This document shows positions 1 to 64,000 of a stretch of DNA of 64,000 bases, one piece after another. How positions within the stretch are numbered: position 1 is the stretch's first letter; each line of letters begins with the position of its first letter. The position numbers and the translations under genes were made by a program. Source of the DNA: Pseudaestuariivita rosea (GTDB taxonomy: Bacteria; Pseudomonadota; Alphaproteobacteria; Rhodobacterales; Rhodobacteraceae); assembly GCF_017592335.1 (NCBI RefSeq), contig NZ_JACNMP010000014.1, forward strand, positions 1-64,000, in the 5' to 3' direction. Below the pieces are notes generated by a model. The model did not search any database, was not told the DNA's origin, and worked only from the letters and a program-made list of their open reading frames with translations.

Positions 1-326
1 GGGACCTTTTCTGATCCGGTTTCAATTTAAAATCGCCCTCTGCTCCTTGAGGATACGGTTCTCTCGCCGCAGCCGTTCATTCTTACGCGCAAAGTCGAGG
101 TCCTTGTCAGACACAAAATCACTGTCACGATGCGCCGTCACCCACTTGTTCAGCGTCGACAGGCCAACGCCCAAATCAGATGCCACTTGCTTCCTGCTCA
201 GCCCGCTCGTCCGCGCGATCGGAACCGCATCAGCACGGAACTCGTCCGTCCGCTTCTGTCCCATAATCCGTCTCCTTTGTTGCAATAAATGCTATCAAAG
301 GAGCGGCATCAAAACAGGAAAGGTCC
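1..326 (-). mobile_element. Miniature IS3-like element carrying only orfA
   Basis: The left edge reads GGGACCTTTTCTG, and the reverse complement of positions 314-326 is TGGACCTTTCCTG, giving imperfect terminal inverted repeats (11 of 13 match). Between them lies one orfA-type transposase gene and no room for the DDE orfB. The orfA reading frame stops a few bases before the left repeat, where full IS3 elements would continue through a frameshift into orfB. This looks like an internal deletion derivative. The base left of position 1 is unseen, so the target duplication cannot be checked. Confidence 0.55.
22..264 (-). CDS. IS3-family transposase OrfA, orfB missing
   Basis: An 80-residue helix-turn-helix protein of the IS3/IS911 OrfA type, the DNA-binding half of a two-frame transposase. 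It opens with MGQKRTDEF, has the HTH segment around SGLSRKQVASDLGVGLSTL, and ends in the leucine/arginine-rich ERLRRENRILKEQ segment typical of the OrfA leucine zipper. The start at 264 is chosen because AAGGAG lies 7 bases upstream; a longer frame to 285 lacks such a site. The usual ILKKATVFFA continuation is replaced by AILN and a stop. Without OrfB the protein should not transpose by itself; it could act only with a full-length relative elsewhere. Confidence 0.75.
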   Translation of the reverse strand: MGQKRTDEFRADAVPIARTSGLSRKQVASDLGVGLSTLNKWVTAHRDSDFVSDKDLDFARKNERLRRENRILKEQRAILN

Positions 327-458
327 AACTTGCCAACGAATGATGCTGGCTTCCCATGCCTGTCAGCCAGAGCGGCCTGCGAAAGGCCAGCCGCCTAGCG
401 CGCCTCGATCAATGCACCGAGGACGGCTTTGTTCGCATAGCAAACACTCCTTTTTTGA

Positions 459-1579
<1,121 letters not shown>

Positions 1580-1582
1580 TCA

Positions 1583-2188
1583 GTGAACGAAGCTCTTGAA
1601 GAACTGGGCGCGCTGATCGCCGCGAAACGTCCGGACTGCGTGTTGGATTACGCCGTGGCGAATGGTGAGCTGACGGTGAATGTCGCGCCTGCGTCGTTGC
1701 ATGGGTTGGTGGAGTTTCTGACGACGAACCCCTCCTGCCAGTTTTCGACGCTGGTCGATATCACCGCGGTCGATCATCCGTCGCGGCCCAAGCGGTTTGA
1801 GGTCGTTTACCACTTTTTGTCGATGTATCAGAACCACCGCATCCGGCTGAAGGTGGCGATCCGGGAAGAGGACATGGTCGCCTCGATCACCGATATTCAC
1901 CCAAGTGCGAACTGGTTTGAACGCGAAGTCTTCGATATGTTCGGCATCCTGTTTTCCGGCCATCCCGACCTGCGCCGCATTCTGACCGACTATGGCTTCC
2001 GCGGGCACCCCCTGCGCAAGGATTTCCCGACGACGGGCTATACCGAGGTGCGCTATGACGAGGCGCAAAAGCGTGTAGTCTATGAACCCGTCAGCCTGGT
2101 GCAGGAATACCGTCAGTTCGATTTCATGTCGCCCTGGGAAGGGGCCGAGTATATCTTGCCGGGGGATGAGAAAAAGGAAGAGGCATGA
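1583..2188 (+). CDS. nuoC: NADH-quinone oxidoreductase subunit C
   Basis: A 201-residue NuoC (30-kDa) subunit of the peripheral arm of complex I, which packs against NuoD near the quinone site and has no cofactor. The family signature is clear: [18 protein letters not shown] followed by [20 protein letters not shown]. The start is GTG at 1583, three bases after the upstream gene. It is a separate NuoC, not fused to NuoD as in enterobacteria. Its stop overlaps the start of the next small membrane gene. Confidence 0.96.
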
Positions 2189-2394
2189 TGCCTCTGATCA
2201 GTCTGGTCATACTGCTTATTTTCTGGGTATTCGTGGCGGTTCCGGTTTCTGTTGTCGTAAGAAAGGCCGGGTTTTCGGCCTGGTGGAACCTGATGCATTT
2301 GCTGCCCTTATTGGGCAGTTTTATCTTGCTGTGGATTACGGCGATGCGGAAATGGCGTGTTGTGCGTACCGTCCAGCCCGATGTGTTTGACTGA
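2185..2394 (+). CDS. Small membrane protein, two transmembrane segments
   Basis: A 69-residue hydrophobic protein with two predicted membrane helices (about residues 3-24 and 36-53) and a short tail. Its middle, [18 protein letters not shown] followed by AMRKW, resembles the pattern W..L..L.PV.G...YW.LA.KEW of three small proteins between nuoF and nuoG in this same window, so it is probably a distant member of that family. The ATG overlaps the nuoC stop, so it is translated with the complex I genes. Function unknown. Confidence 0.75.
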
Positions 2395-2403
2395 AGGCAG
2401 CAC

Positions 2404-3312
2404 ATGCTGGTTTGGGGGGCGATTTTGATGGATACCCCCAGCCTTTTATACGGGATCGGCGCGACCAAGGCGGGCACAAGCTGGCTGCATGCCTATCTGC
2501 AAAAACACCCCGATTGCGCCGTGCCGCTGATGAAAGAGCTGCATTATTTCGATTTTCTGGAAACCGGCAATCATGACGGGGCGATGGCACGGCTGGCCGG
2601 GCTGCGGGGGACGTTATCGCGCGATCTGGAGCAGGCTGAAAAGGACCGCCGCGCGAAACTGCAGCGCAGATTGGATGAGATGGATCGTTGGACGGCTGTT
2701 GTGTCGCAAAGCTCGGACACGCGGGCACCTTATGTCGATTTCATGAGGGGCCTTGCTGACGCGCGTGTTGTGGCGGACGTGACGCCGGCCTACGCGACGC
2801 TGTCGCGCGATACCCTGGCCGAAATGGCGGCGCTGAACGGCGGCAACACGCGGTTTCTGTATATTCTGCGCGACCCGATTGACCGGTTGTGGTCGCACAT
2901 CCGCATGGTTCTGAAACGCAAAGCGCCCGATGATCCCACGCAACTGGCTGATCGTATCCTGCGCAGGGCCGAGGCCGGTAAAGAACACCTGATGCTAGAG
3001 CGCAGTGATTATAGTGCGGCCTTGGCGAAACTGTCAGACGTCGTCCCGGACGACCGGCGCCTGGTTCTGTTTTTCGAGGAATTGTTCACGGATGCTACGA
3101 TCCGGCGCATTTGCAGCTTTTTGGAAGTGGATTATATGCCAGCCATGTTGCAGCGTCATGTCCACAAAGGCATCGAACACCCATGGACGCCCGCGCAATT
3201 TCGTCGTATGGGCAAACTGGTTTCGCCGCAGTATGATGCTGTACAAGACTATATGGGGGGTCTGCCCGCGCGCTGGCAGACCCATGCGGCCAAGATGGAG
3301 ACGACGATATAA
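2404..3312 (+). CDS. Sulfotransferase family protein
   Basis: A roughly 300-residue cytoplasmic sulfotransferase of the PAPS-dependent type. The 5'-phosphosulfate loop is [16 protein letters not shown] near the N-terminus, followed by KELHYFDF, and the 3'-phosphate binding motif is [16 protein letters not shown] near the middle. Such enzymes transfer sulfate from PAPS to hydroxyl or amino groups of small molecules, lipids or glycans; the acceptor here is unknown. Translation may start at 2404 or at the ATG at 2428 (MDTPSLLYG), which better matches the family N-terminus. Its stop overlaps the nuoD start (TAATG). A sulfotransferase inside the complex I operon is unusual. Confidence 0.88.
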
Positions 3313-4523
3313 TGGACGGCTCAAAATTCGATGATGTCCTGACCGGCGAACAGAAAATCCGGAACTTTAACATCAACTTCGGGCCTCAGCACCCGGCGGC
3401 GCATGGGGTGTTGCGGCTGGTTCTGGAACTGGATGGCGAGATTGTCGAACGCTGCGATCCGCATATCGGGCTGTTGCATCGTGGCACCGAAAAGCTGATG
3501 GAAAGCCGCACCTATCTGCAGAACCTGCCGTATCTGGACCGGCTGGATTACGTGGCGCCGATGAACCAGGAACATGCCTGGTGTCTGGCGATTGAACGTC
3601 TGACGGGGGTTGAGGTGCCGCGGCGGGCGTCCCTGATCCGGGTGCTGTATTCCGAAATCGGCCGTATCCTGAGCCACCTTTTGAACGTGACGACCCAGGC
3701 GATGGACGTTGGCGCGCTGACCCCGCCGTTGTGGGGCTTTGAAGAGCGTGAAAAGCTGATGATCTTCTATGAACGGGCCTGTGGCGCGCGGTTGCACGCG
3801 GCGTATTTCCGGCCCGGCGGTGTGCATCAGGATCTGCCCGATGAGCTGCTGGACGATATCGAGGAATGGGCGATCGATTTCCCCGCGGTTCTGGATGATA
3901 TCGACGGGCTGCTGACGGAAAACCGTATTTTCAAGCAGCGCAATGCTGACATCGGTGTCGTGACCGAGGATGATATCCAGAAATACGGGTTCAGCGGCGT
4001 GATGGTGCGCGGATCGGGTCTGGCCTGGGATCTGCGGCGTGCGCAGCCCTATGAATGCTATGACGAATTCGATTTCCAGATCCCGGTGGGCAAGAACGGT
4101 GATTGCTATGACCGGTATCTGTGCCGGATGGAAGAAATGCGCCAGTCGATCAGCATCATCCGCCAGGCGATTGTGAAACTGCGCGAGGCGACCGGCGATG
4201 TGCTGGCGCGCGGCAAGATCACTCCGCCCCCGCGGGCCGAGATGAAGACCAGCATGGAAGCGCTGATCCATCACTTCAAGCTATATACCGAAGGCTTCCA
4301 TGTCCCGGCCGGTGAGGTCTATGCCGCGGTTGAGGCGCCCAAGGGCGAATTCGGTGTCTATCTGGTGGCCGACGGTACAAACCGCCCCTACCGCGCGAAA
4401 CTGCGCGCGCCCGGATATCTGCATCTGCAGGCGATGGATTACATCTGCAAAGGCCATCAGCTGGCCGACGTGGCGGCGATTATCGGTACGATGGATGTCG
4501 TTTTCGGCGAGATTGATCGGTAA
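3312..4523 (+). CDS. nuoD: NADH-quinone oxidoreductase subunit D
   Basis: A 403-residue NuoD (49-kDa) subunit that forms most of the quinone-binding cavity together with NuoB; it descends from the large subunit of NiFe hydrogenases but lacks the metal cysteines. The conserved opening [19 protein letters not shown] and the later [14 protein letters not shown] are present. Length and sequence look intact. It overlaps the sulfotransferase stop by one base, which indicates coupled translation in the same operon. Confidence 0.97.
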
Positions 4524-4528
4524 TCCGC

Positions 4529-4891
4529 TTGCGTTTCCTTGTTCTGTGTCTTGTCGTTGTTGCGGGCGTTCCAGCCTTCGCTGGCGCCGCTGCTGACGCC
4601 CAGAAGCGGTTGAACAGTTTATCTGATGCAGAGGTCTATTCTACTGCGCTGCGCCCATTGACGCAGTCGGGTTGCGTTATCGATTATTCGGACCCCGAGC
4701 AGTATGATCGGATGGAAAACGCGGCCATGGTCGCAGTTTTCGATCTGGCTGACGTTCCCGCTCAGTATCGCTCGGTACTGTGGGATGATCTGTTCCTGAG
4801 GATCGATCATATCTTTGAAGAGAAGATGCTATCCGGCGAGTTGTTGCTGGATGAGGTTGCGATGACTCTCACAGTCCGCGATTGTGAGTGA
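4529..4891 (+). CDS. Secreted protein of unknown function after nuoD
   Basis: A 120-residue protein with a signal peptide (MRFLVLCLVVVAGVPAFAGA) starting at a TTG six bases after nuoD. The mature part is acidic and has cysteines in SGCVIDYSD and at the extreme C-terminus (RDCE) that could form a disulfide. I do not recognise the family. It sits among other small exported proteins that interrupt the complex I genes. Confidence 0.65.
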   Translation: MRFLVLCLVVVAGVPAFAGAAADAQKRLNSLSDAEVYSTALRPLTQSGCVIDYSDPEQYDRMENAAMVAVFDLADVPAQYRSVLWDDLFLRIDHIFEEKMLSGELLLDEVAMTLTVRDCE

Positions 4892-4918
4892 ACTTTTTTC
4901 GAGTGCTCGGGGGATGAG

Positions 4919-5080
4919 ATGGATGCAATAATAATCAGTCCGTGGCTTTTGTTGGTGGGTGCCGTTGCGGGGCTGGCGGCGGCCTATGCGGCGAAGGGGC
5001 GTAACCGGTTGATCAAGGCTGCGGTGATCGGGGCGATTGTGGCCTTTGTCATGGGGCTGGCGCGGTCGTATTATCCGTAA
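4919..5080 (+). CDS. Tiny membrane protein, 53 residues
   Basis: ATG at 4919 to TAA at 5078-5080 encodes MDAIIISPWLLLVGAVAGLA followed by a basic turn (AKGRNRLIK) and a second hydrophobic stretch ending in ARSYYP. Two short transmembrane helices with a positively charged cytoplasmic loop fit a helical hairpin. It lies between nuoD and nuoE in the same direction and is followed by a terminator-like hairpin. Function unknown. Confidence 0.6.
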   Translation: MDAIIISPWLLLVGAVAGLAAAYAAKGRNRLIKAAVIGAIVAFVMGLARSYYP

Positions 5081-5089
5081 TCCAAAGGG

Positions 5090-5114
5090 GGCGCCTGGCG
5101 GCGCCGTTTCTTTT
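5090..5114 (+). terminator. Hairpin with T-rich tail between nuoD and nuoE genes
   Basis: GGCGCC (5090-5095), loop TGGC and GGCGCC (5100-5105) are followed by GTTTCTTTT. The shape is that of a rho-independent terminator or attenuator within the operon, and may split it into a nuoBCD unit and a nuoEFG unit. Confidence 0.5.
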
Positions 5115-5143
5115 ATCTCATGTCCTGGCGGACATTCGGGATT

Positions 5144-5176
5144 GCCTGCGGCGCGAGTATTTTTGCCAAGAAGAAG
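5144..5176 (+). repeat. Dispersed GAGTATTT element, copy 1
   Basis: A GCCTGCGGC mini-hairpin, then GAGTATTTTTG, then CCAAGAAGAAG. The same layout recurs at other gene borders in this window (about 16.43, 18.73, 24.63, 27.18, 31.28 and 38.7 kb). Confidence 0.6.
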
Positions 5177-5324
5177 GTTGCGAGCGGAGTGTTGGGTTGT
5201 ATTGATTGGTGAACCTGCCCTTTACGATTTCGGCCGCTTATTGTAAGGCAAACGCCAACCAAGGCCGCGTGTTCGTAAGCCATTGAAATGGTTTGCGCGA
5301 AAAGATGAAAAGGACGTCCCAGGG

Positions 5325-6440
5325 ATGCTTCGCCGACTTCACCCCGAACAACCTGACACATTTGCGTTCACACCTGCCAACCAGGCCTGGGCTGAGGCTC
5401 AGATCGCGAAATATCCCGAAGGGCGTCAGGCCAGTGCGATTATTCCGCTGCTTTGGCGTGCGCAGGAGCAGGAAGGCTGGCTGTCGCGCCCCGCGATTGA
5501 GCATGTGGCGGGGATGCTGGACATGGCTTATATCCGCGCGCTTGAGGTGGCGTCATTTTACTTCATGTTTCAGCTGCAACCGGTTGGATCTGTTGCCCAT
5601 ATTCAGGTTTGCGGGACGACGTCCTGCATGATTTGCGGGGCCGAGGATCTGGTGGCGGTGTGTAAGGAAAAGATTGCGCCCGAGCCGCATCAGATCAGCG
5701 ATGATGGCAAGTTCAGCTGGGAAGAGGTCGAATGCCTGGGGTCCTGTGCCAATGCGCCGATGGCCCAGATTGGTAAGGATTACTACGAAGATCTGACCAC
5801 CGAACGCATGGCTGAGATCATTGATGAACTGGCTGCGGGCCAGGTGCCGACGCCCGGGCCCCAGAACGGACGCTATGCGGCGGAACCGGCGGGCGGTTTG
5901 ACCAGCCTGAAAGACTATGAGGCGGGCAAGCCTGACCTGAATGCCTCGGCCACTTTGGCGCGTGATATTGGCGATACGGTCAAACGGATCGACGGGACCG
6001 AGGTGCCGCTGATCACGCCGTGGCGGAATAACAGCGATCAGCCAGCCAAGGCGGATGCGCCCCTGCGCGATGCCAAGGGTGCGGCGCGCAGTGGCAATGC
6101 GGTGGCTGCCAAACAGGCCAGTCCAGCTGAAAACAAGGCGGTTCCGGACACACCCGGCACCAAGCCCAGCACGATGGACAAGCCCCGCGACACGGGCGCC
6201 GATGATCTGAAGCTGATCAAGGGTGTTGGCCCCAAGTTAGAGAAACTGTTGCATTCTTTGGGATTTTATCACTTTGATCAGATTGCGGCCTGGACTGCGG
6301 ATGAGGTAGCCTGGGTCGATCAGAACCTGGAAGGGTTCAAGGGACGTGTCAGTCGGGACGATTGGGTTCCGCAAGCAAAACTGTTGGCCGAAGGGGGGGA
6401 CACCGAATTCTCTGCCCGCGCCAAGAAAGAAGGCAATTGA
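5325..6440 (+). CDS. nuoE: NADH-quinone oxidoreductase subunit E with C-terminal extension
   Basis: A 371-residue NuoE, far longer than the usual 160-240 residues. The N-terminal half is the thioredoxin-like 24-kDa subunit that binds [2Fe-2S] cluster N1a next to the NADH site; ligands are in CGTTSCMIC and [10 protein letters not shown]. After a Pro/Ala/Lys-rich linker comes a C-terminal domain beginning [17 protein letters not shown], a helix-hairpin-helix-like module of about 75 residues. The same module ends the next two genes. The start ATG at 5325 ([10 protein letters not shown]) matches the family N-terminus; a TTG at 5283 is an in-frame alternative. The extension is known in Rhodobacteraceae NuoE proteins; its role is not clear. 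Confidence 0.95.
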
Positions 6441-6479
6441 GCGGGGGCGTAGTGAAATAGGGACGGGGAGTCTGAAGAT

Positions 6480-7250
6480 ATGACGCAAAAAACGGGGGGA
6501 GCCGGCGACGCGCTGACGTGTTGGGTGATTGCCGGGATCGTTTCTTTCTTTGTACTGATATTGCTGATGTTTTTCGGCGGCTGGAGTTTTCTTCAGGCGG
6601 CATTTGGTGCGTCTTTAGTCTTTCTTGTGGGGGGCGGATTGCTGACCTGGGTGATGCTGCGGCCCTTGCCCCAGCCGGGTGAGATCAACCCGAACCGCGC
6701 GGGTGAGGCACCGACGGCCGGGTCTGCGGCGCCGGTCAGTGATGCGGCACCAACGCCACGACCCGAGGCGGCCAAACGGACCGTTCAGCATGCCGCCAAT
6801 GCGACTGCGACGACGGAAGAGGTGGTTGAAGAGCCTGTCGCCGAGGAGGTTTCGCCAGCGCCTGAACCCATTGCGTCGCCCCCGGTTGACGAACCTGCCG
6901 CGATCGAGCAATCGCAGCCAGAGCCAGTTACCGAGGCGCCGAAAAAGCGCCCGGTGGCCGCCGATGGCAAGCCCGAATTACTGGACGAACCGCGTGATGG
7001 CAAGGCGGACGATCTGAAGCAGATCAAAGGGGTTGGCCCCAAGCTGGAAGCTTTGCTACATTCAAAAGGAATTTACCACTTCGATCAGATCGCCAGCTGG
7101 CGTAAGAAAGAGGTGGACTGGGTTGACGAAAACCTCGAAGGCTTTAAAGGCCGTGTGACCCGCGACGAATGGGTCAAACAGGCCAAACTGCTGGCCAAGG
7201 GCGAGCAGACGGAGTTTTCGAAGAAGGTCAAGAAAGGCGGCGTTTACTAG
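6480..7250 (+). CDS. Membrane-anchored protein with NuoE-type C-terminal HhH domain
   Basis: A 256-residue protein. Residues about 12-62 form two transmembrane helices (WVIAGIVSFFVLILLMFFGG and a second ending LLTWVMLRP). A long Pro/Ala/Glu-rich linker follows, and the last ~75 residues, from [17 protein letters not shown] to the C-terminus, are nearly the same as the tail of NuoE, including [19 protein letters not shown] and EFSKK. It directly follows nuoE. The domain looks duplicated from NuoE and placed on a membrane anchor; it may bind the same partner as the NuoE tail. Function is unproven. Confidence 0.85.
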   Translation: MTQKTGGAGDALTCWVIAGIVSFFVLILLMFFGGWSFLQAAFGASLVFLVGGGLLTWVMLRPLPQPGEINPNRAGEAPTAGSAAPVSDAAPTPRPEAAKRTVQHAANATATTEEVVEEPVAEEVSPAPEPIASPPVDEPAAIEQSQPEPVTEAPKKRPVAADGKPELLDEPRDGKADDLKQIKGVGPKLEALLHSKGIYHFDQIASWRKKEVDWVDENLEGFKGRVTRDEWVKQAKLLAKGEQTEFSKKVKKGGVY

Positions 7251-7368
7251 GCGCCGCAGCAAGGCGTGTCTGTCCGGACCCCGGTCAGGCACATGAATAG
7301 CACCGGTGGGAGGAACGGGGCGGCAAACGCAGCCACGCCCGTGGTTTGTTCTGAACTGGAGCACGAAG

Positions 7369-8292
7369 ATGAAAGAACACTTTAAACCCCTTAGCACACA
7401 ATCTCAGATGGCCGCGGTCGCCATTAGCATGACGGCCCCCGCAATGGCTTTTGGTGCGGCCAGCCTGTATTTCTGGCGGCTGGCGATGGCAGCTCCGGCG
7501 TTGACCCTGCGCGCGACATGGCCCGCGGTGTCAGATGCGGGCACAGTGGATGCACCGGCTGCTGATATCAAAGCGGCTCCGGCCAAACCGAAGGCGGCCC
7601 CCAAGGCCCCCGCCAAACCTGTCGCCAAGAAAGCCGTTGCCAAGAAAACCGCAGCGCCAAAAGTGGTGCAGCCTAAAAAGGCGGCTCCGAAAAAAGCGGC
7701 GGCCAAAAAGGCTGTGGTTGAGGCGGTAACGACGGCCCCTGTGAAGGTGGCTGCTGTTAAGGAAACCCCTGTAAAAGAGGTTGCTGCGAAAGAGGCGCCC
7801 GTCAAAAAGGCCACCGCGAAGAAGGCCGCCAAGCCTGCGGCGAAAAAGGCTGAAAAGCCCGCGACCACCAAGCCCCAGATCAAGGCTGTGGCGCCGGTCA
7901 AATCAGAACCGGCCCAAAAGGAAACGCCGGTCAAGGCCGCGCCTGCCGCGAAACCCGTCAAGACCGAAGTTTATGAGGCCAAGACCACTGGTGGTGCAAA
8001 GAAAGTTCAGGTCACGCTGGCCGCCATGCCCGAGCCCAAGGTGGATGACAGCAAACCTGCATTGCTGAAAGCGGCCCGGAATGGCAAGGCGGATGACCTA
8101 AAGCTGATCAAGGGCGTTGGCCCCAAGATGGAAAAGCAGCTGAATGATCTGGGTATTTATCACTTTGATCAGGTGGCAGGTCTGACGGACACGCAGTTGG
8201 ATTGGGTCGATGATCAGCTAAATGGTCTGAAAGGTATGCCCAAGCGCAATAACTGGGTGTCTCAGGCCAAGGACCTGGCGAAGACCAAGTAA
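7369..8292 (+). CDS. Lys/Ala/Pro-rich protein with NuoE-type C-terminal HhH domain
   Basis: A 307-residue protein in three parts. Residues 1 to about 45 are hydrophobic (AAVAISMTAPAMAFGAASLY), perhaps a membrane or phasin-like segment. The long middle is almost only Lys, Ala, Pro, Val and Thr in KKA/KAAP steps, like histone H1 tails. The end, [20 protein letters not shown] with FDQVAGL and LNGLKGMPKRNNW, is the third copy of the module found at the ends of NuoE and the preceding gene. The ATG at 7369 is preceded by GGAGCACGAAG. A nucleic-acid or polyanion-binding middle is likely from composition alone. Confidence 0.8.
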   Translation: MKEHFKPLSTQSQMAAVAISMTAPAMAFGAASLYFWRLAMAAPALTLRATWPAVSDAGTVDAPAADIKAAPAKPKAAPKAPAKPVAKKAVAKKTAAPKVVQPKKAAPKKAAAKKAVVEAVTTAPVKVAAVKETPVKEVAAKEAPVKKATAKKAAKPAAKKAEKPATTKPQIKAVAPVKSEPAQKETPVKAAPAAKPVKTEVYEAKTTGGAKKVQVTLAAMPEPKVDDSKPALLKAARNGKADDLKLIKGVGPKMEKQLNDLGIYHFDQVAGLTDTQLDWVDDQLNGLKGMPKRNNWVSQAKDLAKTK

Positions 8293-8301
8293 GGAAACGC
8301 G

Positions 8302-8526
8302 ATGACGCGGGATGAAGAAAAGGCGATGGCCCGACAGGGCCGGACGGCGGGTCTGGTGATGGCCGGGGCAGGGGTGTTAAGCATCGCCGCGCCCTGGCTG
8401 GTCCGCACGCTTGGGCTTCAACCGCGCGTCGAATTTCTGTTCTATCTGATTTCGATGGCTGCGTTCATTTGGGCACTTTTCCTGACATGGCAAATCTGGC
8501 AGAAGAACCGGAAATCGAAAGGATGA
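8302..8526 (+). CDS. Small membrane protein, DUF5337-like
   Basis: A 74-residue protein with two transmembrane helices (about residues 15-36 and 45-64) between charged ends, MTRDEEKAMARQGR and KNRKSKG. Small proteins of this layout next to nuoF are typical of Rhodobacteraceae complex I operons, where I recall them as DUF5337; that family name is from memory. It lies seven bases before nuoF and is presumably co-transcribed. Role unknown. Confidence 0.75.
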   Translation: MTRDEEKAMARQGRTAGLVMAGAGVLSIAAPWLVRTLGLQPRVEFLFYLISMAAFIWALFLTWQIWQKNRKSKG

Positions 8527-8532
8527 TATCGG

Positions 8533-9831
8533 ATGCTGGAAGATAAGGATCGGATCTTTACCAACCTTTATGGGATGCACGACCGCACCTTGGCGGGCGC
8601 CAAGCAGCGTGGGCACTGGGATGGCACGGCCGATATCATCAAAAAGGGTCGCGACTGGATCATTGATCAGATGAAGGCCAGCGGTCTGCGCGGGCGGGGC
8701 GGTGGTGGTTTCCCGACAGGTTTGAAGTGGTCGTTCATGCCCAAGGAAAGCGACGGGCGTCCGGCCTATCTGGTTGTGAATGCAGACGAATCTGAACCCG
8801 GCACCTGCAAAGACCGTGAGATCATGCGCCACGATCCGCACACGCTGATCGAAGGCTGCCTGATCGCGTCTTTCGCAATGAATGCGAACGCCTGTTATAT
8901 CTACATCCGCGGCGAATACATCCGCGAAAAAGAAGCGCTGCAGAACGCAATTGATGAGGCTTATGATGCGGGGCTGCTGGGCAAGAACGCCGCGAAGTCA
9001 GGCTGGGATTTTGATCTGTACCTGCACCATGGTGCAGGCGCCTATATCTGTGGCGAAGAAACTGCGCTGCTGGAAAGTCTTGAGGGCAAGAAAGGCATGC
9101 CGCGCATGCGCCCACCTTTTCCTGCTGCTGCTGGCCTTTATGGCTGTCCGACAACAGTGAATAATGTCGAATCGATTGCTGTTGTTCCGACAATCCTTCG
9201 TCGTGGTGCAGATTGGTTTTCCAGCTTTGGGCGCCCGAACAATGCTGGCACTAAGATTTTCATGATTTCAGGCCATGTAAATAATCCATGTGTCGTAGAA
9301 GAGGCAATGTCGATCAGCTTCCATGATCTGATCGAGAAACACTGTGGCGGCATTCGCGGCGGTTGGGATAATCTGAAAGCGGTGATCCCCGGTGGATCAT
9401 CGGTGCCTTGTTTGCCAGCCTCGACCATGCGCGACGCGATTATGGATTATGACTGGCTGCGCGAACAGAAGTCGGGCCTTGGCACGGCGGCGGTGATCGT
9501 GATGGACCAGTCCACCGATATCATCAAGGCGATCTGGCGGTTGTCGAAGTTCTACAAACACGAAAGCTGCGGCCAGTGCACGCCGTGTCGCGAAGGCACC
9601 GGCTGGATGATGCGCGTGATGGACCGGCTTGTCAGAGGCGAGGCCGAGGTCGAAGAAATCGACATGCTGCTGGACGTCACCAAACAGGTCGAGGGCCACA
9701 CGATCTGCGCCCTGGGTGATGCCGCAGCCTGGCCCATTCAGGGCCTGATCCGCCATTTCCGCGACGAAATCGAAGACCGGATCAAAAAGAACAGCCCACC
9801 GCCAAAGCGGTCGCCGATCGCGGCCGAGTGA
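8533..9831 (+). CDS. nuoF: NADH-quinone oxidoreductase subunit F
   Basis: A 432-residue NuoF (51-kDa), the NADH-oxidising subunit with FMN and [4Fe-4S] cluster N3. The glycine-rich FMN/NADH loop is [16 protein letters not shown], a second nucleotide segment is [16 protein letters not shown], and the N3 ligands are in [15 protein letters not shown] plus a later Cys in [13 protein letters not shown]. Length is normal. Its TGA overlaps the ATG of the next gene. Together with NuoE and NuoG it forms the electron-input module. Confidence 0.97.
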
Positions 9832-10154
9832 TGACGTCGGTCTTTTTCGGGGCTGCAGTTGGTCTTTGGGGGGCTGTGTATTCAACGATTGAAATGATTG
9901 CCCTAATCATTCTGTTCCGCCGCACCGGTCATGGTGCGCAATGGTGCTTGTGGGCGCTGATGCCGGTATCGGCGTTTTTTACAAGCGGGATTTTTAATGC
10001 GTTGATCGTGGGTGAACTGGTTATTGAACGTGAACAGACAATGTGGGTTGCTTTTGCTTCGCAAGTTGTCACCGGGGTTCTGGGATTATCCGGTTTTCTG
10101 GTTCTGACGTGGCGCATCTGGGCTGGCTACGGCGTTTTAAAGCCTGCGCGATAG
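9831..10154 (+). CDS. Membrane protein of unknown function, three segments
   Basis: A 107-residue hydrophobic protein (start ATG 9831, or GTG 9828) with three probable membrane helices. It contains LFRRTGHGAQWCLWALMPVS, which matches the WKRTGHS...L.L.PV segment of the two genes that follow. It is therefore probably a longer relative of that small family. The start overlaps the nuoF stop. Function unknown. Confidence 0.7.
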   Translation: MTSVFFGAAVGLWGAVYSTIEMIALIILFRRTGHGAQWCLWALMPVSAFFTSGIFNALIVGELVIEREQTMWVAFASQVVTGVLGLSGFLVLTWRIWAGYGVLKPAR

Positions 10155-10163
10155 GATGGATCT

Positions 10164-10364
10164 ATGTTGATTGTTATTGGCACAGTGGTTGGAATTGTCC
10201 TGTCTATTGTTCCCTATTGGATACTGTGGAAACGCACCGGTCATAGCGGCGCCTGGAGCCTGTTTTTGCTGCTGCCGGTCACTGGTATCGTCAGCTATTG
10301 GATTCTGGCGTTCAAGGAATGGCCATCAGATGAAACGGACAAGGACGCCGCCGATGTATTTTAA
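10164..10364 (+). CDS. Small membrane protein, KRTGHS family, copy A
   Basis: A 66-residue protein with two membrane helices joined by WKRTGHSGAWSLFLLLPVTG and ending in YWILAFKEWPSDET. It is a close paralogue of the next gene, which it overlaps by 11 bases. Tandem duplication inside the nuo operon is the simplest explanation. Function unknown. Confidence 0.75.
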   Translation: MLIVIGTVVGIVLSIVPYWILWKRTGHSGAWSLFLLLPVTGIVSYWILAFKEWPSDETDKDAADVF

Positions 10365-10560
10365 TATTCCGGCTGGCGCCATCTTTGTCAGCCTGCTGGT
10401 CTGGGCAATCATATTCGTCCCGCCGCATATACAGTACTGGAAACGGACAGGGCATAGCCCTTACCTGGGTCTGCTGGTGGTGATACCCGTTGTGGGTCTG
10501 ATTTCGGTCTGGGTTCTGGCGCTGAAGGAATGGCCGAGTGAGCACGGGCGTGAAAAGTAA
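10354..10560 (+). CDS. Small membrane protein, KRTGHS family, copy B
   Basis: A 68-residue protein starting MYFNIPAGAIF at 10354, inside the end of the previous gene but in another frame. It has the same plan: helix, YWKRTGHSPYLGLLVVIPVV, then VLALKEWPSE. The paralogue match to the preceding gene supports this start rather than an upstream one. Function unknown. Confidence 0.7.
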   Translation: MYFNIPAGAIFVSLLVWAIIFVPPHIQYWKRTGHSPYLGLLVVIPVVGLISVWVLALKEWPSEHGREK

Positions 10561-10864
10561 GATCGCAGTTTGTGGCCTGATCGCTCTGTGCGGTTGTAAT
10601 CCTGTCAAAGTTACAGAATCTGAGCTGGAATTCGGTGGATCGACCCCTGATGGCGGTGCGGTTTTCAGCGCGGTAACGAATATCTTCGAGGTCAGCGGTG
10701 GCGATCTGGGGCCTGACGATCTTGAGACTGCGCAAGAAGCCGCTCGGGTGTATTGCCAGCGTCGGGGAAAGCAACCTATTTTTGGTGAAGATGATGATCT
10801 GACCGGATTGCCTTCGTACTGGGACGAGGGGCAAATTTGGTATATTCAGGGGAGATGCGAATGA
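10538..10864 (+). CDS. Small lipoprotein
   Basis: A 108-residue protein (GTG at 10538; GTG at 10550 is also possible) with a lipoprotein signal: KSKIAVCGLIALCGC, with the lipobox LCGC. It should be lipidated and anchored to the inner or outer membrane facing the periplasm. The mature part is acidic. It overlaps the previous gene by 23 bases and the next by 4. No family recognised. Confidence 0.7.
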   Translation: MSTGVKSKIAVCGLIALCGCNPVKVTESELEFGGSTPDGGAVFSAVTNIFEVSGGDLGPDDLETAQEAARVYCQRRGKQPIFGEDDDLTGLPSYWDEGQIWYIQGRCE

Positions 10865-11277
10865 AGCTGAGATATTTTGCTGTATTGCCGGTGATGTTCC
10901 TGATGGGCTGTGAAACGGATGTTCAGGTGAACCGTGTTTCAACCAGCGACCCAAGGGTGCAGACGCTGTTGGAATGGCCGGTCCCCGAATATTATGCCAA
11001 CCTGCGTGTTGCCAGGCGGATCGCGGATCAGTGTCCGCGCTATAGTTTCGACCGCCGCCTTGATAGCAACATTGCGGAACAACGTTCGGGCACCGGACGT
11101 GGTCCTTTGGCTGCCGCAGGCCAGCGCGGCGCGATTGATCTGGAATTCGGCGTCAAGCGCCGATCGTTTGAGGCGATCCATCAGGTCGATCTGGACAGCA
11201 GCAATCTGTGTGCCGCAGGTGACGACGAACGCGCGCGGAATACGCCGTTAAGCGTTTTGCTGGTTCCAACGGGCTAA
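10861..11277 (+). CDS. Lipoprotein of unknown function
   Basis: A 138-residue protein with the lipoprotein signal MKLRYFAVLPVMFLMGCETD (lipobox LMGC). The ATG overlaps the preceding stop (ATGA), so the two lipoproteins are translationally coupled. The mature part is basic and polar, with two cysteines (DQCPRY, SNLCAAG). I do not recognise the family. Its 3' end is followed within about 30 bases by a large structured repeat. Confidence 0.72.
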   Translation: MKLRYFAVLPVMFLMGCETDVQVNRVSTSDPRVQTLLEWPVPEYYANLRVARRIADQCPRYSFDRRLDSNIAEQRSGTGRGPLAAAGQRGAIDLEFGVKRRSFEAIHQVDLDSSNLCAAGDDERARNTPLSVLLVPTG

Positions 11278-11307
11278 GGCATCGTCTTGAAAATCTGCAA
11301 TTTGATA

Positions 11308-11426
11308 GATGAGAGATGAGGGCCGCGACCGACCCGAGGGTGGCGCAAACGCGCCGCCGTCGTGCTGTAAGCACGCCTTCGGCGTGACGGGGGCGGGTCG
11401 GCGCGGCCCGGTGGTGCCCACCGGGC
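11308..11426. repeat. Structured dispersed repeat, copy 1
   Basis: A 119-bp G+C-rich unit. Its arms 11320-11336 and 11394-11409 form a 16-bp stem with one bulged A (GGGCCGCG-A-CCGACCCG against CGGGTCGG-CGCGGCCC). Inside are small hairpins, including CGTGCT-GTA-AGCACG; at the 3' end CCCGGTGG-TGC-CCACCGGG forms another. A second copy lies at 50719-50841, and two stem pairs differ between copies by compensatory changes. It occupies most of the gap between the lipoprotein and DUF3291 genes. Confidence 0.75.
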
Positions 11427-11532
11427 ATATTAGATCGATACGTTGTTGAGGATCTTTAGGACGATGCTCTAGCCTTGATCCTTCACCGCTGTTACGGTCG
11501 GCGGGACCGACAGTTGGCGAAAGGAACTGATC

Positions 11533-12015
11533 ATGCATCTGGCAGAACTGAATGTGGGGCGCCTGGTGGCGGCCAGGGACGATCCGCGTGTTGCAGACTT
11601 TATGTCAAATCTGGACCGCATCAACGGATTGGGCAAACGGATGCCCGGTTTTGTCTGGATGATGGAGGGGTCTGGTGAACCCGACACAGGCAACACGGAA
11701 AACTGTATCGCTGGTAATCCTTTGTATGTGCCAAACCTGACTGTCTGGGAAAGCGTCGAAACCCTGGAAAATTTCGTCTGGAACACTGTGCACCGCCAGT
11801 TCTATGAACGCCGCCACGAATGGTTTGAGGTGTTGGGCGATATGCATTTCGTCATGTGGTGGGTGCCCGAGGGCCACAAACCCACTCTGGACGAGGCCCT
11901 GGAACGCCTGGAATACCTGAAAAACAACGGCGACAGCGACCATGCGTTCGGCTGGTCCTACCTGAAAGAAGCCCAGCTTTGGAAGGTCAAAAACTGTGCA
12001 GCGGCGGCGGAATAG
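11533..12015 (+). CDS. DUF3291 domain protein
   Basis: A 160-residue soluble protein of the DUF3291 family, a dimeric alpha/beta-barrel fold related to monooxygenase-like domains. Characteristic segments are MHLAELNVGRLVA at the start, NLTVWESVETLENFVW in the middle and FVMWWVPEGHKPTLDEALERL later. AAGGA lies before the ATG. No biochemical role is established for the family. The last 32 bases are duplicated 659 bp downstream, beyond an inserted gene, so the present C-terminus may be a regenerated copy. Confidence 0.88.
   Translation: MHLAELNVGRLVAARDDPRVADFMSNLDRINGLGKRMPGFVWMMEGSGEPDTGNTENCIAGNPLYVPNLTVWESVETLENFVWNTVHRQFYERRHEWFEVLGDMHFVMWWVPEGHKPTLDEALERLEYLKNNGDSDHAFGWSYLKEAQLWKVKNCAAAAE
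11984..12015 (+). repeat. 32-bp direct repeat, left copy
   Basis: The final 32 bases of the DUF3291 gene, from AGGTCAAAAACTG to the stop TAG. An identical copy is at 12643-12674. The pair brackets a 627-bp segment that holds one gene. Confidence 0.9.
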
Positions 12016-12023
12016 CGTCGGTC

Positions 12024-12626
12024 GTGTTAGGGGCAAAAGCGAAACATATTTTTAGAAGTTTCTTTGCTGTCCTTGGGCTTATGACGCTGCCAGCTCATGC
12101 CGAAGACATCAACGCGCTTCTTGCGGCGCTGGATCAGACAAAGTTCTGGGATGCCGAAATTGCCCCTGATGAATTGCGCGAAAGGGTTATGTCGGATGGC
12201 GTCGTTGCCTTGTTCGGGTCTTCAAGGGGGGTATCTCTTGATGCAGAAGATCTTGCCGAAGGTGGCATCGCCCAGACTTTGAATGATATGACGCCTTTGC
12301 TAGCCTCTTTGGGGGTCAATCCGCCGAAAATAGAAACAATAGAGGAAGATGGTTATACATATCGCCTGCGTATCGGCAGCAAGACTTATGACGTCTATAC
12401 ACCTGAAAACCATCAGGATAGCTGGGCCCTTGCTTTTATTGCGACTGTTCAGATCGTGAATGATCTTTTGCCCGAGGGGCAGACATTTTACGCCTTCTAT
12501 GGTGGGCATGATGGTTATGGAATAATCATGCCGCCAGAAACAAAACCTTTTTTCGATATTTTACCAAAAAGGGACCGCCCGTACATTCCTGTTAACGTGC
12601 CGCCCTGGTATGGACAGCCACATTGA
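12024..12626 (+). CDS. Secreted protein of unknown function, inserted gene
   Basis: About 200 residues from a GTG at 12024. A hydrophobic segment, FRSFFAVLGLMTLPAHA, forms a signal peptide with cleavage before EDINALL. I do not recognise the family; the C-terminal half is aromatic-rich (FYAFYGGHDGYG, VPPWYGQP). The gene is richer in A+T than the nuo genes. It sits exactly between two identical 32-bp repeats derived from the end of the upstream gene, which marks it as an insertion. An ATG at 12081 is an alternative start but would remove most of the signal peptide. Confidence 0.65.
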   Translation: MLGAKAKHIFRSFFAVLGLMTLPAHAEDINALLAALDQTKFWDAEIAPDELRERVMSDGVVALFGSSRGVSLDAEDLAEGGIAQTLNDMTPLLASLGVNPPKIETIEEDGYTYRLRIGSKTYDVYTPENHQDSWALAFIATVQIVNDLLPEGQTFYAFYGGHDGYGIIMPPETKPFFDILPKRDRPYIPVNVPPWYGQPH

Positions 12627-12642
12627 ATCTGGCAGATCTAAC

Positions 12643-12674
12643 AGGTCAAAAACTGTGCAGCGGCGGCGGAATAG
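12643..12674 (+). repeat. 32-bp direct repeat, right copy
   Basis: Perfect duplicate of 11984-12015. It has no start codon or ribosome site and is not part of a gene; it looks like the original or regenerated tail of the DUF3291 gene left after insertion of the segment between the copies. Confidence 0.9.
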
Positions 12675-12768
12675 GGCCGCTGTTATTGCATAACGGTTGC
12701 CCTGAACACATCTCGGTGGTCAAAGACAGGCGCCCCGTGCGGCTGTTTTCAGATCAAGGAGATCGCAT

Positions 12769-13179
12769 ATGAAAAAGATATTTATAGGCCTGATTGCGGG
12801 TTTGATGTCATTTGCCATTGTCACCACTGCCGATGCCAAGGGCAGTTTGCGGGATAACACCCGAGTGAACAATGAATTGCTGGCCGCCGCGGTGGGGGAT
12901 GAGATTCGCAAGAACTGTTCCAGCATTGCCGCGCGGTTCTGGTATGTTTTGAACCGGGCGCGTCAGCTTGAGCAATATGCGATGGCCCAGGGCTTTACCA
13001 AGCAGGAAATCGAGGATTATGTCGAATCCGATGTCGAACGGGACCGGATGAAAGCCCTGCGCGACCGCTATCTGGCTCAAAACGGTGTGACAAAGGGCGA
13101 CGAGGCGTCCTATTGCCGTTTGGGTGAAAAAGAAATAGCTGATAATACGCTGATCGGGTCATTGCTGCGCAAGCGTTGA
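12769..13179 (+). CDS. Secreted protein, DUF5333-like
   Basis: A 136-residue exported protein with a signal peptide (MKKIFIGLIAGLMSFAIVTT, cleavage near ADAKG). The mature part is helical with conserved-looking cysteines in RKNCSSIAARF and ASYCRLGE. Proteins of this kind just before nuoG are typical for Rhodobacteraceae; I recall the family as DUF5333, from memory. AAGGAG precedes the start. A role in complex I assembly is only suggested by location. Confidence 0.75.
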   Translation: MKKIFIGLIAGLMSFAIVTTADAKGSLRDNTRVNNELLAAAVGDEIRKNCSSIAARFWYVLNRARQLEQYAMAQGFTKQEIEDYVESDVERDRMKALRDRYLAQNGVTKGDEASYCRLGEKEIADNTLIGSLLRKR

Positions 13180-13237
13180 TCCGGCATTGGATTAATGGCA
13201 GTTGTCCCTTTGGGGCAACCAAAAGGGCAAGGAAAAG

Positions 13238-15253
13238 ATGAGCGACCTGCGCAAGATCATCATCGACGGAAACGAAGTTGAGGTGGACGGGGCGATGACC
13301 CTGATCCAGGCCTGTGAGGAAGCGGGGATCGAAATTCCGCGGTTCTGTTATCACGAACGTCTGTCGATTGCCGGAAACTGCCGGATGTGTCTGGTTGAGG
13401 TCGTGGGTGGTCCGCCCAAGCCTGCCGCCAGTTGCGCGATGCAGGTGCGTGATCTGCGCCCCGGCCCCGAAGGTCAGCCGCCCGTCGTCAAGACCAACAG
13501 CCCGATGGTCAAAAAGGCGCGCGAAGGCGTGATGGAGTTTTTGCTGATCAATCACCCGCTGGATTGCCCGATTTGCGATCAGGGCGGTGAATGCGACCTG
13601 CAGGATCAGGCGATGGCCTATGGCGTTGATTTCAGCCGCTTCCGGGAACCCAAGCGCGCGGTTGAGGATCTGGATCTGGGTCCTTTGGTCGAAACCCATA
13701 TGACGCGCTGCATCAGTTGCACCCGCTGCGTGCGGTTCACGACCGAGGTTGCCGGGATCACTCAGATGGGCCAGACCGGTCGGGGCGAGGATGCCGAAAT
13801 CACCAGCTATCTGGGCGAAACGCTCGATTCGAACCTGCAGGGCAATGTTATTGATCTGTGTCCCGTGGGTGCGCTGGTGTCGAAACCCTATGCCTTTACC
13901 GCGCGGCCGTGGGAGCTGACCAAGACCGAGTCGGTCGACGTGATGGATGCGCTCGGGTCGAACATCCGCGTTGATACCAAGGGGCGCGAGGTCATGCGTT
14001 TTCTACCGCGCAACCACGACGGCGTGAATGAAGAATGGATTTCCGACAAAACGCGCTTTGTCTGGGACGGTCTGCGGCGTCAGCGTTTGGATCGGCCCTA
14101 TGTGCGGGTAGATGGCAAGCTGAAACCTGCGACCTGGCCCGAGGCGCTGGCGGCGGCGGCTGCGGCGATGAAGGGTAAGAAGGTTGCCGGGTTGGTCGGC
14201 GATCTGGCCCCGGTTGAGGCCGCGTTTGCCTTGAAACAGCTGGTTCAGGGGCTGGACGGGAATATCGAATGTCGCACGGACGGTGCGAAGCTGCCAGCTG
14301 GGAACCGGTCAGGCTATGTCGGCACCGCGACGATCGAAGACATCGATACTGCCGAGATGATCCAGTTGATCGGAACAAACCCGCGGGAAGAGGCCCCCGT
14401 GCTAAACGCCCGCATCCGCAAGGCTTGGAGCCATGGCGCAACCGTGGGTCTGATCGGCCCCGCCGTTGATCTGACTTATGATTATGTCCATGTCGGCACG
14501 GACCGTGCGGCGCTGGAAAAGATCGCATCTCAGGATATCGGTGCGACGAAAGACAAGGAAAGCGTTGTGATCGTCGGGCAGGGCGCCATTCAGGGCGCTG
14601 ATGGCGCGGCCGTTCTGGCGCTGGCGATGCAACTGGCCGAGAATTCGAATTCGAAACTGATGGTGCTGCACACGGCGGCGTCCCGCGTGGGTGCTATGGA
14701 CGTGGGTGCAGTGACCGAGGGCGGGATGGACGCGCTGGGCGACAGCGAGGTGATCTATAATCTGGGCACGGATGAGATCAACATCGCCCCCGGCCCATTT
14801 GTAATTTATCAGGGCAGCCACGGTGATCGGGGCGCGCATCGGGCTGATGTGATCCTGCCCGCCGCGGCCTATACCGAGGAACCGGGGTTATTCGTGAACA
14901 CCGAAGGGCGGCCTCAGCTGGCCTTGCGCGCGGGTTTCCCACCGGGCGAGGCCAAGGAAAACTGGGCCATCCTGCGTGCCCTGTCGGCCGAACTGGACGC
15001 GACGCTGCCCTATGACAGTCTGGCACAGCTGCGCCAGGCGCTGGTGGCCGAGGTGCCGCATCTGGGTCAGATCGACGAGGTGCCCGAAAACGAATGGACG
15101 CCGCTGGCCAAAGGGACGCTTGAACAGGGCGATTTCGACTATGCGGTTGAGGATTTTTATCTGACAAACCCCATCGCACGTGCGTCGGAACTGATGGCCG
15201 AGCTGAGCGCGAATGCGCGGGCGCGCCGTGACACCCCGATTGCCGCAGAATGA
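13238..15253 (+). CDS. nuoG: NADH-quinone oxidoreductase subunit G
   Basis: A 671-residue NuoG (75-kDa), carrying clusters N1b, N4 and N5 of the electron wire. Ligands appear as [17 protein letters not shown] (N1b), [19 protein letters not shown] (N5, with a His ligand) and CISCTRC plus the later DLCPVGAL (N4). The C-terminal part is the shortened molybdopterin-oxidoreductase-like domain. The start at 13238 follows AAGGA; a weak hairpin (GTTG-TCCC...GGGG-CAAC, 13201-13219) precedes it. It is the last nuo gene here: nuoH, expected next, is absent. Confidence 0.97.
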
Positions 15254-15258
15254 CCTGA

Positions 15259-15281
15259 GGTCCCGGATCAAGTCCGGGACC
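15259..15281. repeat. Perfect hairpin after nuoG
   Basis: GGTCCCGGA, loop TCAAG, TCCGGGACC: a 9-bp perfect stem starting six bases after the nuoG stop. It resembles short palindromes common between alphaproteobacterial genes (from memory) and may stabilise or end the nuo transcript; there is no clear T run. Confidence 0.6.
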
Positions 15282-15331
15282 GTGACCACTTTTGAATTCA
15301 GTTTTCATTTCTTGACTTTAGGATCAAAGGT

Positions 15332-16387
15332 TTGACCCAAGTGCTTTTTCGTATCCTGCTGATTTGTGTTGCGATTGCAGCCCCGTTTCATCTGAGCGCC
15401 AAATCCACACATACCCGCGATGCTTGCACGGTTGAGACCCTGCGGCTTGATCCGTCGATTTTCACCGATGATCTGATGGCCGAGGCACGGCAACTGTCGG
15501 ATCAGATGGAAAATCCGGTGGGTCGGCTTTGGAAAATAACGAATTCCGATGGGGGCACGTCCTATCTTTGGGGCACAATGCATGTGAATGATCCGGTCGC
15601 GCTGGATTTGCCCCCGGAACTGCGGCAGGCGTTGAAAACAGCGAATGTCGTCGCGACCGAGATTGACTATACCGTCCAAAGCCGCGCTGATTTAGAGCGC
15701 TTTTATCGTGGCGATGATTTCTGGACATATGGGAACGAAACCCTCTCCCTTTTGTATCGAATTGACCGTCAGGTGGTGCAGTGGATTGCCGAGCGTATGC
15801 AGTCCCTCGGTTATGGTCCATCAGGTGGGGCGCGGGCCATCAAACCCGTGGCCTTGGCCCAACTTCTGCTGGGTGATCCATGCAATGACTTTGCGCAGGG
15901 CGTTCGACCGATTCAGGATGACTGGATCGCGCTGTTGGGGCTGGATGCGGGGGCCAAGGTGATGGGGTTGGAATCCCCCGACACCCTGCGCAACAAGCTG
16001 AGCCATTATCGCAGCAGTGAACTGACCGAAGCGATGATCGAGGTTTATGGCGCTTATTTGAACCCTGATAATCTGAAAGCCAATCGTGAAGGCTTCTTTA
16101 CCCTTTATGCCCAAGGCCGGATTGGCGACATGATGGCGTTGGATCTGATGTATCTGGAAAATCTGTTGGGGCAGGACAAGGGGCGTCGCGTTCATGGCCT
16201 GGTCGACGGGTATCTGATCGACGAACGCAACCTTAACTTCGTCCGCCGCGCGCGACCTTTGCTGGATCACGGCGGTGCGGTTATTGCTGTGGGGTGTTTT
16301 CATCTGCCCGGCGAAATGGGCCTGGTCGAGCTGTTCCGCGCAGCAGGCTATCAGGTTGAGCGTGTGCCGACCGAGGGCGAAATCTGA
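15332..16387 (+). CDS. TraB/GumN family protein
   Basis: A 351-residue exported protein of the TraB/GumN family, a Tiki-like metalloprotease-related fold. A signal peptide (LFRILLICVAIAAPFHLSA) precedes the two family motifs: YLWGTMHVND, holding the GxxH element, and AVGCFHLPGEMGLVELF near the end. Tiki-type relatives are metal-dependent proteases, so a periplasmic peptidase role is possible but unshown. The start is TTG at 15332 with AAAGG before it; GTG at 15341 is an alternative. It stands where nuoH would be expected. Confidence 0.85.
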   Translation: MTQVLFRILLICVAIAAPFHLSAKSTHTRDACTVETLRLDPSIFTDDLMAEARQLSDQMENPVGRLWKITNSDGGTSYLWGTMHVNDPVALDLPPELRQALKTANVVATEIDYTVQSRADLERFYRGDDFWTYGNETLSLLYRIDRQVVQWIAERMQSLGYGPSGGARAIKPVALAQLLLGDPCNDFAQGVRPIQDDWIALLGLDAGAKVMGLESPDTLRNKLSHYRSSELTEAMIEVYGAYLNPDNLKANREGFFTLYAQGRIGDMMALDLMYLENLLGQDKGRRVHGLVDGYLIDERNLNFVRRARPLLDHGGAVIAVGCFHLPGEMGLVELFRAAGYQVERVPTEGEI

Positions 16388-16422
16388 TAAAGCGGTTTTG
16401 TGGAACGCCCCTGCGGTGCGTT

Positions 16423-16456
16423 GCCTTTGGCAAGAGTATTTGGGGAACAATGAAGT
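16423..16456 (+). repeat. Dispersed GAGTATTT element, copy 2
   Basis: GCCTTTGGC, then GAGTATTTGGGGAACAATGA ending in AGTGAGG. It belongs to the GGAACAATGAAG subtype and follows the TraB/GumN gene. Confidence 0.6.
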
Positions 16457-16574
16457 GAGGTCTGAGTGCTGTTTCGGACTATCGGGTGTGTATTTGGGAG
16501 CGCTGCATCACGCACTCTCTTGCACCTGCACCGGCGGCGCTCTAAATCAGGGTAAGGAATAAGGATAACGCCCC

Positions 16575-16814
16575 ATGCCAATGAAAGCCCAGGATATCGA
16601 AGACCTTCTGCGCGAAAGTTTTCCTGACGCCCAGATCACGATCACGGATCTGGCGGGCGATGGAAATCATTATTCGGCTGAGGTGATCGATGAAAGTTTT
16701 CGCGGCAAGAACCGGGTACAACAGCAGCGTGCGGTCTATGCTGCCCTTAAGGGCAAGATGGACGGCAGTCAAGGCGAGTTGCATGCCCTGGCCCTGACGA
16801 CGAAGGCGCCTTAG
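16575..16814 (+). CDS. BolA/IbaG family protein
   Basis: A 79-residue BolA-family protein. It shows the class II KH-like fold signature with the nucleic-acid/partner loop FRGKNRVQQQRAVYAAL and the histidines H33 (NHYS) and H73 (LHAL). BolA-like proteins bind monothiol glutaredoxins through a shared [2Fe-2S] cluster and act in iron homeostasis. The monothiol glutaredoxin gene lies two genes downstream, so the partners are probably encoded together. Confidence 0.9.
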   Translation: MPMKAQDIEDLLRESFPDAQITITDLAGDGNHYSAEVIDESFRGKNRVQQQRAVYAALKGKMDGSQGELHALALTTKAP

Positions 16815-16815
16815 G

Positions 16816-17058
16816 GTGAGCACCTCTTTGACGGTCATTATCCTTATTATTGCGGGGCTTACCATTGCGATTGCCGTGGCCCGAATGCGTGATCTGAAAG
16901 GCACCGAGCGTGGCAGCCCGCCGGGTAAGGGGTATCACGTGATCGATGCAGATTATTCATCCGGTGCAGGTGGCGGCGGGCATCAGACACAGTACAAGGT
17001 CCCGAAGGACCCGCAGGAATACGCAAAACTCTTCGTACCGAAGGAGACGAAAAAGTGA
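16816..17058 (+). CDS. Small single-pass membrane protein
   Basis: An 80-residue protein from GTG 16816: one N-terminal membrane helix ([18 protein letters not shown]), then a polar tail with a Gly-rich patch (SSGAGGGG) and the end [16 protein letters not shown]. It lies between bolA and the glutaredoxin gene and overlaps the latter by four bases. The conserved-looking tail may bind a cytoplasmic partner. Function unknown. Confidence 0.75.
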
Positions 17059-17417
17059 CAGACGCAAACGCGCAAATTCAGGAAACCATCAGCTCAAACG
17101 ACGTGGTGCTTTACATGAAAGGCACTAAGGAAATGCCGCAGTGCGGATTTTCATCCCGTGTGGCCAGTGTGCTGAATTACATGGGGGTCGAGTTCAAGGA
17201 TGTGAATGTTCTGGCGGATGAAACCGTTCGTCAGGGGATCAAGGATTTTTCTGATTGGCCAACCATCCCGCAGCTATATGTCAAAGGCGAATTTGTCGGT
17301 GGGTGTGACATTATCACCGAAATGACCCTTTCGGGTGAGCTGGACACGCTGTTTGATGAAAACGGTGTCGGCTATGACAAAGAGGCCGCAGATCGCATTC
17401 GTGAAAGCAACGCCTGA
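17055..17417 (+). CDS. grxD: Monothiol glutaredoxin, Grx4 type
   Basis: A 120-residue monothiol glutaredoxin with the CGFS active site at Cys30 (PQCGFSS), followed by [20 protein letters not shown], which holds the glutathione-binding loop. These proteins carry a glutathione-coordinated [2Fe-2S] cluster and work with BolA in Fe-S transfer and iron sensing. The GTG start overlaps the preceding stop. The end of the transcript is marked by a clear hairpin terminator. Confidence 0.95.
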
Positions 17418-17426
17418 TCTGTTATG

Positions 17427-17458
17427 GGCTGGCGTCATATGGGCGCCAGCCGGTTTTT
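17427..17458 (+). terminator. Rho-independent terminator after grxD
   Basis: GGCTGGCG (17427-17434), nine-base loop, CGCCAGCC (17444-17451), then GGTTTTT. It separates the grxD unit from the convergent protease gene. Confidence 0.8.
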
Positions 17459-17459
17459 C

Positions 17460-18038
17460 CTATCGGGACAAAATCAGACGGCCGTTTGAAATTTCGATCC
17501 GGGCGAAGCGTTCCAGATAGATCATGCCCAGCAAACTGCCGTCCATTTCACCGGCATTGACCGAGGCGCGGACGTTCTGGTCGCGGTAGTCGCCCAGTTC
17601 GACCTGATCAATCTGGATCATCGCTGTTTCGACAACACCATTAGCGGTGCGCGCACGTCCGAAGTACGACAGGCTGTCGGGGTCGATCCCGATGCGGGCG
17701 GCGTCGCGTTGGGTCAGCACCATATCGGTCGCACCCGTATCAACGACGAAATCCACCGGTACATCGTTCAGGCGCAGGGTCAGGTAGTAGTGGCCGTCCT
17801 GGGATCTTGGCACCTCAATCCGGCCGTCCTGGGCCACGGATTGGCGCGGGTTCACGTCACCGCTGATATCCTGCCACAGGCCCGCCACTGCGATGGCGCC
17901 CACAAAGATCAGGCCCCAGACCGCCGCCTGTTGGGCCGTTTTCCCCAGGCTTTGGCGGTTCTGCATCAGAAAATAGCCGCCAATGACAAGGCCGAGGATT
18001 GTCAGGTATATCAGTTGCGAAAAATCTCCGCCGGGCAT
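17460..18038 (-). CDS. Retropepsin-like aspartic protease, membrane-anchored
   Basis: A 192-residue clan AA aspartic protease of the single-domain TIGR02281 type. Two N-terminal membrane segments (LIYLTILGLVIGGYFLM and VWGLIFVGAIAVAGLW) place the catalytic domain in the periplasm. The active-site motif is VDFVVDTGATDMVLT; the flap/second part includes GRARTANGVVETA and SLLGMIYLERF. Such proteins must dimerise to be active. Substrates are unknown. Confidence 0.88.
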   Translation of the reverse strand: MPGGDFSQLIYLTILGLVIGGYFLMQNRQSLGKTAQQAAVWGLIFVGAIAVAGLWQDISGDVNPRQSVAQDGRIEVPRSQDGHYYLTLRLNDVPVDFVVDTGATDMVLTQRDAARIGIDPDSLSYFGRARTANGVVETAMIQIDQVELGDYRDQNVRASVNAGEMDGSLLGMIYLERFARIEISNGRLILSR

Positions 18039-18073
18039 GATCGATCCTTATATTTGGTGTTCATATATAGGGG

Positions 18074-18682
18074 CTAAAGTCCAAATCCAAAATCGCTAAG
18101 GCCGTCCAGAACAAACTGCACGGAAAGGGCGGCCAGCAACATGCCCAAAAGGCGCGTGACGACATTGACGCCGGTCTTGCCCAAGGCCCGTTCGATCAGG
18201 CTGGAGGCCATGAAGAAGACAAAGACAACGGCGATGACCGCCAGCATGACGCCCGTTACGGCGGCAAACCCGACCCAGTCCTGATCTCCGGTCAGCAGAA
18301 TAATCGTGGCAATTGATCCGGGGCCTGCAATCAGCGGGATGGCGATGGGAAAGACCGATGGGTCGGGGCGTTCTTCGGCCTGATCTTCGCGGCGGCTTTG
18401 GCGGCGTTCAAACAGCATATCGAGCGCCGTCAGAAACAACAGAATGCCGCCTGCGATGCGGAAAGCGGGCATGGAAATGCCGATAAAGCCCAGGACGGCT
18501 TCGCCAAAGAAGCCAAAAAGCAGCAGAATGCCGATTGAGATGACGCAGGCCCGTGCGGCGATGGCACGGCGTTCGGCGACTGTCATGCCTTGCGTCAGGG
18601 CCACGAAAATCGGGGCCAGACCGATGGGGTCGATGATGACGAAAAGCGTGACGAATGCGGTGATGAAGGCCTCAAATCCCAT
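18074..18682 (-). CDS. MarC family membrane protein
   Basis: A 202-residue six-helix inner-membrane protein of the MarC/UPF0056 family. The N-terminal FVIIDPIGLAPIFVALTQGM and the central PIAIPLIAGPGSIATIILL are family hallmarks. Function is not established; MarC of E. coli is no longer thought to confer drug resistance. It is upstream of the aspartic protease in the same direction with a 35-base gap and may share a transcript. Confidence 0.92.
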   Translation of the reverse strand: MGFEAFITAFVTLFVIIDPIGLAPIFVALTQGMTVAERRAIAARACVISIGILLLFGFFGEAVLGFIGISMPAFRIAGGILLFLTALDMLFERRQSRREDQAEERPDPSVFPIAIPLIAGPGSIATIILLTGDQDWVGFAAVTGVMLAVIAVVFVFFMASSLIERALGKTGVNVVTRLLGMLLAALSVQFVLDGLSDFGFGL

Positions 18683-18721
18683 TACTGCAACCGCTTTTCA
18701 GGGTTGGTGACGCCGGGATTT

Positions 18722-18743
18722 GAGTATTTTTGGAACAATAAAG
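18722..18743 (+). repeat. Dispersed GAGTATTT element, copy 3
   Basis: GAGTATTTTTGGAACAATAA followed by AGTACC, in front of the marC gene on the other strand. It is of the GGAACAATGAAG subtype. Confidence 0.55.
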
Positions 18744-18867
18744 TACCGTTTTTGAATCATGATTTTTGATAGGGAGTTTATGTCCTAGATGCAGATAATG
18801 CTACCCGTATTGTGCCGAGCATGCAGGTCAATTCACCGACAGAGGTCAATCTTTACATGGCATCGTT

Positions 18868-19074
18868 TCAGGTGCCACGGCGGAAAAAGCGCATTAGTAG
18901 ACCTTGCTTCCACATGGCAAGGCCGCTGAGCACAAGAGCAGGAGTAATGACATAAAGGGTCAGCACGGTAAAGGCGGCGTTAGCAGACCAAGGCGAATAG
19001 AGGTACGTGCCAATAACCAGTCCGCCGACGATGTGAAACCAACGTAAGGAAGTGCGCAGTGATGTAGCTGTCAT
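18868..19074 (-). CDS. Small membrane protein divergent from a TetR regulator
   Basis: A 68-residue protein with two membrane helices (WFHIVGGLVIGTYLYSPW and LTLYVITPALVLSGLAMW) and a basic tail (RFFRRGT). The start codons of this gene and the TetR gene are 80 bases apart on opposite strands, the usual layout of a repressor and its target. It could be the regulated gene. Function unknown. Confidence 0.7.
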   Translation of the reverse strand: MTATSLRTSLRWFHIVGGLVIGTYLYSPWSANAAFTVLTLYVITPALVLSGLAMWKQGLLMRFFRRGT

Positions 19075-19154
19075 GTGTTTGACCTTTCGATTTATATCTG
19101 TCAGTCATATAACTGTGCAGTGCTAACTTTGCAATGCTCAGTTTGAGGTGTACT

Positions 19155-19733
19155 ATGAATGAAGGCCCTTATCACCACGGAGACTTGCGCAGTGCTCTTC
19201 TGGATATCGCGGAAAATGAACTCCGCAGCGCACCTAATTCGGTACCTAGCATTCGATCCCTAGCTGCCCGGCTTGGTGTCAGCGCAACAGCGCCGCACGC
19301 GCATTTTCGTACTAAATCTGACTTGATGACGGCGCTCGCGGTGCGTGGCTTTGAACGTCTTGCGCGTGAATTGGAAGATGCAACGCGCAACGGTACTGAT
19401 CTGACGGCCCTGGCCAAAGCCTACATGGTCTTTGCTCAAGACAATCTCGGTTTGTACCGGCTCATGTTTTCCACGGGCACACGCCCGACGGACGATGAGA
19501 AGCTGCGCCTGGTGTCCCGAAAGGCCTACGACATGCTTCGGGATGCGATTGCTGCAGCGTTTCCGGCCGAAGCCGAAGCGAAGCGAAAGGAGCGGACCCT
19601 TGCTGCTTGGGGCGTGGTGCATGGCCTTGCCTCCCTTGCGGCAGAGCAACGCATATCGGCGGAGGCACTTGAGCAAGTCTCGCCGCAGAAACTTGCCCAG
19701 ATCGCCGCTGGATTAGTCACAGGTCTGTTCTGA
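19155..19733 (+). CDS. TetR family transcriptional regulator
   Basis: A 192-residue TetR-type regulator. The N-terminal DNA-binding domain includes HHGDLRSALLDIAENEL and SIRSLAARLGVSATAPHAHF, where the recognition helix lies; the rest is the all-helical ligand/dimer domain of the TetR_C_33/WHG type. The start at 19155 has GAGGTG five bases upstream. It is divergent from a small membrane protein that it probably controls. The inducer cannot be told from sequence. Confidence 0.9.
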   Translation: MNEGPYHHGDLRSALLDIAENELRSAPNSVPSIRSLAARLGVSATAPHAHFRTKSDLMTALAVRGFERLARELEDATRNGTDLTALAKAYMVFAQDNLGLYRLMFSTGTRPTDDEKLRLVSRKAYDMLRDAIAAAFPAEAEAKRKERTLAAWGVVHGLASLAAEQRISAEALEQVSPQKLAQIAAGLVTGLF

Positions 19734-20010
19734 GACTGCTGTCCAATTTGGCTTGGCCTGCACGCCGCATTGAAATACCTGAGGATCAGCACAACAAAAC
19801 GAACTATACCGTGCGGAGCACACCAGCACATCCGTAGAGGATGGGACGATGACAAGCGGATGTTCGTTCGCTTTGAAGCGTATATGAAGTTTGGCTCGTT
19901 CAAGACCTTTGCAGCAGAGCCAATACTCGACTATTTCTGTCAGCGGCAGAAACAACTTTTTATGTCGTGGTCGGCGACACAATGTGCCCGATGCGTCAGC
20001 TGTTCAAGGT
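19734..20010. other. Intergenic stretch without recognisable gene
   Basis: Short frames are present on both strands, but none has a ribosome site, a known motif or a sensible composition. The segment lies between the TetR gene and the convergent msrB gene. It may be a decayed remnant; I cannot assign it. Confidence 0.5.
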
Positions 20011-20403
20011 CTATTCTTCAGGTTCAAACGTCAGGGCGACCCCGTTGATGCAATAGCGTAAACCTGTGGGTTGTGGACCATCTGGAAAGACGTGACCAAG
20101 GTGGCCGTCGCAGCGATTGCAGTGTACCTCGGTCCGGCGCATGAACCAGCTGTTGTCCTGGCTTTCGCCCACCATTTTGGGATCAAGGGGCGCATAAAAC
20201 GAAGGCCAACCCGTGCCGGAGTCAAATTTCGTCGCCTGCTCAAACAACGGTGCGCCGCAGCCCCTGCACAGATAGGTGCCCGGCGCTTTGGGGAAATCAT
20301 CGTGGGTAAAGGCGCGTTCCGTGCCGTGTTTGCGCAACACCTTGAAGGCCAAATCATCAAGCTCTTCCCGCCATTCGGCTTCTGATTTGATGACTTTATC
20401 CAT
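20011..20403 (-). CDS. msrB: Peptide-methionine (R)-S-oxide reductase
   Basis: A 130-residue MsrB that repairs the R form of oxidised methionine using thioredoxin. The zinc site is made by Cys46/Cys49 (CRGC) and Cys95/Cys98 (CNRC), and the catalytic Cys118 is in LRYCINGVAL. The segment FDSGTGWPSF contributes the substrate pocket. Length is typical for a free-standing cytoplasmic MsrB. It is monocistronic. Confidence 0.96.
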   Translation of the reverse strand: MDKVIKSEAEWREELDDLAFKVLRKHGTERAFTHDDFPKAPGTYLCRGCGAPLFEQATKFDSGTGWPSFYAPLDPKMVGESQDNSWFMRRTEVHCNRCDGHLGHVFPDGPQPTGLRYCINGVALTFEPEE

Positions 20404-20498
20404 ATATTCTCTCCGATTGTCTTAACTTTGACATATCTAGAGTGACATTTGATTTTAAAAAGAGCTGATAGAGACAGCGCGCCAGGAAAGGGACGGCG

Positions 20499-21236
20499 AT
20501 GTTGGCATTTAAAAAAGGGCGCTATTCCGCGCGATTGGCCGAAACGGACGCAGATCGGGTTGCAGCGCAGGGGTTGCGGTACATCGCGTTTCGCGATCCG
20601 GATGGGGGCGGGCTGGATCGCGATGCGTTTGACGACAGATGCCAGCATGTTCTGGTCGAGGATCTGAAAACCGGCGCCTTGGTGTGTTGTTTCCGACTGT
20701 TGCCCTTGGATGGCGGCGCGCAGATCACTGAAAGCTATTCGGCGCAGTATTACGAATTGTCGGGTTTGCAGGCCTTCGATGGTCCGATTGTGGAAATGGG
20801 GCGGTTTTGCATTCACCCCGACTGGCGCGATCCGGATATTCTGCGCGTGGCCTGGGCTGCGATGACGCAATTTGTGGATGCCAACGAGGTTGAGCTGCTG
20901 TTTGGCTGTTCGTCGTTTCAGGGCACCGACGCGGCCGCCTATCATGATGCATTTGTGATGTTGCGAGAAAAGCATCTGGCGCCCAAACGCTGGCTGCCCA
21001 AGGTCAAGGCGCCGCGGGTTTTTCCCTTTGGCAGTCTGTTACGGGGCAAGCCCGACCGCAAGCAGGCCATGTTGCGGATGCCGCCCCTGTTGAAGACCTA
21101 TCTGGTCATGGGCGGTTGGGTCAGTGATCATGCTGTCGTCGATAATGATCTGAACACGCTGCATGTTTTCACAGGGCTTGAGATCAGGGCTATTCCCCCG
21201 AACCGTGCCCGACTTTTGCGGGCGACTGCAGGGTGA
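20499..21236 (+). CDS. olsB: L-ornithine N-alpha-acyltransferase, OlsB type
   Basis: A 245-residue acyltransferase of the OlsB family, which joins a 3-hydroxyacyl group from acyl-ACP to ornithine to make lyso-ornithine lipid. The diagnostic segments are VEMGRFCIHPDWRDPDILRV and ELLFGCSSFQGTD, followed by HLAPKRWLPKVKAP. In many relatives olsA, the second acyltransferase, is adjacent; here the next gene is an ABC-F ATPase, so OlsA must be elsewhere if ornithine lipid is made. Confidence 0.88.
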   Translation: MLAFKKGRYSARLAETDADRVAAQGLRYIAFRDPDGGGLDRDAFDDRCQHVLVEDLKTGALVCCFRLLPLDGGAQITESYSAQYYELSGLQAFDGPIVEMGRFCIHPDWRDPDILRVAWAAMTQFVDANEVELLFGCSSFQGTDAAAYHDAFVMLREKHLAPKRWLPKVKAPRVFPFGSLLRGKPDRKQAMLRMPPLLKTYLVMGGWVSDHAVVDNDLNTLHVFTGLEIRAIPPNRARLLRATAG

Positions 21237-21272
21237 CTTGACGCGCCGCAGCCCTGCGTCTAGCTGGGCGGT

Positions 21273-23081
21273 ATGGCACGGGCACCTTTATTGCAGCTTT
21301 CTGACATTGCGCTGACCTTTGGCGGCGATCCGATTTTTTCTGACCTGTCGCTGGTCGTGCAGCCTGGGGATCGGGTGGCGCTGGTCGGGCGCAACGGGTC
21401 TGGCAAATCGACGTTGATGAAAGTCATGGCCGCCCTGGTGGAACCCGATCAGGGCGAGTGCGTCGTGCCGCCCGGTATCTCGGTCGGGTATATGGAGCAG
21501 GACCCGGATATGACCGGTTTTGCCACGCTTGGCGATTTCGCGGCCAGCGGTCTGGATGCGGTCGAGGCCTATAGGGTTGAGATGTTCGCCGATGGTTTGA
21601 AGTTCAGCCCCGACACGCCTGTTCAGACAGCCTCGGGTGGGGAACGGCGGCGGGCGGCGCTGGCCAAGCTGATGGCCGAAGACCCGGACCTGATGCTGCT
21701 GGACGAACCTACGAACCATCTGGATATCGAGGCGATTGGCTGGCTGGAACAGACGTTGCAAAACACCCGCAGCGCCTTTGTTCTGATCAGCCACGACCGC
21801 GCGTTTTTGCAGGCGCTGACCCGTGCGACGCTTTGGATCGACCGGGGTGTTGTGCGGCGGCAGGAAAAAGGCTTTCAGGATTTTGAGGCCTGGCGCGACA
21901 AGACCTGGGCCGACGAGGATGACGCCCGCCACAAGCTGGATCGCAAGATCAAGGCCGAGGCCCGATGGGCCGTCGAAGGGATCAGCGCGCGCCGCAAACG
22001 CAATCAGGGGCGTGTTCGCGCCTTGCAGCAACTGCGCGCAGATCGGTCCGCGATAATCCGACGGCAGGGTGCCGCGGATATGTCGCTGCAAGCGGGGGCG
22101 AAGTCTGGCAAGAAGGTGATCGAGGCGCGGGGGATTTCTAAGGCGTTTGATGGCAAGGTGATCCTGCGCGACTTTTCGATCAGGGTGCATCGCGGGGATC
22201 GCGTGGCCTTTGTCGGGCCGAATGGCGTGGGCAAGACGACGCTGCTGAAGATGTTGCTGGGGCAAGAGGCGCCCGATGACGGCACGGTCACGCTTGGGAC
22301 CAACCTGCAGGTGGCTGTTTTTGATCAGACCCGCGCGCAGCTTGATCCGGACGCCAGCCTTTGGGACAGTCTGACCGGCGATCCGGACATGCGGGTGTCA
22401 GGCAAGGCCGATCAGGTCATGGTGCGTGGTGCGCCGCGGCATGTGGTGGGATATCTGAAGGATTTTCTGTTCGACGAACGCCAGGCCCGCGCGCCCGTGC
22501 GCAGTTTGTCTGGGGGCGAAAAGGCGCGGTTGCTGCTGGCCAAGATCATGGCGCGGGAAAGCAATGTTCTGGTGCTGGATGAACCGACAAATGATCTGGA
22601 CCTGGAAACGCTGGATCTGTTGCAGGAATTGCTGGGCGATTACGACGGTACGGTTCTGCTGGTCAGTCACGACCGCGATTTTCTGGACCGTGTCGCTGCG
22701 ACAACCGTTGCGATGCAGGGCGACGGGCGCGCGGTGATATATGCAGGCGGTTGGAGCGATTATCAGGCGCAGCGGCAGGCGGATCAACCCGCCGCCGCGC
22801 CGAAGTCGGTCAAGAAAGAAAAACCGGCACCGAAAGCACTCCAGGCAGATACTGAGGGTTTGAGTTTTACCGAACGCCACCGGCTGGAAGAACTGCCAGC
22901 CGTTATTGAACGGCTGGAAGCCGAGATCGCGAAGTTGGAACAGTTCCTATCGGACCCCGATCTGTTCACGCGCGAACCGGTGAAGTTTCAAAAAGGGTCT
23001 GAGGCTTTGGTCGAACGGCAACGCGCCCTTGCCGCGGCCGAGGAAGAATGGCTGGACCTGGAAGACCGGGCGGCGGTTTGA
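21273..23081 (+). CDS. uup: ABC-F family ATPase, Uup-like
   Basis: A 602-residue soluble protein with two ABC ATPase domains and no membrane part. Domain 1 has Walker A GRNGSGKST, signature TASGGERRR and DEPTNHLD; domain 2 has GPNGVGKTT, SLSGGEKAR and DEPTNDLD. A linker helix pair lies between, and the C-terminal end (RHRLEELPAVIERLEAEIAK) is the coiled-coil DNA/ribosome-binding tail typical of Uup. ABC-F proteins act on ribosomes. The assignment to Uup rather than another subfamily is moderately sure. Confidence 0.88.
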   Translation: MARAPLLQLSDIALTFGGDPIFSDLSLVVQPGDRVALVGRNGSGKSTLMKVMAALVEPDQGECVVPPGISVGYMEQDPDMTGFATLGDFAASGLDAVEAYRVEMFADGLKFSPDTPVQTASGGERRRAALAKLMAEDPDLMLLDEPTNHLDIEAIGWLEQTLQNTRSAFVLISHDRAFLQALTRATLWIDRGVVRRQEKGFQDFEAWRDKTWADEDDARHKLDRKIKAEARWAVEGISARRKRNQGRVRALQQLRADRSAIIRRQGAADMSLQAGAKSGKKVIEARGISKAFDGKVILRDFSIRVHRGDRVAFVGPNGVGKTTLLKMLLGQEAPDDGTVTLGTNLQVAVFDQTRAQLDPDASLWDSLTGDPDMRVSGKADQVMVRGAPRHVVGYLKDFLFDERQARAPVRSLSGGEKARLLLAKIMARESNVLVLDEPTNDLDLETLDLLQELLGDYDGTVLLVSHDRDFLDRVAATTVAMQGDGRAVIYAGGWSDYQAQRQADQPAAAPKSVKKEKPAPKALQADTEGLSFTERHRLEELPAVIERLEAEIAKLEQFLSDPDLFTREPVKFQKGSEALVERQRALAAAEEEWLDLEDRAAV

Positions 23082-23085
23082 CCCG

Positions 23086-23829
23086 CTATTTCATCCGCAG
23101 GGCGCCATCAATGCGGATCGTTTCGCCGTTCAGGTAATCACATTCGACGATGAATTTGGCCAAAGCGGCGTATTCCGCGGGCTCGCCCAGACGTTTGGGA
23201 TAGGTCACGTCGGCGGCCAGGCCATCCATGACCTCTTGTCCCAGACCTTCCAGCATGGGTGTTCTAAAGATACCGGGCGCAATCGCCATGGTACGGATGC
23301 TGACCGACGCCAGATCCCGTGCCATGGGCAGTTGCAGCCCCGCAATCCCGGCTTTGGACGCGGCATAGGCCACTTGCCCCTTTTGCCCGTCATAGGCCGC
23401 GATTGAGGCCGTGCTGATGATCACCCCCTTTGGATCGCCCGGATTGCCCGCCATCTTTTCCGCGGCCAGACGGGCCACATTGAAACTGCCCACCAGATTG
23501 ATGTCGATCGTCTTCTGAAAGCTATCCAGGGTGTGCGGCCCATTGCGCCCCATCGTCTTTTCAGCCGTCGCGATGCCTGCACAGTTCACAAGGGCATTGA
23601 TCAAACCCATCTGCGACAGGGCCTGATCAATACCACCCTGAACCGAGCTTTCATCCGTCACATCCACCCGCACAAAATGCGCCCCGATCCGGGCGGCATA
23701 ATCCTGCCCTGCGTCGGCCAGATCGAAAATCACAACCTGCGCACCTGCGTCACAAAAAGCCTTGGCCGTCGCCGCCCCTAAACCAGATGCGCCACCCGTT
23801 ATAATCGCAGCCGTTTTTGCAATATCCAC
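23086..23829 (-). CDS. Short-chain dehydrogenase, 3-hydroxyacyl-CoA dehydrogenase-like
   Basis: A 247-residue SDR enzyme with the NAD(P) loop TGGASGLGAAT, the acidic residue after beta-2 (FDLADAG) that favours NAD, NCAGIA, and the catalytic Ser/Tyr/Lys in STASIAAYDGQKGQVAYAAS with the following K. It most resembles 17-beta-HSD10/3-hydroxyacyl-CoA dehydrogenase type 2 proteins of beta-oxidation. The start is taken at GTG 23829 (VDIAKTAAII), preceded by GGGGAACGCAGG; longer frames add unrelated residues. It converges on the uup gene. Confidence 0.88.
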   Translation of the reverse strand: MDIAKTAAIITGGASGLGAATAKAFCDAGAQVVIFDLADAGQDYAARIGAHFVRVDVTDESSVQGGIDQALSQMGLINALVNCAGIATAEKTMGRNGPHTLDSFQKTIDINLVGSFNVARLAAEKMAGNPGDPKGVIISTASIAAYDGQKGQVAYAASKAGIAGLQLPMARDLASVSIRTMAIAPGIFRTPMLEGLGQEVMDGLAADVTYPKRLGEPAEYAALAKFIVECDYLNGETIRIDGALRMK

Positions 23830-24058
23830 CCTGCGTTCCCCATTTGATGCCCCTTTATTCAATACCAGAAAGATCAATTGCGTGTGATGCAAGCGGTTTC
23901 GGCCGATCTGTGCTTAAATTATACTTCATGCACGGCAATCACCAGCTTAGTGCAAAATAGCACAGAGAAATGTGCGATTATGCATCTGATATTCCGTTTT
24001 GCCGTCCTTAGCTAAGACATACGCACAAAAACTGTGTGAACAGCTAAGGAGCAGAGGA

Positions 24059-24583
24059 ATGAAAAAGCTTATTGTTGGCGGCCTTGTACTGGCCCTTGCG
24101 ACACCAGCCGTCGCGGATAACGATTGGACCGGGTTCTATGGCGGCGCGCAACTTGGGTACGGTGATGTAACAACCGATGGCGCGGCCGATCTGGATGGCG
24201 ATGGTATCATTGGTGGTTTCCACTTGGGCTATGATTTCGACTTTGGCCAATATGTTCTTGGCGGCGGCTTGGATTACGATTTCGCCAATATCGAGTTGGA
24301 CAATGATGCCGAAACGATCGAAGGCGTTTTGCGTCTAAGGGCGCGTGGCGGCATCGAACTGGGCCAGGGTTTGCTTTACGCAACCGGCGGATGGGCCCAG
24401 GCCAGCGCAGATAATCTGGACAATGATGACGGCTATTTCATCGGTGCGGGGTATGAGCAGATAATTGGCTCTAACCTATCAGTTGGGGGCGAGGTGCTGT
24501 ATCACGAATTCGATGATTTCGATGACAGTGATATCGATATTGAGGCCACGACCCTTCAGGCGCGTGTGTCCTATCGGTTCTGA
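24059..24583 (+). CDS. Outer-membrane beta-barrel protein, Omp25-like
   Basis: A 174-residue outer-membrane protein. A signal peptide (MKKLIVGGLVLALATPAVA) is followed by NDWTGFYGGAQLGYG, the usual opening strand of eight-stranded OmpA-type/Omp25 barrels, alternating strands with acidic loops (DLDGDG, DDFDDSDID), and the C-terminal LQARVSYRF that ends in Phe, the assembly signal for the BAM machine. GGAG precedes the start. It is monocistronic with its own terminator. Confidence 0.88.
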   Translation: MKKLIVGGLVLALATPAVADNDWTGFYGGAQLGYGDVTTDGAADLDGDGIIGGFHLGYDFDFGQYVLGGGLDYDFANIELDNDAETIEGVLRLRARGGIELGQGLLYATGGWAQASADNLDNDDGYFIGAGYEQIIGSNLSVGGEVLYHEFDDFDDSDIDIEATTLQARVSYRF

Positions 24584-24590
24584 TGTGGAA

Positions 24591-24613
24591 GGGGCGCCGC
24601 GCGCGCCCCTTTT
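24591..24613 (+). terminator. Rho-independent terminator after the barrel gene
   Basis: GGGGCGC (24591-24597), five-base loop, GCGCCCC (24603-24609), then TTTT. Confidence 0.75.
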
Positions 24614-24650
24614 GCCTGCGGCAAGTGAGTATTTGTGGAACAATGAAGTG
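24614..24650 (+). repeat. Dispersed GAGTATTT element, copy 4
   Basis: GCCTGCGGC, AAGT, GAGTATTTGTG, GAACAATGAAGTG. It directly follows the terminator of the barrel gene and ends three bases from the convergent immunity-like gene. Confidence 0.6.
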
Positions 24651-24652
24651 GG

Positions 24653-25270
24653 TTAGGTATCAAGGACGCGGCATTTCCGCAGGCCGAAACGGCGGGTCAG
24701 TTTGGCATCTTTGAGTGCTTGGACAAGAGGATTAGTCAAAAAGAAAGCATGTCGTACTTTAGGGTCAATCCATAGATCAACACCCTCTGCGGCATTCGAC
24801 TTCAATGCCAAATCACCATCTTTTGCATCGCCTGCAAGTTTCCATTGAAACGCATCGAACACTCTGGCCCGAGGGGACTCTTCAGGCACAAAAGCGTCTT
24901 TGGTTTCACCGAAGTTGATGCAGAAATACTCCCCTTCGACAGGCGTTGTTTGGTCATGTTGGAATATTTTCACTTCATGCAGGGTTGTCCTGCCCAGTTC
25001 AAATTGCCTTAGAACCTCAGCACAATTTGCAGAAACCGTCCAAAAGCCACCCGCCATACAAATATCTGGCAGTTTTTTAACCTTACCATCCCTGTACTTT
25101 CCGTAGATTTTTTTCGGGAATCGATCGGGTGGCATCCATTCGCCACGATCATTACGCTCAAGAGTTTCTATCGTAGTCTTCTGATCTTTCAGAAATACAT
25201 CGGCATCGAGTGGTTTGATGAGCGTCGAATCCATCATTGCCTGACTGACCCACACGGTGTCTTTGCTCAT
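24653..25270 (-). CDS. Immunity-like protein (Imm11/DUF1629 type), orphan
   Basis: A 205-residue soluble protein. The last third, with DLWIDPKVRHAFFLTNPLVQ and then ALKDAKLTRRFGLRKCRVLD, has the shape of the Imm11 (DUF1629) family of polymorphic-toxin immunity proteins, where similar endings place an S-or-N-containing acidic pocket next to a final beta strand. The family match is from memory. Its composition is more A+T rich than its neighbours. No toxin gene is near, so it is an orphan: either protection against competitors or a leftover. Confidence 0.6.
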   Translation of the reverse strand: MSKDTVWVSQAMMDSTLIKPLDADVFLKDQKTTIETLERNDRGEWMPPDRFPKKIYGKYRDGKVKKLPDICMAGGFWTVSANCAEVLRQFELGRTTLHEVKIFQHDQTTPVEGEYFCINFGETKDAFVPEESPRARVFDAFQWKLAGDAKDGDLALKSNAAEGVDLWIDPKVRHAFFLTNPLVQALKDAKLTRRFGLRKCRVLDT

Positions 25271-25281
25271 ACCATTGTCCC

Positions 25282-27126
25282 TTAGGCCTCAGCCGTTTCC
25301 AGCTTTTCCAACGCGGCTATCCACAAGGCCTCGGCGCGGTCCAGCCCCTCCATGACTTCGGCGTATTTTCTTTGCCAGACGTCGGCCTCGCCCGCCTTGC
25401 CCTCTTCATAAAGGGCGGGGTCGGCCAGTTTGGTGGCCAGTTTATCGCGCATTTCGTTCAACTTTTCGACGCGCGCCTCGCATTTGCGGACCTCGGATCG
25501 CAGGGCCATCACCTGATCACGGCTGGCGCGTTTGGGTTTGGGCTTCTCAGCCGTTTTCGCAGGTTTGTCCGCGCCAAGCAGCATCTTGCGATAGGCCTCA
25601 AGATCGTCCTGATAGGGCGTCACCGCGCCGTCTTTGACCAGCCACAGCCGGTCGGCCACAAGCCCCAAAAGGTGCATATCGTGGCTGACCAGGATGACGG
25701 CGCCGGAATAGGCCGTCAACGCCTCAACCAGCGCCTCACGCGACTCGATATCCAGGTGGTTTGTCGGTTCGTCGAGGATCAGCAGATGCGGCGCATCCAG
25801 CGTGGCCAGCAGCAGCGACAGCCGCGCCTTTTGCCCGCCCGACAGGCGCGCCACCACGGTTTCCGCCTGATCCGGCCCCAGCCCAAAGCCCGCAAGCTGC
25901 GCGCGCAGTTTCGACTGGGCCGTGTCGGGGCGTTCGCGCTGCAGATGCTGCAAGGGCGTTTCGTCGATATGCAGCTCATCCACCTGATGCTGGGCGAAAT
26001 AGCCGATGCGCAGTTTGCTCGACTGCACCATGCGGCCGTCACGGGTCTCCAACCGGCCGGACAGCAGTTTCGACAGCGTGGATTTGCCTTGACCGTTCTT
26101 GCCCAAAAGCGCGATCCGATCGTCCTGATCGATCCGCAGGTTCAGCTGTTTCAGGACGATGATGTCGCCATAGCCCACGCTGGCGCCTTCGACATTGATG
26201 ATGGGCGGTGGCAGTTCTTCTGGGTCAGGAAAGGTGAAAACGCGGCGCGCCTGTTCTTCGGGGGCAGCGATCGGTGTCATTTTCTCAAGCATCTTGACGC
26301 GGGATTGGGCCTGTTTCGCCTTGCTGGCCTTGGCTTTGAAACGGTCGACAAAGCTTTGCAGATGGGCACGGCGCGCGTCCTGCTTTTTCGCCATGGCGGC
26401 CTGCACCGCGCGCTGTTCGGCGCGCTGGCGGGCAAACTGATCATAGGGGCCCTGGTACAGCGTCAGTTGCCGATTTTCCAGATGCAGGATGCTGCCCACG
26501 GCGCGGTTCAGCAAGCCGCGGTCGTGGCTGATGATCAGAACGGTGTGCGGATAGCGGGCCAGATAGGTTTCCAGCCAGACCGCGCCTTCCAGGTCCAGAT
26601 AGTTGGTCGGTTCGTCCAGCAGCAGCAGATCAGGGGCGGAAAATAGAACGGCGGCCAGCGCCACACGCATCCGCCAGCCGCCAGAGAAGGCCGAACAGGG
26701 CATCCGTTGTTCGGCGTCGTCAAACCCCAGCCCCTTCAGGATCGCGGCCGCGCGGGCCTCGGCCGACCAGGCGTCAATGTCGGCAAGGCGCGTCTGAATA
26801 TCGGCGATGCGGGCGGGGTCGGTTGCTGTGTCGGCCTCGGCCAGCAATGCGGCGCGTTCGGTATCGGCGGCCAGAACCGTGTCGATCAGCGATACCTCGG
26901 ACCCCGGTACCTCTTGTGCGACACCACCAATGCGCGCCTTGGCGGGCAGGGTGATGCTGCCGCCCTCAAGCGTCAACTCACCGCGGATCAGCCGGAACAG
27001 GGTTGTCTTGCCCGCCCCATTCGGTCCCACCAGGCCCACCTTGTGACCTGTCGGAATAAAGGCGCTGGCCCCGTCGAACAAAGGGCGGCCCTCAACGGCA
27101 TAGCTTATCTCAGATATCTTCAACAT
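25282..27126 (-). CDS. ABC-F family ATPase, YheS-like
   Basis: A 614-residue tandem-ABC soluble ATPase. Domain 1 has GPNGAGKTT, AFSGGWRMR and DEPTNYLD; domain 2 has GKNGQGKST, RLSGGQKAR and DEPTNHLDIES. A long basic linker (KKQDARRAHLQSFVDRFKAK) joins them, and a C-terminal coiled coil (KCEARVEKLNEMRDKLATKL) closes the protein, as in YheS/ABCF3-type members. The start is placed at 27126 (MLKISEISYAVEG); upstream in-frame codons add 29 non-family residues. It probably acts on stalled ribosomes. Confidence 0.9.
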   Translation of the reverse strand: MLKISEISYAVEGRPLFDGASAFIPTGHKVGLVGPNGAGKTTLFRLIRGELTLEGGSITLPAKARIGGVAQEVPGSEVSLIDTVLAADTERAALLAEADTATDPARIADIQTRLADIDAWSAEARAAAILKGLGFDDAEQRMPCSAFSGGWRMRVALAAVLFSAPDLLLLDEPTNYLDLEGAVWLETYLARYPHTVLIISHDRGLLNRAVGSILHLENRQLTLYQGPYDQFARQRAEQRAVQAAMAKKQDARRAHLQSFVDRFKAKASKAKQAQSRVKMLEKMTPIAAPEEQARRVFTFPDPEELPPPIINVEGASVGYGDIIVLKQLNLRIDQDDRIALLGKNGQGKSTLSKLLSGRLETRDGRMVQSSKLRIGYFAQHQVDELHIDETPLQHLQRERPDTAQSKLRAQLAGFGLGPDQAETVVARLSGGQKARLSLLLATLDAPHLLILDEPTNHLDIESREALVEALTAYSGAVILVSHDMHLLGLVADRLWLVKDGAVTPYQDDLEAYRKMLLGADKPAKTAEKPKPKRASRDQVMALRSEVRKCEARVEKLNEMRDKLATKLADPALYEEGKAGEADVWQRKYAEVMEGLDRAEALWIAALEKLETAEA

Positions 27127-27174
27127 GCCCGCACTGCTGACCGATCCAAAACGCAGTGTCAATCGCAGCACCCC

Positions 27175-27197
27175 CCTTCTTCTTGGTGAAAATACTC
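27175..27197 (-). repeat. Dispersed GAGTATTT element, copy 5
   Basis: Read on the minus strand: GAGTATTTTCA then CCAAGAAGAAGG. It lies in the gap between the divergent ABC-F and AraC genes. Confidence 0.55.
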
Positions 27198-27275
27198 TGG
27201 GGGTGAGCGCCATCAGGCGCGAGGGGGCAACGCCCCCTGATTGGAAACCCAGCCTCGCACACCTATCTGACCCCT

Positions 27276-28034
27276 ATGGCAGAGATCACAGCGCACCAGT
27301 CTTCCCTTCCCGCCGGTGGCGGCGCGTTTGCTTTGCCGTCCCTGACTTTGGGTGTTTTTCTGACCGATCAACCGGAACACCGACTGTCCCACGGGTCCGA
27401 CCGCAGTCAGGTTCTGCCGTTAAGACAGAACCAGGGGTGGATTATGCCCGCGGGCAGTGAGGGGCTGTGTGAATATGACAAACCGCTGGATGTGGTTATG
27501 GTCACCGTTTCGTCCGATGTTCTGGATGAGTTTGGATTGCAGGATGCCGGCGCCATCCGCCCGGTTGTTGGGGATATCGATCCGCTGCTGTTAACCATGG
27601 CCATGAATGTAGGTGCGCTGGATGGGGCAGATACGCTCTACAGGCAGACGATGCAGCGGGCCATGGCGGCGCAGATTGTGCAGACGCTGCGCCCGCAGTC
27701 GCCCGTCAGTGCACAGATCGAAGACCGGCGGTTGCAGCGGGTCATCGACTATATCGAGGCGCATCTGGATCAGAACCTTGGCCTGGAGGATCTGGCGGGC
27801 ATCGCCGCGATGAGCCCCACGCATTTCGCCAAGGCCTTCAAAGCCGCCACCGGCAAATCGCCCCTGCAATATGTGATTGGCGAACGCCTGACCCGCGCCT
27901 CGGTCCTGTTACGGACCAGCCGGTTGACTGTGGCCCAGATTGCCTACCGCGTGGGCTATAACGACATCAGCCGCTTTGGCCGGCACTTCAAACGCCAGTT
28001 CAAGGCGACGCCGGCTGCCTGGCGCGACGGGTAA
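27276..28034 (+). CDS. AraC family transcriptional regulator
   Basis: A 252-residue regulator with a C-terminal AraC/XylS DNA-binding domain of two helix-turn-helix units: LGLEDLAGIAAMSPTHFAKA and LTVAQIAYRVGYNDISRF followed by GRHFKRQFKATPAAWR. The N-terminal half is a cupin-like sensing domain without close signature. It stands 100 bases before an exported hydrolase and a SnoaL-like protein in the same direction and may activate them. Confidence 0.92.
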   Translation: MAEITAHQSSLPAGGGAFALPSLTLGVFLTDQPEHRLSHGSDRSQVLPLRQNQGWIMPAGSEGLCEYDKPLDVVMVTVSSDVLDEFGLQDAGAIRPVVGDIDPLLLTMAMNVGALDGADTLYRQTMQRAMAAQIVQTLRPQSPVSAQIEDRRLQRVIDYIEAHLDQNLGLEDLAGIAAMSPTHFAKAFKAATGKSPLQYVIGERLTRASVLLRTSRLTVAQIAYRVGYNDISRFGRHFKRQFKATPAAWRDG

Positions 28035-28134
28035 ATCCCAAAAAACGCATAGTGCATGACAAGAATCGCGCCTGTTAGGCGGGGCGCGGGATGCCATCTT
28101 TGGTCCATCGAAACAAAAACCGATGGAGATTGAC

Positions 28135-29079
28135 ATGAAAACGCTTGCTTTGACCACCGCCGCCTGCCTTCTGGCCACGACTGCTTTGGCCGATGTGCAA
28201 ACCCGCACTGTCACGTTCGAAAATCAGGGCAGCACTCTGTCTGGAACGCTCTATCTGCCAGAAGGTCACGATGGCACCCCGCTGCCCACCGTGATCGTCA
28301 CCGGCGCCTGGACCAGTGTCGAAGAACAGATGCCGCGCACCTATGCCGTGGAAATGGCCGAACGGGGCTTTGCCGCTTTCACCTTTGATTTCCGGGGCTG
28401 GGGCAAGTCGGGCGATCTGGAAAACCAGGTCCGCTTCAAGGAAGACCCACAGGCCAAGATCAGCGATATCCGCGCGGCCATCGGCTTTGTTGCGACATTG
28501 CCCGAGGTGGATGCGGCGCAGATCAGTGGTTTGGGTATCTGTGCCTCGGCCGGATATATGGTCGATGCGGTTGCGGGCAATCCGCTGGTTCAAAGCGTCG
28601 GCCTGGTGGCCCCCTGGCTGCAAAACAATGAAATCGTCGACGCCGTCTATGGTGGCTCCGATGGCGTGAACGGTCTGATCGACGTATCGCGCACAGCTGC
28701 GGCCGAGGGCGGCCAGATCATACCCGCCGCCGGACCAGAAGGCGCCGAGGGCGTGCTGATGCCGATCGGTGGCTACTACTACGACCCCGCCCGCGGTGCG
28801 ATCTCGGAATATGATAACCAGTGGAACCAGATGTCTTGGGAAGGCTGGCTGACGTATCACCCCGCAGATCATGCCGATCGGTTGGACAAGCCCCTGGCGA
28901 TTGTCCATTCCGAGGCCGCGGCGATCCCCCAAGGCGTTCGCAGATTCCTGGACGGCTACGCCGGTGACGCGACCCTGCAGTGGTTAGAGGGCGTCAGCCA
29001 GTTCGACTTCTACGACAACCCCGAAGATGTCGAGCGCGCGGCTAACACGATGGCCAACCACTTCCGCACCCAATCCTGA
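28135..29079 (+). CDS. Exported alpha/beta hydrolase
   Basis: A 314-residue alpha/beta hydrolase with a signal peptide (MKTLALTTAACLLATTALA). It has the oxyanion segment VTGAWTSVEEQMP, DFRGWGKSG, and a nucleophile elbow GLGICASAGY in which Cys136 occupies the nucleophile position, as in YcjY/dienelactone-hydrolase-type enzymes. The acid and histidine are expected in the C-terminal part (LAIVHSE region). The substrate is unknown. It is followed 62 bases on by a SnoaL-like gene with a similar export signal. Confidence 0.85.
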   Translation: MKTLALTTAACLLATTALADVQTRTVTFENQGSTLSGTLYLPEGHDGTPLPTVIVTGAWTSVEEQMPRTYAVEMAERGFAAFTFDFRGWGKSGDLENQVRFKEDPQAKISDIRAAIGFVATLPEVDAAQISGLGICASAGYMVDAVAGNPLVQSVGLVAPWLQNNEIVDAVYGGSDGVNGLIDVSRTAAAEGGQIIPAAGPEGAEGVLMPIGGYYYDPARGAISEYDNQWNQMSWEGWLTYHPADHADRLDKPLAIVHSEAAAIPQGVRRFLDGYAGDATLQWLEGVSQFDFYDNPEDVERAANTMANHFRTQS

Positions 29080-29141
29080 TCCTGCGCAGCCCCGGCCCGC
29101 GCGCCGGGGCCTCGGAACACCCCATAGATAAGGAGACCACC

Positions 29142-29699
29142 ATGAAACCGCTTTTCGCCCTAGCCACCGCCTTTGCCCTTGCCCTGCCATTTGCCGCCCC
29201 GGCGCAAATCTTCGAAGGTGAATCGATCACGCAAGAAACACTGGTCGATCACGCCGAAATGATCCGGATTGCCGATGCCATTGACGCCGCTGTCGATGCC
29301 AAAGACTGGCCCCTGGCGCGCAGCTTTTTCACCGATCAGATCACGGTCGATTTCACATCGCATGTGGGCGGCGATCCGGCCACCATTCCCGCCGATGGTC
29401 TGATCACGGGATGGTCCGGCAATCTGACGGCCGAGAAGACCTCGTTCCATCTGCGCGGCAATCATCGCATCACCTTCACCGGGGATAACAGCGCCGTCAT
29501 GCTGTCGCACGGCTACGCCTGGAACCGGATGGAGCGGGGTGCATTGCCCGAAAACGGCAGCGACCCCCTGTGGGAGGTCTGGGGCACCTATGAGCACCAG
29601 TTCACCCGCGAAGACGATCAGTGGAAAGTGTCGGGCATGACCTTCACCGCCACGGCGGAACGAGGCAATCCCTTTGTGCGCAACACGCCTGGAAACTGA
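29142..29699 (+). CDS. Exported SnoaL/NTF2-like protein
   Basis: A 185-residue protein with a signal peptide (MKPLFALATAFALALPFAAP). The mature part is an NTF2-like cone: a helix IRIADAIDAAVDAKDWPLAR, FFTDQITVDF, then beta strands RITFTGDNSAVMLSHGYAW and WEVWGTYEHQF. Members are small-molecule isomerases, hydrolases or binding proteins. Its place after the hydrolase suggests a shared substrate. A strong terminator follows. Confidence 0.82.
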   Translation: MKPLFALATAFALALPFAAPAQIFEGESITQETLVDHAEMIRIADAIDAAVDAKDWPLARSFFTDQITVDFTSHVGGDPATIPADGLITGWSGNLTAEKTSFHLRGNHRITFTGDNSAVMLSHGYAWNRMERGALPENGSDPLWEVWGTYEHQFTREDDQWKVSGMTFTATAERGNPFVRNTPGN

Positions 29700-29720
29700 G
29701 TGTGACGTCCATTGGGTCAA

Positions 29721-29757
29721 GGGGGATCGGGTAAAACACCGATGCCCCTTTTCCTTT
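29721..29757 (+). terminator. Rho-independent terminator after the SnoaL-like gene
   Basis: GGGGGATCGG (29721-29730), loop GTAAAACA, CCGATGCCCC (29739-29748), then TTTTCCTTT. One internal mismatch. Confidence 0.75.
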
Positions 29758-29806
29758 CGCAAACCGCATGTTAAGCGCGCCACAAATCTATCCCAAGGAG
29801 AGACAA

Positions 29807-30229
29807 ATGGCCCTAGAACGCACCTTCAGCATCATCAAGCCTGACGCCACCAAGCGGAACCTGACGGGCAAGATCAACGCGAAATTCGAAGACGCCGGTC
29901 TGCGTATCATCGCCCAAAAGCGTATTCACCTGACAAAAGAGCAAGCCGGCGTTTTCTATGCCGTCCACGCCGAACGCCCCTTCTACGATGAGCTGTGCGA
30001 ATTCATGGCATCTGGCCCGATTGTGGCGCAGGTTCTGGAAGGCGAAGGCGCCATTGCCAAAAACCGCGAAGTCATGGGCGCCACAAACCCCGCGGACGCC
30101 GCACCTGGCACAATCCGCGCGGAATTTGCCGAAAGCGTCGGCGAAAACTCGGTCCACGGATCGGACTCGCCTGAAACCGCTGCAGTTGAAATCGCCTACT
30201 TCTTCTCGGGCCTCGAACTGGTCGGTTAA
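29807..30229 (+). CDS. ndk: Nucleoside diphosphate kinase
   Basis: A 140-residue Ndk, which balances NTP and dNTP pools by transferring phosphate through a histidine. The catalytic His117 is in [12 protein letters not shown], and [13 protein letters not shown] is the conserved opening. CAAGGAG precedes the ATG at 29807. Its stop codon overlaps the stop of the convergent DUF4112 gene. Confidence 0.97.
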
Positions 30230-30615
30230 ACCTTTTCGACCTCAAGGGTCGTCCGATCATCCGATGCCAGGGCGGCCTTTTTTTGAATATCCTCTTTCAG
30301 CAATGCGACGTTGCGCAGGTTCGCGTTCCAGCCGATGTCGAAGATATCCCCGACCAACGGAACGCTGCCGATCACAACATCGACCAGGATATTGAAAAGC
30401 ATGCGCCCGGTGGTGTGGTTTGACACCCCTAACTGCTTGGATTTAAAAACAATATAGCCTGCGGGAATAAGGGCCGCACTATCGCCCAGAACCGGGACAA
30501 GCCCCGCGATACTGTCCAGACCAATGCGGATGTTCGTGCCCGGCACGCGCACGATGTTGTCCATCGTGTTGGCCAGACGTTCAAGCTTTGCAATCTCTTT
30601 GTCCATACTATCCAA
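30226..30615 (-). CDS. DUF4112 family protein
   Basis: A 129-residue protein of the DUF4112 family: [20 protein letters not shown] and [20 protein letters not shown] are the duplicated G-x-x-P-x-x-G-D signatures, each in a membrane-inserting hydrophobic helix. The end is polar. Function unknown. It shares its stop region with ndk and follows the TfoX-type gene by nine bases, probably in one transcript. Confidence 0.9.
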
Positions 30616-30624
30616 AATGTTGAT

Positions 30625-30954
30625 TTAATTTCGTTTTTCAATGACGCCGATGGTGTTCAGTATCCGCTCCAGCTCGGTTGCGGGGGTGGGTCGGGCATCG
30701 GCCTTGATGGCGTCAAACCGTTGGCGCAGCTGCTTTTTCTCGGCCCCCTTACAGTCATTCCAAGGCCTGCCCTGCAGCGCCATGACCAGAACATAATACC
30801 CGATAAAATGCGGCTGAACTCCGGATTTCAACAGGCGGCGATAGGCCTCATCCGCGCCTATGTCGCGCAATTCCTCCGCCGAGTGAATACCCGCCTTCGC
30901 ACAATCCCGTTCATAGGCCGGACCCAGATTTCGAATGCTGCTGATGGCGGTCAT
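30625..30954 (-). CDS. TfoX C-terminal domain protein
   Basis: A 109-residue protein built from the TfoX/Sxy C-terminal domain alone: ISSIRNLGPAYERDCAKAGI, then SAEELRDIGADEAYRRL, ending in ALQGRPWNDCKGAEKKQL. This helix-hairpin-helix-like domain in TfoX is linked to competence regulation; stand-alone forms are common and uncharacterised. It begins the small minus-strand unit with DUF4112. Confidence 0.88.
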   Translation of the reverse strand: MTAISSIRNLGPAYERDCAKAGIHSAEELRDIGADEAYRRLLKSGVQPHFIGYYVLVMALQGRPWNDCKGAEKKQLRQRFDAIKADARPTPATELERILNTIGVIEKRN

Positions 30955-31200
30955 GACGTGGCGGTAAATCCGTTACTCAACATGTGAACACAGCCTATGA
31001 CGGCTGACAGTGTTGGGCAAATACTAAAGGTTTGCAAAACATAAACGGCGCGTCCGCCGCGATAGGCCCAGCTTAACGGCATCAAAGCATTTTTTGCGAA
31101 CGTTTATCGGGGACCTGACAATCAAATGCACAAAGAACCAAGTACGTCCACGCCCCAATCAGAATCTGTCAACCGAACCTACTCAAAAGAGGGATGAAAA
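30955..31200. other. Intergenic stretch, no gene seen
   Basis: The sequence between the TfoX-type gene and the tiny reading frame at 31201 holds no gene I can support. It should contain the promoter for the minus-strand TfoX/DUF4112 pair; no GGAAC-N16-CGTT site is present. Confidence 0.5.
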
Positions 31201-31266
31201 ATGATCCTTGCCACCACTTTCGTCCTGCTGTCCCTTAGCTTCTTTTGGGCGCTGTCAGACCAGTAA
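31201..31266 (+). CDS. Possible 21-residue membrane peptide
   Basis: ATG 31201 to TAA 31264-31266 encodes MILATTFVLLSLSFFWALSD plus one residue, a single membrane helix. AGAGGG lies just upstream. Tiny frames arise by chance, so this is a weak call; the hydrophobic helix and ribosome site are the only support. Confidence 0.3.
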   Translation: MILATTFVLLSLSFFWALSDQ

Positions 31267-31270
31267 CCGT

Positions 31271-31303
31271 CATTATTGTTCCAAAAATACTCCCGCCGGA
31301 GGC
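31271..31303 (-). repeat. Dispersed GAGTATTT element, copy 6
   Basis: Read on the minus strand: GCCTCCGGCGG, GAGTATTTTTG, GAACAATAATG. It is downstream of purF on the same strand. Confidence 0.6.
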
Positions 31304-31311
31304 AAACCCGA

Positions 31312-31359
31312 GGGGCCGTTCAGGCCCCGAGATAAAGACGTGACGCGCGCCAGCGCGTC
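31312..31359 (-). terminator. Double hairpin downstream of purF
   Basis: Two consecutive stems: GACGCGC/GCGCGTC (31342-31359, loop of four) and GGGGCC/GGCCCC (31312-31328, five-base loop). Positioned 10 bases beyond the purF stop; T-runs are short, so the end may be partly rho-dependent. Confidence 0.5.
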
Positions 31360-31368
31360 TCATTTGGA

Positions 31369-32838
31369 TCACTCTGCGGCTGTTTTCAGCTGAAAGCCCT
31401 GTTCCAGCATATCGGCCGGTTCTACAGGGTATTCGCCCGAAAAACACGCGTCACAATAGGCCGGGGCCTTGGGGTCGCGGCCACCGGCTTCACCCACTGC
31501 GCGATAAAGACCATCCAGGGATATAAATCGCAGGCTATCAACGGCCAGATGGTTGCGCATTTCCTCTTCGCTCATCGTGGCGGCCAGCAGTTTTTCGCGT
31601 TGGGGCGTGTCGACCCCGTAAAAACAGGGCCATGCGGTGGGGGGGCTAGCGATGCGGAAGTGCACCTCGGCCGCGCCTGCATCCAGTATCATTTCCTTGA
31701 TCTTGCGACTGGTCGTGCCGCGCACCACGCTGTCATCGACCAGGATCACACGCTTGCCTTCGATCAGGGCGCGGTTGACGTTCAGTTTCAGCCGCACGCC
31801 CATGTTTCGGATCTGCTCGGTCGGCTCAATAAAAGTGCGGCCCATATACTGATTTCGGATGATACCCATAGCATAGGGAATGCCGCTTTCCTGGCTGAAC
31901 CCGATGGCCGCCGGCGTGCCACTGTCTGGGACCGGGCAGACCAGATCGGCGTCGACCGGGGCTTCCTTGGCCAATTCCACACCGATCTGGCGGCGGGTTT
32001 CATAGACAGATCGTCCGCCCAGAATACTGTCGGGGCGGGAAAAATAGACGTGTTCAAAGATGCAGAACCGCGATTTGGCAGGGCGGAAGGGGAAATGGCT
32101 TTGCACGCCCTTGTCATTGATCACCACCATCTCGCCCGGTTCGATTTCACGGATAAAGCGCGCCCCGATGATGTCCAGCGCACAGGTTTCGGAGCTAAGC
32201 ACCCAGCCATCGCCCACCTGACCCAGCACCAAGGGACGCACCCCAAGGGGGTCGCGCACGCCGATCAGTTTGGTGCGGGTCATCGCGACGACAGAAAAGG
32301 CACCTTCGACCTTGCGCAGGGCTTCCTCCATCCGGTCGGGGATGCTGCGCCCCATGGACCGCGCCATCAGGTGGATGATACATTCGCTGTCGGATGAAGA
32401 CTGAAAGATCGACCCGCGATCAATCAACTCGCGCCGCAGGGAATTGGCGTTGGTGATGTTGCCGTTATGCGCAATCGCAGCACCGCCCATGGAAAATTCG
32501 CCGAAAAAGGGCTGAACATCACGGATGGCCGTCTGCCCCTTGGACCCGGCGGTCGAATAGCGGACATGTCCGATGGCCAGGGCACCGGGCAGCGTTTGCA
32601 TCACGCTTTCATCGGTGAAGTTATCACGCACATAGCCAAACCTGCGGACCGAGTTGAAGCCCTGTTCAGGATCATGGGCGACGATCCCGCCTGCCTCTTG
32701 GCCGCGATGCTGCAAAGCGTGCAGACCAAGGGCCACGAAATTCGCAGCATCGCTTAGGCCGATCACGCCGAAGATCCCGCATTCCTCTTTCAGTTTGTCA
32801 TCATCAAAGGGATGGGCGGGGGGCATTGTATTGGACAA
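31369..32838 (-). CDS. purF: Amidophosphoribosyltransferase
   Basis: A 489-residue PurF, the first committed enzyme of purine synthesis, which makes phosphoribosylamine from PRPP and glutamine. The N-terminal nucleophile Cys20 (EECGIFGVIG) is exposed after removal of a short propeptide; the glutaminase part includes RYSTAGSKG and HNGNITN. The PRPP motif is VILVDDSVVRGTTSRKI. Cysteines for a [4Fe-4S] cluster, as in the Bacillus type, occur in the C-terminal half (FYGVDTP region, YCDACFSGEYP). It is monocistronic here. Confidence 0.97.
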   Translation of the reverse strand: MSNTMPPAHPFDDDKLKEECGIFGVIGLSDAANFVALGLHALQHRGQEAGGIVAHDPEQGFNSVRRFGYVRDNFTDESVMQTLPGALAIGHVRYSTAGSKGQTAIRDVQPFFGEFSMGGAAIAHNGNITNANSLRRELIDRGSIFQSSSDSECIIHLMARSMGRSIPDRMEEALRKVEGAFSVVAMTRTKLIGVRDPLGVRPLVLGQVGDGWVLSSETCALDIIGARFIREIEPGEMVVINDKGVQSHFPFRPAKSRFCIFEHVYFSRPDSILGGRSVYETRRQIGVELAKEAPVDADLVCPVPDSGTPAAIGFSQESGIPYAMGIIRNQYMGRTFIEPTEQIRNMGVRLKLNVNRALIEGKRVILVDDSVVRGTTSRKIKEMILDAGAAEVHFRIASPPTAWPCFYGVDTPQREKLLAATMSEEEMRNHLAVDSLRFISLDGLYRAVGEAGGRDPKAPAYCDACFSGEYPVEPADMLEQGFQLKTAAE

Positions 32839-32962
32839 GGCTGGCAGCTCCGAATCCGGTTGTCTGATGCGTTTTTACTTAGGGGCTTTGATCCCCGGTG
32901 TCACGAAACTATCATGTTTCTTGCCATAAAATGCTGTGGCATGTTGCAGCGCGGCAGGCGTT

Positions 32963-32983
32963 GGGCCGGATTGTGCCCGGCCC
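32963..32983 (-). terminator. Hairpin downstream of the OmpA-type gene
   Basis: GGGCCGG/CCGGCCC stem with a seven-base loop, 16 bases after the OmpA-type stop on the minus strand. There is no T tract, so termination is uncertain. Confidence 0.35.
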
Positions 32984-32998
32984 GAATGATCTGCAGGT

Positions 32999-33559
32999 TT
33001 AGTTGGGCAAAACGAACTCAACCCGGCGGTTCTGTGCTCGACCGTTTGGATTGTCGCTGCCGTCGTCATGGGCGTTTGCGGCAATCGGTTCTGCTGCACC
33101 CACGCCGGTTGCGATAATCTTGTCAGCGGTCATATCGCTGTTTTCAACAATCCAGGCGCGTACGATTTCGGCGCGCTGCTGACCCAGGGCCTGATTATAG
33201 GCGTCGCTGCCGATTGCATCGGTGTGGCCCTTGATCTCAAGAGTTTCGACCTTGGCCAGTTTGTCTGACACTGTTTTCAGGGTTTCCACTGCGGACGGGT
33301 TCAGGTCGGCTGTTCCGAAGTCAAACAGGACGTCCGACAGCATAACCATTGCGTCAGCTTCGCCATCTTCGCCCTTGCGCATGGCCAACGCGGGGTCTGA
33401 CGCGGCGATGTCTTCCAGGTTTGGGGCGTCAGTGGATTTTTCCATGGTTTCGGGCTTGGCCATGCTGTCCGAGGTCGCCGGATCAGCGGCATCCTGGGCA
33501 AAGGCTGCAGTGGATATCAAGGCGGCGGTCAGCGCGATTAGGGATATGCGGGGTGTCAT
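32999..33559 (-). CDS. OmpA family peptidoglycan-associated protein
   Basis: A 186-residue exported protein: signal peptide (LIALTAALISTAAFA), an acidic Ala/Ser/Pro-rich spacer, and a C-terminal OmpA-like domain. The domain shows VLFDFGTADLNPSAVETLK, the peptidoglycan-binding LEIKGHTDAIGSDAYNQALG and NGRAQNRRVEF. It should tether to diaminopimelate in peptidoglycan. No beta-barrel or lipobox is present, so it is a soluble periplasmic member. Confidence 0.92.
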   Translation of the reverse strand: MTPRISLIALTAALISTAAFAQDAADPATSDSMAKPETMEKSTDAPNLEDIAASDPALAMRKGEDGEADAMVMLSDVLFDFGTADLNPSAVETLKTVSDKLAKVETLEIKGHTDAIGSDAYNQALGQQRAEIVRAWIVENSDMTADKIIATGVGAAEPIAANAHDDGSDNPNGRAQNRRVEFVLPN

Positions 33560-33620
33560 TCAGGATCTCCGTTCTTGGTTTGGCAAGAACAGCGTTATCC
33601 CCCATCCGATCACAGGGGAA

Positions 33621-33635
33621 ATGACAGGTTGTCAT
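33621..33635. promoter_or_regulatory. Candidate operator upstream of the OmpA-type gene
   Basis: ATGACA-GGT-TGTCAT, a perfect 6+6 inverted repeat 62 bases before the minus-strand start codon. Which regulator would bind is unknown. Confidence 0.3.
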
Positions 33636-33739
33636 ATCGATGTCAGAAATGTTTTAGGATTGAAACGGTTTATCATAAGCGCGTGTCGGGCCTGACATAT
33701 TTGTAGAACTGGCTTGTCGGATAAGATGCTACCGTGATG

Positions 33740-34105
33740 TCATATTCGGCTGTCGTGTTTCACCTGCGCTGCAGAAACGATCGGTTCAAGGGCGCTTGTT
33801 AGAAGTTCAACCAGTTCAGGATCCATAAACCCATAATCATCAGGAATATCCAACACATGGATGGATTTATGCCGAATGGCCGCGCGAAACTGGGCTATAA
33901 GGCGCGATTTGTGTTTTTCTTCCATCACCATGATCAGATCTGCCCACTCAATGTCTGCAAATGTGACGTGTTTACGGGCATTGCGGCTGGTACCGGCTGA
34001 TCTGACGGCAACCGTATTGTCGCGGCGCCATATGCGTTCAGCGGTGGGGCTGCGCCATTGATTTCGGCTGCAGATAAAAAGCAGATTCAAGCGGTTCGGC
34101 GTCAA
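33740..34105 (-). CDS. Low-molecular-weight tyrosine phosphatase-like protein
   Basis: A 121-residue protein with the LMW-PTP P-loop CSRNQWRSPTAE (Cys12, Arg18, the C-x5-R motif), RSAGTSRNARK, and a C-terminal DIPDDYGFMDPELVE that supplies the general-acid Asp. It is shorter than classic LMW-PTPs (about 150). Relatives are often annotated as phosphotyrosine phosphatases, but true substrates are unknown. Confidence 0.85.
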   Translation of the reverse strand: MTPNRLNLLFICSRNQWRSPTAERIWRRDNTVAVRSAGTSRNARKHVTFADIEWADLIMVMEEKHKSRLIAQFRAAIRHKSIHVLDIPDDYGFMDPELVELLTSALEPIVSAAQVKHDSRI

Positions 34106-34126
34106 GAATGATCCGACCTACAGCAG

Positions 34127-34537
34127 TCAGGTACCAACATCCGGGGTCTGCAACAGCTGGACGCCGTTGATTTTCCAGCCCTCATCGGTCTGGATCATCT
34201 GATAGTCCAGTGTGTGAACGCGCCCGGCGGCGTCGGTGACCTGAACCCTTTGCCACAGATTGCCCGCGACTTCGCGCAGTTCCAGAAAGCGCACGTCTTC
34301 AGGGCGCCAGACCATTGGATAGCCTTGCCGGACCATCGTGCCGAAGTTTTCAGGCGTGCGGAAAATCTGTTGAATGCCAGGACTGGCGTAGGTGAAAGCA
34401 GTTTCGAAATCATCGGCCCTGAAGGCCGCGATCTGGTTATCGATCGTGGCCTGAATATCAGCCTGGGGTTCGTGATGTGCGCCGACAGGCAGAACCATGC
34501 AAAGTAAAACTGAGATTACAAATAGAAAACGGGCCAT
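34127..34537 (-). CDS. DUF4864 exported protein
   Basis: A 136-residue exported protein of the DUF4864 family. A signal peptide (MARFLFVISVLLCMVLPVGA) is followed by IDNQIAAFRADDFETAFTYA, SPGIQQIFRTPENFGTMV and the beta-rich end DYQMIQTDEGWKINGVQLL, an NTF2-like fold. The start at 34537 has AAGGAGG eight bases before it. Function unknown. The ctpA stop lies 57 bases upstream in the same direction. Confidence 0.88.
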   Translation of the reverse strand: MARFLFVISVLLCMVLPVGAHHEPQADIQATIDNQIAAFRADDFETAFTYASPGIQQIFRTPENFGTMVRQGYPMVWRPEDVRFLELREVAGNLWQRVQVTDAAGRVHTLDYQMIQTDEGWKINGVQLLQTPDVGT

Positions 34538-34594
34538 CCGGTGCCTCCTTCTTTGGTCAAAGGATAGCGACCGGATGGCCCGTGTCAAACCGGA

Positions 34595-35947
34595 TTACTG
34601 CTGCATCGTCAGTTGAGCGGCAGCCGGGCCAAGGGCGGACAGACCTTTCAGAATATCAATGGCATAGGCCAGTTGATAATCCTCATCCCGCAGTTTGGCG
34701 GCCTCTTCCGCGCGGGCGCGTTCTTCCTCGATCTGGCGACGCTGGTCTTCGGTCAGGCTGTCGTTGTCCAGGCGACCGCGCAAGTCAGCTTCCGACCGGC
34801 TGAAGGCATCTGTTTCTTCCTCGTCCGTTTCAGGCACGCGGGGTGGCTGGTTGACGATGATGTCGGGCGAAATGCCAAGCGCCTGGATCGAACGACCCGA
34901 TGGTGTGTAATAGCGTGCAGTCGTCAGACGCATGGCCCCGTCGCCGCGCAGAGGCACAACGCTTTGGACCGATCCCTTGCCGAAGCTTTTGGTGCCGATG
35001 ACAATCGCACGTCGATGATCCTGCAACGCACCGGCCACGATTTCCGAGGCCGAGGCAGACCCGCCGTTGATCAGAACGACAATCGGTTTGCCTTCGGTCA
35101 GATCGCCGGGTGTTGCATTGAACCTGTCACCATCCGCAGGGTTACGGCTGCGGGTCGAGACGATTTCGCCCTTGTCAAGAAACGCATCCGATACCCGGAT
35201 TGCCTGCGTCAGCAGACCGCCGGGATTGTTGCGCAGATCCAGTACGAAACCGTTGACGTTTTCAATACCACCTGCGGCGTCGACCTGTTCTTTCAGACCG
35301 GATTCAAGGTTGGTATAGGTCTGGTCATTAAAGGTCGTCACCCGTAACACAACCGTTTGTCCTTCGGTCCGGGTGCGCACGGCGGTCAGTTTGATGGTGT
35401 CGCGGACGATGGTGATGTCAAACGGCTCAGCCTCGCCTTCGCGCACGACGGTAATCGAGATTTCAGACCCGACCGGGCCGCGCATCATATCGACGGCCTC
35501 GTCCAAGGTCAGACCCAGAACGCTTTCGCCATCGACATGGGTGATAAAGTCACCGGCTTCGACACCGGCTGCATCGGCCGGGGTGCCATCGATGGGGGAA
35601 ACGACCTTCACAAAGCCCTCTTCCTGCGTGACTTCGATGCCCAAGCCGCCGAATTCACCACGGGTCTGCACACGCATGGCGGCGGCATCTTCGGGTGACA
35701 GATAGCTGGAATGGGGATCAAGCGAGGTCAGCATGCCGTTGATCGCAGCTTCAATCAGTTCTTTTTCATCGACTTCCTCGACATACTGACCGCGGATGCG
35801 TTCAAAGATGTCACCAAACAGATCAAGCTGTTCGTAGACGTTGACGGTTTCCTGCGTTTCCTGTGCCAAAAGCGGGCCTGCGATCTGCGTGGTCCAGACC
35901 GCACCGGCGATCGTTCCAATCGCGGCTGCCATAAAAAACTTCTTCAT
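34595..35947 (-). CDS. ctpA: Carboxyl-terminal processing protease, S41 family
   Basis: A 450-residue periplasmic S41 protease. Signal/anchor segment FMAAAIGTIAGAVWTTQIA, PDZ domain with GLGIEVTQEEGFVKVVSPID, and the catalytic Ser-Lys pair in NGGSASASEIVAGAL and GTKSFGKGSVQS. It removes C-termini of selected periplasmic proteins, often murein enzymes or their adaptors. A Glu/Arg-rich C-terminal helix follows. It is three bases downstream of an EnvC-type gene, a functional pairing seen across alphaproteobacteria. Confidence 0.95.
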   Translation of the reverse strand: MKKFFMAAAIGTIAGAVWTTQIAGPLLAQETQETVNVYEQLDLFGDIFERIRGQYVEEVDEKELIEAAINGMLTSLDPHSSYLSPEDAAAMRVQTRGEFGGLGIEVTQEEGFVKVVSPIDGTPADAAGVEAGDFITHVDGESVLGLTLDEAVDMMRGPVGSEISITVVREGEAEPFDITIVRDTIKLTAVRTRTEGQTVVLRVTTFNDQTYTNLESGLKEQVDAAGGIENVNGFVLDLRNNPGGLLTQAIRVSDAFLDKGEIVSTRSRNPADGDRFNATPGDLTEGKPIVVLINGGSASASEIVAGALQDHRRAIVIGTKSFGKGSVQSVVPLRGDGAMRLTTARYYTPSGRSIQALGISPDIIVNQPPRVPETDEEETDAFSRSEADLRGRLDNDSLTEDQRRQIEEERARAEEAAKLRDEDYQLAYAIDILKGLSALGPAAAQLTMQQ

Positions 35948-35950
35948 GCC

Positions 35951-37069
35951 CTATTCCTCTATCACTTGAAACCATAGCGCCGGATCGACCGGAGTTTGGT
36001 TGTGTCTAACCTCTATATAAAGCGTTTCTAAACGATTGACGCTACCGACTTCTGCGATTTGGGTCAAATTCGCGCGATCTGACGCAGGCGTGCCGCCCAT
36101 CAGGCCCACCGGCGCCCCCGCTGGCAGCACGTCACCCATGCTGCCAAATGTCTGATCCAGCCCGGTCAGGATCAGCAAACTGTCAGCGGCCGGTTCCAGA
36201 ATGACGACAGTGCCATAGGTCAGCAAAGGCCCATTATAGCGGATGGTCGCCGCGACCGGTGTGACGACAAGCGCGGCTGGCTGTGTCTCGATCAGCCACC
36301 CGGGACGGGCGACGCCCGCGGCATCCGCTTCATTGAAAACACGCCGAATGCGCCCCTGAACCGGTAAGTTCAGCGTGCCTTGCAATTCGGCAAAACGGGG
36401 CAGGGTGGTGTCGTCTTCGGTACCCGATATCAGCCCGCTGGAAAAGGCCGACAGGGTTTCACTGGCATCCAGCAGAATCGCCGTGCGCACCGGGTCTTCG
36501 GCAAAGCGGCTGGGCAGATCGGACCGGTTTGCCGCGGCTTGCGCCAATGCCGTGCGCGCCGTCTGGACCTGACCCAGGCCCGACTGCAGGCTTTTGACGG
36601 CATCATCTTGCAGTGCGCGCAGTGTTTCAATCTGAACCAGATCGTCGCGCAGCATCTCTGCCTGCGTCTGCACATGCGGGGCCAGTGCGGACAAAAGCAT
36701 ACCTGCCCGGGCGGTATCTTTTGGCCCCGATGGGTGAAGCAGACCAACCGGCCCCCGCACCTGTCCCATCTTTTGCATGACGGTCAGCAGATCGGATAAT
36801 TCCTGTTCCGAGGCATCAAGTTTCAATCGCAGGGCCTGTTGCTGCAGGGTGACTTCACGCAGACTGTCGCGCATCGCGGCCAATCCTGCCTCATAGGCCT
36901 GAACGGTTTGGGTCAGGGCGGCGATCCGGTCGCGCGCACCCTCTGCGTTTTCCAAAGCAATCGCTGCATCTGACAGCATCTTTGCCGCTGTCTCGGCCTG
37001 TTGGGCGGGGTCCGCCATGGCTGGTGCTGCAATCAAGGCACAAAGAAATGCAGTGGCGCGCAGGATCAT
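35951..37069 (-). CDS. envC: EnvC-like murein hydrolase activator
   Basis: A 372-residue exported protein. Signal peptide (TAFLCALIAAPAMA), a long coiled coil (about residues 20-115 and 130-175), and a C-terminal LytM/M23 domain. The domain lacks the full HxxxD/HxH zinc set: only the end, LYIEVRHNQTPVDPALWF, is standard. Such degenerate LytM proteins activate amidases that split daughter cells. Its start overlaps the end of gpmI by four bases, and ctpA follows, so these three genes form one unit. Confidence 0.9.
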   Translation of the reverse strand: MILRATAFLCALIAAPAMADPAQQAETAAKMLSDAAIALENAEGARDRIAALTQTVQAYEAGLAAMRDSLREVTLQQQALRLKLDASEQELSDLLTVMQKMGQVRGPVGLLHPSGPKDTARAGMLLSALAPHVQTQAEMLRDDLVQIETLRALQDDAVKSLQSGLGQVQTARTALAQAAANRSDLPSRFAEDPVRTAILLDASETLSAFSSGLISGTEDDTTLPRFAELQGTLNLPVQGRIRRVFNEADAAGVARPGWLIETQPAALVVTPVAATIRYNGPLLTYGTVVILEPAADSLLILTGLDQTFGSMGDVLPAGAPVGLMGGTPASDRANLTQIAEVGSVNRLETLYIEVRHNQTPVDPALWFQVIEE

Positions 37070-38583
37070 GTGATCAGGCTTTTCCCGGTCATTTCATCAG
37101 GTTGCGGCAAGTTCATCAACGCCAGAAGGGTCGGCGCAAGATCAGACAGGCGCCCGTCGGTCAGTTTCGCGCCCTTTGGCCCGCCGACCAAAACAACTGG
37201 CACGGGGTTCAAGGTATGCGCGGTGTGCGGCCCCCCGGTTTCCGGATCAACCATGGTTTCGCAGTTGCCATGGTCGGCCGTCACAATCATCGCGCCACCG
37301 GCCTTTTCCAGCGCCTGCAATACCCGCCCCAGACCATGATCGACCGCCACACAAGCCTTGATCGCCGCCCCTAGATCGCCGGTGTGGCCGACCATATCCG
37401 GGTTGGCATAATTCGTGACGATCAGGTCATATCCCGCCTCGATCGCCTCAACGAATTTGTCGGTGACTTCGGGCGCCGACATTTCCGGCTGCAGATCATA
37501 GGTCGCCACCTTGGGCGACGGCGGCATGGAACGATCTTCGCCCTCTTCCGGATCTTCCTTACCGCCGTTCAGAAAGAAGGTCACATGAGGGTATTTTTCG
37601 GTTTCTGCCAGACGGAACTGTTTCAGCCCGTGATTGGCCACCCAGGCGCCAAGGGTATTTTCCAGATGCCGCTTGGGGAAAACAGTCTTCATATAGGCGC
37701 TGTGGGCGTCGGAATACTCAACCATGCCCAAAAGCGCCGAAAGACTGGGACGGGGTGCGATTTCGAACTCGGCAAACTCTAGCTCACCCATGGCGCGCAT
37801 CAATTCGCGCGCGCGGTCGGCGCGGAAGTTCAGGCAAAAGAAGCCGTCACCATCACGGATACCCGCATAATCGCCAATCACGGTGGCTGCGATGAATTCA
37901 TCCGTCTCATCGCGGGCATAGGCCTGATCGACCGCCTCAGCCGCTGTCGTTGCACTGCCGCCTGTGGCGTGCGTGATGGCATCATAGGCCTTCTGAACCC
38001 GGTCCCACCGATTGTCCCGGTCCATCGCGAAGTAACGACCTGTGACTGTCACAATGCCTGCGTTATCGGGCAGCTTGTCTTGCAGTTCAGCAATGAAACC
38101 GTCCGCAGATTTGGGCGCCACATCCCGCCCATCCGTGATTGCATGAATGGCGACCGGAACATCGGCGCCGGTAATCGCCTTCGCCGCTGCAACGATATGA
38201 TCCAGATGCCCGTGCACTCCGCCATCTGATACGACCCCCATCAGATGGGCCGTGCCGCCCGCAGATTTCACCGCATCGATAAAATCCTGCAAAGCATCTT
38301 TTTCGAAGAACGAGCCATCCTCAATCGCCAGATCAATCTGCCCCAGGTCCATCGCCACAACGCGACCCGCACCGATGTTGGTGTGGCCGACTTCCGAATT
38401 CCCCATCTGTCCCGACGGCAAACCCACATCAGGCCCATGGGTGGTCAACTGCGCGTGGGGGCAGTCCGACATGATCCGATCGAAATTCGGCGTATCGGCC
38501 AAAGCGGGTGCATTTGCGGTCGTATCATCGCACAGACCCCAGCCATCAAGAATGCAAAGAACGACAGGTTTTGGCGTGGTCAT
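37066..38583 (-). CDS. gpmI: 2,3-bisphosphoglycerate-independent phosphoglycerate mutase
   Basis: A 505-residue GpmI, which interconverts 3- and 2-phosphoglycerate using two manganese ions and a phosphoserine. Seen: metal site CILDGWG, the catalytic Ser in GQMGNSEVGHTNIGAGR, DGRDVAP and the second metal site VTADHGNCETM. Length is normal. It heads the gpmI-envC-ctpA run, with a 4-bp overlap to envC. Confidence 0.97.
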   Translation of the reverse strand: MTTPKPVVLCILDGWGLCDDTTANAPALADTPNFDRIMSDCPHAQLTTHGPDVGLPSGQMGNSEVGHTNIGAGRVVAMDLGQIDLAIEDGSFFEKDALQDFIDAVKSAGGTAHLMGVVSDGGVHGHLDHIVAAAKAITGADVPVAIHAITDGRDVAPKSADGFIAELQDKLPDNAGIVTVTGRYFAMDRDNRWDRVQKAYDAITHATGGSATTAAEAVDQAYARDETDEFIAATVIGDYAGIRDGDGFFCLNFRADRARELMRAMGELEFAEFEIAPRPSLSALLGMVEYSDAHSAYMKTVFPKRHLENTLGAWVANHGLKQFRLAETEKYPHVTFFLNGGKEDPEEGEDRSMPPSPKVATYDLQPEMSAPEVTDKFVEAIEAGYDLIVTNYANPDMVGHTGDLGAAIKACVAVDHGLGRVLQALEKAGGAMIVTADHGNCETMVDPETGGPHTAHTLNPVPVVLVGGPKGAKLTDGRLSDLAPTLLALMNLPQPDEMTGKSLIT

Positions 38584-38672
38584 GTCTGCTGCTCCTTATC
38601 TGCTGTTCCCTTTATCGCGGAACATCAGCGACGTGAAGGGGGCCACCGCACGTAACTGATCCATCCAATTAT

Positions 38673-38748
38673 GAGTATTTTTGCCAAGAAGAAGGGGGCG
38701 AGTGTACGTCGTGCCTTCTTCTTGGTTCAAATACTCTCGCCGAAGGCG
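38673..38748. repeat. Two inverted GAGTATTT elements (copies 7 and 8) forming a long hairpin
   Basis: Copy 7 at 38673-38695 is GAGTATTTTTG + CCAAGAAGAAGG on the plus strand. Copy 8 at 38713-38748 is on the minus strand: GCCTTCGGC, GA, GAGTATTTGAA, CCAAGAAGAAGG. About 20 of 23 positions pair, so the RNA from either strand can fold into one long stem with a 19-base loop between rlmH and gpmI. Confidence 0.65.
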
Positions 38749-38817
38749 TCGGGGCAAAGCCCCACCACGCACGAAGTGCCAGAAGAAATGCACGCGTCAG
38801 CGTGCGCAATTTGAGTG

Positions 38818-39288
38818 CTAGACACGATGATAAGGGCTGCCCGACAGGATTGACGCCGCGCGATAAAGCTGTTCGGCCAGCATGACGCGCACCAGCATAT
38901 GGGGCCAGACCATCTTGCCGAACGACAAACTCAGATGCGCTTGCCCTCTTAGGTCCGGTGATAAACCATCCGCACCACCGATCAGAAACGCCAGATCGCT
39001 TTGACCATCGTCCCGAACGCGGGCGATTTGCTTTGCGAAATCGGGGGATGTCATCAGCGTTCCGCGCTCATCCAGGGCGCATATCCACGCACCATCCGGA
39101 ATAACCCGGCTTAGCAGGTCAGCTTCGGCCTGTTTGCCGCCGCCTTTTTTATCTTCCACCTCGTGCACCTGAACAGGCCTAAGGGCCAAGGCGCGCCCGA
39201 TTTTGTCAAAGCGCGAAAGATAATCGTCAACCAGGTCCTTTTCGGGGCCGGCCCTTAGCCGACCCACAACGCACAAATGGACCTTCAT
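38818..39288 (-). CDS. rlmH: 23S rRNA pseudouridine-1915 N3-methyltransferase
   Basis: A 156-residue SPOUT methyltransferase RlmH, which methylates Psi1915 in helix 69 of 23S rRNA in the 70S ribosome. The knot motif is [14 protein letters not shown], and the family end [20 protein letters not shown] followed by [15 protein letters not shown] is intact. It begins directly after rsfS, forming the conserved rsfS-rlmH pair. Confidence 0.97.
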
Positions 39289-39639
39289 TCAGCCCTGTTT
39301 GCTATGTTCCGACGGGCTAAGCCACATCTTTTCCAGCTGATAGAACTCGCGTACCTCGGGCCGGAACACATGGACAATCACATCGCCCGTGTCGATCAGT
39401 ACCCAGTCGCCGGCATCTTTGCCCTCGACCTTGCACAAACGCCCATGCTCCTGTTTCAGTCGATCGACCAGCTTTTCGGACATCGCGGCCACCTGACGGG
39501 TCGAACGACCCGAGGCAATGACCATGTAATCTGCGATTTCGGATTTGCCACGCAGATCGATCTGCACAACGTCTTCCGCTTTGTCATCTTCAAGGGATTT
39601 AAGGATTGCTGACAGCAACGCTTCGCTTGTCATATCCAT
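39289..39639 (-). CDS. rsfS: Ribosome silencing factor
   Basis: RsfS binds ribosomal protein uL14 and blocks subunit joining in slow growth. The core is clear: DKAEDVVQIDLRGKSEIADY, SGRSTRQVAAMSEKL, GDWVLIDTGDVIVHVF and REFYQLEKMW. With the start at 39639 (MDMTSEALL) the protein is 116 residues, near the family length. The frame stays open to 39753, adding a 38-residue N-terminus of unusual composition; I judge the shorter start more likely but not certain. Confidence 0.93.
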   Translation of the reverse strand: MDMTSEALLSAILKSLEDDKAEDVVQIDLRGKSEIADYMVIASGRSTRQVAAMSEKLVDRLKQEHGRLCKVEGKDAGDWVLIDTGDVIVHVFRPEVREFYQLEKMWLSPSEHSKQG

Positions 39640-39833
39640 CTGGCCCGCCACTATGCTGGCCGTTTCAGCGGCACCGGCCGCTTGCGGGGTAAGAGACAGT
39701 TCATCGTCCTCCAAATAAAACGCCGTCAGAGCCCCGGCGCTGAGCATATACATAAAATAGCATCAGATGAACATTATCACAATATGCGCGTCTGATTAGT
39801 TTTTGTTGGGCTTAAATCGATGGCCAGGTACGT

Positions 39834-39865
39834 AAAACGGGGCGCACCGTTAAGGCAGCCCCGTT
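39834..39865 (-). terminator. Terminator of the triple-repeat protein gene
   Basis: AACGGGGC/GCCCCGTT, 8-bp stem with a 14-base loop; read on the minus strand it is followed by TTTTAC. Confidence 0.65.
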
Positions 39866-39893
39866 GTTTCATCGTCAGAAGTGACGCATTTGT

Positions 39894-40379
39894 TTAGATG
39901 CGCCCTGCAACGTCGTCTTCACGGTCGGCTTTGATTGCGGCCAGTTCGCTGAGCGAATAGTCATTTGCATCCAGTCCAAGCGATGCGGCCAGTTGGCGAT
40001 GACCTGCGCTGATGCCGCTTTGGGTCGAAATGACCTCATTCGGGCCAACATTGACTCGGAAGTTTTCGCCGTCGGTTTCATGGGCCGATTTCAGTGCGGC
40101 CAGTTCGCCCAAGGTGTAGTCGCTGGCATCAACACCCAGAGATGCGGCCAATTGCGCTTGACCAGCGGATGTGCCGATGCTTTGGGTCGAAACAACCTCG
40201 GACACGCGGTTCCCAAAGCCGATCACATCGTCGCTTTCGCGTGCGGCTTTGATGGCGGCCAGTTCGTTCAGAGTGTAAACGCCAGGCTCAACGCCGACAG
40301 AACGGGCCAGATTGTTATTGGCGAACGCAGGTGCCGCGATAACTAGGGCAAGGACGGTCAGAGATGCTTTTACATACAT
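39894..40379 (-). CDS. Exported protein with three tandem 28-residue repeats
   Basis: A 161-residue exported protein. After the signal peptide (ASLTVLALVIAAPAFA) come three copies of the unit LAxSxGVxxxxYTLxELAAIKxAxExDD: LARSVGVEPGVYTLNELAAI, LAASLGVDASDYTLGELAAL and LAASLGLDANDYSLSELAAI, each followed by a charged tail. The repeats are separated by a VVSTQS/VISTQSG linker. The start at 40379 follows AAGG. I do not know a function. A regulatory-looking upstream region and a terminator make it a stand-alone gene. Confidence 0.8.
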   Translation of the reverse strand: MYVKASLTVLALVIAAPAFANNNLARSVGVEPGVYTLNELAAIKAARESDDVIGFGNRVSEVVSTQSIGTSAGQAQLAASLGVDASDYTLGELAALKSAHETDGENFRVNVGPNEVISTQSGISAGHRQLAASLGLDANDYSLSELAAIKADREDDVAGRI

Positions 40380-40713
40380 TGTCTTTTCCTTTTTTTCAGG
40401 CCTCGTGGCCATTTAGGTGTGTATGGCTTTGTTGGCCGTTTTTGGCGGGTGGACCGTTTTGACCGGCCCGCTCGTCGGATAACATTGATCTAGGGTTGCC
40501 TGTTTCGACTTGGTATTGGCGAAAACCGAACGCCTTATTGTGCGAATATGCACATCAAAGGGATGTGAGCTATATGGTGCCATCTGAGTGGCAATAAATC
40601 GTTTTAAATCATATATTTATTCTGTGCGTTCGTGAAATATTACACAAGTTTTCGTGAAAGCCGAAAATCTATCACGTTTTGCGTGACTGACGTTAGGTCA
40701 AATAAATCTCTAC
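40380..40713. promoter_or_regulatory. Upstream region of the triple-repeat gene with a CGTGA cluster
   Basis: No gene is seen. Within 40630-40686 the pentamer CGTGA or its complement occurs four times, including the near-palindrome TCACG-TTTTG-CGTGA (40672-40686) and TTCGTGAAATATTACACAAG. The cluster sits about 250 bases before the start codon and could be operator sites; this is inference. Confidence 0.35.
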
Positions 40714-41166
40714 TTAGCTCTTGAACGGCTTCATTCCGGCCCGTGCCAGGGCATCAGCGCGTTCGTTTTCGGGGTGGCCTGCGTGCCCCTTGACCCATTC
40801 CCACGTGATTTTGTGACGGGCCTTTGCCTGATCCAGCTGTTTCCACAGGTCTTCGTTCTTGACGGGTTTCTTTGTTGACGTCTTCCAGCCATTCTTTTTC
40901 CAGCCGTACATCCATTCGGTCACACCGCCTTTGACATAGGCGCTATCGGTCACAACGGTCAGTTTTGATGGGCGTTCCAAAGCCTCAAGCGCGGCTATGG
41001 CGGCTTGCAACTCCATACGGTTGTTTGTGGTGTCTGCGGCGCCGCCTTTCAGCTCACGCTCTTTCACAACCTTGTCCCCCTTGCGCGCGATCAGCAGCAC
41101 ACCCCACCCACCAGGGCCGGGATTTCCGCTGCAGGCACCGTCGGTATAGGCGAATAATTCAGTCAT
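40714..41166 (-). CDS. rnhA: Ribonuclease HI
   Basis: A 150-residue RNase H1 that cuts RNA in RNA-DNA hybrids. The acidic catalytic residues are in [29 protein letters not shown] and [11 protein letters not shown], with a basic handle ([17 protein letters not shown]) and the C-terminal [16 protein letters not shown]. It overlaps the methyltransferase gene by eight bases. Confidence 0.97.
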
Positions 41167-41758
41167 CTGTTTTCCGGGATTGTATAATGATAAAAGGGGC
41201 TATCTCGCCCGACAAAGCCTTGCCTTCGCCCTGACGCTTATAAAGTGGGCTAAACCCATGCTGTTCCAGCAGATCCGTCAGTTCGGCTTCCGAATAATAG
41301 GTATAGAAGCGGTTCAGCCTGTCGCGTTTTGCCCCCGTCCCAAGTTTCATTCCGATATGGAAATAGCCGTGCGGATGCAGGGCGCGATGGATCTGGGACA
41401 GATGTTCTGGCATGTCATCACGCTTTGCGTGCAAAAGACTGAAGTTGGCCCATATTCCATCATAGCAGGCAATACTATCCAACTGGGCGAAACTTTCCAG
41501 CCGGGCGATGATGCCATGACGCTTTTCTGCCAGTTCAATCATTTGTGGACATGCATCGGTGGCGTCGACCTGAAGCCCGGCGTCGCGCATCATGGCAGCC
41601 GAATTGCCCGGCCCGCAGCCTAGATCAAGTACACGTCCATTTGCAGGGATAGCATCAATAAAACTTTGCAGATCGGCATCCGGTTCGCCCTTTGACACCA
41701 TGTCGGCATACGTCTCGGCCTGATTGGAGTAAACGGCAATGGTAAGATGATCCGTCAT
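41159..41758 (-). CDS. Class I SAM-dependent methyltransferase
   Basis: A 199-residue methyltransferase: SAM motif I is [17 protein letters not shown], the acidic motif [15 protein letters not shown], and a motif IV-like [13 protein letters not shown]. The substrate is unknown; the size and the fold suggest a small-molecule target. The start at 41758 overlaps the DUF3429 stop (ATGA); it also overlaps rnhA, so ispH, DUF3429, this gene and rnhA form one operon. Confidence 0.88.
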
Positions 41759-42204
41759 ATCAGCTCGATCCCAAGACATCCGATAACCACAACAGTCAAC
41801 ATGACGCGCAATTGCATCCACCACGGGGGTGCCAGATTGTTGCGCCAGAACTGCCAGTCCAGCCCTAGCAGCCCGATAAAGCCGAAAATCAGATAGATCG
41901 AGGCGCTGACTGGTCCGCCGCCCACGAAGAAAAACGCCCAGAGGGCGGGGATGACCGACAACGCATACCCAATGGCAGCCTGGGTGCCGGTGGTCTTGGT
42001 GGCAAACCCCCAAAGGACGCCTGACATAAAGGCCAGGATGATCGTGCCATATGAAATCTGGATGAACGGCCCTACAAAACGCGGGCCCAAAGTGTCAAAT
42101 GACATATGCCAAAGCGATGGAAAGATCGTCGTCAGAACACCCCAGACAAAGGGGATCAGTCCGGCCAGACCAAGCAGAAGGGCAGAACGTGGGATGGATA
42201 TCAT
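41755..42204 (-). CDS. DUF3429 membrane protein
   Basis: A 149-residue membrane protein with about five helices, DUF3429 family: [36 protein letters not shown] and the end [20 protein letters not shown] are typical. Function unknown. It overlaps ispH by four bases and the methyltransferase by four. Confidence 0.9.
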
Positions 42205-43151
42205 GCCGGAATACGCAGCACGCGGGGCACTTTGAATTCGACGTTTTCTTCAGCTGTGACGACCTGTTCGATGGTCACGTTGAACCTGTCGCGGAAGGCG
42301 TCGATGACTTCGTTGATCAGCACCTCGGGGGCTGAGGCGCCAGCGGTGATGCCAAGGGTCGAAATACCCTGCAGTGCCCGCCAATCGATGTCTGTGGCGC
42401 GTTGCACCAACTGGGCATAGCCGCAACCCGCCCGCGCGCCGACCTCGACCAGACGCCTGGAGTTGGAACTGTTTGGGGCCCCCACCACCAGCATCGCATC
42501 GCATTTCGGTGCCATCGCCTTGACCGCGTCCTGTCGGTTGGTCGTGGCATAACAGATATCTTCCTTATGCGGCCCCACGATGCCCGGGAAGCGTGCCTGA
42601 AGGGCCGCGACGATATCTGCGGTGTCATCGACAGACAGCGTGGTCTGGGTGACGAACGCCAGTTTTTCGGGATCGCGCACCTGGACGGTCGCGACATCCT
42701 GAACCGTTTCGACCAGCAGCACCTTGCCGTCGGGCAGTTGCCCCATGGTGCCCACTGTTTCAGGATGCCCCGCATGTCCGATCATGATCATCTGCAGGCC
42801 GTTCTGGTGGTGACGCTCGGCCTCGATATGAACCTTGCTGACCAGGGGGCAGGTGGCATCGACATAGACCATCTCGCGGCGCGCGGCCTCGGCCGGGACG
42901 GCCTTGGGCACGCCGTGCGCCGAAAAGATCACCGGGCGGTCATCGGGGCAGTCATCCAGGTCTTCGACAAAAACAGCCCCTTTGCCGCGCAGATCATCCA
43001 CCACGTACTTATTGTGCACGATTTCATGGCGCACATAGACCGGCGCGCCCCATTTTTCCAAAGCCATTTCAACGATCTTGATGGCACGATCCACACCGGC
43101 GCAAAACCCGCGCGGTGCCGCCAGATATAAGGTCAGGGCTGGTTTTGCCAT
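42201..43151 (-). CDS. ispH: 4-hydroxy-3-methylbut-2-enyl diphosphate reductase
   Basis: A 316-residue IspH (LytB), the last enzyme of the MEP isoprenoid pathway, releasing IPP and DMAPP. The [4Fe-4S] ligands are in [23 protein letters not shown] and the third Cys in [11 protein letters not shown] or its neighbour; substrate residues sit in [12 protein letters not shown] and [11 protein letters not shown]. The start at 43151 ([11 protein letters not shown]) fits the family; a frame to 43214 adds non-family residues. Confidence 0.95.
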
Positions 43152-43292
43152 TGGCTGGTTACCCATGTTGCTGCAATTTTCATCATGTCGACCACAGGAT
43201 GGTATATATTGCAATGCGACATGAATAAAAGCGTCGCAGATCTGCCGAATACACGCTATAGGTGAGTATCATGCACATCTGGTGGGGATTAG

Positions 43293-44360
43293 ATGGCTGT
43301 TTATACAATCGCGATCTTCAGCGCGCAAAATCTGTTGAATGGCTCAGGTCAACAGGCATTTGGGCCAAGTGACACGAATGCGTCTACTGGGCCGGGCGGC
43401 ACCTTCACTCACGGAAACGAAGCGGCGCAGTTTATCGAAATCAACGATACGGATGATGGCAGCCAGGGCACGGACGATGTGCTGGACGACGGTACAAGTG
43501 CCGCGCAGGAATTGGCAGAGCCGGTGACGCTGACATACCTGCAGGGCGGGTCTGTTATTACAACGACCTTTCCGGTGGGCACGCAAATTCAGGCCGAACT
43601 GATCGAGGAATATTCGAACGGTTTTCAGATCATGGCCCTGCGGTTCGAGGACCCTAATAACCCAGGGGGGCTGGTGACGGCGGGCTATTCCTTTATCGAT
43701 CCGACAGCCTCGCCTGGTGATCCTGCTGTCAGCCCGCCCGGCGGGACGGTCCTGGGCACATACGTCGGCGGCAACAACTCTGGATCTACACCAAGTGATC
43801 AGATCGCCTGTTTCGCCGCCGGCACAATGATCGAACTTGCAGAAGGGTGCCGGCCGGTCCAGGCGCTGGCCCCAGGTGATCTGATCATGACCCGCGACAA
43901 TGGTTTGGTCGAGATCGCGGTCGTCGAAAAAACCCGCGTGCCGTGCGAATGGATCAAAAGCAGGGATAACCTAAGACCGGTTGTTCTGGCGGCAGGGCTT
44001 GTTGGAAATACGGCACCCTTGTGTATTTCACCGCAACACCGTGTGTTGGTCAGGGGGGCATTTGTCGAACTGATGACCGGCGAGCCCGAGGTCTTTGTGC
44101 CCGCTATCGCTTTCGTTGATGCAGGGCTGGCCCACCGGCATGTGCCTGACAGTGGTATCACCTATTATCATGTGGAATGTGCCACCCATCAGGTGATCAG
44201 ATCAGATGGCGCCTGGACTGAAACGCGGCTGCCGGGTGAGCCATTATTTCATTCCCCTGACAACAGGACCACATCAGTGACGGCGCGGCTGGCGCTTCGC
44301 CGTCGTGATGCGGTGGCCGTTCTTTATTCGCAATTTGCAACAGAATTGCGTGCAGCCTAA
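43293..44360 (+). CDS. Hint-domain protein
   Basis: A 355-residue protein. Residues 1-170 are acidic and Gly/Thr-rich, without a known domain. From Cys173 a Hedgehog/intein (Hint_2) domain begins: IACFAAGTMIELAEGCRPVQ, ALAPGDLIMTRDNG, and later ISPQHRVLVRG and YYHVECATHQVI. The N-terminal Cys and the TxxH-like elements suggest autocatalytic cleavage ability. Such proteins are numerous in Rhodobacteraceae and often secreted, some with hemolysin-type repeats, which are not seen here. It has no classical signal peptide. Confidence 0.85.
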   Translation: MAVYTIAIFSAQNLLNGSGQQAFGPSDTNASTGPGGTFTHGNEAAQFIEINDTDDGSQGTDDVLDDGTSAAQELAEPVTLTYLQGGSVITTTFPVGTQIQAELIEEYSNGFQIMALRFEDPNNPGGLVTAGYSFIDPTASPGDPAVSPPGGTVLGTYVGGNNSGSTPSDQIACFAAGTMIELAEGCRPVQALAPGDLIMTRDNGLVEIAVVEKTRVPCEWIKSRDNLRPVVLAAGLVGNTAPLCISPQHRVLVRGAFVELMTGEPEVFVPAIAFVDAGLAHRHVPDSGITYYHVECATHQVIRSDGAWTETRLPGEPLFHSPDNRTTSVTARLALRRRDAVAVLYSQFATELRAA

Positions 44361-44363
44361 CAA

Positions 44364-44388
44364 AAAGCCGGGGTCAAATCCCGGCTTT
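44364..44388. terminator. Bidirectional terminator between Hint and NYN genes
   Basis: AAAGCCGGG (44364-44372), loop GTCAAAT, CCCGGCTTT (44380-44388). A run on each side lets it end both converging transcripts. Confidence 0.85.
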
Positions 44389-44393
44389 CCAAA

Positions 44394-44969
44394 TCACTCT
44401 GTTTCAGTCTCGTAGGCTTCGGTTTCATATTCACGCGGTTCGCGAGGTGGGCGACCGATAACGTCTTTCAACTCATCCAGTTCGATGAAGTTATCGGCCT
44501 GACGACGCAATTCGTCCGCGATCATGGGGGGCTGGCTGCGAATGGTCGAAACGACCGACACCCGAACGCCCTTGCGCTGCAGCGCTTCGATCAGCGGGCG
44601 GAAATCCCCATCGCCCGAAAACAGAACAACATGATCGACATAAGGGCAAAGCTCCATCGCGTCGACGGTCAGTTCGATGTCCATATTGCCTTTGACTTTG
44701 CGCCGCCCCTGGCTGTCGGTGTATTCCTTGGCCGGTTTTGTGACCATGGAAAACCCGTTGTAGTGCAACCAGTCCACCAGCGGGCGGATAGGCGAATATT
44801 CGTCATTTTCCAAAAGTGCGGTGTAATAAAATGCGCGCAATAGCTTGCCACGACGCATAAATTCCTGCCGCAGAAGTTTATAATCGATGTCAAATCCAAG
44901 GGCCTTGGCTGCCGCATAAAGATTTGAACCATCAATGAACAGCGCCAGCCGTTCGCCTTGATAAAACAT
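44394..44969 (-). CDS. NYN domain protein, LabA/DUF88 type
   Basis: A 191-residue protein with a PIN-like NYN domain: LALFIDGSNLYAA (Asp13 is a metal ligand), KGNMDIELTVDAM, and VVLFSGDGDFRPLIEAL followed by GVRVSVVST. These acidic residues form a nuclease-like site; relatives act on RNA in some organisms (LabA-like). The C-terminal tail is Glu/Thr-rich (EYETEAYETETE). It stands alone. Confidence 0.92.
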   Translation of the reverse strand: MFYQGERLALFIDGSNLYAAAKALGFDIDYKLLRQEFMRRGKLLRAFYYTALLENDEYSPIRPLVDWLHYNGFSMVTKPAKEYTDSQGRRKVKGNMDIELTVDAMELCPYVDHVVLFSGDGDFRPLIEALQRKGVRVSVVSTIRSQPPMIADELRRQADNFIELDELKDVIGRPPREPREYETEAYETETE

Positions 44970-45066
44970 TCATCGTCCTTCCAGATGTAAGCTCTGCGGG
45001 GTGTTGCCGTGAGTGATTGATATGAAATACTGCAGAACTAATGACTTAAATTAGAGAAAAATCCGG

Positions 45067-45654
45067 ATGTCGCAACCCCATGTGCAAGAAGTCGCCGCAA
45101 ATACTGCGCTGATTTCGTTAGGTAGTAACGCAAGGTCATCTTTTGGTGAGCCTTTGGAAACAATCAAAAAGGCCTGCTTCGAGATTGAGAAAAGATTAAC
45201 GATTTCAATTGAAACAAGCAATTGCTATGCGACCCCCTGTTTTCCTGTCGGTTACGGCGCAGATTATGTGAATGCAGCCGTCCGGTTCGAGACAAAATAC
45301 ACGCCTCACGCTTTATTGAGCTTATTGCACGAAATAGAAACGGTTTTCGGTCGTGAGCGAGTGCAAAGATGGGGCAGTCGGTCATTGGACCTGGATCTTT
45401 TGGCAGTTGGTCAGACAATTCTGCCGAATCATGAACGTTTCAATCACTGGCTGACCCTGCCGGGCGATAAACAGCGTGTGCGGACACCAGATGAGCTCAT
45501 TCTGCCGCACCCGCGTCTGCAGGACCGACCTTTCGTACTGGTACCGTTACAGGATATCGCATCGGATTGGGCACATCCTGTTTTGCGCCTGACGGTAACA
45601 GAAATGCTGCAGCGCCTGCCCGCAAAAGACATCGCCCAGATCAAACGGATTTAA
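45067..45654 (+). CDS. folK: HPPK, 6-hydroxymethyl-7,8-dihydropterin pyrophosphokinase
   Basis: A 195-residue FolK, which puts pyrophosphate on the pterin before dihydropteroate synthesis. The fold marks are TALISLGSN, DYVNAAVRFETK, RWGSRSLDLDLLAVG (the metal-binding Asp pair) and ILPHPRLQDRPFVLVPLQDI. Somewhat A+T-richer in its first half. It precedes rpoZ by 78 bases in the same direction. Confidence 0.95.
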   Translation: MSQPHVQEVAANTALISLGSNARSSFGEPLETIKKACFEIEKRLTISIETSNCYATPCFPVGYGADYVNAAVRFETKYTPHALLSLLHEIETVFGRERVQRWGSRSLDLDLLAVGQTILPNHERFNHWLTLPGDKQRVRTPDELILPHPRLQDRPFVLVPLQDIASDWAHPVLRLTVTEMLQRLPAKDIAQIKRI

Positions 45655-45732
45655 CCCAAAGCCCCTTGTCAATATGAAAATAAGGGCGTAAAAGCTGCGC
45701 TTCCTAAAGCATTTGCGATATTGGAGAGCCCT

Positions 45733-46086
45733 ATGGCCCGCGTGACGGTTGAAGACTGCGTTGACAAAGTTCCGAACAGGTTCGAGCTGGTGATGCTTGC
45801 GGCACATCGTGCGCGTGAAATCTCAAGCGGTTCGCCCCTGACGATCGACCGTGACAACGACAAAAACCCGGTTGTCAGCCTGCGTGAGATTGCCGAGGAA
45901 ACACAGTCGGCCGATGATCTGCGCGAACGTATGATCGAAGCCAACCAGACCCAGATCGAGGTCGACGAACCCGAAGAAGATGCAATGGCGCTTCTGATGG
46001 GGGCCGAGGCCGACAAACCTGCGCAAGACGATATGTCTGAAGAAAAGCTTCTGCGGGCATTAATGGAAGCGCAAGGTCCACGTTAG
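45733..46086 (+). CDS. rpoZ: RNA polymerase omega subunit
   Basis: A 117-residue omega subunit that clamps the beta' C-terminus and helps assembly; with the rsh gene it is the classic rpoZ-spoT pair. Seen: [20 protein letters not shown] and [13 protein letters not shown], then an acidic tail. The start at 45733 follows GGAGAGCC. Twelve bases separate it from rsh. Confidence 0.96.
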
Positions 46087-46098
46087 GAACATGGCGGG

Positions 46099-48234
46099 AT
46101 GATCGCAGTCGATGATCTGATTGCGCTTGTCCGCAGCTACAATCCCAAGACGGACGAAGAAAAGATCAAGGCGGCCTATGACTATGGCCGCCAGATGCAC
46201 GATGGGCAGATGCGCCAATCGGGCGAACCTTATTTTACGCATCCTGTATCTGTTGCGGCCATTCTGACCGAACAGCGTCTTGATGATGCGACGATCATCA
46301 CGGCGCTTTTGCATGATACCATCGAAGACACCCGCGCCAGCTATTCCGAAATTGAGAAACTGTTCGGGAAAGAGATCGCCGAGCTGGTCGATGGTGTTAC
46401 AAAACTGACGAATATCCAGCTGACCTCGACCGAAACCAAGCAGGCCGAAAACTTTCGCAAGCTGTTCATGGCGATGTCCAAGGACTTGCGCGTGATTCTG
46501 GTCAAGCTGGCGGACCGGCTGCACAATATGCGCACCATTCGGGCGATGCGGGCTGAAAAACAGGCCCAGAAAGCGCGCGAGACGATGGATATCTTTGCCC
46601 CCCTGGCCGGTCGCATGGGGATGCAATGGATGCGCGAAGAGCTGGAAGATCTGGCGTTCAAGGTTCTGAACCCCGAAGGCCGCGCGTCTATCATCCGGCG
46701 CTTTATCACATTGCAGCGCGAATCCGGTGACGTGATCCACAAGATCACCAGCGACATGCGCGATGAATTGGAAGAAGCCGATATCGAGGCCGACGTCTTT
46801 GGTCGCGCCAAGAAACCCTATTCGATCTGGCGCAAGATGCGGGAAAAGGAACAGGGATTTTCGCGCCTGTCCGACATCTATGGGTTTCGGATCATCACGC
46901 AAAGCGAAAGCGATTGTTATCGAGCCTTGGGCGCAATTCATCAGCGCTGGCGGGCGGTGCCGGGGCGGTTCAAGGACTACATCAGCCAGCCCAAGTCAAA
47001 CGGCTATCGCAGTTTGCACACAACCGTATCAGGGCGTGATGGAAAACGGGTCGAGGTTCAGATCAGAACCCGCCAGATGCATGATGTGGCTGAAAGTGGT
47101 GTGGCGGCCCATTGGTCCTATCGTGACGGTGTGCGGTCCGAAAACCCCTTTGCGGTTGACCCGGCCAAGTGGATCGCGGGCCTGACCGAACGTTTTGAAG
47201 CCGCAGAAGATCACGACGAATTTATGGAAGCCGTCAAGCTTGAGATGTATTCCGACCAGGTCTTTTGTTTCACACCCAAGGGCGATGTTTTCAAGCTGCC
47301 GCGCGGGGCGACGCCGATTGATTTCGCCTATGCCATTCATACCCGTATTGGCGGATCTTGTGTGGGCGCCAAGGTCGACGGGTTGCGCGTGCCGCTATGG
47401 ACGCGTCTGAAAAACGGACAGTCGGTCGACATCATAACAGCTGAAGGTCAGACACCACAGGCCACCTGGATCGACATTGTAAAGACCGGCAAGGCCAAAT
47501 CCGCCATCCGCAAGGCTCTGCGTGACGAAGACCGCGACCGCTTTGTCAAACTGGGTCGGGAACTGGCCCGCGTCGCTTTCTCTAATATCGGCAAACGCGC
47601 GACGGACAAGGCGCTTGAAACCGCAGCCCGTCACCTGGCAATTTCCGACCGGGAAGAGCTTCTGGCGCTTATTGGAAGTGCCGAAATCACAACGCGTCAG
47701 GTGGTCGAGGCTGTTTATCCCGCATTGGCGGATAAACAGGGGGATGTGGTTTCGAAAGACAGGGCGGTGGTTGGTCTGCGTCCTGATCAGTCGTTCCGCC
47801 GGGGCCCCTGTTGTCAGCCTGTGCCGGGGGAACGGATTGTGGGGATCACGGTGCGGGGGCAGGGTGTTGTTGTACATGCCATCGACTGCGCCAAACTGGC
47901 CGAATTCGAAGAACAGCCCGAACGCTGGGTCGACCTGCGCTGGCACGAAGGCCCGCACCCCGAAATCTATACTGTGACGCTTGAATTGACGATTACCAAT
48001 GATGCCGGTGTCCTGGGGCGTATTTGCACATTGATTGGCGAGAAAAAGGCGAATATCAGCAACCTTAATTTTATTGACAGAAAACCGGACTACTATCGCC
48101 TTATTATGGACCTAGATTTACGTGACATCGAACATCTGCATGCTGTCATGACGGCGCTTGAGGCTGAAACCGACATTGCTGCGGTGGATCGCCTGCGTGA
48201 TCCGGGGCGTGGTTTGGCGGCAGCCGCCGAATAG
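46099..48234 (+). CDS. rsh: Bifunctional (p)ppGpp synthetase/hydrolase
   Basis: A 711-residue RelA/SpoT homologue. In order: HD hydrolase with His48 and the His72-Asp73 pair (LLHDTIEDT), synthetase (SDIYGFRIITQSESDCYRAL and NGYRSLHTTVSG), TGS domain (FCFTPKGDVFKLPRGATPID), the helical/zinc-finger-like region and a C-terminal ACT domain (TVTLELTITNDAGVLGRICT). The intact HD motif and the intact synthetase Asp/Glu motifs predict a two-way enzyme. It is the alarmone hub of the stringent response. Confidence 0.96.
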   Translation: MIAVDDLIALVRSYNPKTDEEKIKAAYDYGRQMHDGQMRQSGEPYFTHPVSVAAILTEQRLDDATIITALLHDTIEDTRASYSEIEKLFGKEIAELVDGVTKLTNIQLTSTETKQAENFRKLFMAMSKDLRVILVKLADRLHNMRTIRAMRAEKQAQKARETMDIFAPLAGRMGMQWMREELEDLAFKVLNPEGRASIIRRFITLQRESGDVIHKITSDMRDELEEADIEADVFGRAKKPYSIWRKMREKEQGFSRLSDIYGFRIITQSESDCYRALGAIHQRWRAVPGRFKDYISQPKSNGYRSLHTTVSGRDGKRVEVQIRTRQMHDVAESGVAAHWSYRDGVRSENPFAVDPAKWIAGLTERFEAAEDHDEFMEAVKLEMYSDQVFCFTPKGDVFKLPRGATPIDFAYAIHTRIGGSCVGAKVDGLRVPLWTRLKNGQSVDIITAEGQTPQATWIDIVKTGKAKSAIRKALRDEDRDRFVKLGRELARVAFSNIGKRATDKALETAARHLAISDREELLALIGSAEITTRQVVEAVYPALADKQGDVVSKDRAVVGLRPDQSFRRGPCCQPVPGERIVGITVRGQGVVVHAIDCAKLAEFEEQPERWVDLRWHEGPHPEIYTVTLELTITNDAGVLGRICTLIGEKKANISNLNFIDRKPDYYRLIMDLDLRDIEHLHAVMTALEAETDIAAVDRLRDPGRGLAAAAE

Positions 48235-48247
48235 GGAATTTGTACCG

Positions 48248-48937
48248 TTGATCTTCAGACGCCGCGACAGACGCAGCATTTTGCAGATTGTGAGGGAGTT
48301 TTTCTATCCCCGCGGTGGATGGGGCCGTGCCGCCGTGTATGTCAAACATCGTTTGCGCCGTCTGCCGGACACACCTGAAAAGATCGCGCGCGGCATCTGG
48401 GCCGGGGTTTTCACGACTTTTACCCCCTTTTACGGGATGCATTTCGTGGTGGCCGGTACGATCGCGTACTTCATGCGCGGAAATGTCCTAGCGTCGCTTC
48501 TAGCAACTTTTTTTGGCAACCCATTGACCTATGTGCCCATCGGCATCATCTCGCTGAATACGGGGTACTTCCTTCTGGGCAAAGAACGTTCGGCTGAGGT
48601 AGAACGAACCCTGGGCGGCAAGTTTGTCGATGCAGGGGATGATCTTTGGCACAATTTTCTGGCAATTTTCACCGACCGTACGGCCGATTGGAGCGGCCTG
48701 CAGGTGTTCTACAGCGATGTGTTCTATCCCTATATGATCGGTGGGCTTATCCCCGGTATTCTTGTGGGTTATATCGCCTATTTCATCAGCGTGCCATTGA
48801 TCCGCGCCTATCAGAACCGCCGCAAAGGTCAGATCAAGGCCAAGCTGTCCGCGTTGCGCGAAAAGGCTGCGCGCAAAGCCGCAGAAAACAAGAAAGCCGC
48901 CGCCGCGAAAAAGGCCGCCAAAACACCGCCGCAATAA
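48248..48937 (+). CDS. DUF2062 membrane protein
   Basis: A 229-residue inner-membrane protein of the DUF2062 family. Conserved segments: REFFYPRGGWGRAAVYVKHR, then RLPDTPEKIARGIWAGVFTT, FTPFYGMHFV and LATFFGNPLTYVPIG. A Lys/Ala-rich C-terminal tail (KAARKAAENKKAAAAKKAA) follows the last helix. Function is unknown. The start is taken as TTG 48248; a frame from 48158 would overlap rsh and add non-family residues. Confidence 0.85.
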   Translation: MIFRRRDRRSILQIVREFFYPRGGWGRAAVYVKHRLRRLPDTPEKIARGIWAGVFTTFTPFYGMHFVVAGTIAYFMRGNVLASLLATFFGNPLTYVPIGIISLNTGYFLLGKERSAEVERTLGGKFVDAGDDLWHNFLAIFTDRTADWSGLQVFYSDVFYPYMIGGLIPGILVGYIAYFISVPLIRAYQNRRKGQIKAKLSALREKAARKAAENKKAAAAKKAAKTPPQ

Positions 48938-48949
48938 AGACATTTACCC

Positions 48950-49543
48950 ATGTCGGCTGAGGTGCATTCAGTCACAGACGTCTTGCAGCGCCTAGATGAT
49001 ATCAGTCAAAGCGGAACACCCACGACTGTCGGCCGGTTGATGCAGGCCTTTGGGACGACGTCTTTCCTGCCTATGCTGATGGTGCCCGCACTGCTGCTGA
49101 TATCGCCGCTTAGTGGTATCCCGTTCTTTTCTTCGATCTGTGGGCTGACCATCGCGCTGATCGCGGGGCAAATGGTACTGCGCCGCCGCCATGTCTGGCT
49201 GCCGGGTTTCATTGCCCGGCGCGAGGTGCGTAATGACCGCCTGAAATACGGTGTCGAAAAACTGCGCGGATTGGCCAGCTGGTTGGATCGTCATTCAAGA
49301 CGGCGATTTCGACTGCTGGTGATGCCACCTTTCATATATATTGTTCAGGCATTGCCGGTCGCTGCGGGCCTGACTATCCCGTTTCTTGAGGCGATCCCTT
49401 TTTCATCCACTTTGATAGGGGCGGCAGTGCTGAGTATCTCGATCAGCCTGTTGGCGCGGGATGGGCTGTTTGTGGTGGTGGGTTGCATTTTAATGACAAT
49501 TTCAGCCTCAATACCACTATTTGTCATCTCAAAAATTATCTAA
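48950..49543 (+). CDS. ExoD family membrane protein
   Basis: A 197-residue membrane protein of the ExoD family, named for a Sinorhizobium exopolysaccharide-related gene. It shows the family start VTDVLQRLDDIS, LMQAFGTTSFLPMLMVPALL and LSGIPFFSSICGLTIALIAG. Real function is not established. It follows DUF2062 by 12 bases. Confidence 0.9.
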   Translation: MSAEVHSVTDVLQRLDDISQSGTPTTVGRLMQAFGTTSFLPMLMVPALLLISPLSGIPFFSSICGLTIALIAGQMVLRRRHVWLPGFIARREVRNDRLKYGVEKLRGLASWLDRHSRRRFRLLVMPPFIYIVQALPVAAGLTIPFLEAIPFSSTLIGAAVLSISISLLARDGLFVVVGCILMTISASIPLFVISKII

Positions 49544-49661
49544 AGGCAACAATTCGAGGTAATGCCATGTGGGCTTCGCGGTATAATTGTTCGACGTGCT
49601 GCGGGGCCAGTTTGACGCATAGTGGGTCGGTGTTGGTCGTATCGATTGCGTGAAAGATCAT
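49536..49661 (-). CDS. Possible small protein opposite the exoD end
   Basis: A 41-residue frame, MIFHAIDTTNTDPLCVKLAP then QHVEQLYREAHMALPRIVAF and R, that looks like a real protein segment in composition. The frame is open further upstream without a clear start, so it may be the tail of a longer or decayed gene. Support is only compositional. Confidence 0.25.
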   Translation of the reverse strand: MIFHAIDTTNTDPLCVKLAPQHVEQLYREAHMALPRIVAFR

Positions 49662-49812
49662 GACAAAAGCATCAGCGCTGTGTGGTATCTTTAACGTACC
49701 ACAAAAGTGTGACGCGGCGGCATCAGTCGTGCAACGGAAACATGACAGGATAAGTGATTGAGAACTTTTCCCGCCGCATTTATCAGAAGGTCTGCAGACG
49801 AGGGGCATCTTT

Positions 49813-50688
49813 ATGGTCAATGAGGGCAGAAGCTGGGGGGATTGGCTGGTTGACCGGCTTTTGCGGACGCTGATCGCATTCATAAAACTGTTTCCTTATA
49901 CTGTGCGCGTGCGGGCTATGGGCTGGCTGACGGCGCGGATCATTGCACCACTGGCCGGTTACATCGTCCGGGCCGAAAAAAACCTGGCCTATATCTATCC
50001 TGAAATGCCCGCAGACCGACAGCGGCAGATCGCGCGCGCTGTTGCCGATAACGCAGGTCGTACGATTATCGAAACCTATTCCCCCAAGGGTCTGATGCGA
50101 CAGGCGCAGGCCAGTCCGATATCGGGGCCCGGTCTGGAGGCGCTGAAAGAGGCTGTAGCGGCGGGCAAGCCCGTACTGCTGGTCACCGGTCACTTTGGCA
50201 ATCATGAGGCACCACGCTATGCGCTGACGGCGATGGGCTTTGAGATCGGCGGGCTTTATCGGCCCATGGCGAACCGGTTTTTCAATGAACACTATGCGCA
50301 GACGATGATGGATATCAGCGGCCCCGTTTTCGAACAGGGGCGTCGGGGTACCGCGGGCTTTGTCAAATACCTGAAATCCGGCGGCATCGCTGTTTTGCTG
50401 TTCGATATTTATAGTCGGAAAGGTCCGAAAATCTCGTTTCTGGGCCAACCTGCCCCGACGGCGCTGTCCGCGGCCGACCTGGCGCTGAAGTACAACGCCG
50501 TATTGATCCCGTTTTTTGGCGCGCGCCGGGAGGATGGGTTGACCTTTGACATCCAACTTGACGCTCCGATTGCCCACAGCACGCCTGAAAACATGTTGAC
50601 GCAGATGAACGCGTGTTTGGAAAAACGGATCGAGGCACAACCCGAACAGTGGTTCTGGATTCACCGTCGCTGGCGGAAAAAGGCTTAG
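49813..50688 (+). CDS. Lauroyl-type acyltransferase, LpxL family
   Basis: A 291-residue membrane-bound acyltransferase of the LpxL/HtrB family, which adds secondary acyl chains to lipid A. The H-x4-E catalytic motif is GHFGNHE (His127, Glu132), with LYRPMANRFFNEHYAQ and the end EQWFWIHRRWRKK. LpxL versus LpxM-type specificity cannot be told from sequence. It is monocistronic; a structured repeat follows. Confidence 0.92.
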   Translation: MVNEGRSWGDWLVDRLLRTLIAFIKLFPYTVRVRAMGWLTARIIAPLAGYIVRAEKNLAYIYPEMPADRQRQIARAVADNAGRTIIETYSPKGLMRQAQASPISGPGLEALKEAVAAGKPVLLVTGHFGNHEAPRYALTAMGFEIGGLYRPMANRFFNEHYAQTMMDISGPVFEQGRRGTAGFVKYLKSGGIAVLLFDIYSRKGPKISFLGQPAPTALSAADLALKYNAVLIPFFGARREDGLTFDIQLDAPIAHSTPENMLTQMNACLEKRIEAQPEQWFWIHRRWRKKA

Positions 50689-50718
50689 AGAACTATTCGG
50701 GTAACCCGCGCTTTGCTT

Positions 50719-50841
50719 GATGAGAGTTGAGGGCAGCGACCGGCCCGAGGGTGGGGGCTGAAAGCGCCCGCGCCGTGCTGAAAGCACGCTTGCGGCGTGA
50801 CGGGGGCGGGCCGGGCCGCTGCCCGGTGGTGCCCACCGGGC
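50719..50841. repeat. Structured dispersed repeat, copy 2
   Basis: Copy of the repeat at 11308-11426 (123 bp). The long stem is 50731-50747 with 50807-50824 (GGGCAGCG-A-CCGGCCCG against CGGGCCGG-GC-CGCTGCCC). Compared with copy 1, one C-G pair is A-T and one A-T pair is G-C: both arms changed together. CGTGCT-GAA-AGCACG and CCCGGTGG-TGC-CCACCGGG are kept. It lies in the gap between two convergent genes. Confidence 0.75.
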
Positions 50842-50883
50842 GTGATAAGTGGATAAGGTGCTGCTGATTTTAGGAAAAATACT

Positions 50884-51588
50884 CTAGCTTTCAACCTGAA
50901 GATCAGGGGCGGCGTTGGGGGATGTGTCGGCCTTTGCCATCTTGATCAACGTTCGGAACAGGGCGCGGTGGCTTTTGCTGTAGAAAATATGTTCAGGATG
51001 CCATTGGACGCCCAGGGCAAAGGGGGGCGATGTCCGCTCAACCGCCTGGATCATGCCGCCGTCATCACGGGCGGCGACGCGCAGACCCCGGCCCAAACTG
51101 TCGACCGCTTGACTGTGCAGCGCGTTCACCTTCAACACCGATTTTTCCAGGTTCTTCGAAAGCAGCGTGTCCGGTTCAATCTGGACCGTCTTGCGCGGCA
51201 AAATCGTGCGGTATTTGCGGGATTTATAAGTCGCATAGGCATCCTGATCCAACGTCCCCCCCAGCACCACATTCAACATCTGCGACCCCCTGCAGATACC
51301 AAAGGTGGGTAGGTCGCGATCGAAGGCCTCGCACAGAATGCGTTTTTCCATTTCATCGCGGGCAGGGTCAAGGCGCGCTTCGGCTAGAAGTTCGCCGCCA
51401 TAAAGCATCGGTGATATGTCGTCGCCACCGCCGATGATCACACCATCGATGCTGCCGAATTCGATCTGTTCGGCGTCCTGCCAGCGGATGGCGCGGCCCC
51501 CGGCCAGCCAGACATTCAGCGCCATCAGCGGAAATATGCGCCAGCCTGATCGTTTTGAGACCGTGACAGCAATGCGTGGGCGGGTCAT
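50884..51588 (-). CDS. Class I glutamine amidotransferase / gamma-glutamyl hydrolase-like
   Basis: A 234-residue peptidase C26 family enzyme (PuuD-like). The nucleophile Cys99 is in FGICRGSQMLNVVLGGTL, the loop with GGGDDISPMLYGG is near residues 53-65, and the His/Glu pair is in GVQWHPEHIFY. Family members hydrolyse gamma-glutamyl bonds or supply ammonia. Its start overlaps the amidoligase stop by four bases (ATGA), so the two proteins are made together. Iyer, Abhiman and Aravind's analysis of amidoligases (from memory) predicted such pairs to make or trim gamma-glutamyl-type amide products. Confidence 0.9.
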   Translation of the reverse strand: MTRPRIAVTVSKRSGWRIFPLMALNVWLAGGRAIRWQDAEQIEFGSIDGVIIGGGDDISPMLYGGELLAEARLDPARDEMEKRILCEAFDRDLPTFGICRGSQMLNVVLGGTLDQDAYATYKSRKYRTILPRKTVQIEPDTLLSKNLEKSVLKVNALHSQAVDSLGRGLRVAARDDGGMIQAVERTSPPFALGVQWHPEHIFYSKSHRALFRTLIKMAKADTSPNAAPDLQVES

Positions 51589-52520
51589 GCTGGTATCCCG
51601 GCATTTGTATCGCGCAGGATTTCGTCCACCCTATGGTGCCAGTCCGGGCGTATCGTTGTCAGGCTGCTTCGATGGGCAATCCACGCCGCTTTAAGTTCGT
51701 CTAGCAGGTTTTGATCATGCGCAATGCTTTCGATGCGCACCCACCGGTTCCACTCACCCGTGATCGACCAGTCCGGATCATCGATGCGGCAATCCGGCAT
51801 CCTGTAGTGATAGGCAGGCCGGGACGAGGTTGAGGGGCCATAGTCGAAATCCGGGCGCAGGTGGGCCAGGATCGGCAACATGTCCAGACCACGGTTGCGC
51901 GACGGCGTTTCATCCAGATAAAGCCTGGCCAAGGCATCAATATCGCTGGGTGGTTCACTGACCAACTTGTCGACAAATCGGCGTGGATAGGGGGCGGTGA
52001 AGGGTAGAATTCTGCGGGTGGTGTCCAACTCGTAAGTGGCGCGCAGATAATCTTCCAGCAGGGCAAAGGCCGTTAAAGTCGGAAGAATATCTGTGATATT
52101 GTCACCGGTGATCTGGATGTTCAGATGCACACCGAACCCAAGCAGCAAATTATTCTGCGTGCCCGTTGCCCCGGCTTCACGCAACCTGGCACAAAGGGCA
52201 TCAAGATCAGGGATCAATGCTGGTTCTGTGGGCTGGGTTACAATCTCAATCGGCACCACAGTGCGCGCAATATTGGCCACGACGCTGTCGGCATCAGGTT
52301 GAAAGCGGGTATCAAGATAAACCTTGATATCGCCCAATCTGGTATCGCGCACCATATGGACGGTTTTATCCTGCTTTTCGTCATGGCCGCCCAATGTCTG
52401 GGCCACAACATCGGCAACCTGTCGTTCGTCCAGACCGCCTAGTTCGATCTCAACGCCGACTAGACGCGGGTCTCCGTCGGCATTTTCAGGTCGGGGCAGG
52501 GACAGCAGTGGATTGGTCAT
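51585..52520 (-). CDS. Amidoligase family protein
   Basis: A 311-residue protein of the amidoligase (glutamine-synthetase-fold, PF12224-like) family. Seen: VGVEIELGGLDERQ, the fold's first glutamate motif; GFGVHLNIQITGDNI with the His; and R-rich late parts (IDDPDWSITGEWNRWVRIES). Members form amide bonds at the expense of ATP; substrates are unknown. It is eight bases downstream of the small Rho-N-like gene and overlaps the amidotransferase gene, so these three make one operon preceded by an EcfG-type promoter. Confidence 0.85.
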   Translation of the reverse strand: MTNPLLSLPRPENADGDPRLVGVEIELGGLDERQVADVVAQTLGGHDEKQDKTVHMVRDTRLGDIKVYLDTRFQPDADSVVANIARTVVPIEIVTQPTEPALIPDLDALCARLREAGATGTQNNLLLGFGVHLNIQITGDNITDILPTLTAFALLEDYLRATYELDTTRRILPFTAPYPRRFVDKLVSEPPSDIDALARLYLDETPSRNRGLDMLPILAHLRPDFDYGPSTSSRPAYHYRMPDCRIDDPDWSITGEWNRWVRIESIAHDQNLLDELKAAWIAHRSSLTTIRPDWHHRVDEILRDTNAGIPA

Positions 52521-52528
52521 GAATAAGA

Positions 52529-52792
52529 TCAGTTCGACCGCAGCGCCGAAATCAGCTCATTTTTGGTCATATCCGACCGCCCGTCGATGTCCAATTCCTG
52601 CGCGCGCTCATACAGTTCATCCTTGGTCCATTCTTCATAGGGTTGGGCCTTGCCGCCCTTTTCCGAAGGTGACATCTGATCGTTGGCCTGCGCATTTGCA
52701 ATCGCGGCCGCCTTGGATTTGCTGTAGCCCTTGTCGCGCAGTGCTTCGTAGGTGTCGTCATTTTTGATGGACGATCCGTGATCTTTTGACAT
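52529..52792 (-). CDS. Small protein with Rho-N-like domain
   Basis: An 87-residue soluble protein: DTYEALRDKGYSKSKAAAIA at the start and a C-terminal SAP/Rho-N type helix pair, WTKDELYERAQELDIDGRSD and MTKNELISALRS. Such domains bind nucleic acid. Similar proteins are common among general stress genes of alphaproteobacteria (from memory). AAAGGAG lies eight bases before the start, and an exact EcfG-type promoter lies 29 bases before the start codon. Confidence 0.88.
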   Translation of the reverse strand: MSKDHGSSIKNDDTYEALRDKGYSKSKAAAIANAQANDQMSPSEKGGKAQPYEEWTKDELYERAQELDIDGRSDMTKNELISALRSN

Positions 52793-52820
52793 CGTCTGCT
52801 CCTTTCAGTGCGATTATAGA

Positions 52821-52845
52821 AACGCATGCCAAAGCATTTTGTTCC
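52821..52845 (-). promoter_or_regulatory. EcfG-type general-stress promoter (exact)
   Basis: On the minus strand: GGAAC-N16-CGTT. It precedes the Rho-N-like/amidoligase/amidotransferase operon with a leader of about 20 bases. Confidence 0.75.
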
Positions 52846-52851
52846 GTCGCT

Positions 52852-53505
52852 TCATCCAGTCCCGCTGAACAGCTTGGCCAGTGCTTCGCGTTGGTTCTTT
52901 CGGGCGACAAAAAGAATGTGATCGCCCTTTGCCAGCTTTATATCAGGATCAGGCAGTTTTTCGTCAGTGTCACGGATATGGGCAATGATGCGGGTTTCAT
53001 CTGAGATATCAAGATCCGCCAGGGTTTGTCCGTCGATTTTCGATGTCACGCAATGACTGACAAGACGAAGATCGTTGTGCAGCTTCACAGCCGGTTCTGT
53101 ATCGGCTTCGTCCACGATGCTGGATACAATACTGTCGGCCACTGTCGCGTGGGGCGTGATCGCATCGCTTAGCCCCAGTTCTTCGCACACTGCCAGCAGA
53201 TCGGCGGTGATGATCTGGGGAATGACACGGCCAAATCCGACCGACCGCCCGACAAGGCATGACAGGATGTTATCTTCGGATTCATTTGTCAGCGCGATCA
53301 GAACGTCTTTGTCCGACTGAAAGACATCGCGCATGATGGTGGGCAAGGTACCATCGCCCTGGATCATCCCGCAATCCAACCGATCGGAAAGCTGATCCAG
53401 CCTTTCGCGGCTTTGATCGATCAGGACGACGTCATGACCGCCGTCAATGAACTTTTCAGCGGTCGCCACCCCGAATTGAGAGCCACCAACAATCACGATG
53501 CGCAT
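52852..53505 (-). CDS. trkA: TrkA-type potassium uptake regulator
   Basis: A 217-residue single RCK protein (KtrA/TrkA type). The Rossmann part opens MRIVIVGGSQFGVATAEKFI with VVLIDQSRERL and the C-terminal RCK_C covers roughly residues 130-217 (AVKLHNDLRLVSH onward). It binds nucleotides and gates the TrkH pore. It is three bases after trkH. Half the size of enterobacterial TrkA (two tandem units), so it must work as an octamer like KtrA. Confidence 0.92.
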   Translation of the reverse strand: MRIVIVGGSQFGVATAEKFIDGGHDVVLIDQSRERLDQLSDRLDCGMIQGDGTLPTIMRDVFQSDKDVLIALTNESEDNILSCLVGRSVGFGRVIPQIITADLLAVCEELGLSDAITPHATVADSIVSSIVDEADTEPAVKLHNDLRLVSHCVTSKIDGQTLADLDISDETRIIAHIRDTDEKLPDPDIKLAKGDHILFVARKNQREALAKLFSGTG

Positions 53506-53508
53506 GCG

Positions 53509-54966
53509 TCACCTCCTGCGGAACCAAGTGCGTGGAAGAATAAGAACAAGAACGGCAATGAATTCCAACCGCCCAAGCCACATGCCGACGGTCAGGGCAA
53601 TCTTCACCGGATCGGGCAGATCAGAGCCGACAATCGTCGACAGCCCCACCGTAGACAGCGTCGACACCGTGTCAAACAGGGCGGGTACGGGCGGATAGTC
53701 ATAGATCAGGAAAATCGACCAGATGACGAAAACGGTGATCATATATAGCAAAACCAGCGCCATCAGTGCGACAAGTGTGTCGTAATCCACCTTGCGACCA
53801 CCTGATTTCAGGGACAGAACAGCGCTGTCCGGGCTGCGGGCGCGGGAAAAGGTAAAGCGGACGGCTTTGCCCAAAAGAATGATCCGGGTGATCTTTAGCC
53901 CGCCGCCGGTTGATCCGATATCGGCGCCCACGATCATGGCTATGATAAAGATCAGCAAAGCCGGTGCCGCAGCGGGCATCGGTCCGGTTGAATACCCCGC
54001 GGTGGTTTGCCCGCTGATCAGGTCCAGAAACCGCTGATAAAGCGCGACGGGGTCCCATCCGTTCGCCCATATGTCATAAAGTGCATAGACAGACAGCAAG
54101 ATCGCCAAGGCCCCGCCGACCCGCTGAAGCGATCCCAAATCAAGTGCTGCGCGAAACCCGTTGCGCGCCAGCAGGATGTAAAACAGCAGGGACACCGCGC
54201 CCGCCGCACACATAAAGATGACATAACCCTGCGCAACCAGCGAATAGCTGGCCAGACTGTCCGATCGCGGGGCAAACCCGCCTGTCGACACGGCGGCCAA
54301 TGTCACGACGATGGCTTCCCACACATTTGGCAACAACAGGCTGGCCCCAAGTGCGCCAATCACCGTGATCGTAACATAAACGATCAGCAATTGCCGGGCC
54401 TGTGCGCGGCTGGATGTCAGAAAATCCCGATCATCGATGCCGACACGGCCCAGTTGACGGGCGGGCAAACCGGGGTCCAGGATCAGGGCCAGCACCGCGG
54501 TTGCCATCGCCAGCCCCCCGCACCATTGCAACCATGCACGCAGGACATGGGCCGCGATAGGCCAGTCATCGGGTGCGCTGGCGACGCTTAGTCCTGTTGT
54601 GGTGATGCCCGACATGGCTTCGAACATCCCGTCGACGGGCCGCATGCCAAGCGCCATGAAGGCCGGTACGGAAAAGGCCGCGGCCAGAAAGAATAGGATG
54701 CCAAGACAGACCATCGCCTCGATCCGGCGCAGATCGGCGGGCAGAGACCTTTTGGCCACAGGCAACCACAGCAGGCCGCTTAAAATAAGGGGTGCAGCCA
54801 AAGCGATAGCCAGTTGATATTCAGCTTCGATCAGCGCGACAATCAACGGTGGCGTAAAAAGGGCCGGGAAAACCGGCATATGCTTTAACAGGGTCAGACC
54901 GACGACAGTTGGCCGCGCACGTTGTAAAAGTGCGTCTGCACCGGATGATTTTGCTGACTTTTGCAT
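53509..54966 (-). CDS. trkH: TrkH family potassium transporter
   Basis: A 485-residue membrane transporter with four repeated pore units: IEAMSGITTTGLSVAS, VTLAAVSTGGFAP, GADIGSTGGGLK and FDTVSTLSTVGLSTIVG are the four selectivity-filter segments. It brings in K+ together with TrkA. The ATG at 54966 has no ribosome site and sits eight bases from the CGTT of an EcfG-type promoter, so its mRNA may be leaderless. Confidence 0.95.
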   Translation of the reverse strand: MQKSAKSSGADALLQRARPTVVGLTLLKHMPVFPALFTPPLIVALIEAEYQLAIALAAPLILSGLLWLPVAKRSLPADLRRIEAMVCLGILFFLAAAFSVPAFMALGMRPVDGMFEAMSGITTTGLSVASAPDDWPIAAHVLRAWLQWCGGLAMATAVLALILDPGLPARQLGRVGIDDRDFLTSSRAQARQLLIVYVTITVIGALGASLLLPNVWEAIVVTLAAVSTGGFAPRSDSLASYSLVAQGYVIFMCAAGAVSLLFYILLARNGFRAALDLGSLQRVGGALAILLSVYALYDIWANGWDPVALYQRFLDLISGQTTAGYSTGPMPAAAPALLIFIIAMIVGADIGSTGGGLKITRIILLGKAVRFTFSRARSPDSAVLSLKSGGRKVDYDTLVALMALVLLYMITVFVIWSIFLIYDYPPVPALFDTVSTLSTVGLSTIVGSDLPDPVKIALTVGMWLGRLEFIAVLVLILPRTWFRRR

Positions 54967-54974
54967 GAGTGTTG

Positions 54975-54999
54975 AACGCCGATCCGGCCGCCTGGTTCC
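54975..54999 (-). promoter_or_regulatory. EcfG-type promoter of trkH (exact)
   Basis: On the minus strand: GGAAC-N16-CGTT. Eight bases separate its CGTT from the trkH ATG, predicting a transcript start at or next to the start codon. Its -35 is nine bases from the -35 of the divergent promoter. Confidence 0.75.
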
Positions 55000-55007
55000 T
55001 ATGTCAT

Positions 55008-55032
55008 GGAACAAAATATTTAGTTGTGCGTT
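55008..55032 (+). promoter_or_regulatory. EcfG-type promoter of the focA-like operon (exact)
   Basis: GGAAC (55008-55012), 16 bases, CGTT (55029-55032). It precedes the focA-like start by 40 bases, with GAAGAGGG as a ribosome site. Confidence 0.75.
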
Positions 55033-55072
55033 ATTGTCGTCGAATAACTTTACGAATGGAAGAGGGCTTATT

Positions 55073-55870
55073 ATGTCAAATGCTGAAAATGCTGACGGTC
55101 AAACATCGATTGCAGCACGCGATGTGTTTACGGTCATTCGCGAAGCTGGTGAAGAGGAACTGGCCCGCCCCTTTACCTCACTTTTCTGGTCCGGCATCGC
55201 AGCAGGCATTCTGATCAGCTTTTCCGTTTTGACCGAAGCCTATCTGCGGGCGTCATTACCCGATACCGAATGGCGTTTTGCAATTGAAAATTTTGGCTAT
55301 TCCATGGGCTTTTTGCTGGTCATTCTGGGTCGGATGCAGCTTTTCACTGAAAACACGATCACGACGGTCATTCCGGCGATCTATGAACGATCGCTGAAAT
55401 GCACCGTTCAGATGCTGAAATTATGGGGCATCGTGCTGTTCGCAAATGTGATTGGCGCCTTTGTCGCGGCGGCTTTCATGGCATTTTCCAGCGGTTTGAG
55501 CGCCGAGGTTGTAGGGATCGTCAACGACCTGTCAAAGCACGCAACAGGCTATGGGTTTAGCGAAAGTCTGGTGCGGGGCATTCCCGCGGGCATACTTATC
55601 GCGGCCATTGTCTGGATGATCCCAAGCGCGCCCAGTGCGCAGGTTCTGATCGTTATCTTGTTTACCTGGCTGATCGCGATGGGTGACTTTACCCATGTTG
55701 TCGCGGGTTCCGTGGAAATGGCGTTTCTGATCCTGACCGGTCAAATGGGCATCATCGAAGGATTTACAGTATTTTTCGTGCCGACATTTCTGGGCAATGT
55801 GATCGGGGGCACCGTGATCTTTACATTGCTGGCGTGGGCGCAGGTGAAACTGGAAGTGGAAAAGGATTGA
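55073..55870 (+). CDS. Formate/nitrite transporter family channel, YfdC-like
   Basis: A 265-residue FNT-family membrane protein with six helices. Seen: FTSLFWSGIAAGILISFSVL, a pore loop NFGYSMGFLLVILGRMQLFT, ENTITTVIPAI and later GSVEMAFLILTGQMG. The acidic N-terminal tail is soluble. The specificity cannot be told; YfdC-type members are not the formate channels. A DUF2945 protein and topoisomerase IB follow in the same operon. Confidence 0.9.
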   Translation: MSNAENADGQTSIAARDVFTVIREAGEEELARPFTSLFWSGIAAGILISFSVLTEAYLRASLPDTEWRFAIENFGYSMGFLLVILGRMQLFTENTITTVIPAIYERSLKCTVQMLKLWGIVLFANVIGAFVAAAFMAFSSGLSAEVVGIVNDLSKHATGYGFSESLVRGIPAGILIAAIVWMIPSAPSAQVLIVILFTWLIAMGDFTHVVAGSVEMAFLILTGQMGIIEGFTVFFVPTFLGNVIGGTVIFTLLAWAQVKLEVEKD

Positions 55871-55873
55871 AAA

Positions 55874-56089
55874 ATGGCCAGCTATAGAAAAGGCGATCAG
55901 GTTGAATGGGACTGGGGCGATGGCACGGCCCAAGGCACAATTGTCGAGGTGCACAAGGAAAAGGTCACCAAAACGCTGAAGGGCACCGATGTGACACGTG
56001 CCGCCAGCGAAGATGAGCCGGCCTATCTAATCAAGCAGGAAGATGGTGACAAGGTCTTGAAATCGTGCACAGAAATCCGCGCGGCCTGA
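55874..56089 (+). CDS. DUF2945 / hypervirulence-associated small protein
   Basis: A 71-residue protein of the DUF2945 (HVA1, Tudor-like) family: YRKGDQVEWDWGDGTAQGTI then VHKEKVTKTLKG and DEPAYLIKQEDGDKVLKSC. The compact beta-barrel may bind nucleic acid or protein tails. It overlaps the topoisomerase gene by 25 bases, in a different frame. Confidence 0.92.
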   Translation: MASYRKGDQVEWDWGDGTAQGTIVEVHKEKVTKTLKGTDVTRAASEDEPAYLIKQEDGDKVLKSCTEIRAA

Positions 56090-57006
56090 CTTATTATCCG
56101 GATGATCGTCCGGGCATCAAGCGGGAAAGGCGCGGTAAGGGATTCAGCTATATAGCACCAGACGGCACTCGGATTGACCGCGGCGCCGAACGGGACCGCT
56201 TAATCGCGCTGGCCGTTCCGCCCGCGTATGAGCAGGTCTGGATTTGTCCATTGGAAAACGGGCACTTACAGGCCACTGGCCGGGACGCACGTCAGCGCAA
56301 GCAATACCGCTATCACCCTGACTGGGCGAGCTTTCGTGATAAGTTGAAGTTCGACGGTTTGGCTGACTTCGGCATGTCGCTGCCAGCCATCAGGCGAAAG
56401 ATATCCCAAGGATTACAGGCCGATATCGGGTCCGAAGAACTGGCCATCGCCAGTGTTCTTGCGCTGATGGATCGCTATTCTCTGCGTGTCGGAAATGCGC
56501 AATACGCCGAAGAAAACGAAACTTTTGGCGCCACGACGCTTCGGGCCGATCATCTTAGGAAAGCGGTATTGAAGTATCGTGCGAAAGGTGGACATCTGGT
56601 GGAAAAACAACTGGACAGACGTCTGGCTAGGATCTTGGGAAAAGTCAGCGATCTGCCTGGCGCTGAGCTTTGTGTCTGGGTGGACGATGCAGGGCAGACG
56701 CATTCTGTCAGTTCAGAAAAGATAAACGATGTCATCGGGTCATATGGTGATGATTTCACCGCCAAGACTTTTCGAACCTGGAACGGATCTGTCGCCGCGC
56801 TTGAGGCGGCCAATCAGGATGCGACGCTGACCTCTATCAGTGAAGCAGCGGCCGCAGCTTTACACAACACACCCACGATTGCTCGGAAAAGCTATATCCA
56901 TCCGAAGGTTATCGATCTGGTGAAAGCTAAAACTGCCCCACCTGAGGGCGAACCGAAGTCTGGCCTGCGCAAGGCGGAAACGCAACTGCTGACACTGCTG
57001 TCCTAA
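56065..57006 (+). CDS. DNA topoisomerase IB
   Basis: A 313-residue bacterial type IB topoisomerase of the poxvirus-like group. The GTG start lies inside the DUF2945 gene. Catalytic residues appear in RYHPDWASFRDKLKF, MDRYSLRVGNAQYAEEN (the Arg), KGGHLVEKQLDRR (the Lys) and the nucleophile Tyr277 in ARKSYIHP. It relaxes supercoils by a 3'-phosphotyrosyl cut. Co-expression with a stress promoter suggests DNA-topology control under stress. It ends on the convergent MATE stop. Confidence 0.95.
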   Translation: MHRNPRGLTYYPDDRPGIKRERRGKGFSYIAPDGTRIDRGAERDRLIALAVPPAYEQVWICPLENGHLQATGRDARQRKQYRYHPDWASFRDKLKFDGLADFGMSLPAIRRKISQGLQADIGSEELAIASVLALMDRYSLRVGNAQYAEENETFGATTLRADHLRKAVLKYRAKGGHLVEKQLDRRLARILGKVSDLPGAELCVWVDDAGQTHSVSSEKINDVIGSYGDDFTAKTFRTWNGSVAALEAANQDATLTSISEAAAAALHNTPTIARKSYIHPKVIDLVKAKTAPPEGEPKSGLRKAETQLLTLLS

Positions 57007-58370
57007 CTCAGCCGGATAAACTTGCCAATCGGCGCGCCAACCTTGGGCATCAGATCGTTTTTGTAACACGCAAAGATCGCAAGTGCCGCACCCGCCAGAT
57101 TTGCGGCAACAGCGGCCAGCATGATGCCGGTATAGCCAACGGCCCAAGCGCCAAGTGCTGCAAAGGGGGCATAGACGGCAGCAATACGGATCAGCCCGAC
57201 ACCCATCGACCAAAGCGCCTTGTCGCGGGCATTCAGCGCGGCGTTGCCGACAACCATAATGCCATATCCAAACAGGCTAAGGCCCACGATCCGAAGATAG
57301 GAAATCGTATAACTTTGGGCGTTCTCATCAGGGGTGATCAGGGCCGCGATCCAAGGCGCTGTCAGGATCAGCAGAACACCGATGGTCAGCCCATAGGCCA
57401 CACATGCGTTAAATGACAGAACGACACTGCCGCAGGCGCGTCCTTTTTCCTTGGCCCCCCAATTCTGACCCACAACCGGTCCTATGCCAGCTGACAGCGC
57501 CAGCATGGGCACCAGTACGAAAGACTGCACGCGGGTCGCGGCACCAAAGCCGGCAACAGCAGTTTCGCCGATCCACGCGACCGTGCCGGTGACAATCGCC
57601 ATGCCTGCGGGGTTTATGGCATTGGAAAAGGCCGCGGGCAGCCCGACCGACAATATCCGGCGGGCGGAACGTACCAGATTTTTCAGTGGCTCCTTGGGCC
57701 AACACAGCCGCGGTGACCAGATCATGAAGGCAACTGCACCGACGGCCGCCGCGATACGCGCCGCCAATGTCGCCAGCCCCGCGCCCTGGGTGCCCAGTTC
57801 GGGGATCATGCCCCAGCCAAAAATTAGGATCGGATCCAGGGCGATGTTCACGACAGCGGCCAGAACCATCATACCTGCCGGAACAACGCTGTCACCGTCG
57901 GCGCGAAAAGCGGCGTTGATCACCATCATCAGAACCAGAAACGGAAAGCTTATCACCCACCAGAACATGTATCCGCTGATGTCAGCGAAGACAGCATCAC
58001 CGGCCCCAAGTGTGCGGAATATAAGGGGGGTTGCCAGCCAGACCAGCATCGCCACGGCCACCGACAGCGCCAAGGATATGCCGATCGCATGCACGGCAAG
58101 ACGGTTCGAACTGCCGTCCTCGGCGCCTATGCTTTGCGAAATGGCCGCATTTGCCCCCGCACTTAGCCCAATGGCCAGCGAGGTGATGGCCGTTGTCACA
58201 GGATAAATAAAGCCGACAGCCGACAGCGCGGTCGAGCTGTAGCGACCCAGAAAGACCGCGTCGGCCAGACCAATGGACAGAACCGCCAGAATGCCGATCG
58301 ACATTGGCGCGCTGACCACAGCTATGGCGCGCCACAGCGGGCCTTGTGTCAGATTTTGCGATCCGCTCAT
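57003..58370 (-). CDS. MATE family efflux transporter
   Basis: A 455-residue, 12-helix MATE transporter, which expels toxic cations or drugs by sodium or proton antiport. Both halves are present: VVSAPMSIGILAVLSIGLAD, LGRYSSTALSAVGFIYPVTT and GLPAAFSNAINPAGMAIVTG. Its start overlaps the Crp-type regulator by four bases, so the regulator may control efflux. Confidence 0.92.
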   Translation of the reverse strand: MSGSQNLTQGPLWRAIAVVSAPMSIGILAVLSIGLADAVFLGRYSSTALSAVGFIYPVTTAITSLAIGLSAGANAAISQSIGAEDGSSNRLAVHAIGISLALSVAVAMLVWLATPLIFRTLGAGDAVFADISGYMFWWVISFPFLVLMMVINAAFRADGDSVVPAGMMVLAAVVNIALDPILIFGWGMIPELGTQGAGLATLAARIAAAVGAVAFMIWSPRLCWPKEPLKNLVRSARRILSVGLPAAFSNAINPAGMAIVTGTVAWIGETAVAGFGAATRVQSFVLVPMLALSAGIGPVVGQNWGAKEKGRACGSVVLSFNACVAYGLTIGVLLILTAPWIAALITPDENAQSYTISYLRIVGLSLFGYGIMVVGNAALNARDKALWSMGVGLIRIAAVYAPFAALGAWAVGYTGIMLAAVAANLAGAALAIFACYKNDLMPKVGAPIGKFIRLS

Positions 58371-59095
58371 ATCAATGGGCGTGTTTCAACATGATGATCG
58401 TCGACCATGGCCAATTCAGCCAGGCGATCCAGATCGCTGACCGTCAACCGGCCTTCATTCCAGGACGCAACCTGCATATCACGCAGTTTTTTCAATGTCT
58501 TGTTTGTATGAACCAACGATAGCCCCAATGCATCTGCCAAGTCCTGTTGACGATAGGGCAATTGACATCCCTGACCAGTCACAAGGCCCAGTTCTGTCAT
58601 GCGGATGTAGATGCGGTGAAAGCTCCAACTGATCCGTTCCAGAGCGTCGCGTTGACCGACCGCGGTCAGGGCATCGCCCAGAAAATGTTCCTCAAGCGAC
58701 GCCAGCCAAACCAGATCATAGGCACGTCCTGGGTGATTTTTAAACAAATTCCACAGTTCAGATCGATTGAAGACGCATAAAGTCATTGATGTCGTCGCTT
58801 CGACCGAATGCTTCATCTCGTTCATCACACCGGCCTGAAGTCCAAGAAAATCACCGGGAAACACAAAGTTTACGACCTGTCTGCGACCATTGGGCAGCGT
58901 CTTGTATCGCAGCCCCATACCACTAAGTACCGTGAAAAGCTGCGGGCTGTTTGACCCCTCCATCATCAGCAGAGTATCGGCGTCGACCGATAACTCGCCA
59001 CTTTTGAAGCGCTGCATAAAGTCCAACTCGTCACTTTCGATCGGGTCGAACAGCGCGCGGCGACGCAAGGGACAGTTTCGGCAAGATGTCGTCAT
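58367..59095 (-). CDS. Crp/Fnr family transcriptional regulator
   Basis: A 242-residue Crp/Fnr-type regulator. The N-terminal SCRNCPLRRRALFDP has only two of the FNR cysteines in the usual place; a third Cys is in MTLCVFNRSELW. The sensor is a cNMP-like barrel (VVNFVFPGDFLGLQAG), and the DNA-binding helix is YRQQDLADALGLSLVHTNKT. AAAGAAG precedes the start. A weak EcfG-like site lies upstream. It overlaps the MATE gene by four bases. Confidence 0.9.
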   Translation of the reverse strand: MTTSCRNCPLRRRALFDPIESDELDFMQRFKSGELSVDADTLLMMEGSNSPQLFTVLSGMGLRYKTLPNGRRQVVNFVFPGDFLGLQAGVMNEMKHSVEATTSMTLCVFNRSELWNLFKNHPGRAYDLVWLASLEEHFLGDALTAVGQRDALERISWSFHRIYIRMTELGLVTGQGCQLPYRQQDLADALGLSLVHTNKTLKKLRDMQVASWNEGRLTVSDLDRLAELAMVDDHHVETRPLI

Positions 59096-59130
59096 GTCTT
59101 CTTTTGTCTGTTGTTGCTATGTCATAGTTT

Positions 59131-59155
59131 AATGCGTGATTTTTTGAATTGTTCC
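59131..59155 (-). promoter_or_regulatory. Weak EcfG-like site upstream of the Crp-type gene
   Basis: On the minus strand GGAAC-N16-CATT, one base off the CGTT core. Thirty-five bases separate it from the start codon at 59095. Confidence 0.35.
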
Positions 59156-59193
59156 ATAGATCGCTCAGATTTACCCCAATAAATGGAATCACA

Positions 59194-59568
59194 ATGTCCC
59201 TTGGACCGGCCGATGCGCCACAGCATATATTGATTATTAGTGATAATTTGATCGAAGTCCTTGATTTGGAAGAGGCGATCAAAGCCGCCGGCGATTATGT
59301 TGTTTTGCATCTTCGTCAGTTAGAGCAGCTTCATCAGCATATGTCTTCACTCACGGATCATGTTCTGGCTGCTTTTGTAGCAATATCCGCCGAGACGTTA
59401 AATTCGGACCCCCTGATTGATGGTCTGGTTCAGCGCGGAACAAAAATCATTGCAATCGACGGCGGGACGGCTGCGGCCAGGCATTCGGGATGGATGACGC
59501 TAAACCGGCCCTATTCGGATGAGATCTTGTCTGACCTTCTGGCAAAACTGATCCTGCGCGACGCCTAG
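59194..59568 (+). CDS. Pseudo-receiver domain protein
   Basis: A 124-residue protein with the fold of a CheY-type receiver: HILIISDNLIEVLDLEEAIK at the start and LNRPYSDEILSDLLAKLIL at the end. The phospho-acceptor Asp is absent (AAFVAIS at that position) and the usual Lys near the end is Arg. It cannot be phosphorylated in the normal way, so it may be an anti-regulator or adaptor. It is divergent from the Crp-type gene. The start at 59194 gives a compact domain; an upstream in-frame codon adds 15 residues. Confidence 0.75.
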   Translation: MSLGPADAPQHILIISDNLIEVLDLEEAIKAAGDYVVLHLRQLEQLHQHMSSLTDHVLAAFVAISAETLNSDPLIDGLVQRGTKIIAIDGGTAAARHSGWMTLNRPYSDEILSDLLAKLILRDA

Positions 59569-59592
59569 GAAAGCTCGGCTGTTTTTATTCAT

Positions 59593-59618
59593 GGAACCAA
59601 TTCATTTGCTTGCGTGTT
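59593..59618 (+). promoter_or_regulatory. EcfG-like promoter of the DUF1328 gene (near match)
   Basis: GGAAC (59593-59597), 17 bases, TGTT (59615-59618). A related spacing and one base off the core. AAAGGA precedes the start at 59654. Confidence 0.6.
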
Positions 59619-59653
59619 GATAGGGCAGATCGCAACATCGAAAGGAACCTGAT

Positions 59654-59827
59654 ATGTTATACTGGGCTGTCGTTTTCTTCGTCGTCGCACTGATTGCGGC
59701 TGTTTTCGGATTTGGCGGCATCGCCAGCGCATCCGCTGGTATCGCGCAAATCCTGTTCTTCGTCTTCCTGGTGCTGTTCGTCGTGACCTTGATTATGCGG
59801 GCCGTGCGGGGCGGGTCGAAATTATAG
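59654..59827 (+). CDS. DUF1328 family membrane protein
   Basis: A 57-residue membrane protein, [20 protein letters not shown] then [20 protein letters not shown], two helices with the family's G-x-x-A-S pattern and a basic end (RAVRGGSK). DUF1328 (YtjA-like) is common in stress regulons; its function is unknown. AAAGGA precedes the start, a terminator follows, and an EcfG-like promoter precedes. Confidence 0.92.
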
Positions 59828-59848
59828 AATAATCAGCTATGTCCTGAA

Positions 59849-59884
59849 AGAGGGTCCGCTTTCGCAGCGGCCCTCTTCTTTTTG
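59849..59884 (+). terminator. Rho-independent terminator after DUF1328
   Basis: GAGGG-T-CCGCT, five-base loop, AGCGG-CCCTC, then TTCTTTTTG. It lies just ahead of the gdhA start region. Confidence 0.85.
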
Positions 59885-59898
59885 TTTGGAGAGTTTAG

Positions 59899-61236
59899 AT
59901 GACAGAACGCGCGCAACTTGTTGAAACATTCATGGAAGATGTTCGCGCCCGAAACACGGGCCAGGACGAATTCCTTCAGGCCGTTGAGGAAGTGGCCGAA
60001 GATGTTTTAACAATCGAGAAAAACAATCCCGATTATGCGCGCAACAAGGTGCTGGAACGTCTGTCCGAACCCGACCGTATCATTGGTTTTCGAGTGGTTT
60101 GGGAAGATGATGCAGGTGAATATCACATTAACCGGGGCTGGCGGGTTCAGTTTTCAAATGCCATCGGTCCCTATAAGGGGGGGATCCGGTTTCATCCCTC
60201 AGTGAACGCCTCGGTCCTGAAGTTTCTGGGGTTTGAGCAGATTTTCAAGAACGCATTGACCGGGCTGCCCCTGGGCGGTGCAAAGGGGGGTGCTGATTTT
60301 GATCCCAAAGGCCGCAGCGACCGTGAGATCATGCGGTTTTGTCAGGCTTTCATGGGCGAGTTGGGCCGCTATATCGGGCCAGATCGCGATGTGCCAGCGG
60401 GTGATATCAATGTCGGCACGCGTGAAATCGGCTATCTTTTCGGCGCATATAAAAAACTGCAGGGCGAATTTCATGGGGCTGTCACAGGCAAGGGCGAAGC
60501 TTTTGGGGGCAGCGCCATGCGGGTTGAGGCGACGGGTTATGGCCTGATCTATTTTGTCCAGGCGATGCTGAATGAAACGGGGCAAGAGATTGAGGGCAAG
60601 CGCATCGCAATCTCGGGCAAGGGCAATGTTGCGACCCATGCGGCCGAGAAAGCGGCGCAGCTAGGGGCCAAGGTGATTTCATTGTCCGATACCTCGGGCA
60701 CACTGGTGGCGGAAGACGGGCTAAGCCTGGAGCAGATCGACTGGGTGCGTCAGCAAAAGCGTCAGGGCCTTGATATCAGCGCCCCGCCGGGGGGTGCGGT
60801 TTTTGAACCTGATACGCTGCCCTGGGCGCTTGAGGCCGATATCGCTTTGCCCTGCGCCACCCAGAACGAGATGGACGAAAAATCCGCCAAGGATCTGATC
60901 GATAGCGGCGTTCGTCTGATTGCCGAAGGGGCCAACATGCCTTTGACCGCAGATGCCGTACATGCCGTGCGCGAGGGGGGTGTCAGTTACGCGCCGGGCA
61001 AGGCATCCAATGCGGGGGGCGTTGCGATTTCGGGCCTTGAGATGAGCCAGAACGCCCATCGCCGGTCGATGACAGCCGATCAGGTGGATCAGGAACTGAA
61101 GAAAATCATGTGCATGATCCATGAACGCACTATTCGCGAAGGCAAGACCGGTAATGGCATCGACTATCGGTGCGGTGCCAATATCGCGGGGTATCGCAAG
61201 GTCGCCGATGCCTTGGTCGCCTATGGTACGATGTGA
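59899..61236 (+). CDS. gdhA: NADP-type glutamate dehydrogenase
   Basis: A 445-residue hexameric glutamate dehydrogenase of the long bacterial GdhA type. The substrate Lys lies in PYKGGIRFHPSV and PLGGAKGGADFDPKGRSD, and the Rossmann motif is ISGKGNVATHAAEKA. It forms glutamate from ammonia and 2-oxoglutarate. GGAGAG precedes the start. No direct link to the stress genes on either side is visible. Confidence 0.96.
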   Translation: MTERAQLVETFMEDVRARNTGQDEFLQAVEEVAEDVLTIEKNNPDYARNKVLERLSEPDRIIGFRVVWEDDAGEYHINRGWRVQFSNAIGPYKGGIRFHPSVNASVLKFLGFEQIFKNALTGLPLGGAKGGADFDPKGRSDREIMRFCQAFMGELGRYIGPDRDVPAGDINVGTREIGYLFGAYKKLQGEFHGAVTGKGEAFGGSAMRVEATGYGLIYFVQAMLNETGQEIEGKRIAISGKGNVATHAAEKAAQLGAKVISLSDTSGTLVAEDGLSLEQIDWVRQQKRQGLDISAPPGGAVFEPDTLPWALEADIALPCATQNEMDEKSAKDLIDSGVRLIAEGANMPLTADAVHAVREGGVSYAPGKASNAGGVAISGLEMSQNAHRRSMTADQVDQELKKIMCMIHERTIREGKTGNGIDYRCGANIAGYRKVADALVAYGTM

Positions 61237-61243
61237 GGATCAG

Positions 61244-62887
61244 ATGACAAAAACAGGGGCAGAACTGTTTGCCGAATGCCTTCAGGCCGCAGGGATCGAT
61301 ACGATTTACGGCGTGCCGGGCGAAGAAAACAATGCACTGATGTTGGCGCTGGAAAAGACGGATATAGATTTTGTGCTGTGTCGCCATGAACAGGCCGCGG
61401 CCTTTATGGCATCGGTCCATGGGCGGCTGACGGGGCGCCCTGCCGGGTGTCTGGCGACCCTGGGTCCAGGGGCCACCAACCTTATCACCGGTGTTGCGGA
61501 TGCGATGCAGGATTATGCGTCGTTGATTGCGATCACGGGGCAGGGTGCGCGGGATCGGATGGGGCGTGAAAGTCATCAGATGATTGATCTTGAGGCTTTG
61601 TTTCGCCCCGTAACCAAACATTCGCAAACGGTTCAGACGGCGGCGGCCATTCCGGGGGCGATTGCGCGGGCGGTACAACTGTCACGGGCACCACGTCCGG
61701 GCGCAGTGCATATCTGCCTGCCCGAGGATGTCGCGGATGACAAGATAGAGGCGGGGCCGTTGGACGTCGCACTTGATCCACCGAAGACCTTGGCCCACCC
61801 GCCGCTGATTGAACAGGCCTTGCAGCTTTTGAAAGATGCCAAGGCGCCGCTGATCCTGGCCGGTAACGGTGTGATCCGCGCCGCGGCATCCGACGATCTG
61901 CGCAAACTGGCCGAGGCTACACATATTCCCATCGTCAGCAGCTTCATGGCCAAGGGAATATTGCCCGCAGATAATCAGCTTAATCTTTATACGGTCGGCC
62001 AGCCCTTTGATGACAAGATAGACGCTGCATTCAAGCAAACCGATCTGATCCTAAGCGTTGGTTTTGATGCGATTGAGTATCCGCCCTCAAAACTGATCAA
62101 GAATGATCACACGCAGGTTGTCACTATTAGTGATGCGGCCTCTCCGGTGGATGCGGGTTGGCCTGTCGCGGTGGATATTGTTGGCGATATAGCGGCGACT
62201 GTACGGGCGATGACCCAGGCGATGGGCGGGCAAACCTGGGCGTCAGATGGCTTTATTCAGTTGCATCAGACTTTGCTGTCGGAACTGACCACTGATCGCA
62301 CGGATCAGGACAAAGGCTTGGTACCGCCGCCGGACATCCTGCACATTATCGAAGATGATCTAAAGCCCGATGATATCGTCTTGTCTGGTGTGGGTGCCCA
62401 CAAACTGTGGATCGCGCGGCATCTGATGCCCAAGGCCCCCGGGCAGGTCATCATAGCCAACGGTTTGGCCGGTATGGGGATGGCTTTGCCCGGTGCAATT
62501 GCGGCCGCGCGCCTTTATCCCGGTCGCCGCATTCTGGCGATTTGTGGTGACGGTGACGTTCTGATGAATGTGCAGGACATGGAAACGGCGGCCCGGCTGC
62601 GGCTGGATCTGACTGTGATGGTCTGGGTCGACGGCGGCTATGGTCTGATTGAATGGAAGCAAGAGGATGAGGCCGATCGCCATACCGAACTGTCATTTGA
62701 CAATCCCGACTGGTCGCATCTGGCCCGTGCCTTTGGGTGGCGGCATGATCATTTTGATGGCAAGTCCGCCCTGCGTGATGGATTTGCAGGTGTTTTCCGG
62801 GGCACCGGTCCGCGACTGATCACCGTGCCCGTTGATTATTCCGAAAATCAGGTCCTTAGCGGATCAGACGCACAAGCTGCGGAGTAA
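61244..62887 (+). CDS. Acetolactate synthase, catalytic subunit-like
   Basis: A 547-residue ThDP-dependent enzyme of the acetohydroxyacid synthase group. Catalytic Glu49 is in CRHEQAAAFMA, followed by LATLGPGATNLITGVADAMQ; the ThDP/Mg segment is ICGDGDVLMNVQDMET. No regulatory small-subunit gene is adjacent, so it resembles the catabolic AlsS-like type, but another ThDP reaction is possible. The start at 61244 is seven bases after gdhA. Confidence 0.88.
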   Translation: MTKTGAELFAECLQAAGIDTIYGVPGEENNALMLALEKTDIDFVLCRHEQAAAFMASVHGRLTGRPAGCLATLGPGATNLITGVADAMQDYASLIAITGQGARDRMGRESHQMIDLEALFRPVTKHSQTVQTAAAIPGAIARAVQLSRAPRPGAVHICLPEDVADDKIEAGPLDVALDPPKTLAHPPLIEQALQLLKDAKAPLILAGNGVIRAAASDDLRKLAEATHIPIVSSFMAKGILPADNQLNLYTVGQPFDDKIDAAFKQTDLILSVGFDAIEYPPSKLIKNDHTQVVTISDAASPVDAGWPVAVDIVGDIAATVRAMTQAMGGQTWASDGFIQLHQTLLSELTTDRTDQDKGLVPPPDILHIIEDDLKPDDIVLSGVGAHKLWIARHLMPKAPGQVIIANGLAGMGMALPGAIAAARLYPGRRILAICGDGDVLMNVQDMETAARLRLDLTVMVWVDGGYGLIEWKQEDEADRHTELSFDNPDWSHLARAFGWRHDHFDGKSALRDGFAGVFRGTGPRLITVPVDYSENQVLSGSDAQAAE

Positions 62888-62888
62888 T

Positions 62889-62913
62889 GGAACCTTTCCG
62901 GCGCGTCTTCGTT
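62889..62913 (+). promoter_or_regulatory. EcfG-type promoter of dps (exact)
   Basis: GGAAC (62889-62893), 16 bases, CGTT (62910-62913), located just past the end of the acetolactate synthase gene. AAGGAGG before the dps start gives the leader a strong ribosome site. Confidence 0.75.
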
Positions 62914-62946
62914 GATGCCATGAACGTAAACCAAGGAGGTTTTATT

Positions 62947-63441
62947 ATGGCAGACGCACTGAAAGTTGTACCTAGGGAAGACGACGTGAAAACGGGTGTT
63001 CGGGACACCCGGGGCATTGCCGAAGGTCTGGCTGACGTGCTGGCCGATACATATCGGCTGATCTTCAAGACGCATGCCTATCACTGGAACGTGGAAGGGC
63101 CGCTGTTTTATTCCATCCACAACCTGACCGAAGAGCAATATGAAAATATGTTTGAAGCTGCCGATGAACTGGCCGAACGTATTCGTGCCCTGGGTCATCT
63201 GGCGCCGATGGCGATGGCTGATATCATGAAGCGGTCGCAGATTGATGATAAAGATGGCGCCATTTCTGCGGGTGAAATGGTCGAAGATCTGGCAGCAGAT
63301 CATGAACGTTTGGCGCACAGGTTGCATGCATTGATCGAATTGGTTGAGGGTCGGAAAGATCCGGTAACCGAAGATCTTGCAACCGAGCGCAGCGCATTTC
63401 ACGAACAGGCTGCATGGATGTTACGTGCGATTGCGAAGTAA
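62947..63441 (+). CDS. dps: Dps-type ferritin-like DNA protection protein
   Basis: A 164-residue Dps, a dodecameric ferroxidase that protects DNA and stores iron. Ferroxidase residues: KTHAYHWNVEGPLFYSIH, MFEAADELAERIRALG and HLAPMAMADI. The tail is helical (AFHEQAAWMLRAIAK). The start at 62947 with AAGGAGG is clear. An exact EcfG-type promoter sits just upstream, in line with general-stress control. Confidence 0.95.
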   Translation: MADALKVVPREDDVKTGVRDTRGIAEGLADVLADTYRLIFKTHAYHWNVEGPLFYSIHNLTEEQYENMFEAADELAERIRALGHLAPMAMADIMKRSQIDDKDGAISAGEMVEDLAADHERLAHRLHALIELVEGRKDPVTEDLATERSAFHEQAAWMLRAIAK

Positions 63442-63445
63442 AGGT

Positions 63446-63478
63446 AAAAAATATCCCGGCCTTGGCCGGGATATTTTT
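63446..63478. terminator. Bidirectional terminator between dps and phyR
   Basis: ATATCCCGGCC (63451-63461), two-base loop TT, GGCCGGGATAT (63464-63474), with A run before and TTTTT after. Confidence 0.88.
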
Positions 63479-63482
63479 CGCT

Positions 63483-64000
63483 TTAGACGGTCAACGTTTC
63501 AGTCGATGCAAAGAACAAGGCCTGGCTGACCGCTGATCGAACCTGTTCTTCATTATAGGGTTTCGAGATCAGAAAAGCCGGTTCCGGCCGTTCGCCGGTC
63601 AACAGACGTTCTGGAAAAGCAGTAATAAAGATCACAGGCCTCTGCCCAAGATCGGTAAGCAGTTCATTGACCGCATCAATACCAGACGAATTATCAGCAA
63701 GTTGAATATCGGCAAGGATCAGATCGGGCACCTCACTATGGCCCAGCTTGACGGCAGCCTTATGGGTCTTGGCAATCCCTGTTACCTTATGGCCCATTTC
63801 GCTGACGATGCCTTCCAGATCCATCGAAATGATCGCTTCATCCTCGATAATCATGACTTTGCCACTGTGTGCATCAGCCATTTCGCGGCGTGCTATTTCG
63901 ACCAGCTCTTTTGCTTCATCGCGCGGAATATCCATGACATTGGCGACACTGTCCAGGGGCAACGATTCAACCGTATGCAACAGCAAAGCTTCGCGGCTGT
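63483..64000 (-). CDS. phyR: PhyR general stress response regulator, 5' part beyond the window
   Basis: The C-terminal ~170 residues of PhyR, the anti-anti-sigma regulator of the alphaproteobacterial general stress response. The end of the sigma-like domain is LLLHTVESLPLDSVANVMDI then PRDEAKELVEIARREM; the receiver follows with VMIIEDEAIISMDLEGIVSE, the phospho-Asp in LILADIQLADNSSGID and the family's VIFITAFPERLLTGERPEP, with Lys in ISKPYNEEQV. The true start lies right of position 64000. When phosphorylated, PhyR takes NepR from EcfG, freeing it for GGAAC-CGTT promoters such as those found here. NepR/EcfG genes are probably just outside. Confidence 0.96.
   Translation of the reverse strand, partial: SREALLLHTVESLPLDSVANVMDIPRDEAKELVEIARREMADAHSGKVMIIEDEAIISMDLEGIVSEMGHKVTGIAKTHKAAVKLGHSEVPDLILADIQLADNSSGIDAVNELLTDLGQRPVIFITAFPERLLTGERPEPAFLISKPYNEEQVRSAVSQALFFASTETLTV

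Follow-up and report, generated by a model that had tools for sequence, protein, structure and literature searches.

The window, the whole 64,000-nucleotide stretch of Pseudaestuariivita rosea DNA analyzed here, contains a three-gene operon on the minus strand, in the order DUF7218/Rho_N gene, amidoligase gene and gene for a GATase-fold protein (Table 1). The stop codon of the first gene lies eight bases ahead of the amidoligase gene, and the amidoligase and GATase-fold genes overlap by four bases. A ribosome-binding sequence, AAAGGAG, precedes the ATG of the DUF7218/Rho_N gene, which is separated from trkA (ending at 52852) by 59 intergenic bases. Within this intergenic region, 28 bases upstream of the ATG, is an exact EcfG-type site. 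The first-pass annotation had proposed this arrangement, and the window sequence and Pfam matches confirmed the three genes behind an exact site, the eight-base gap, the four-base overlap and Cys99 of the GATase-fold protein.

Table 1. Positions of the operon genes, EcfG-type sites and phyR in the window.
Feature	Position	Strand	Basis
PuuD/SpuA-type class I GATase-fold protein (PF07722), putative triad Cys99-His197-Glu199	50884..51588	-	profile, fold, alignment
Amidoligase (PF12224), glutamine-synthetase fold (predicted)	51585..52520	-	Pfam, structure model, conserved residues
DUF7218 + Rho_N protein, 87 aa, gene 1 of the operon	52529..52792	-	Pfam
EcfG-type promoter site of the operon, GGAAC-N16-CGTT	52821..52845 (-35 52841-52845, -10 52821-52824)	-	exact match; kept in relatives
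Exact EcfG site at trkH start (trkH gene 53509-54969)	54975..54999	-	pattern match
Exact EcfG site, 40 bases ahead of likely ATG (55073) of formate/nitrite-family transporter gene	55008..55032	+	pattern match
Exact EcfG site, 33 bases ahead of likely ATG (62947) of Dps-like ferritin-family gene	62889..62913	+	pattern match
Exact EcfG pattern within RNase H gene	40954		pattern match
phyR (anti-sigma factor antagonist), truncated at window end	63483..63998	-	Pfam PhyR_sigma2, E 7e-26

EcfG-type sites and stress regulators

Five exact GGAAC-N16-CGTT sites were found in the window as compared to 0.58 expected, a number that none of 100 shuffles reached. The match within the RNase H gene is probably due to chance. 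In the whole genome the exact pattern was not enriched, with 31 occurrences compared to 66 for the backward control, and the motif alone is therefore little proof of regulation. The claim of EcfG control is carried by comparative sequence evidence and little by the motif itself.

The genome encodes a complete set of PhyR, NepR and ECF sigma factor, as identified by Pfam, and these genes begin 11 kb from the operon. The NepR gene lies just beyond the window (C5:64432 on; E 2e-11), and the ECF sigma factor gene follows downstream of it (Sigma70_r2/r4 matches in locus L001). Genes for a glutamate dehydrogenase, a Dps-like protein and an acetolactate-synthase-like protein lie next to phyR both in the window and in Dinoroseobacter shibae, where ggpS is also found beside phyR.

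Comparative evidence within and outside the family

Genomes of the same family (Rhodobacteraceae) were compared for the presence of the amidoligase and of NepR. NepR was present in 44 of 50 amidoligase-carrying genomes as compared to 95 of 245 that were amidoligase-free (44 genomes had the two together, 6 the amidoligase alone, 95 NepR alone and 150 neither one; Fisher p 6e-11 for genomes related by descent). Upstream of the amidoligase, at least eight of the nine positions of GGAAC/CGTT were matched at 31/42 NepR-positive loci and at 0/6 NepR-negative loci, one of the six NepR-negative genomes (G181) being only 86% complete. The same threshold was reached in 0/42 reversed sequences and in 7/42 on the other strand, and 11 of the 42 NepR-positive loci had no such site. 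Among the mismatched forms seen here, GCAAC, TGTT and CATT are EcfG promoter variants reported for Sphingopyxis in the available text of PMC7083833.

A set of 55 loci, from which the window itself was excluded and L087 dropped (the 56th, which BLAST did not match to the amidoligase of the window), was searched for GGAAC-N16/17-[CG]GTT up to 250 bp upstream. The pattern was present at 27/55 loci, compared to 5/55 when the other strand was read; three control patterns each gave 0/55. Spacers of 16 (17 loci) and 17 (10 loci) stood out; 12 and 22 occurred at one locus each and other lengths at none. Either phyR or ecfG was located in the same fetched locus in 28/55 cases, and the site or this regulatory core was present in 39/55. 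In D. shibae, the same pair follows an exact EcfG site by eight bases and several neighboring genes are also preceded by sites; the records H1-H3 and L074 of this species, equal in length, very likely represent one plasmid and should be counted as one.

The amidoligase and GATase-fold genes were kept together in 51/55 loci (L088 ends at a contig end that cuts off the GATase position), and the amidoligase lacked an adjacent GATase in L045, L069 and L077 and, outside the family, in L135 and L136. Open-frame clustering around 78 anchored amidoligases gave GATase (72), EcfG (27), histidine kinase (25; HWE/HisKA_2 by Pfam in the L003 copy) and PhyR (25) as recurrent labelled neighbors. A conserved third gene was considered and rejected, as the nine representatives scanned from smaller clusters came out as ordinary genes such as RlmN, asparaginase II and an ABC ATPase, apart from two that matched no family. 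The large clusters that cover the pair on the other strand carry no label and resemble shadow frames. No polyamine-pathway oxidase or dehydrogenase recurred among the neighboring genes seen. The tree comprised 72 rows, excluding L005, L006, L008, L080, L086, L088, L087, L136 and L137.

The 87-aa protein encoded by the first gene matched DUF7218 (E 1e-22) and Rho_N (E 4e-6). NepR was present in 51/52 genomes carrying this gene, and an EcfG site was found at 22/29 of its loci tested. These sequence comparisons indicate a strong marker of the stress regulon, an EcfG-regulon gene in its own right and not an obligatory partner of the pair. Of the loci examined, the window and L042 were the only ones in which it lay immediately before the amidoligase gene; in the others it was divergent, apart or not seen. 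The suggestion that a Rho_N gene accompanies homologous pairs as a fixed partner was thus rejected, its link to NepR being independent.

The pair is common beyond the family. There, an exact EcfG site was upstream of the pair in 0/22 loci and a match of at least eight of nine positions in 4/22, in a test that leaves out L136 and L137. With the looser [CG]GTT pattern, a GGTT site scoring 8-of-9 at most was found in two loci (relative to the start of the profile, at -153 in L135 and at -261 in L117). No Pfam family occurred in more than three of the neighboring open frames scanned (89 of 115, from a simple picker, so that many may be spurious), and 20 further single frames had no consistent content. 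The phylum-wide search left out weak matches in G818 and G875, and on plasmids H8 and H7 (Microvirga, Azospirillum) the PLSDB table had no annotated hydrolase adjoining the amidoligase. Stress control appears lineage-specific because pairs outside the family lack an exact EcfG site. The first-pass annotation had proposed stress control for the pair and had stated that homologous pairs in unrelated contexts with no stress signal would speak against it. Within the family the proposal stood, on upstream matches, NepR co-occurrence and regulator linkage; as a property of the pair outside the family it did not, since no exact site and no recurrent neighbors were seen there.

The amidoligase and the GATase-fold protein

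The amidoligase matched PF12224 with E 1e-40 (140.5 bits compared to a cut-off of 22), and its structure model had a pLDDT of 94. Aligned with VIA-align, the model resembled glutamine synthetases (Z 13.1, rmsd 3.9, 212 residues), GmaS (Z 12.2) and a 1-naphthylamine enzyme (Z 12.5). In a Foldseek search with the model nothing reached E 0.001, the best match being YbdK at 2e-3, and the fold assignment depends on the second aligner. Residues E23, E25, D69, H237 and R239 are conserved. A search of PDB sequences with the amidoligase profile gave no match up to E 10. As modelled, the amidoligase has a glutamine-synthetase fold; this likeness leaves its substrate unspecified.

The GATase-fold protein matched PF07722 (Peptidase_C26, E 1e-44) and PF00117 (E 5e-16). 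Cys99, located in GICRG, is invariant in 70 aligned sequences, as are the rest of C99/H197/E199, which we take to be the Cys-His-Glu triad of class I GATases, and N155-H158-Q160. The best matches of the hydrolase profile were Lin1909, SpuA and PuuD (E 6e-49 to 7e-36), with GMP synthase far behind (5e-12). The same three lead by fold, and an N-x-x-H-x-Q motif is common to the window hydrolase, SpuA and Lin1909. E. coli-type PuuD identity was excluded, as the NCBIfam PuuD equivalog NF008471 scored 89.1 bits, under its cut-off of 266. By sequence and modelled fold, the protein is nearest PuuD/SpuA-type gamma-glutamyl-amide hydrolases, and the earlier label of glutamine amidotransferase is not the best one.

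Proposed function and known systems

The operon is very probably under EcfG general stress control, a reading well supported because the site is conserved and linked to phyR/nepR/ecfG and because the pair co-occurs with NepR. Our best explanation, with a probability of roughly 0.45, is a stress-induced gamma-glutamyl ligase/hydrolase pair in a general-stress operon; given EcfG control, we put the chances of ligase/gamma-glutamyl-hydrolase chemistry at about even. Under stress, PhyR would free EcfG from NepR, and EcfG would transcribe the DUF7218/Rho_N, amidoligase and hydrolase genes as a single message. The amidoligase would act as an ATP-dependent ligase, coupling an amine such as a polyamine or amino acid to a carboxylate, for which the gamma-carboxyl of glutamate is the likeliest candidate. 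The PuuD/SpuA-like enzyme may re-cleave the gamma-glutamyl amide or trim what the ligase forms. In stress, the pair would thus build and break down a gamma-glutamyl amide or one like it, as PuuA/PuuD do, but minus the intervening oxidation steps. A conjectural and rather unlikely extension is that Rhodobacterales recruited an amide-forming ligase together with a gamma-glutamyl hydrolase to their EcfG response. An undescribed glutamyl-amide stress metabolite (an osmolyte or amine store) would then be made and later released, with potassium uptake linked to EcfG, a glutamate dehydrogenase and a Dps-like protein acting in parallel, and the DUF7218/Rho_N protein would be a nucleic-acid-binding member of the regulon.

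If the operon lay outside EcfG control, its site would be a chance match and the pair merely near stress genes. This would fit the lack of genome-wide enrichment and of exact sites outside the family, but it is made improbable by conservation measured against several controls, strict spacing, the absence of sites in the six NepR-negative genomes, and retention of the site in 10/20 NepR-positive loci without regulators in the same locus. A different chemistry, stress-controlled glutamine-dependent amidation, is the reading of the first-pass annotation. Here the class I GATase would hydrolyse glutamine and hand the ammonia to the amidoligase, which would amidate a carboxylate of some metabolite, of a peptide or of the cell wall. 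The complete triad is consistent with this, the four-base overlap and pairing in 51/55 loci suggest a complex, and glutamine-synthetase-fold enzymes can use ammonia. However, the proteins nearest to the GATase-fold protein in sequence and structure are gamma-glutamyl hydrolases that work alone and not ammonia donors, and the five loci with no adjacent GATase also argue against amidation, which we regard as doubtful. Such an enzyme pair would work in the manner of MurT/GatD, which is named in PMC5871853 and PMC3267633.

It is also conceivable, and quite unlikely in our estimate, that under salt stress an amide osmolyte or a glutamyl store is produced or turned over by the pair, together with Trk potassium uptake and glutamate dehydrogenase, both encoded in the same EcfG neighborhood. 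This is a narrower form of the ligase/hydrolase explanation, so both can hold. EcfG sites at trkH and at the transporter and Dps-like genes, and the genes shared around phyR with D. shibae (there including ggpS), are in agreement with it. In addition, the pair and the regulators of D. shibae are carried on a 153-kb chromid that PMC9426580, citing Kleist 2017, describes as essential in salt shock. This support comes from the neighborhood, however, and the salt-shock role could stem from ggpS or other genes.

Many Proteobacteria carry amidoligase/GATase pairs, and no function was assigned to a bacterial pair in the open-licence literature searched. The link of one lineage to a defined stress sigma factor provides a condition under which to seek the product, and D. 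shibae, where an exact EcfG site accompanies the pair, is a named laboratory organism for such study. This link also adds content to a little-studied Rhodobacterales stress regulon. According to the part of a 2018 paper available (PMC5830050), the stress role of PhyR had previously not been analyzed in any Rhodobacterales member. In the open-licence literature, taken without supplements, no paper linked an amidoligase to the general stress response or EcfG to an amidotransferase, or treated an EcfG regulon and general stress response in Rhodobacteraceae. In that literature, amidoligase, sigma factor and stress in alphaproteobacteria came together only in an overview of jumbo phages and a study of a metagenome, and PuuD and general stress response only in a Clostridioides promoter study. 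Disruptions of phyR and an EcfG-like gene in R. capsulatus were assayed for gene transfer agent only, and the available text contains nothing on the pair (PMC6473078, PMC3999984). The EcfG regulons of Sphingopyxis (PMC7083833) and Sphingomonas (PMC6599016) have, in the text available, the same promoter consensus and regulators as here; 'amidotransferase' and 'glutamyl' are absent from the main text of both papers, supplementary gene lists being outside its scope.

Phage modules (OM43 phages, PMC10580990; LUZ24-like UFV-P2, PMC3890496) likewise combine Amidoligase_2 with a GATase gene, and the window amidoligase structure matches phage amidoligases (best E 5e-8). In the available text of these papers, however, the GATase is PF13522 (GATase_6, class II), whereas the window partner is class I (PF07722/PF00117). 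A phage origin was rejected on this difference and on the lack of any tblastn match between phage records and the window amidoligase; the structural match reflects a shared fold only.

The window pair differs from other pairs of its kind by probable EcfG control in one bacterial family. Amidoligase_2 (PF12224)/GATase pairs were reportedly predicted by Iyer et al. in 2009, their function being predicted only; these pairs reportedly resemble the window pair in having the same amidoligase family beside a GATase-fold gene. With respect to PuuA/PuuD and SpuA, the window ligase belongs to the Amidoligase_2 family with no PDB sequence match, the operon has no oxidation or dehydrogenase genes of the puu pathway, and the hydrolase falls far below the NCBI PuuD cut-off. 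The likeness to these systems lies in the combination of a glutamine-synthetase-like ligase with a PF07722-type hydrolase (available text of PMC9397018), and the window hydrolase has the same triad and, as in SpuA, N-x-x-H-x-Q.

Operon structure and neighbouring EcfG sites

The first-pass annotation had described a Rho-N gene, an amidoligase gene and a class I amidotransferase gene as a stress-controlled operon under an exact EcfG-type promoter. Three tightly spaced genes were indeed found behind an exact site (GGAAC-N16-CGTT), with a gap of 8 bases between the DUF7218/Rho_N and amidoligase genes and an overlap of 4 bases between the amidoligase and GATase-fold genes. A clear ribosome-binding sequence was present at the DUF7218/Rho_N gene and absent from the other two, an arrangement that would fit translational coupling of these two genes to the gene upstream.

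Features of the operon and of the neighbouring stress regulators (C5, the contig of the window)
Feature	Position	Strand	Basis or location
DUF7218 + Rho_N gene, 87 aa, first gene	52529-52792	minus	Pfam
Amidoligase_2 gene, 311 aa, second gene	51585-52520	minus	Pfam
Peptidase_C26/class I GATase-fold gene, 234 aa, third gene	50884-51588	minus	Pfam
Exact EcfG-type site	52845-52821	minus	between trkA end (52852) and first ATG of operon
Exact EcfG site, trkH start	54975-54999		
Exact EcfG site ahead of formate/nitrite-family transporter gene	55008-55032		
phyR, cut by window end	63483-63998		Pfam
Exact EcfG site ahead of NepR	C5:64327		
NepR, just beyond window end	C5:64432		profile search, E 2e-11

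An ECF-type sigma gene likewise lies just past the window end (Pfam). Within the window, a Dps-like ferritin-family gene is also preceded by an exact site, and the coding region of an RNase H gene contains the fifth. With 0.58 sites expected, these five amount to a local excess. The exact pattern showed no genome-wide excess (31 versus 66 for the backward pattern). Contig 24 encodes a second NepR (G000:C24:33263-33355), whose locus, L002, also holds a PhyR-like gene (65% identical), and two regulator sets may therefore act in this genome.

Several features of gene order were observed alongside. The trkH-trkA genes run divergently from the formate/nitrite-family transporter gene (53509-55870), with their exact sites back-to-back. 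In a row at 59899-63998 lie the genes for glutamate dehydrogenase, a thiamine-diphosphate enzyme resembling acetolactate synthase, a Dps-like protein and PhyR; this block recurs in L061 and L083 and on D. shibae pDSHI02. A small Hva1_TUDOR protein (55874-56089) adjoins a bacterial topoisomerase IB gene, and L078 and L083 have a Tudor homologue close to the pair.

Probable EcfG control within the Rhodobacteraceae

Control of the operon by EcfG is likely (probability about 0.85). Among 295 Rhodobacteraceae genomes, 50 carried the amidoligase (PF12224) and 139 carried NepR. The two occurred together in 44, only the amidoligase in 6, only NepR in 95 and neither in 150 (Fisher p 6e-11, which overstates the association because the genomes are related by descent). 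Loci were taken from 49 family genomes (all but the window), and 7 more came from a scan of named genomes; 55 of these 56 were usable. The GATase gene adjoined the amidoligase in 51 of the 55 (44/48 in the family sample and 7/7 named). GGAAC-N16/17-[CG]GTT was found within 250 bases upstream in 27/55, and three control patterns were found in 0/55 each. The other strand gave 5/55, although some divergent sites may be real, and the remaining spacers between 12 and 22 bases yielded no locus except one each at 12 and at 22. Across these loci, the background frequency of the pattern was 2.3% for 250-base windows in general and 3.9% for the regions preceding other long open frames. phyR or ecfG was in the same locus as the pair in 28/55, and either a site or one of these genes in 39/55.

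When the nine positions of GGAAC/CGTT were scored, at least eight matched upstream of the amidoligase in 31/42 NepR-positive loci, whereas 0/6 NepR-negative loci had such a site (controls: reversed 0/42, other strand 7/42). Exact matches were seen in 21/42 and 0/6, respectively (reversed 0/42, other strand 3/42). On inspection, loci without an exact site showed GCAAC with CGTT, or GGAAC with TGTT, CATT or AGTT; excerpts of a Sphingopyxis study report GCAAC, TGTT, CATT and GGTT as EcfG promoter variants (PMC7083833). Half of the NepR-positive loci that held neither phyR nor ecfG (10/20) had their own site, and the promoter thus persists where the genes lie apart. In the nearest relative, of the same genus (G221, L061), an exact site starts 66 bases ahead of the BLAST start and the regulators lie 4 to 5 kb upstream. 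L175, from a family genome that turned up in the phylum sample alone, also has an EcfG site, ecfG and a DUF7218 gene. The site distribution, the co-occurrence with NepR and the linkage to phyR or ecfG together support the proposed stress control.

Within this family the DUF7218/Rho_N gene, single-copy in the window's genome, serves as a strong EcfG-regulon marker. It occurred in 52/295 genomes, 51 of them NepR-positive (p 2e-18), and an EcfG site was within 250 bases in 22 of the 29 loci tested among the 51 other carriers (reversed 0/29). The sole carrier without NepR, G181, has the gene order of the window and is 86% complete; its regulator contig may simply be missing from the assembly. The gene does accompany the amidoligase within NepR-positive genomes (both 26, amidoligase only 18, DUF7218 only 25, neither 70; p 3e-4).

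The pair of the Dinoroseobacter shibae model strain (DSHI_RS19780, amidoligase, and DSHI_RS19775) lies on the 153-kb replicon pDSHI02, where the amidoligase begins 8 bases after an exact EcfG site. Further sites precede neighbours including a formate/nitrite transporter, YqaE/Pmp3, a PRC-barrel protein, TrkG and Dps. The replicon also encodes a response regulator (at the phyR position), NepR, a sigma factor and a kinase. Next to these are ggpS, gdhA and genes for acetolactate synthase and a Dps-type protein. According to excerpts of PMC4373377, Dshi_3834-3836 (kinase, sigma factor and a hypothetical gene on this replicon) are up-regulated in light-dark starvation relative to dark and belong to the stress response; by annotation and gene order these are probably the kinase, ecfG and nepR genes. 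The amidoligase is absent from the main text of that paper. PMC9426580, citing Kleist 2017, states that salt shock is at least one condition in which the replicon is essential. The label 'general stress' may be too broad, because PhyR is important to Rhodobacter sphaeroides under membrane stress, not under stress of every kind (excerpt of PMC5830050).

The pair outside the family

PF12224 was found in 26/385 genomes of the Alphaproteobacteria, with the GATase gene downstream in 21 of 24 loci outside the family, and in 24/398 genomes of the Pseudomonadota sample, with the pair in 15 of 17 loci looked at. Homologous pairs have EcfG sites within the family, but an exact site was found in 0/22 tested class loci outside it (at least eight of nine positions in 4/22), and in the 17 phylum loci only the same-family locus had a site. 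In a quick tree of 72 amidoligases, the 47 rows on one side (from the family and the named genomes) took in all those with a site or with phyR or ecfG; on the other side were the 22 outside-family rows and the family rows L043, L045 and L081. The dividing branch is weakly supported (71). The site label required 11 changes by parsimony, so its presence or absence is not a single event. The pair is therefore old and widespread, and control by EcfG appears to belong to the lineage of this family.

L043, L045 and L081, which have neither site nor core regulator gene, group with outside-family amidoligases, suggesting horizontal transfer. Separately, L165, L166 and L168 (phylum, outside the class) have a second GATase-like match after the pair, a Pfam class I GATase in L165, where a mechanosensitive channel gene is divergent and upstream. 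Frames comparable in size and location are present in L166-L168 and L173.

Predicted chemistry of the pair

The amidoligase model is confident (pLDDT 94). It gave weak matches with Foldseek alone (best YbdK, E 2e-3, glutamine synthetases next), and VIA-align matched it to glutamine synthetases (Z 13.1, 212 residues). GmaS and 1-naphthylamine glutamine synthetase, whose substrates, to judge by their names, are amines other than ammonia, were among the matches. Residues invariant in 72 sequences include E23, E25, D69, E91, N133, R168, R207, R233, H237 and R239; E23/E25 and the segments G-x-G-x-H-x-N and H-x-R-M-P-D may correspond to metal and substrate residues of glutamine synthetase.

In the GATase-fold protein (pLDDT 91), C99, H197 and E199, as well as N155, H158 and Q160, are invariant in 70 sequences. 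It matched the NCBI model for gamma-glutamyl-CDP-amidate hydrolase, an enzyme with a role in Campylobacter that, by its name, takes glutamate off an amide, weakly (42.5 bits, cut-off 250) and the GMP synthase models similarly (49-50 bits). A second PF07722 protein, a stronger match, is encoded elsewhere in the genome (contig C21). On relatedness alone, a predicted gamma-glutamyl ligase and hydrolase are favoured over glutamine-dependent amidation. By both structure model and profile, the GATase-fold protein is closest to Lin1909, PuuD and SpuA.
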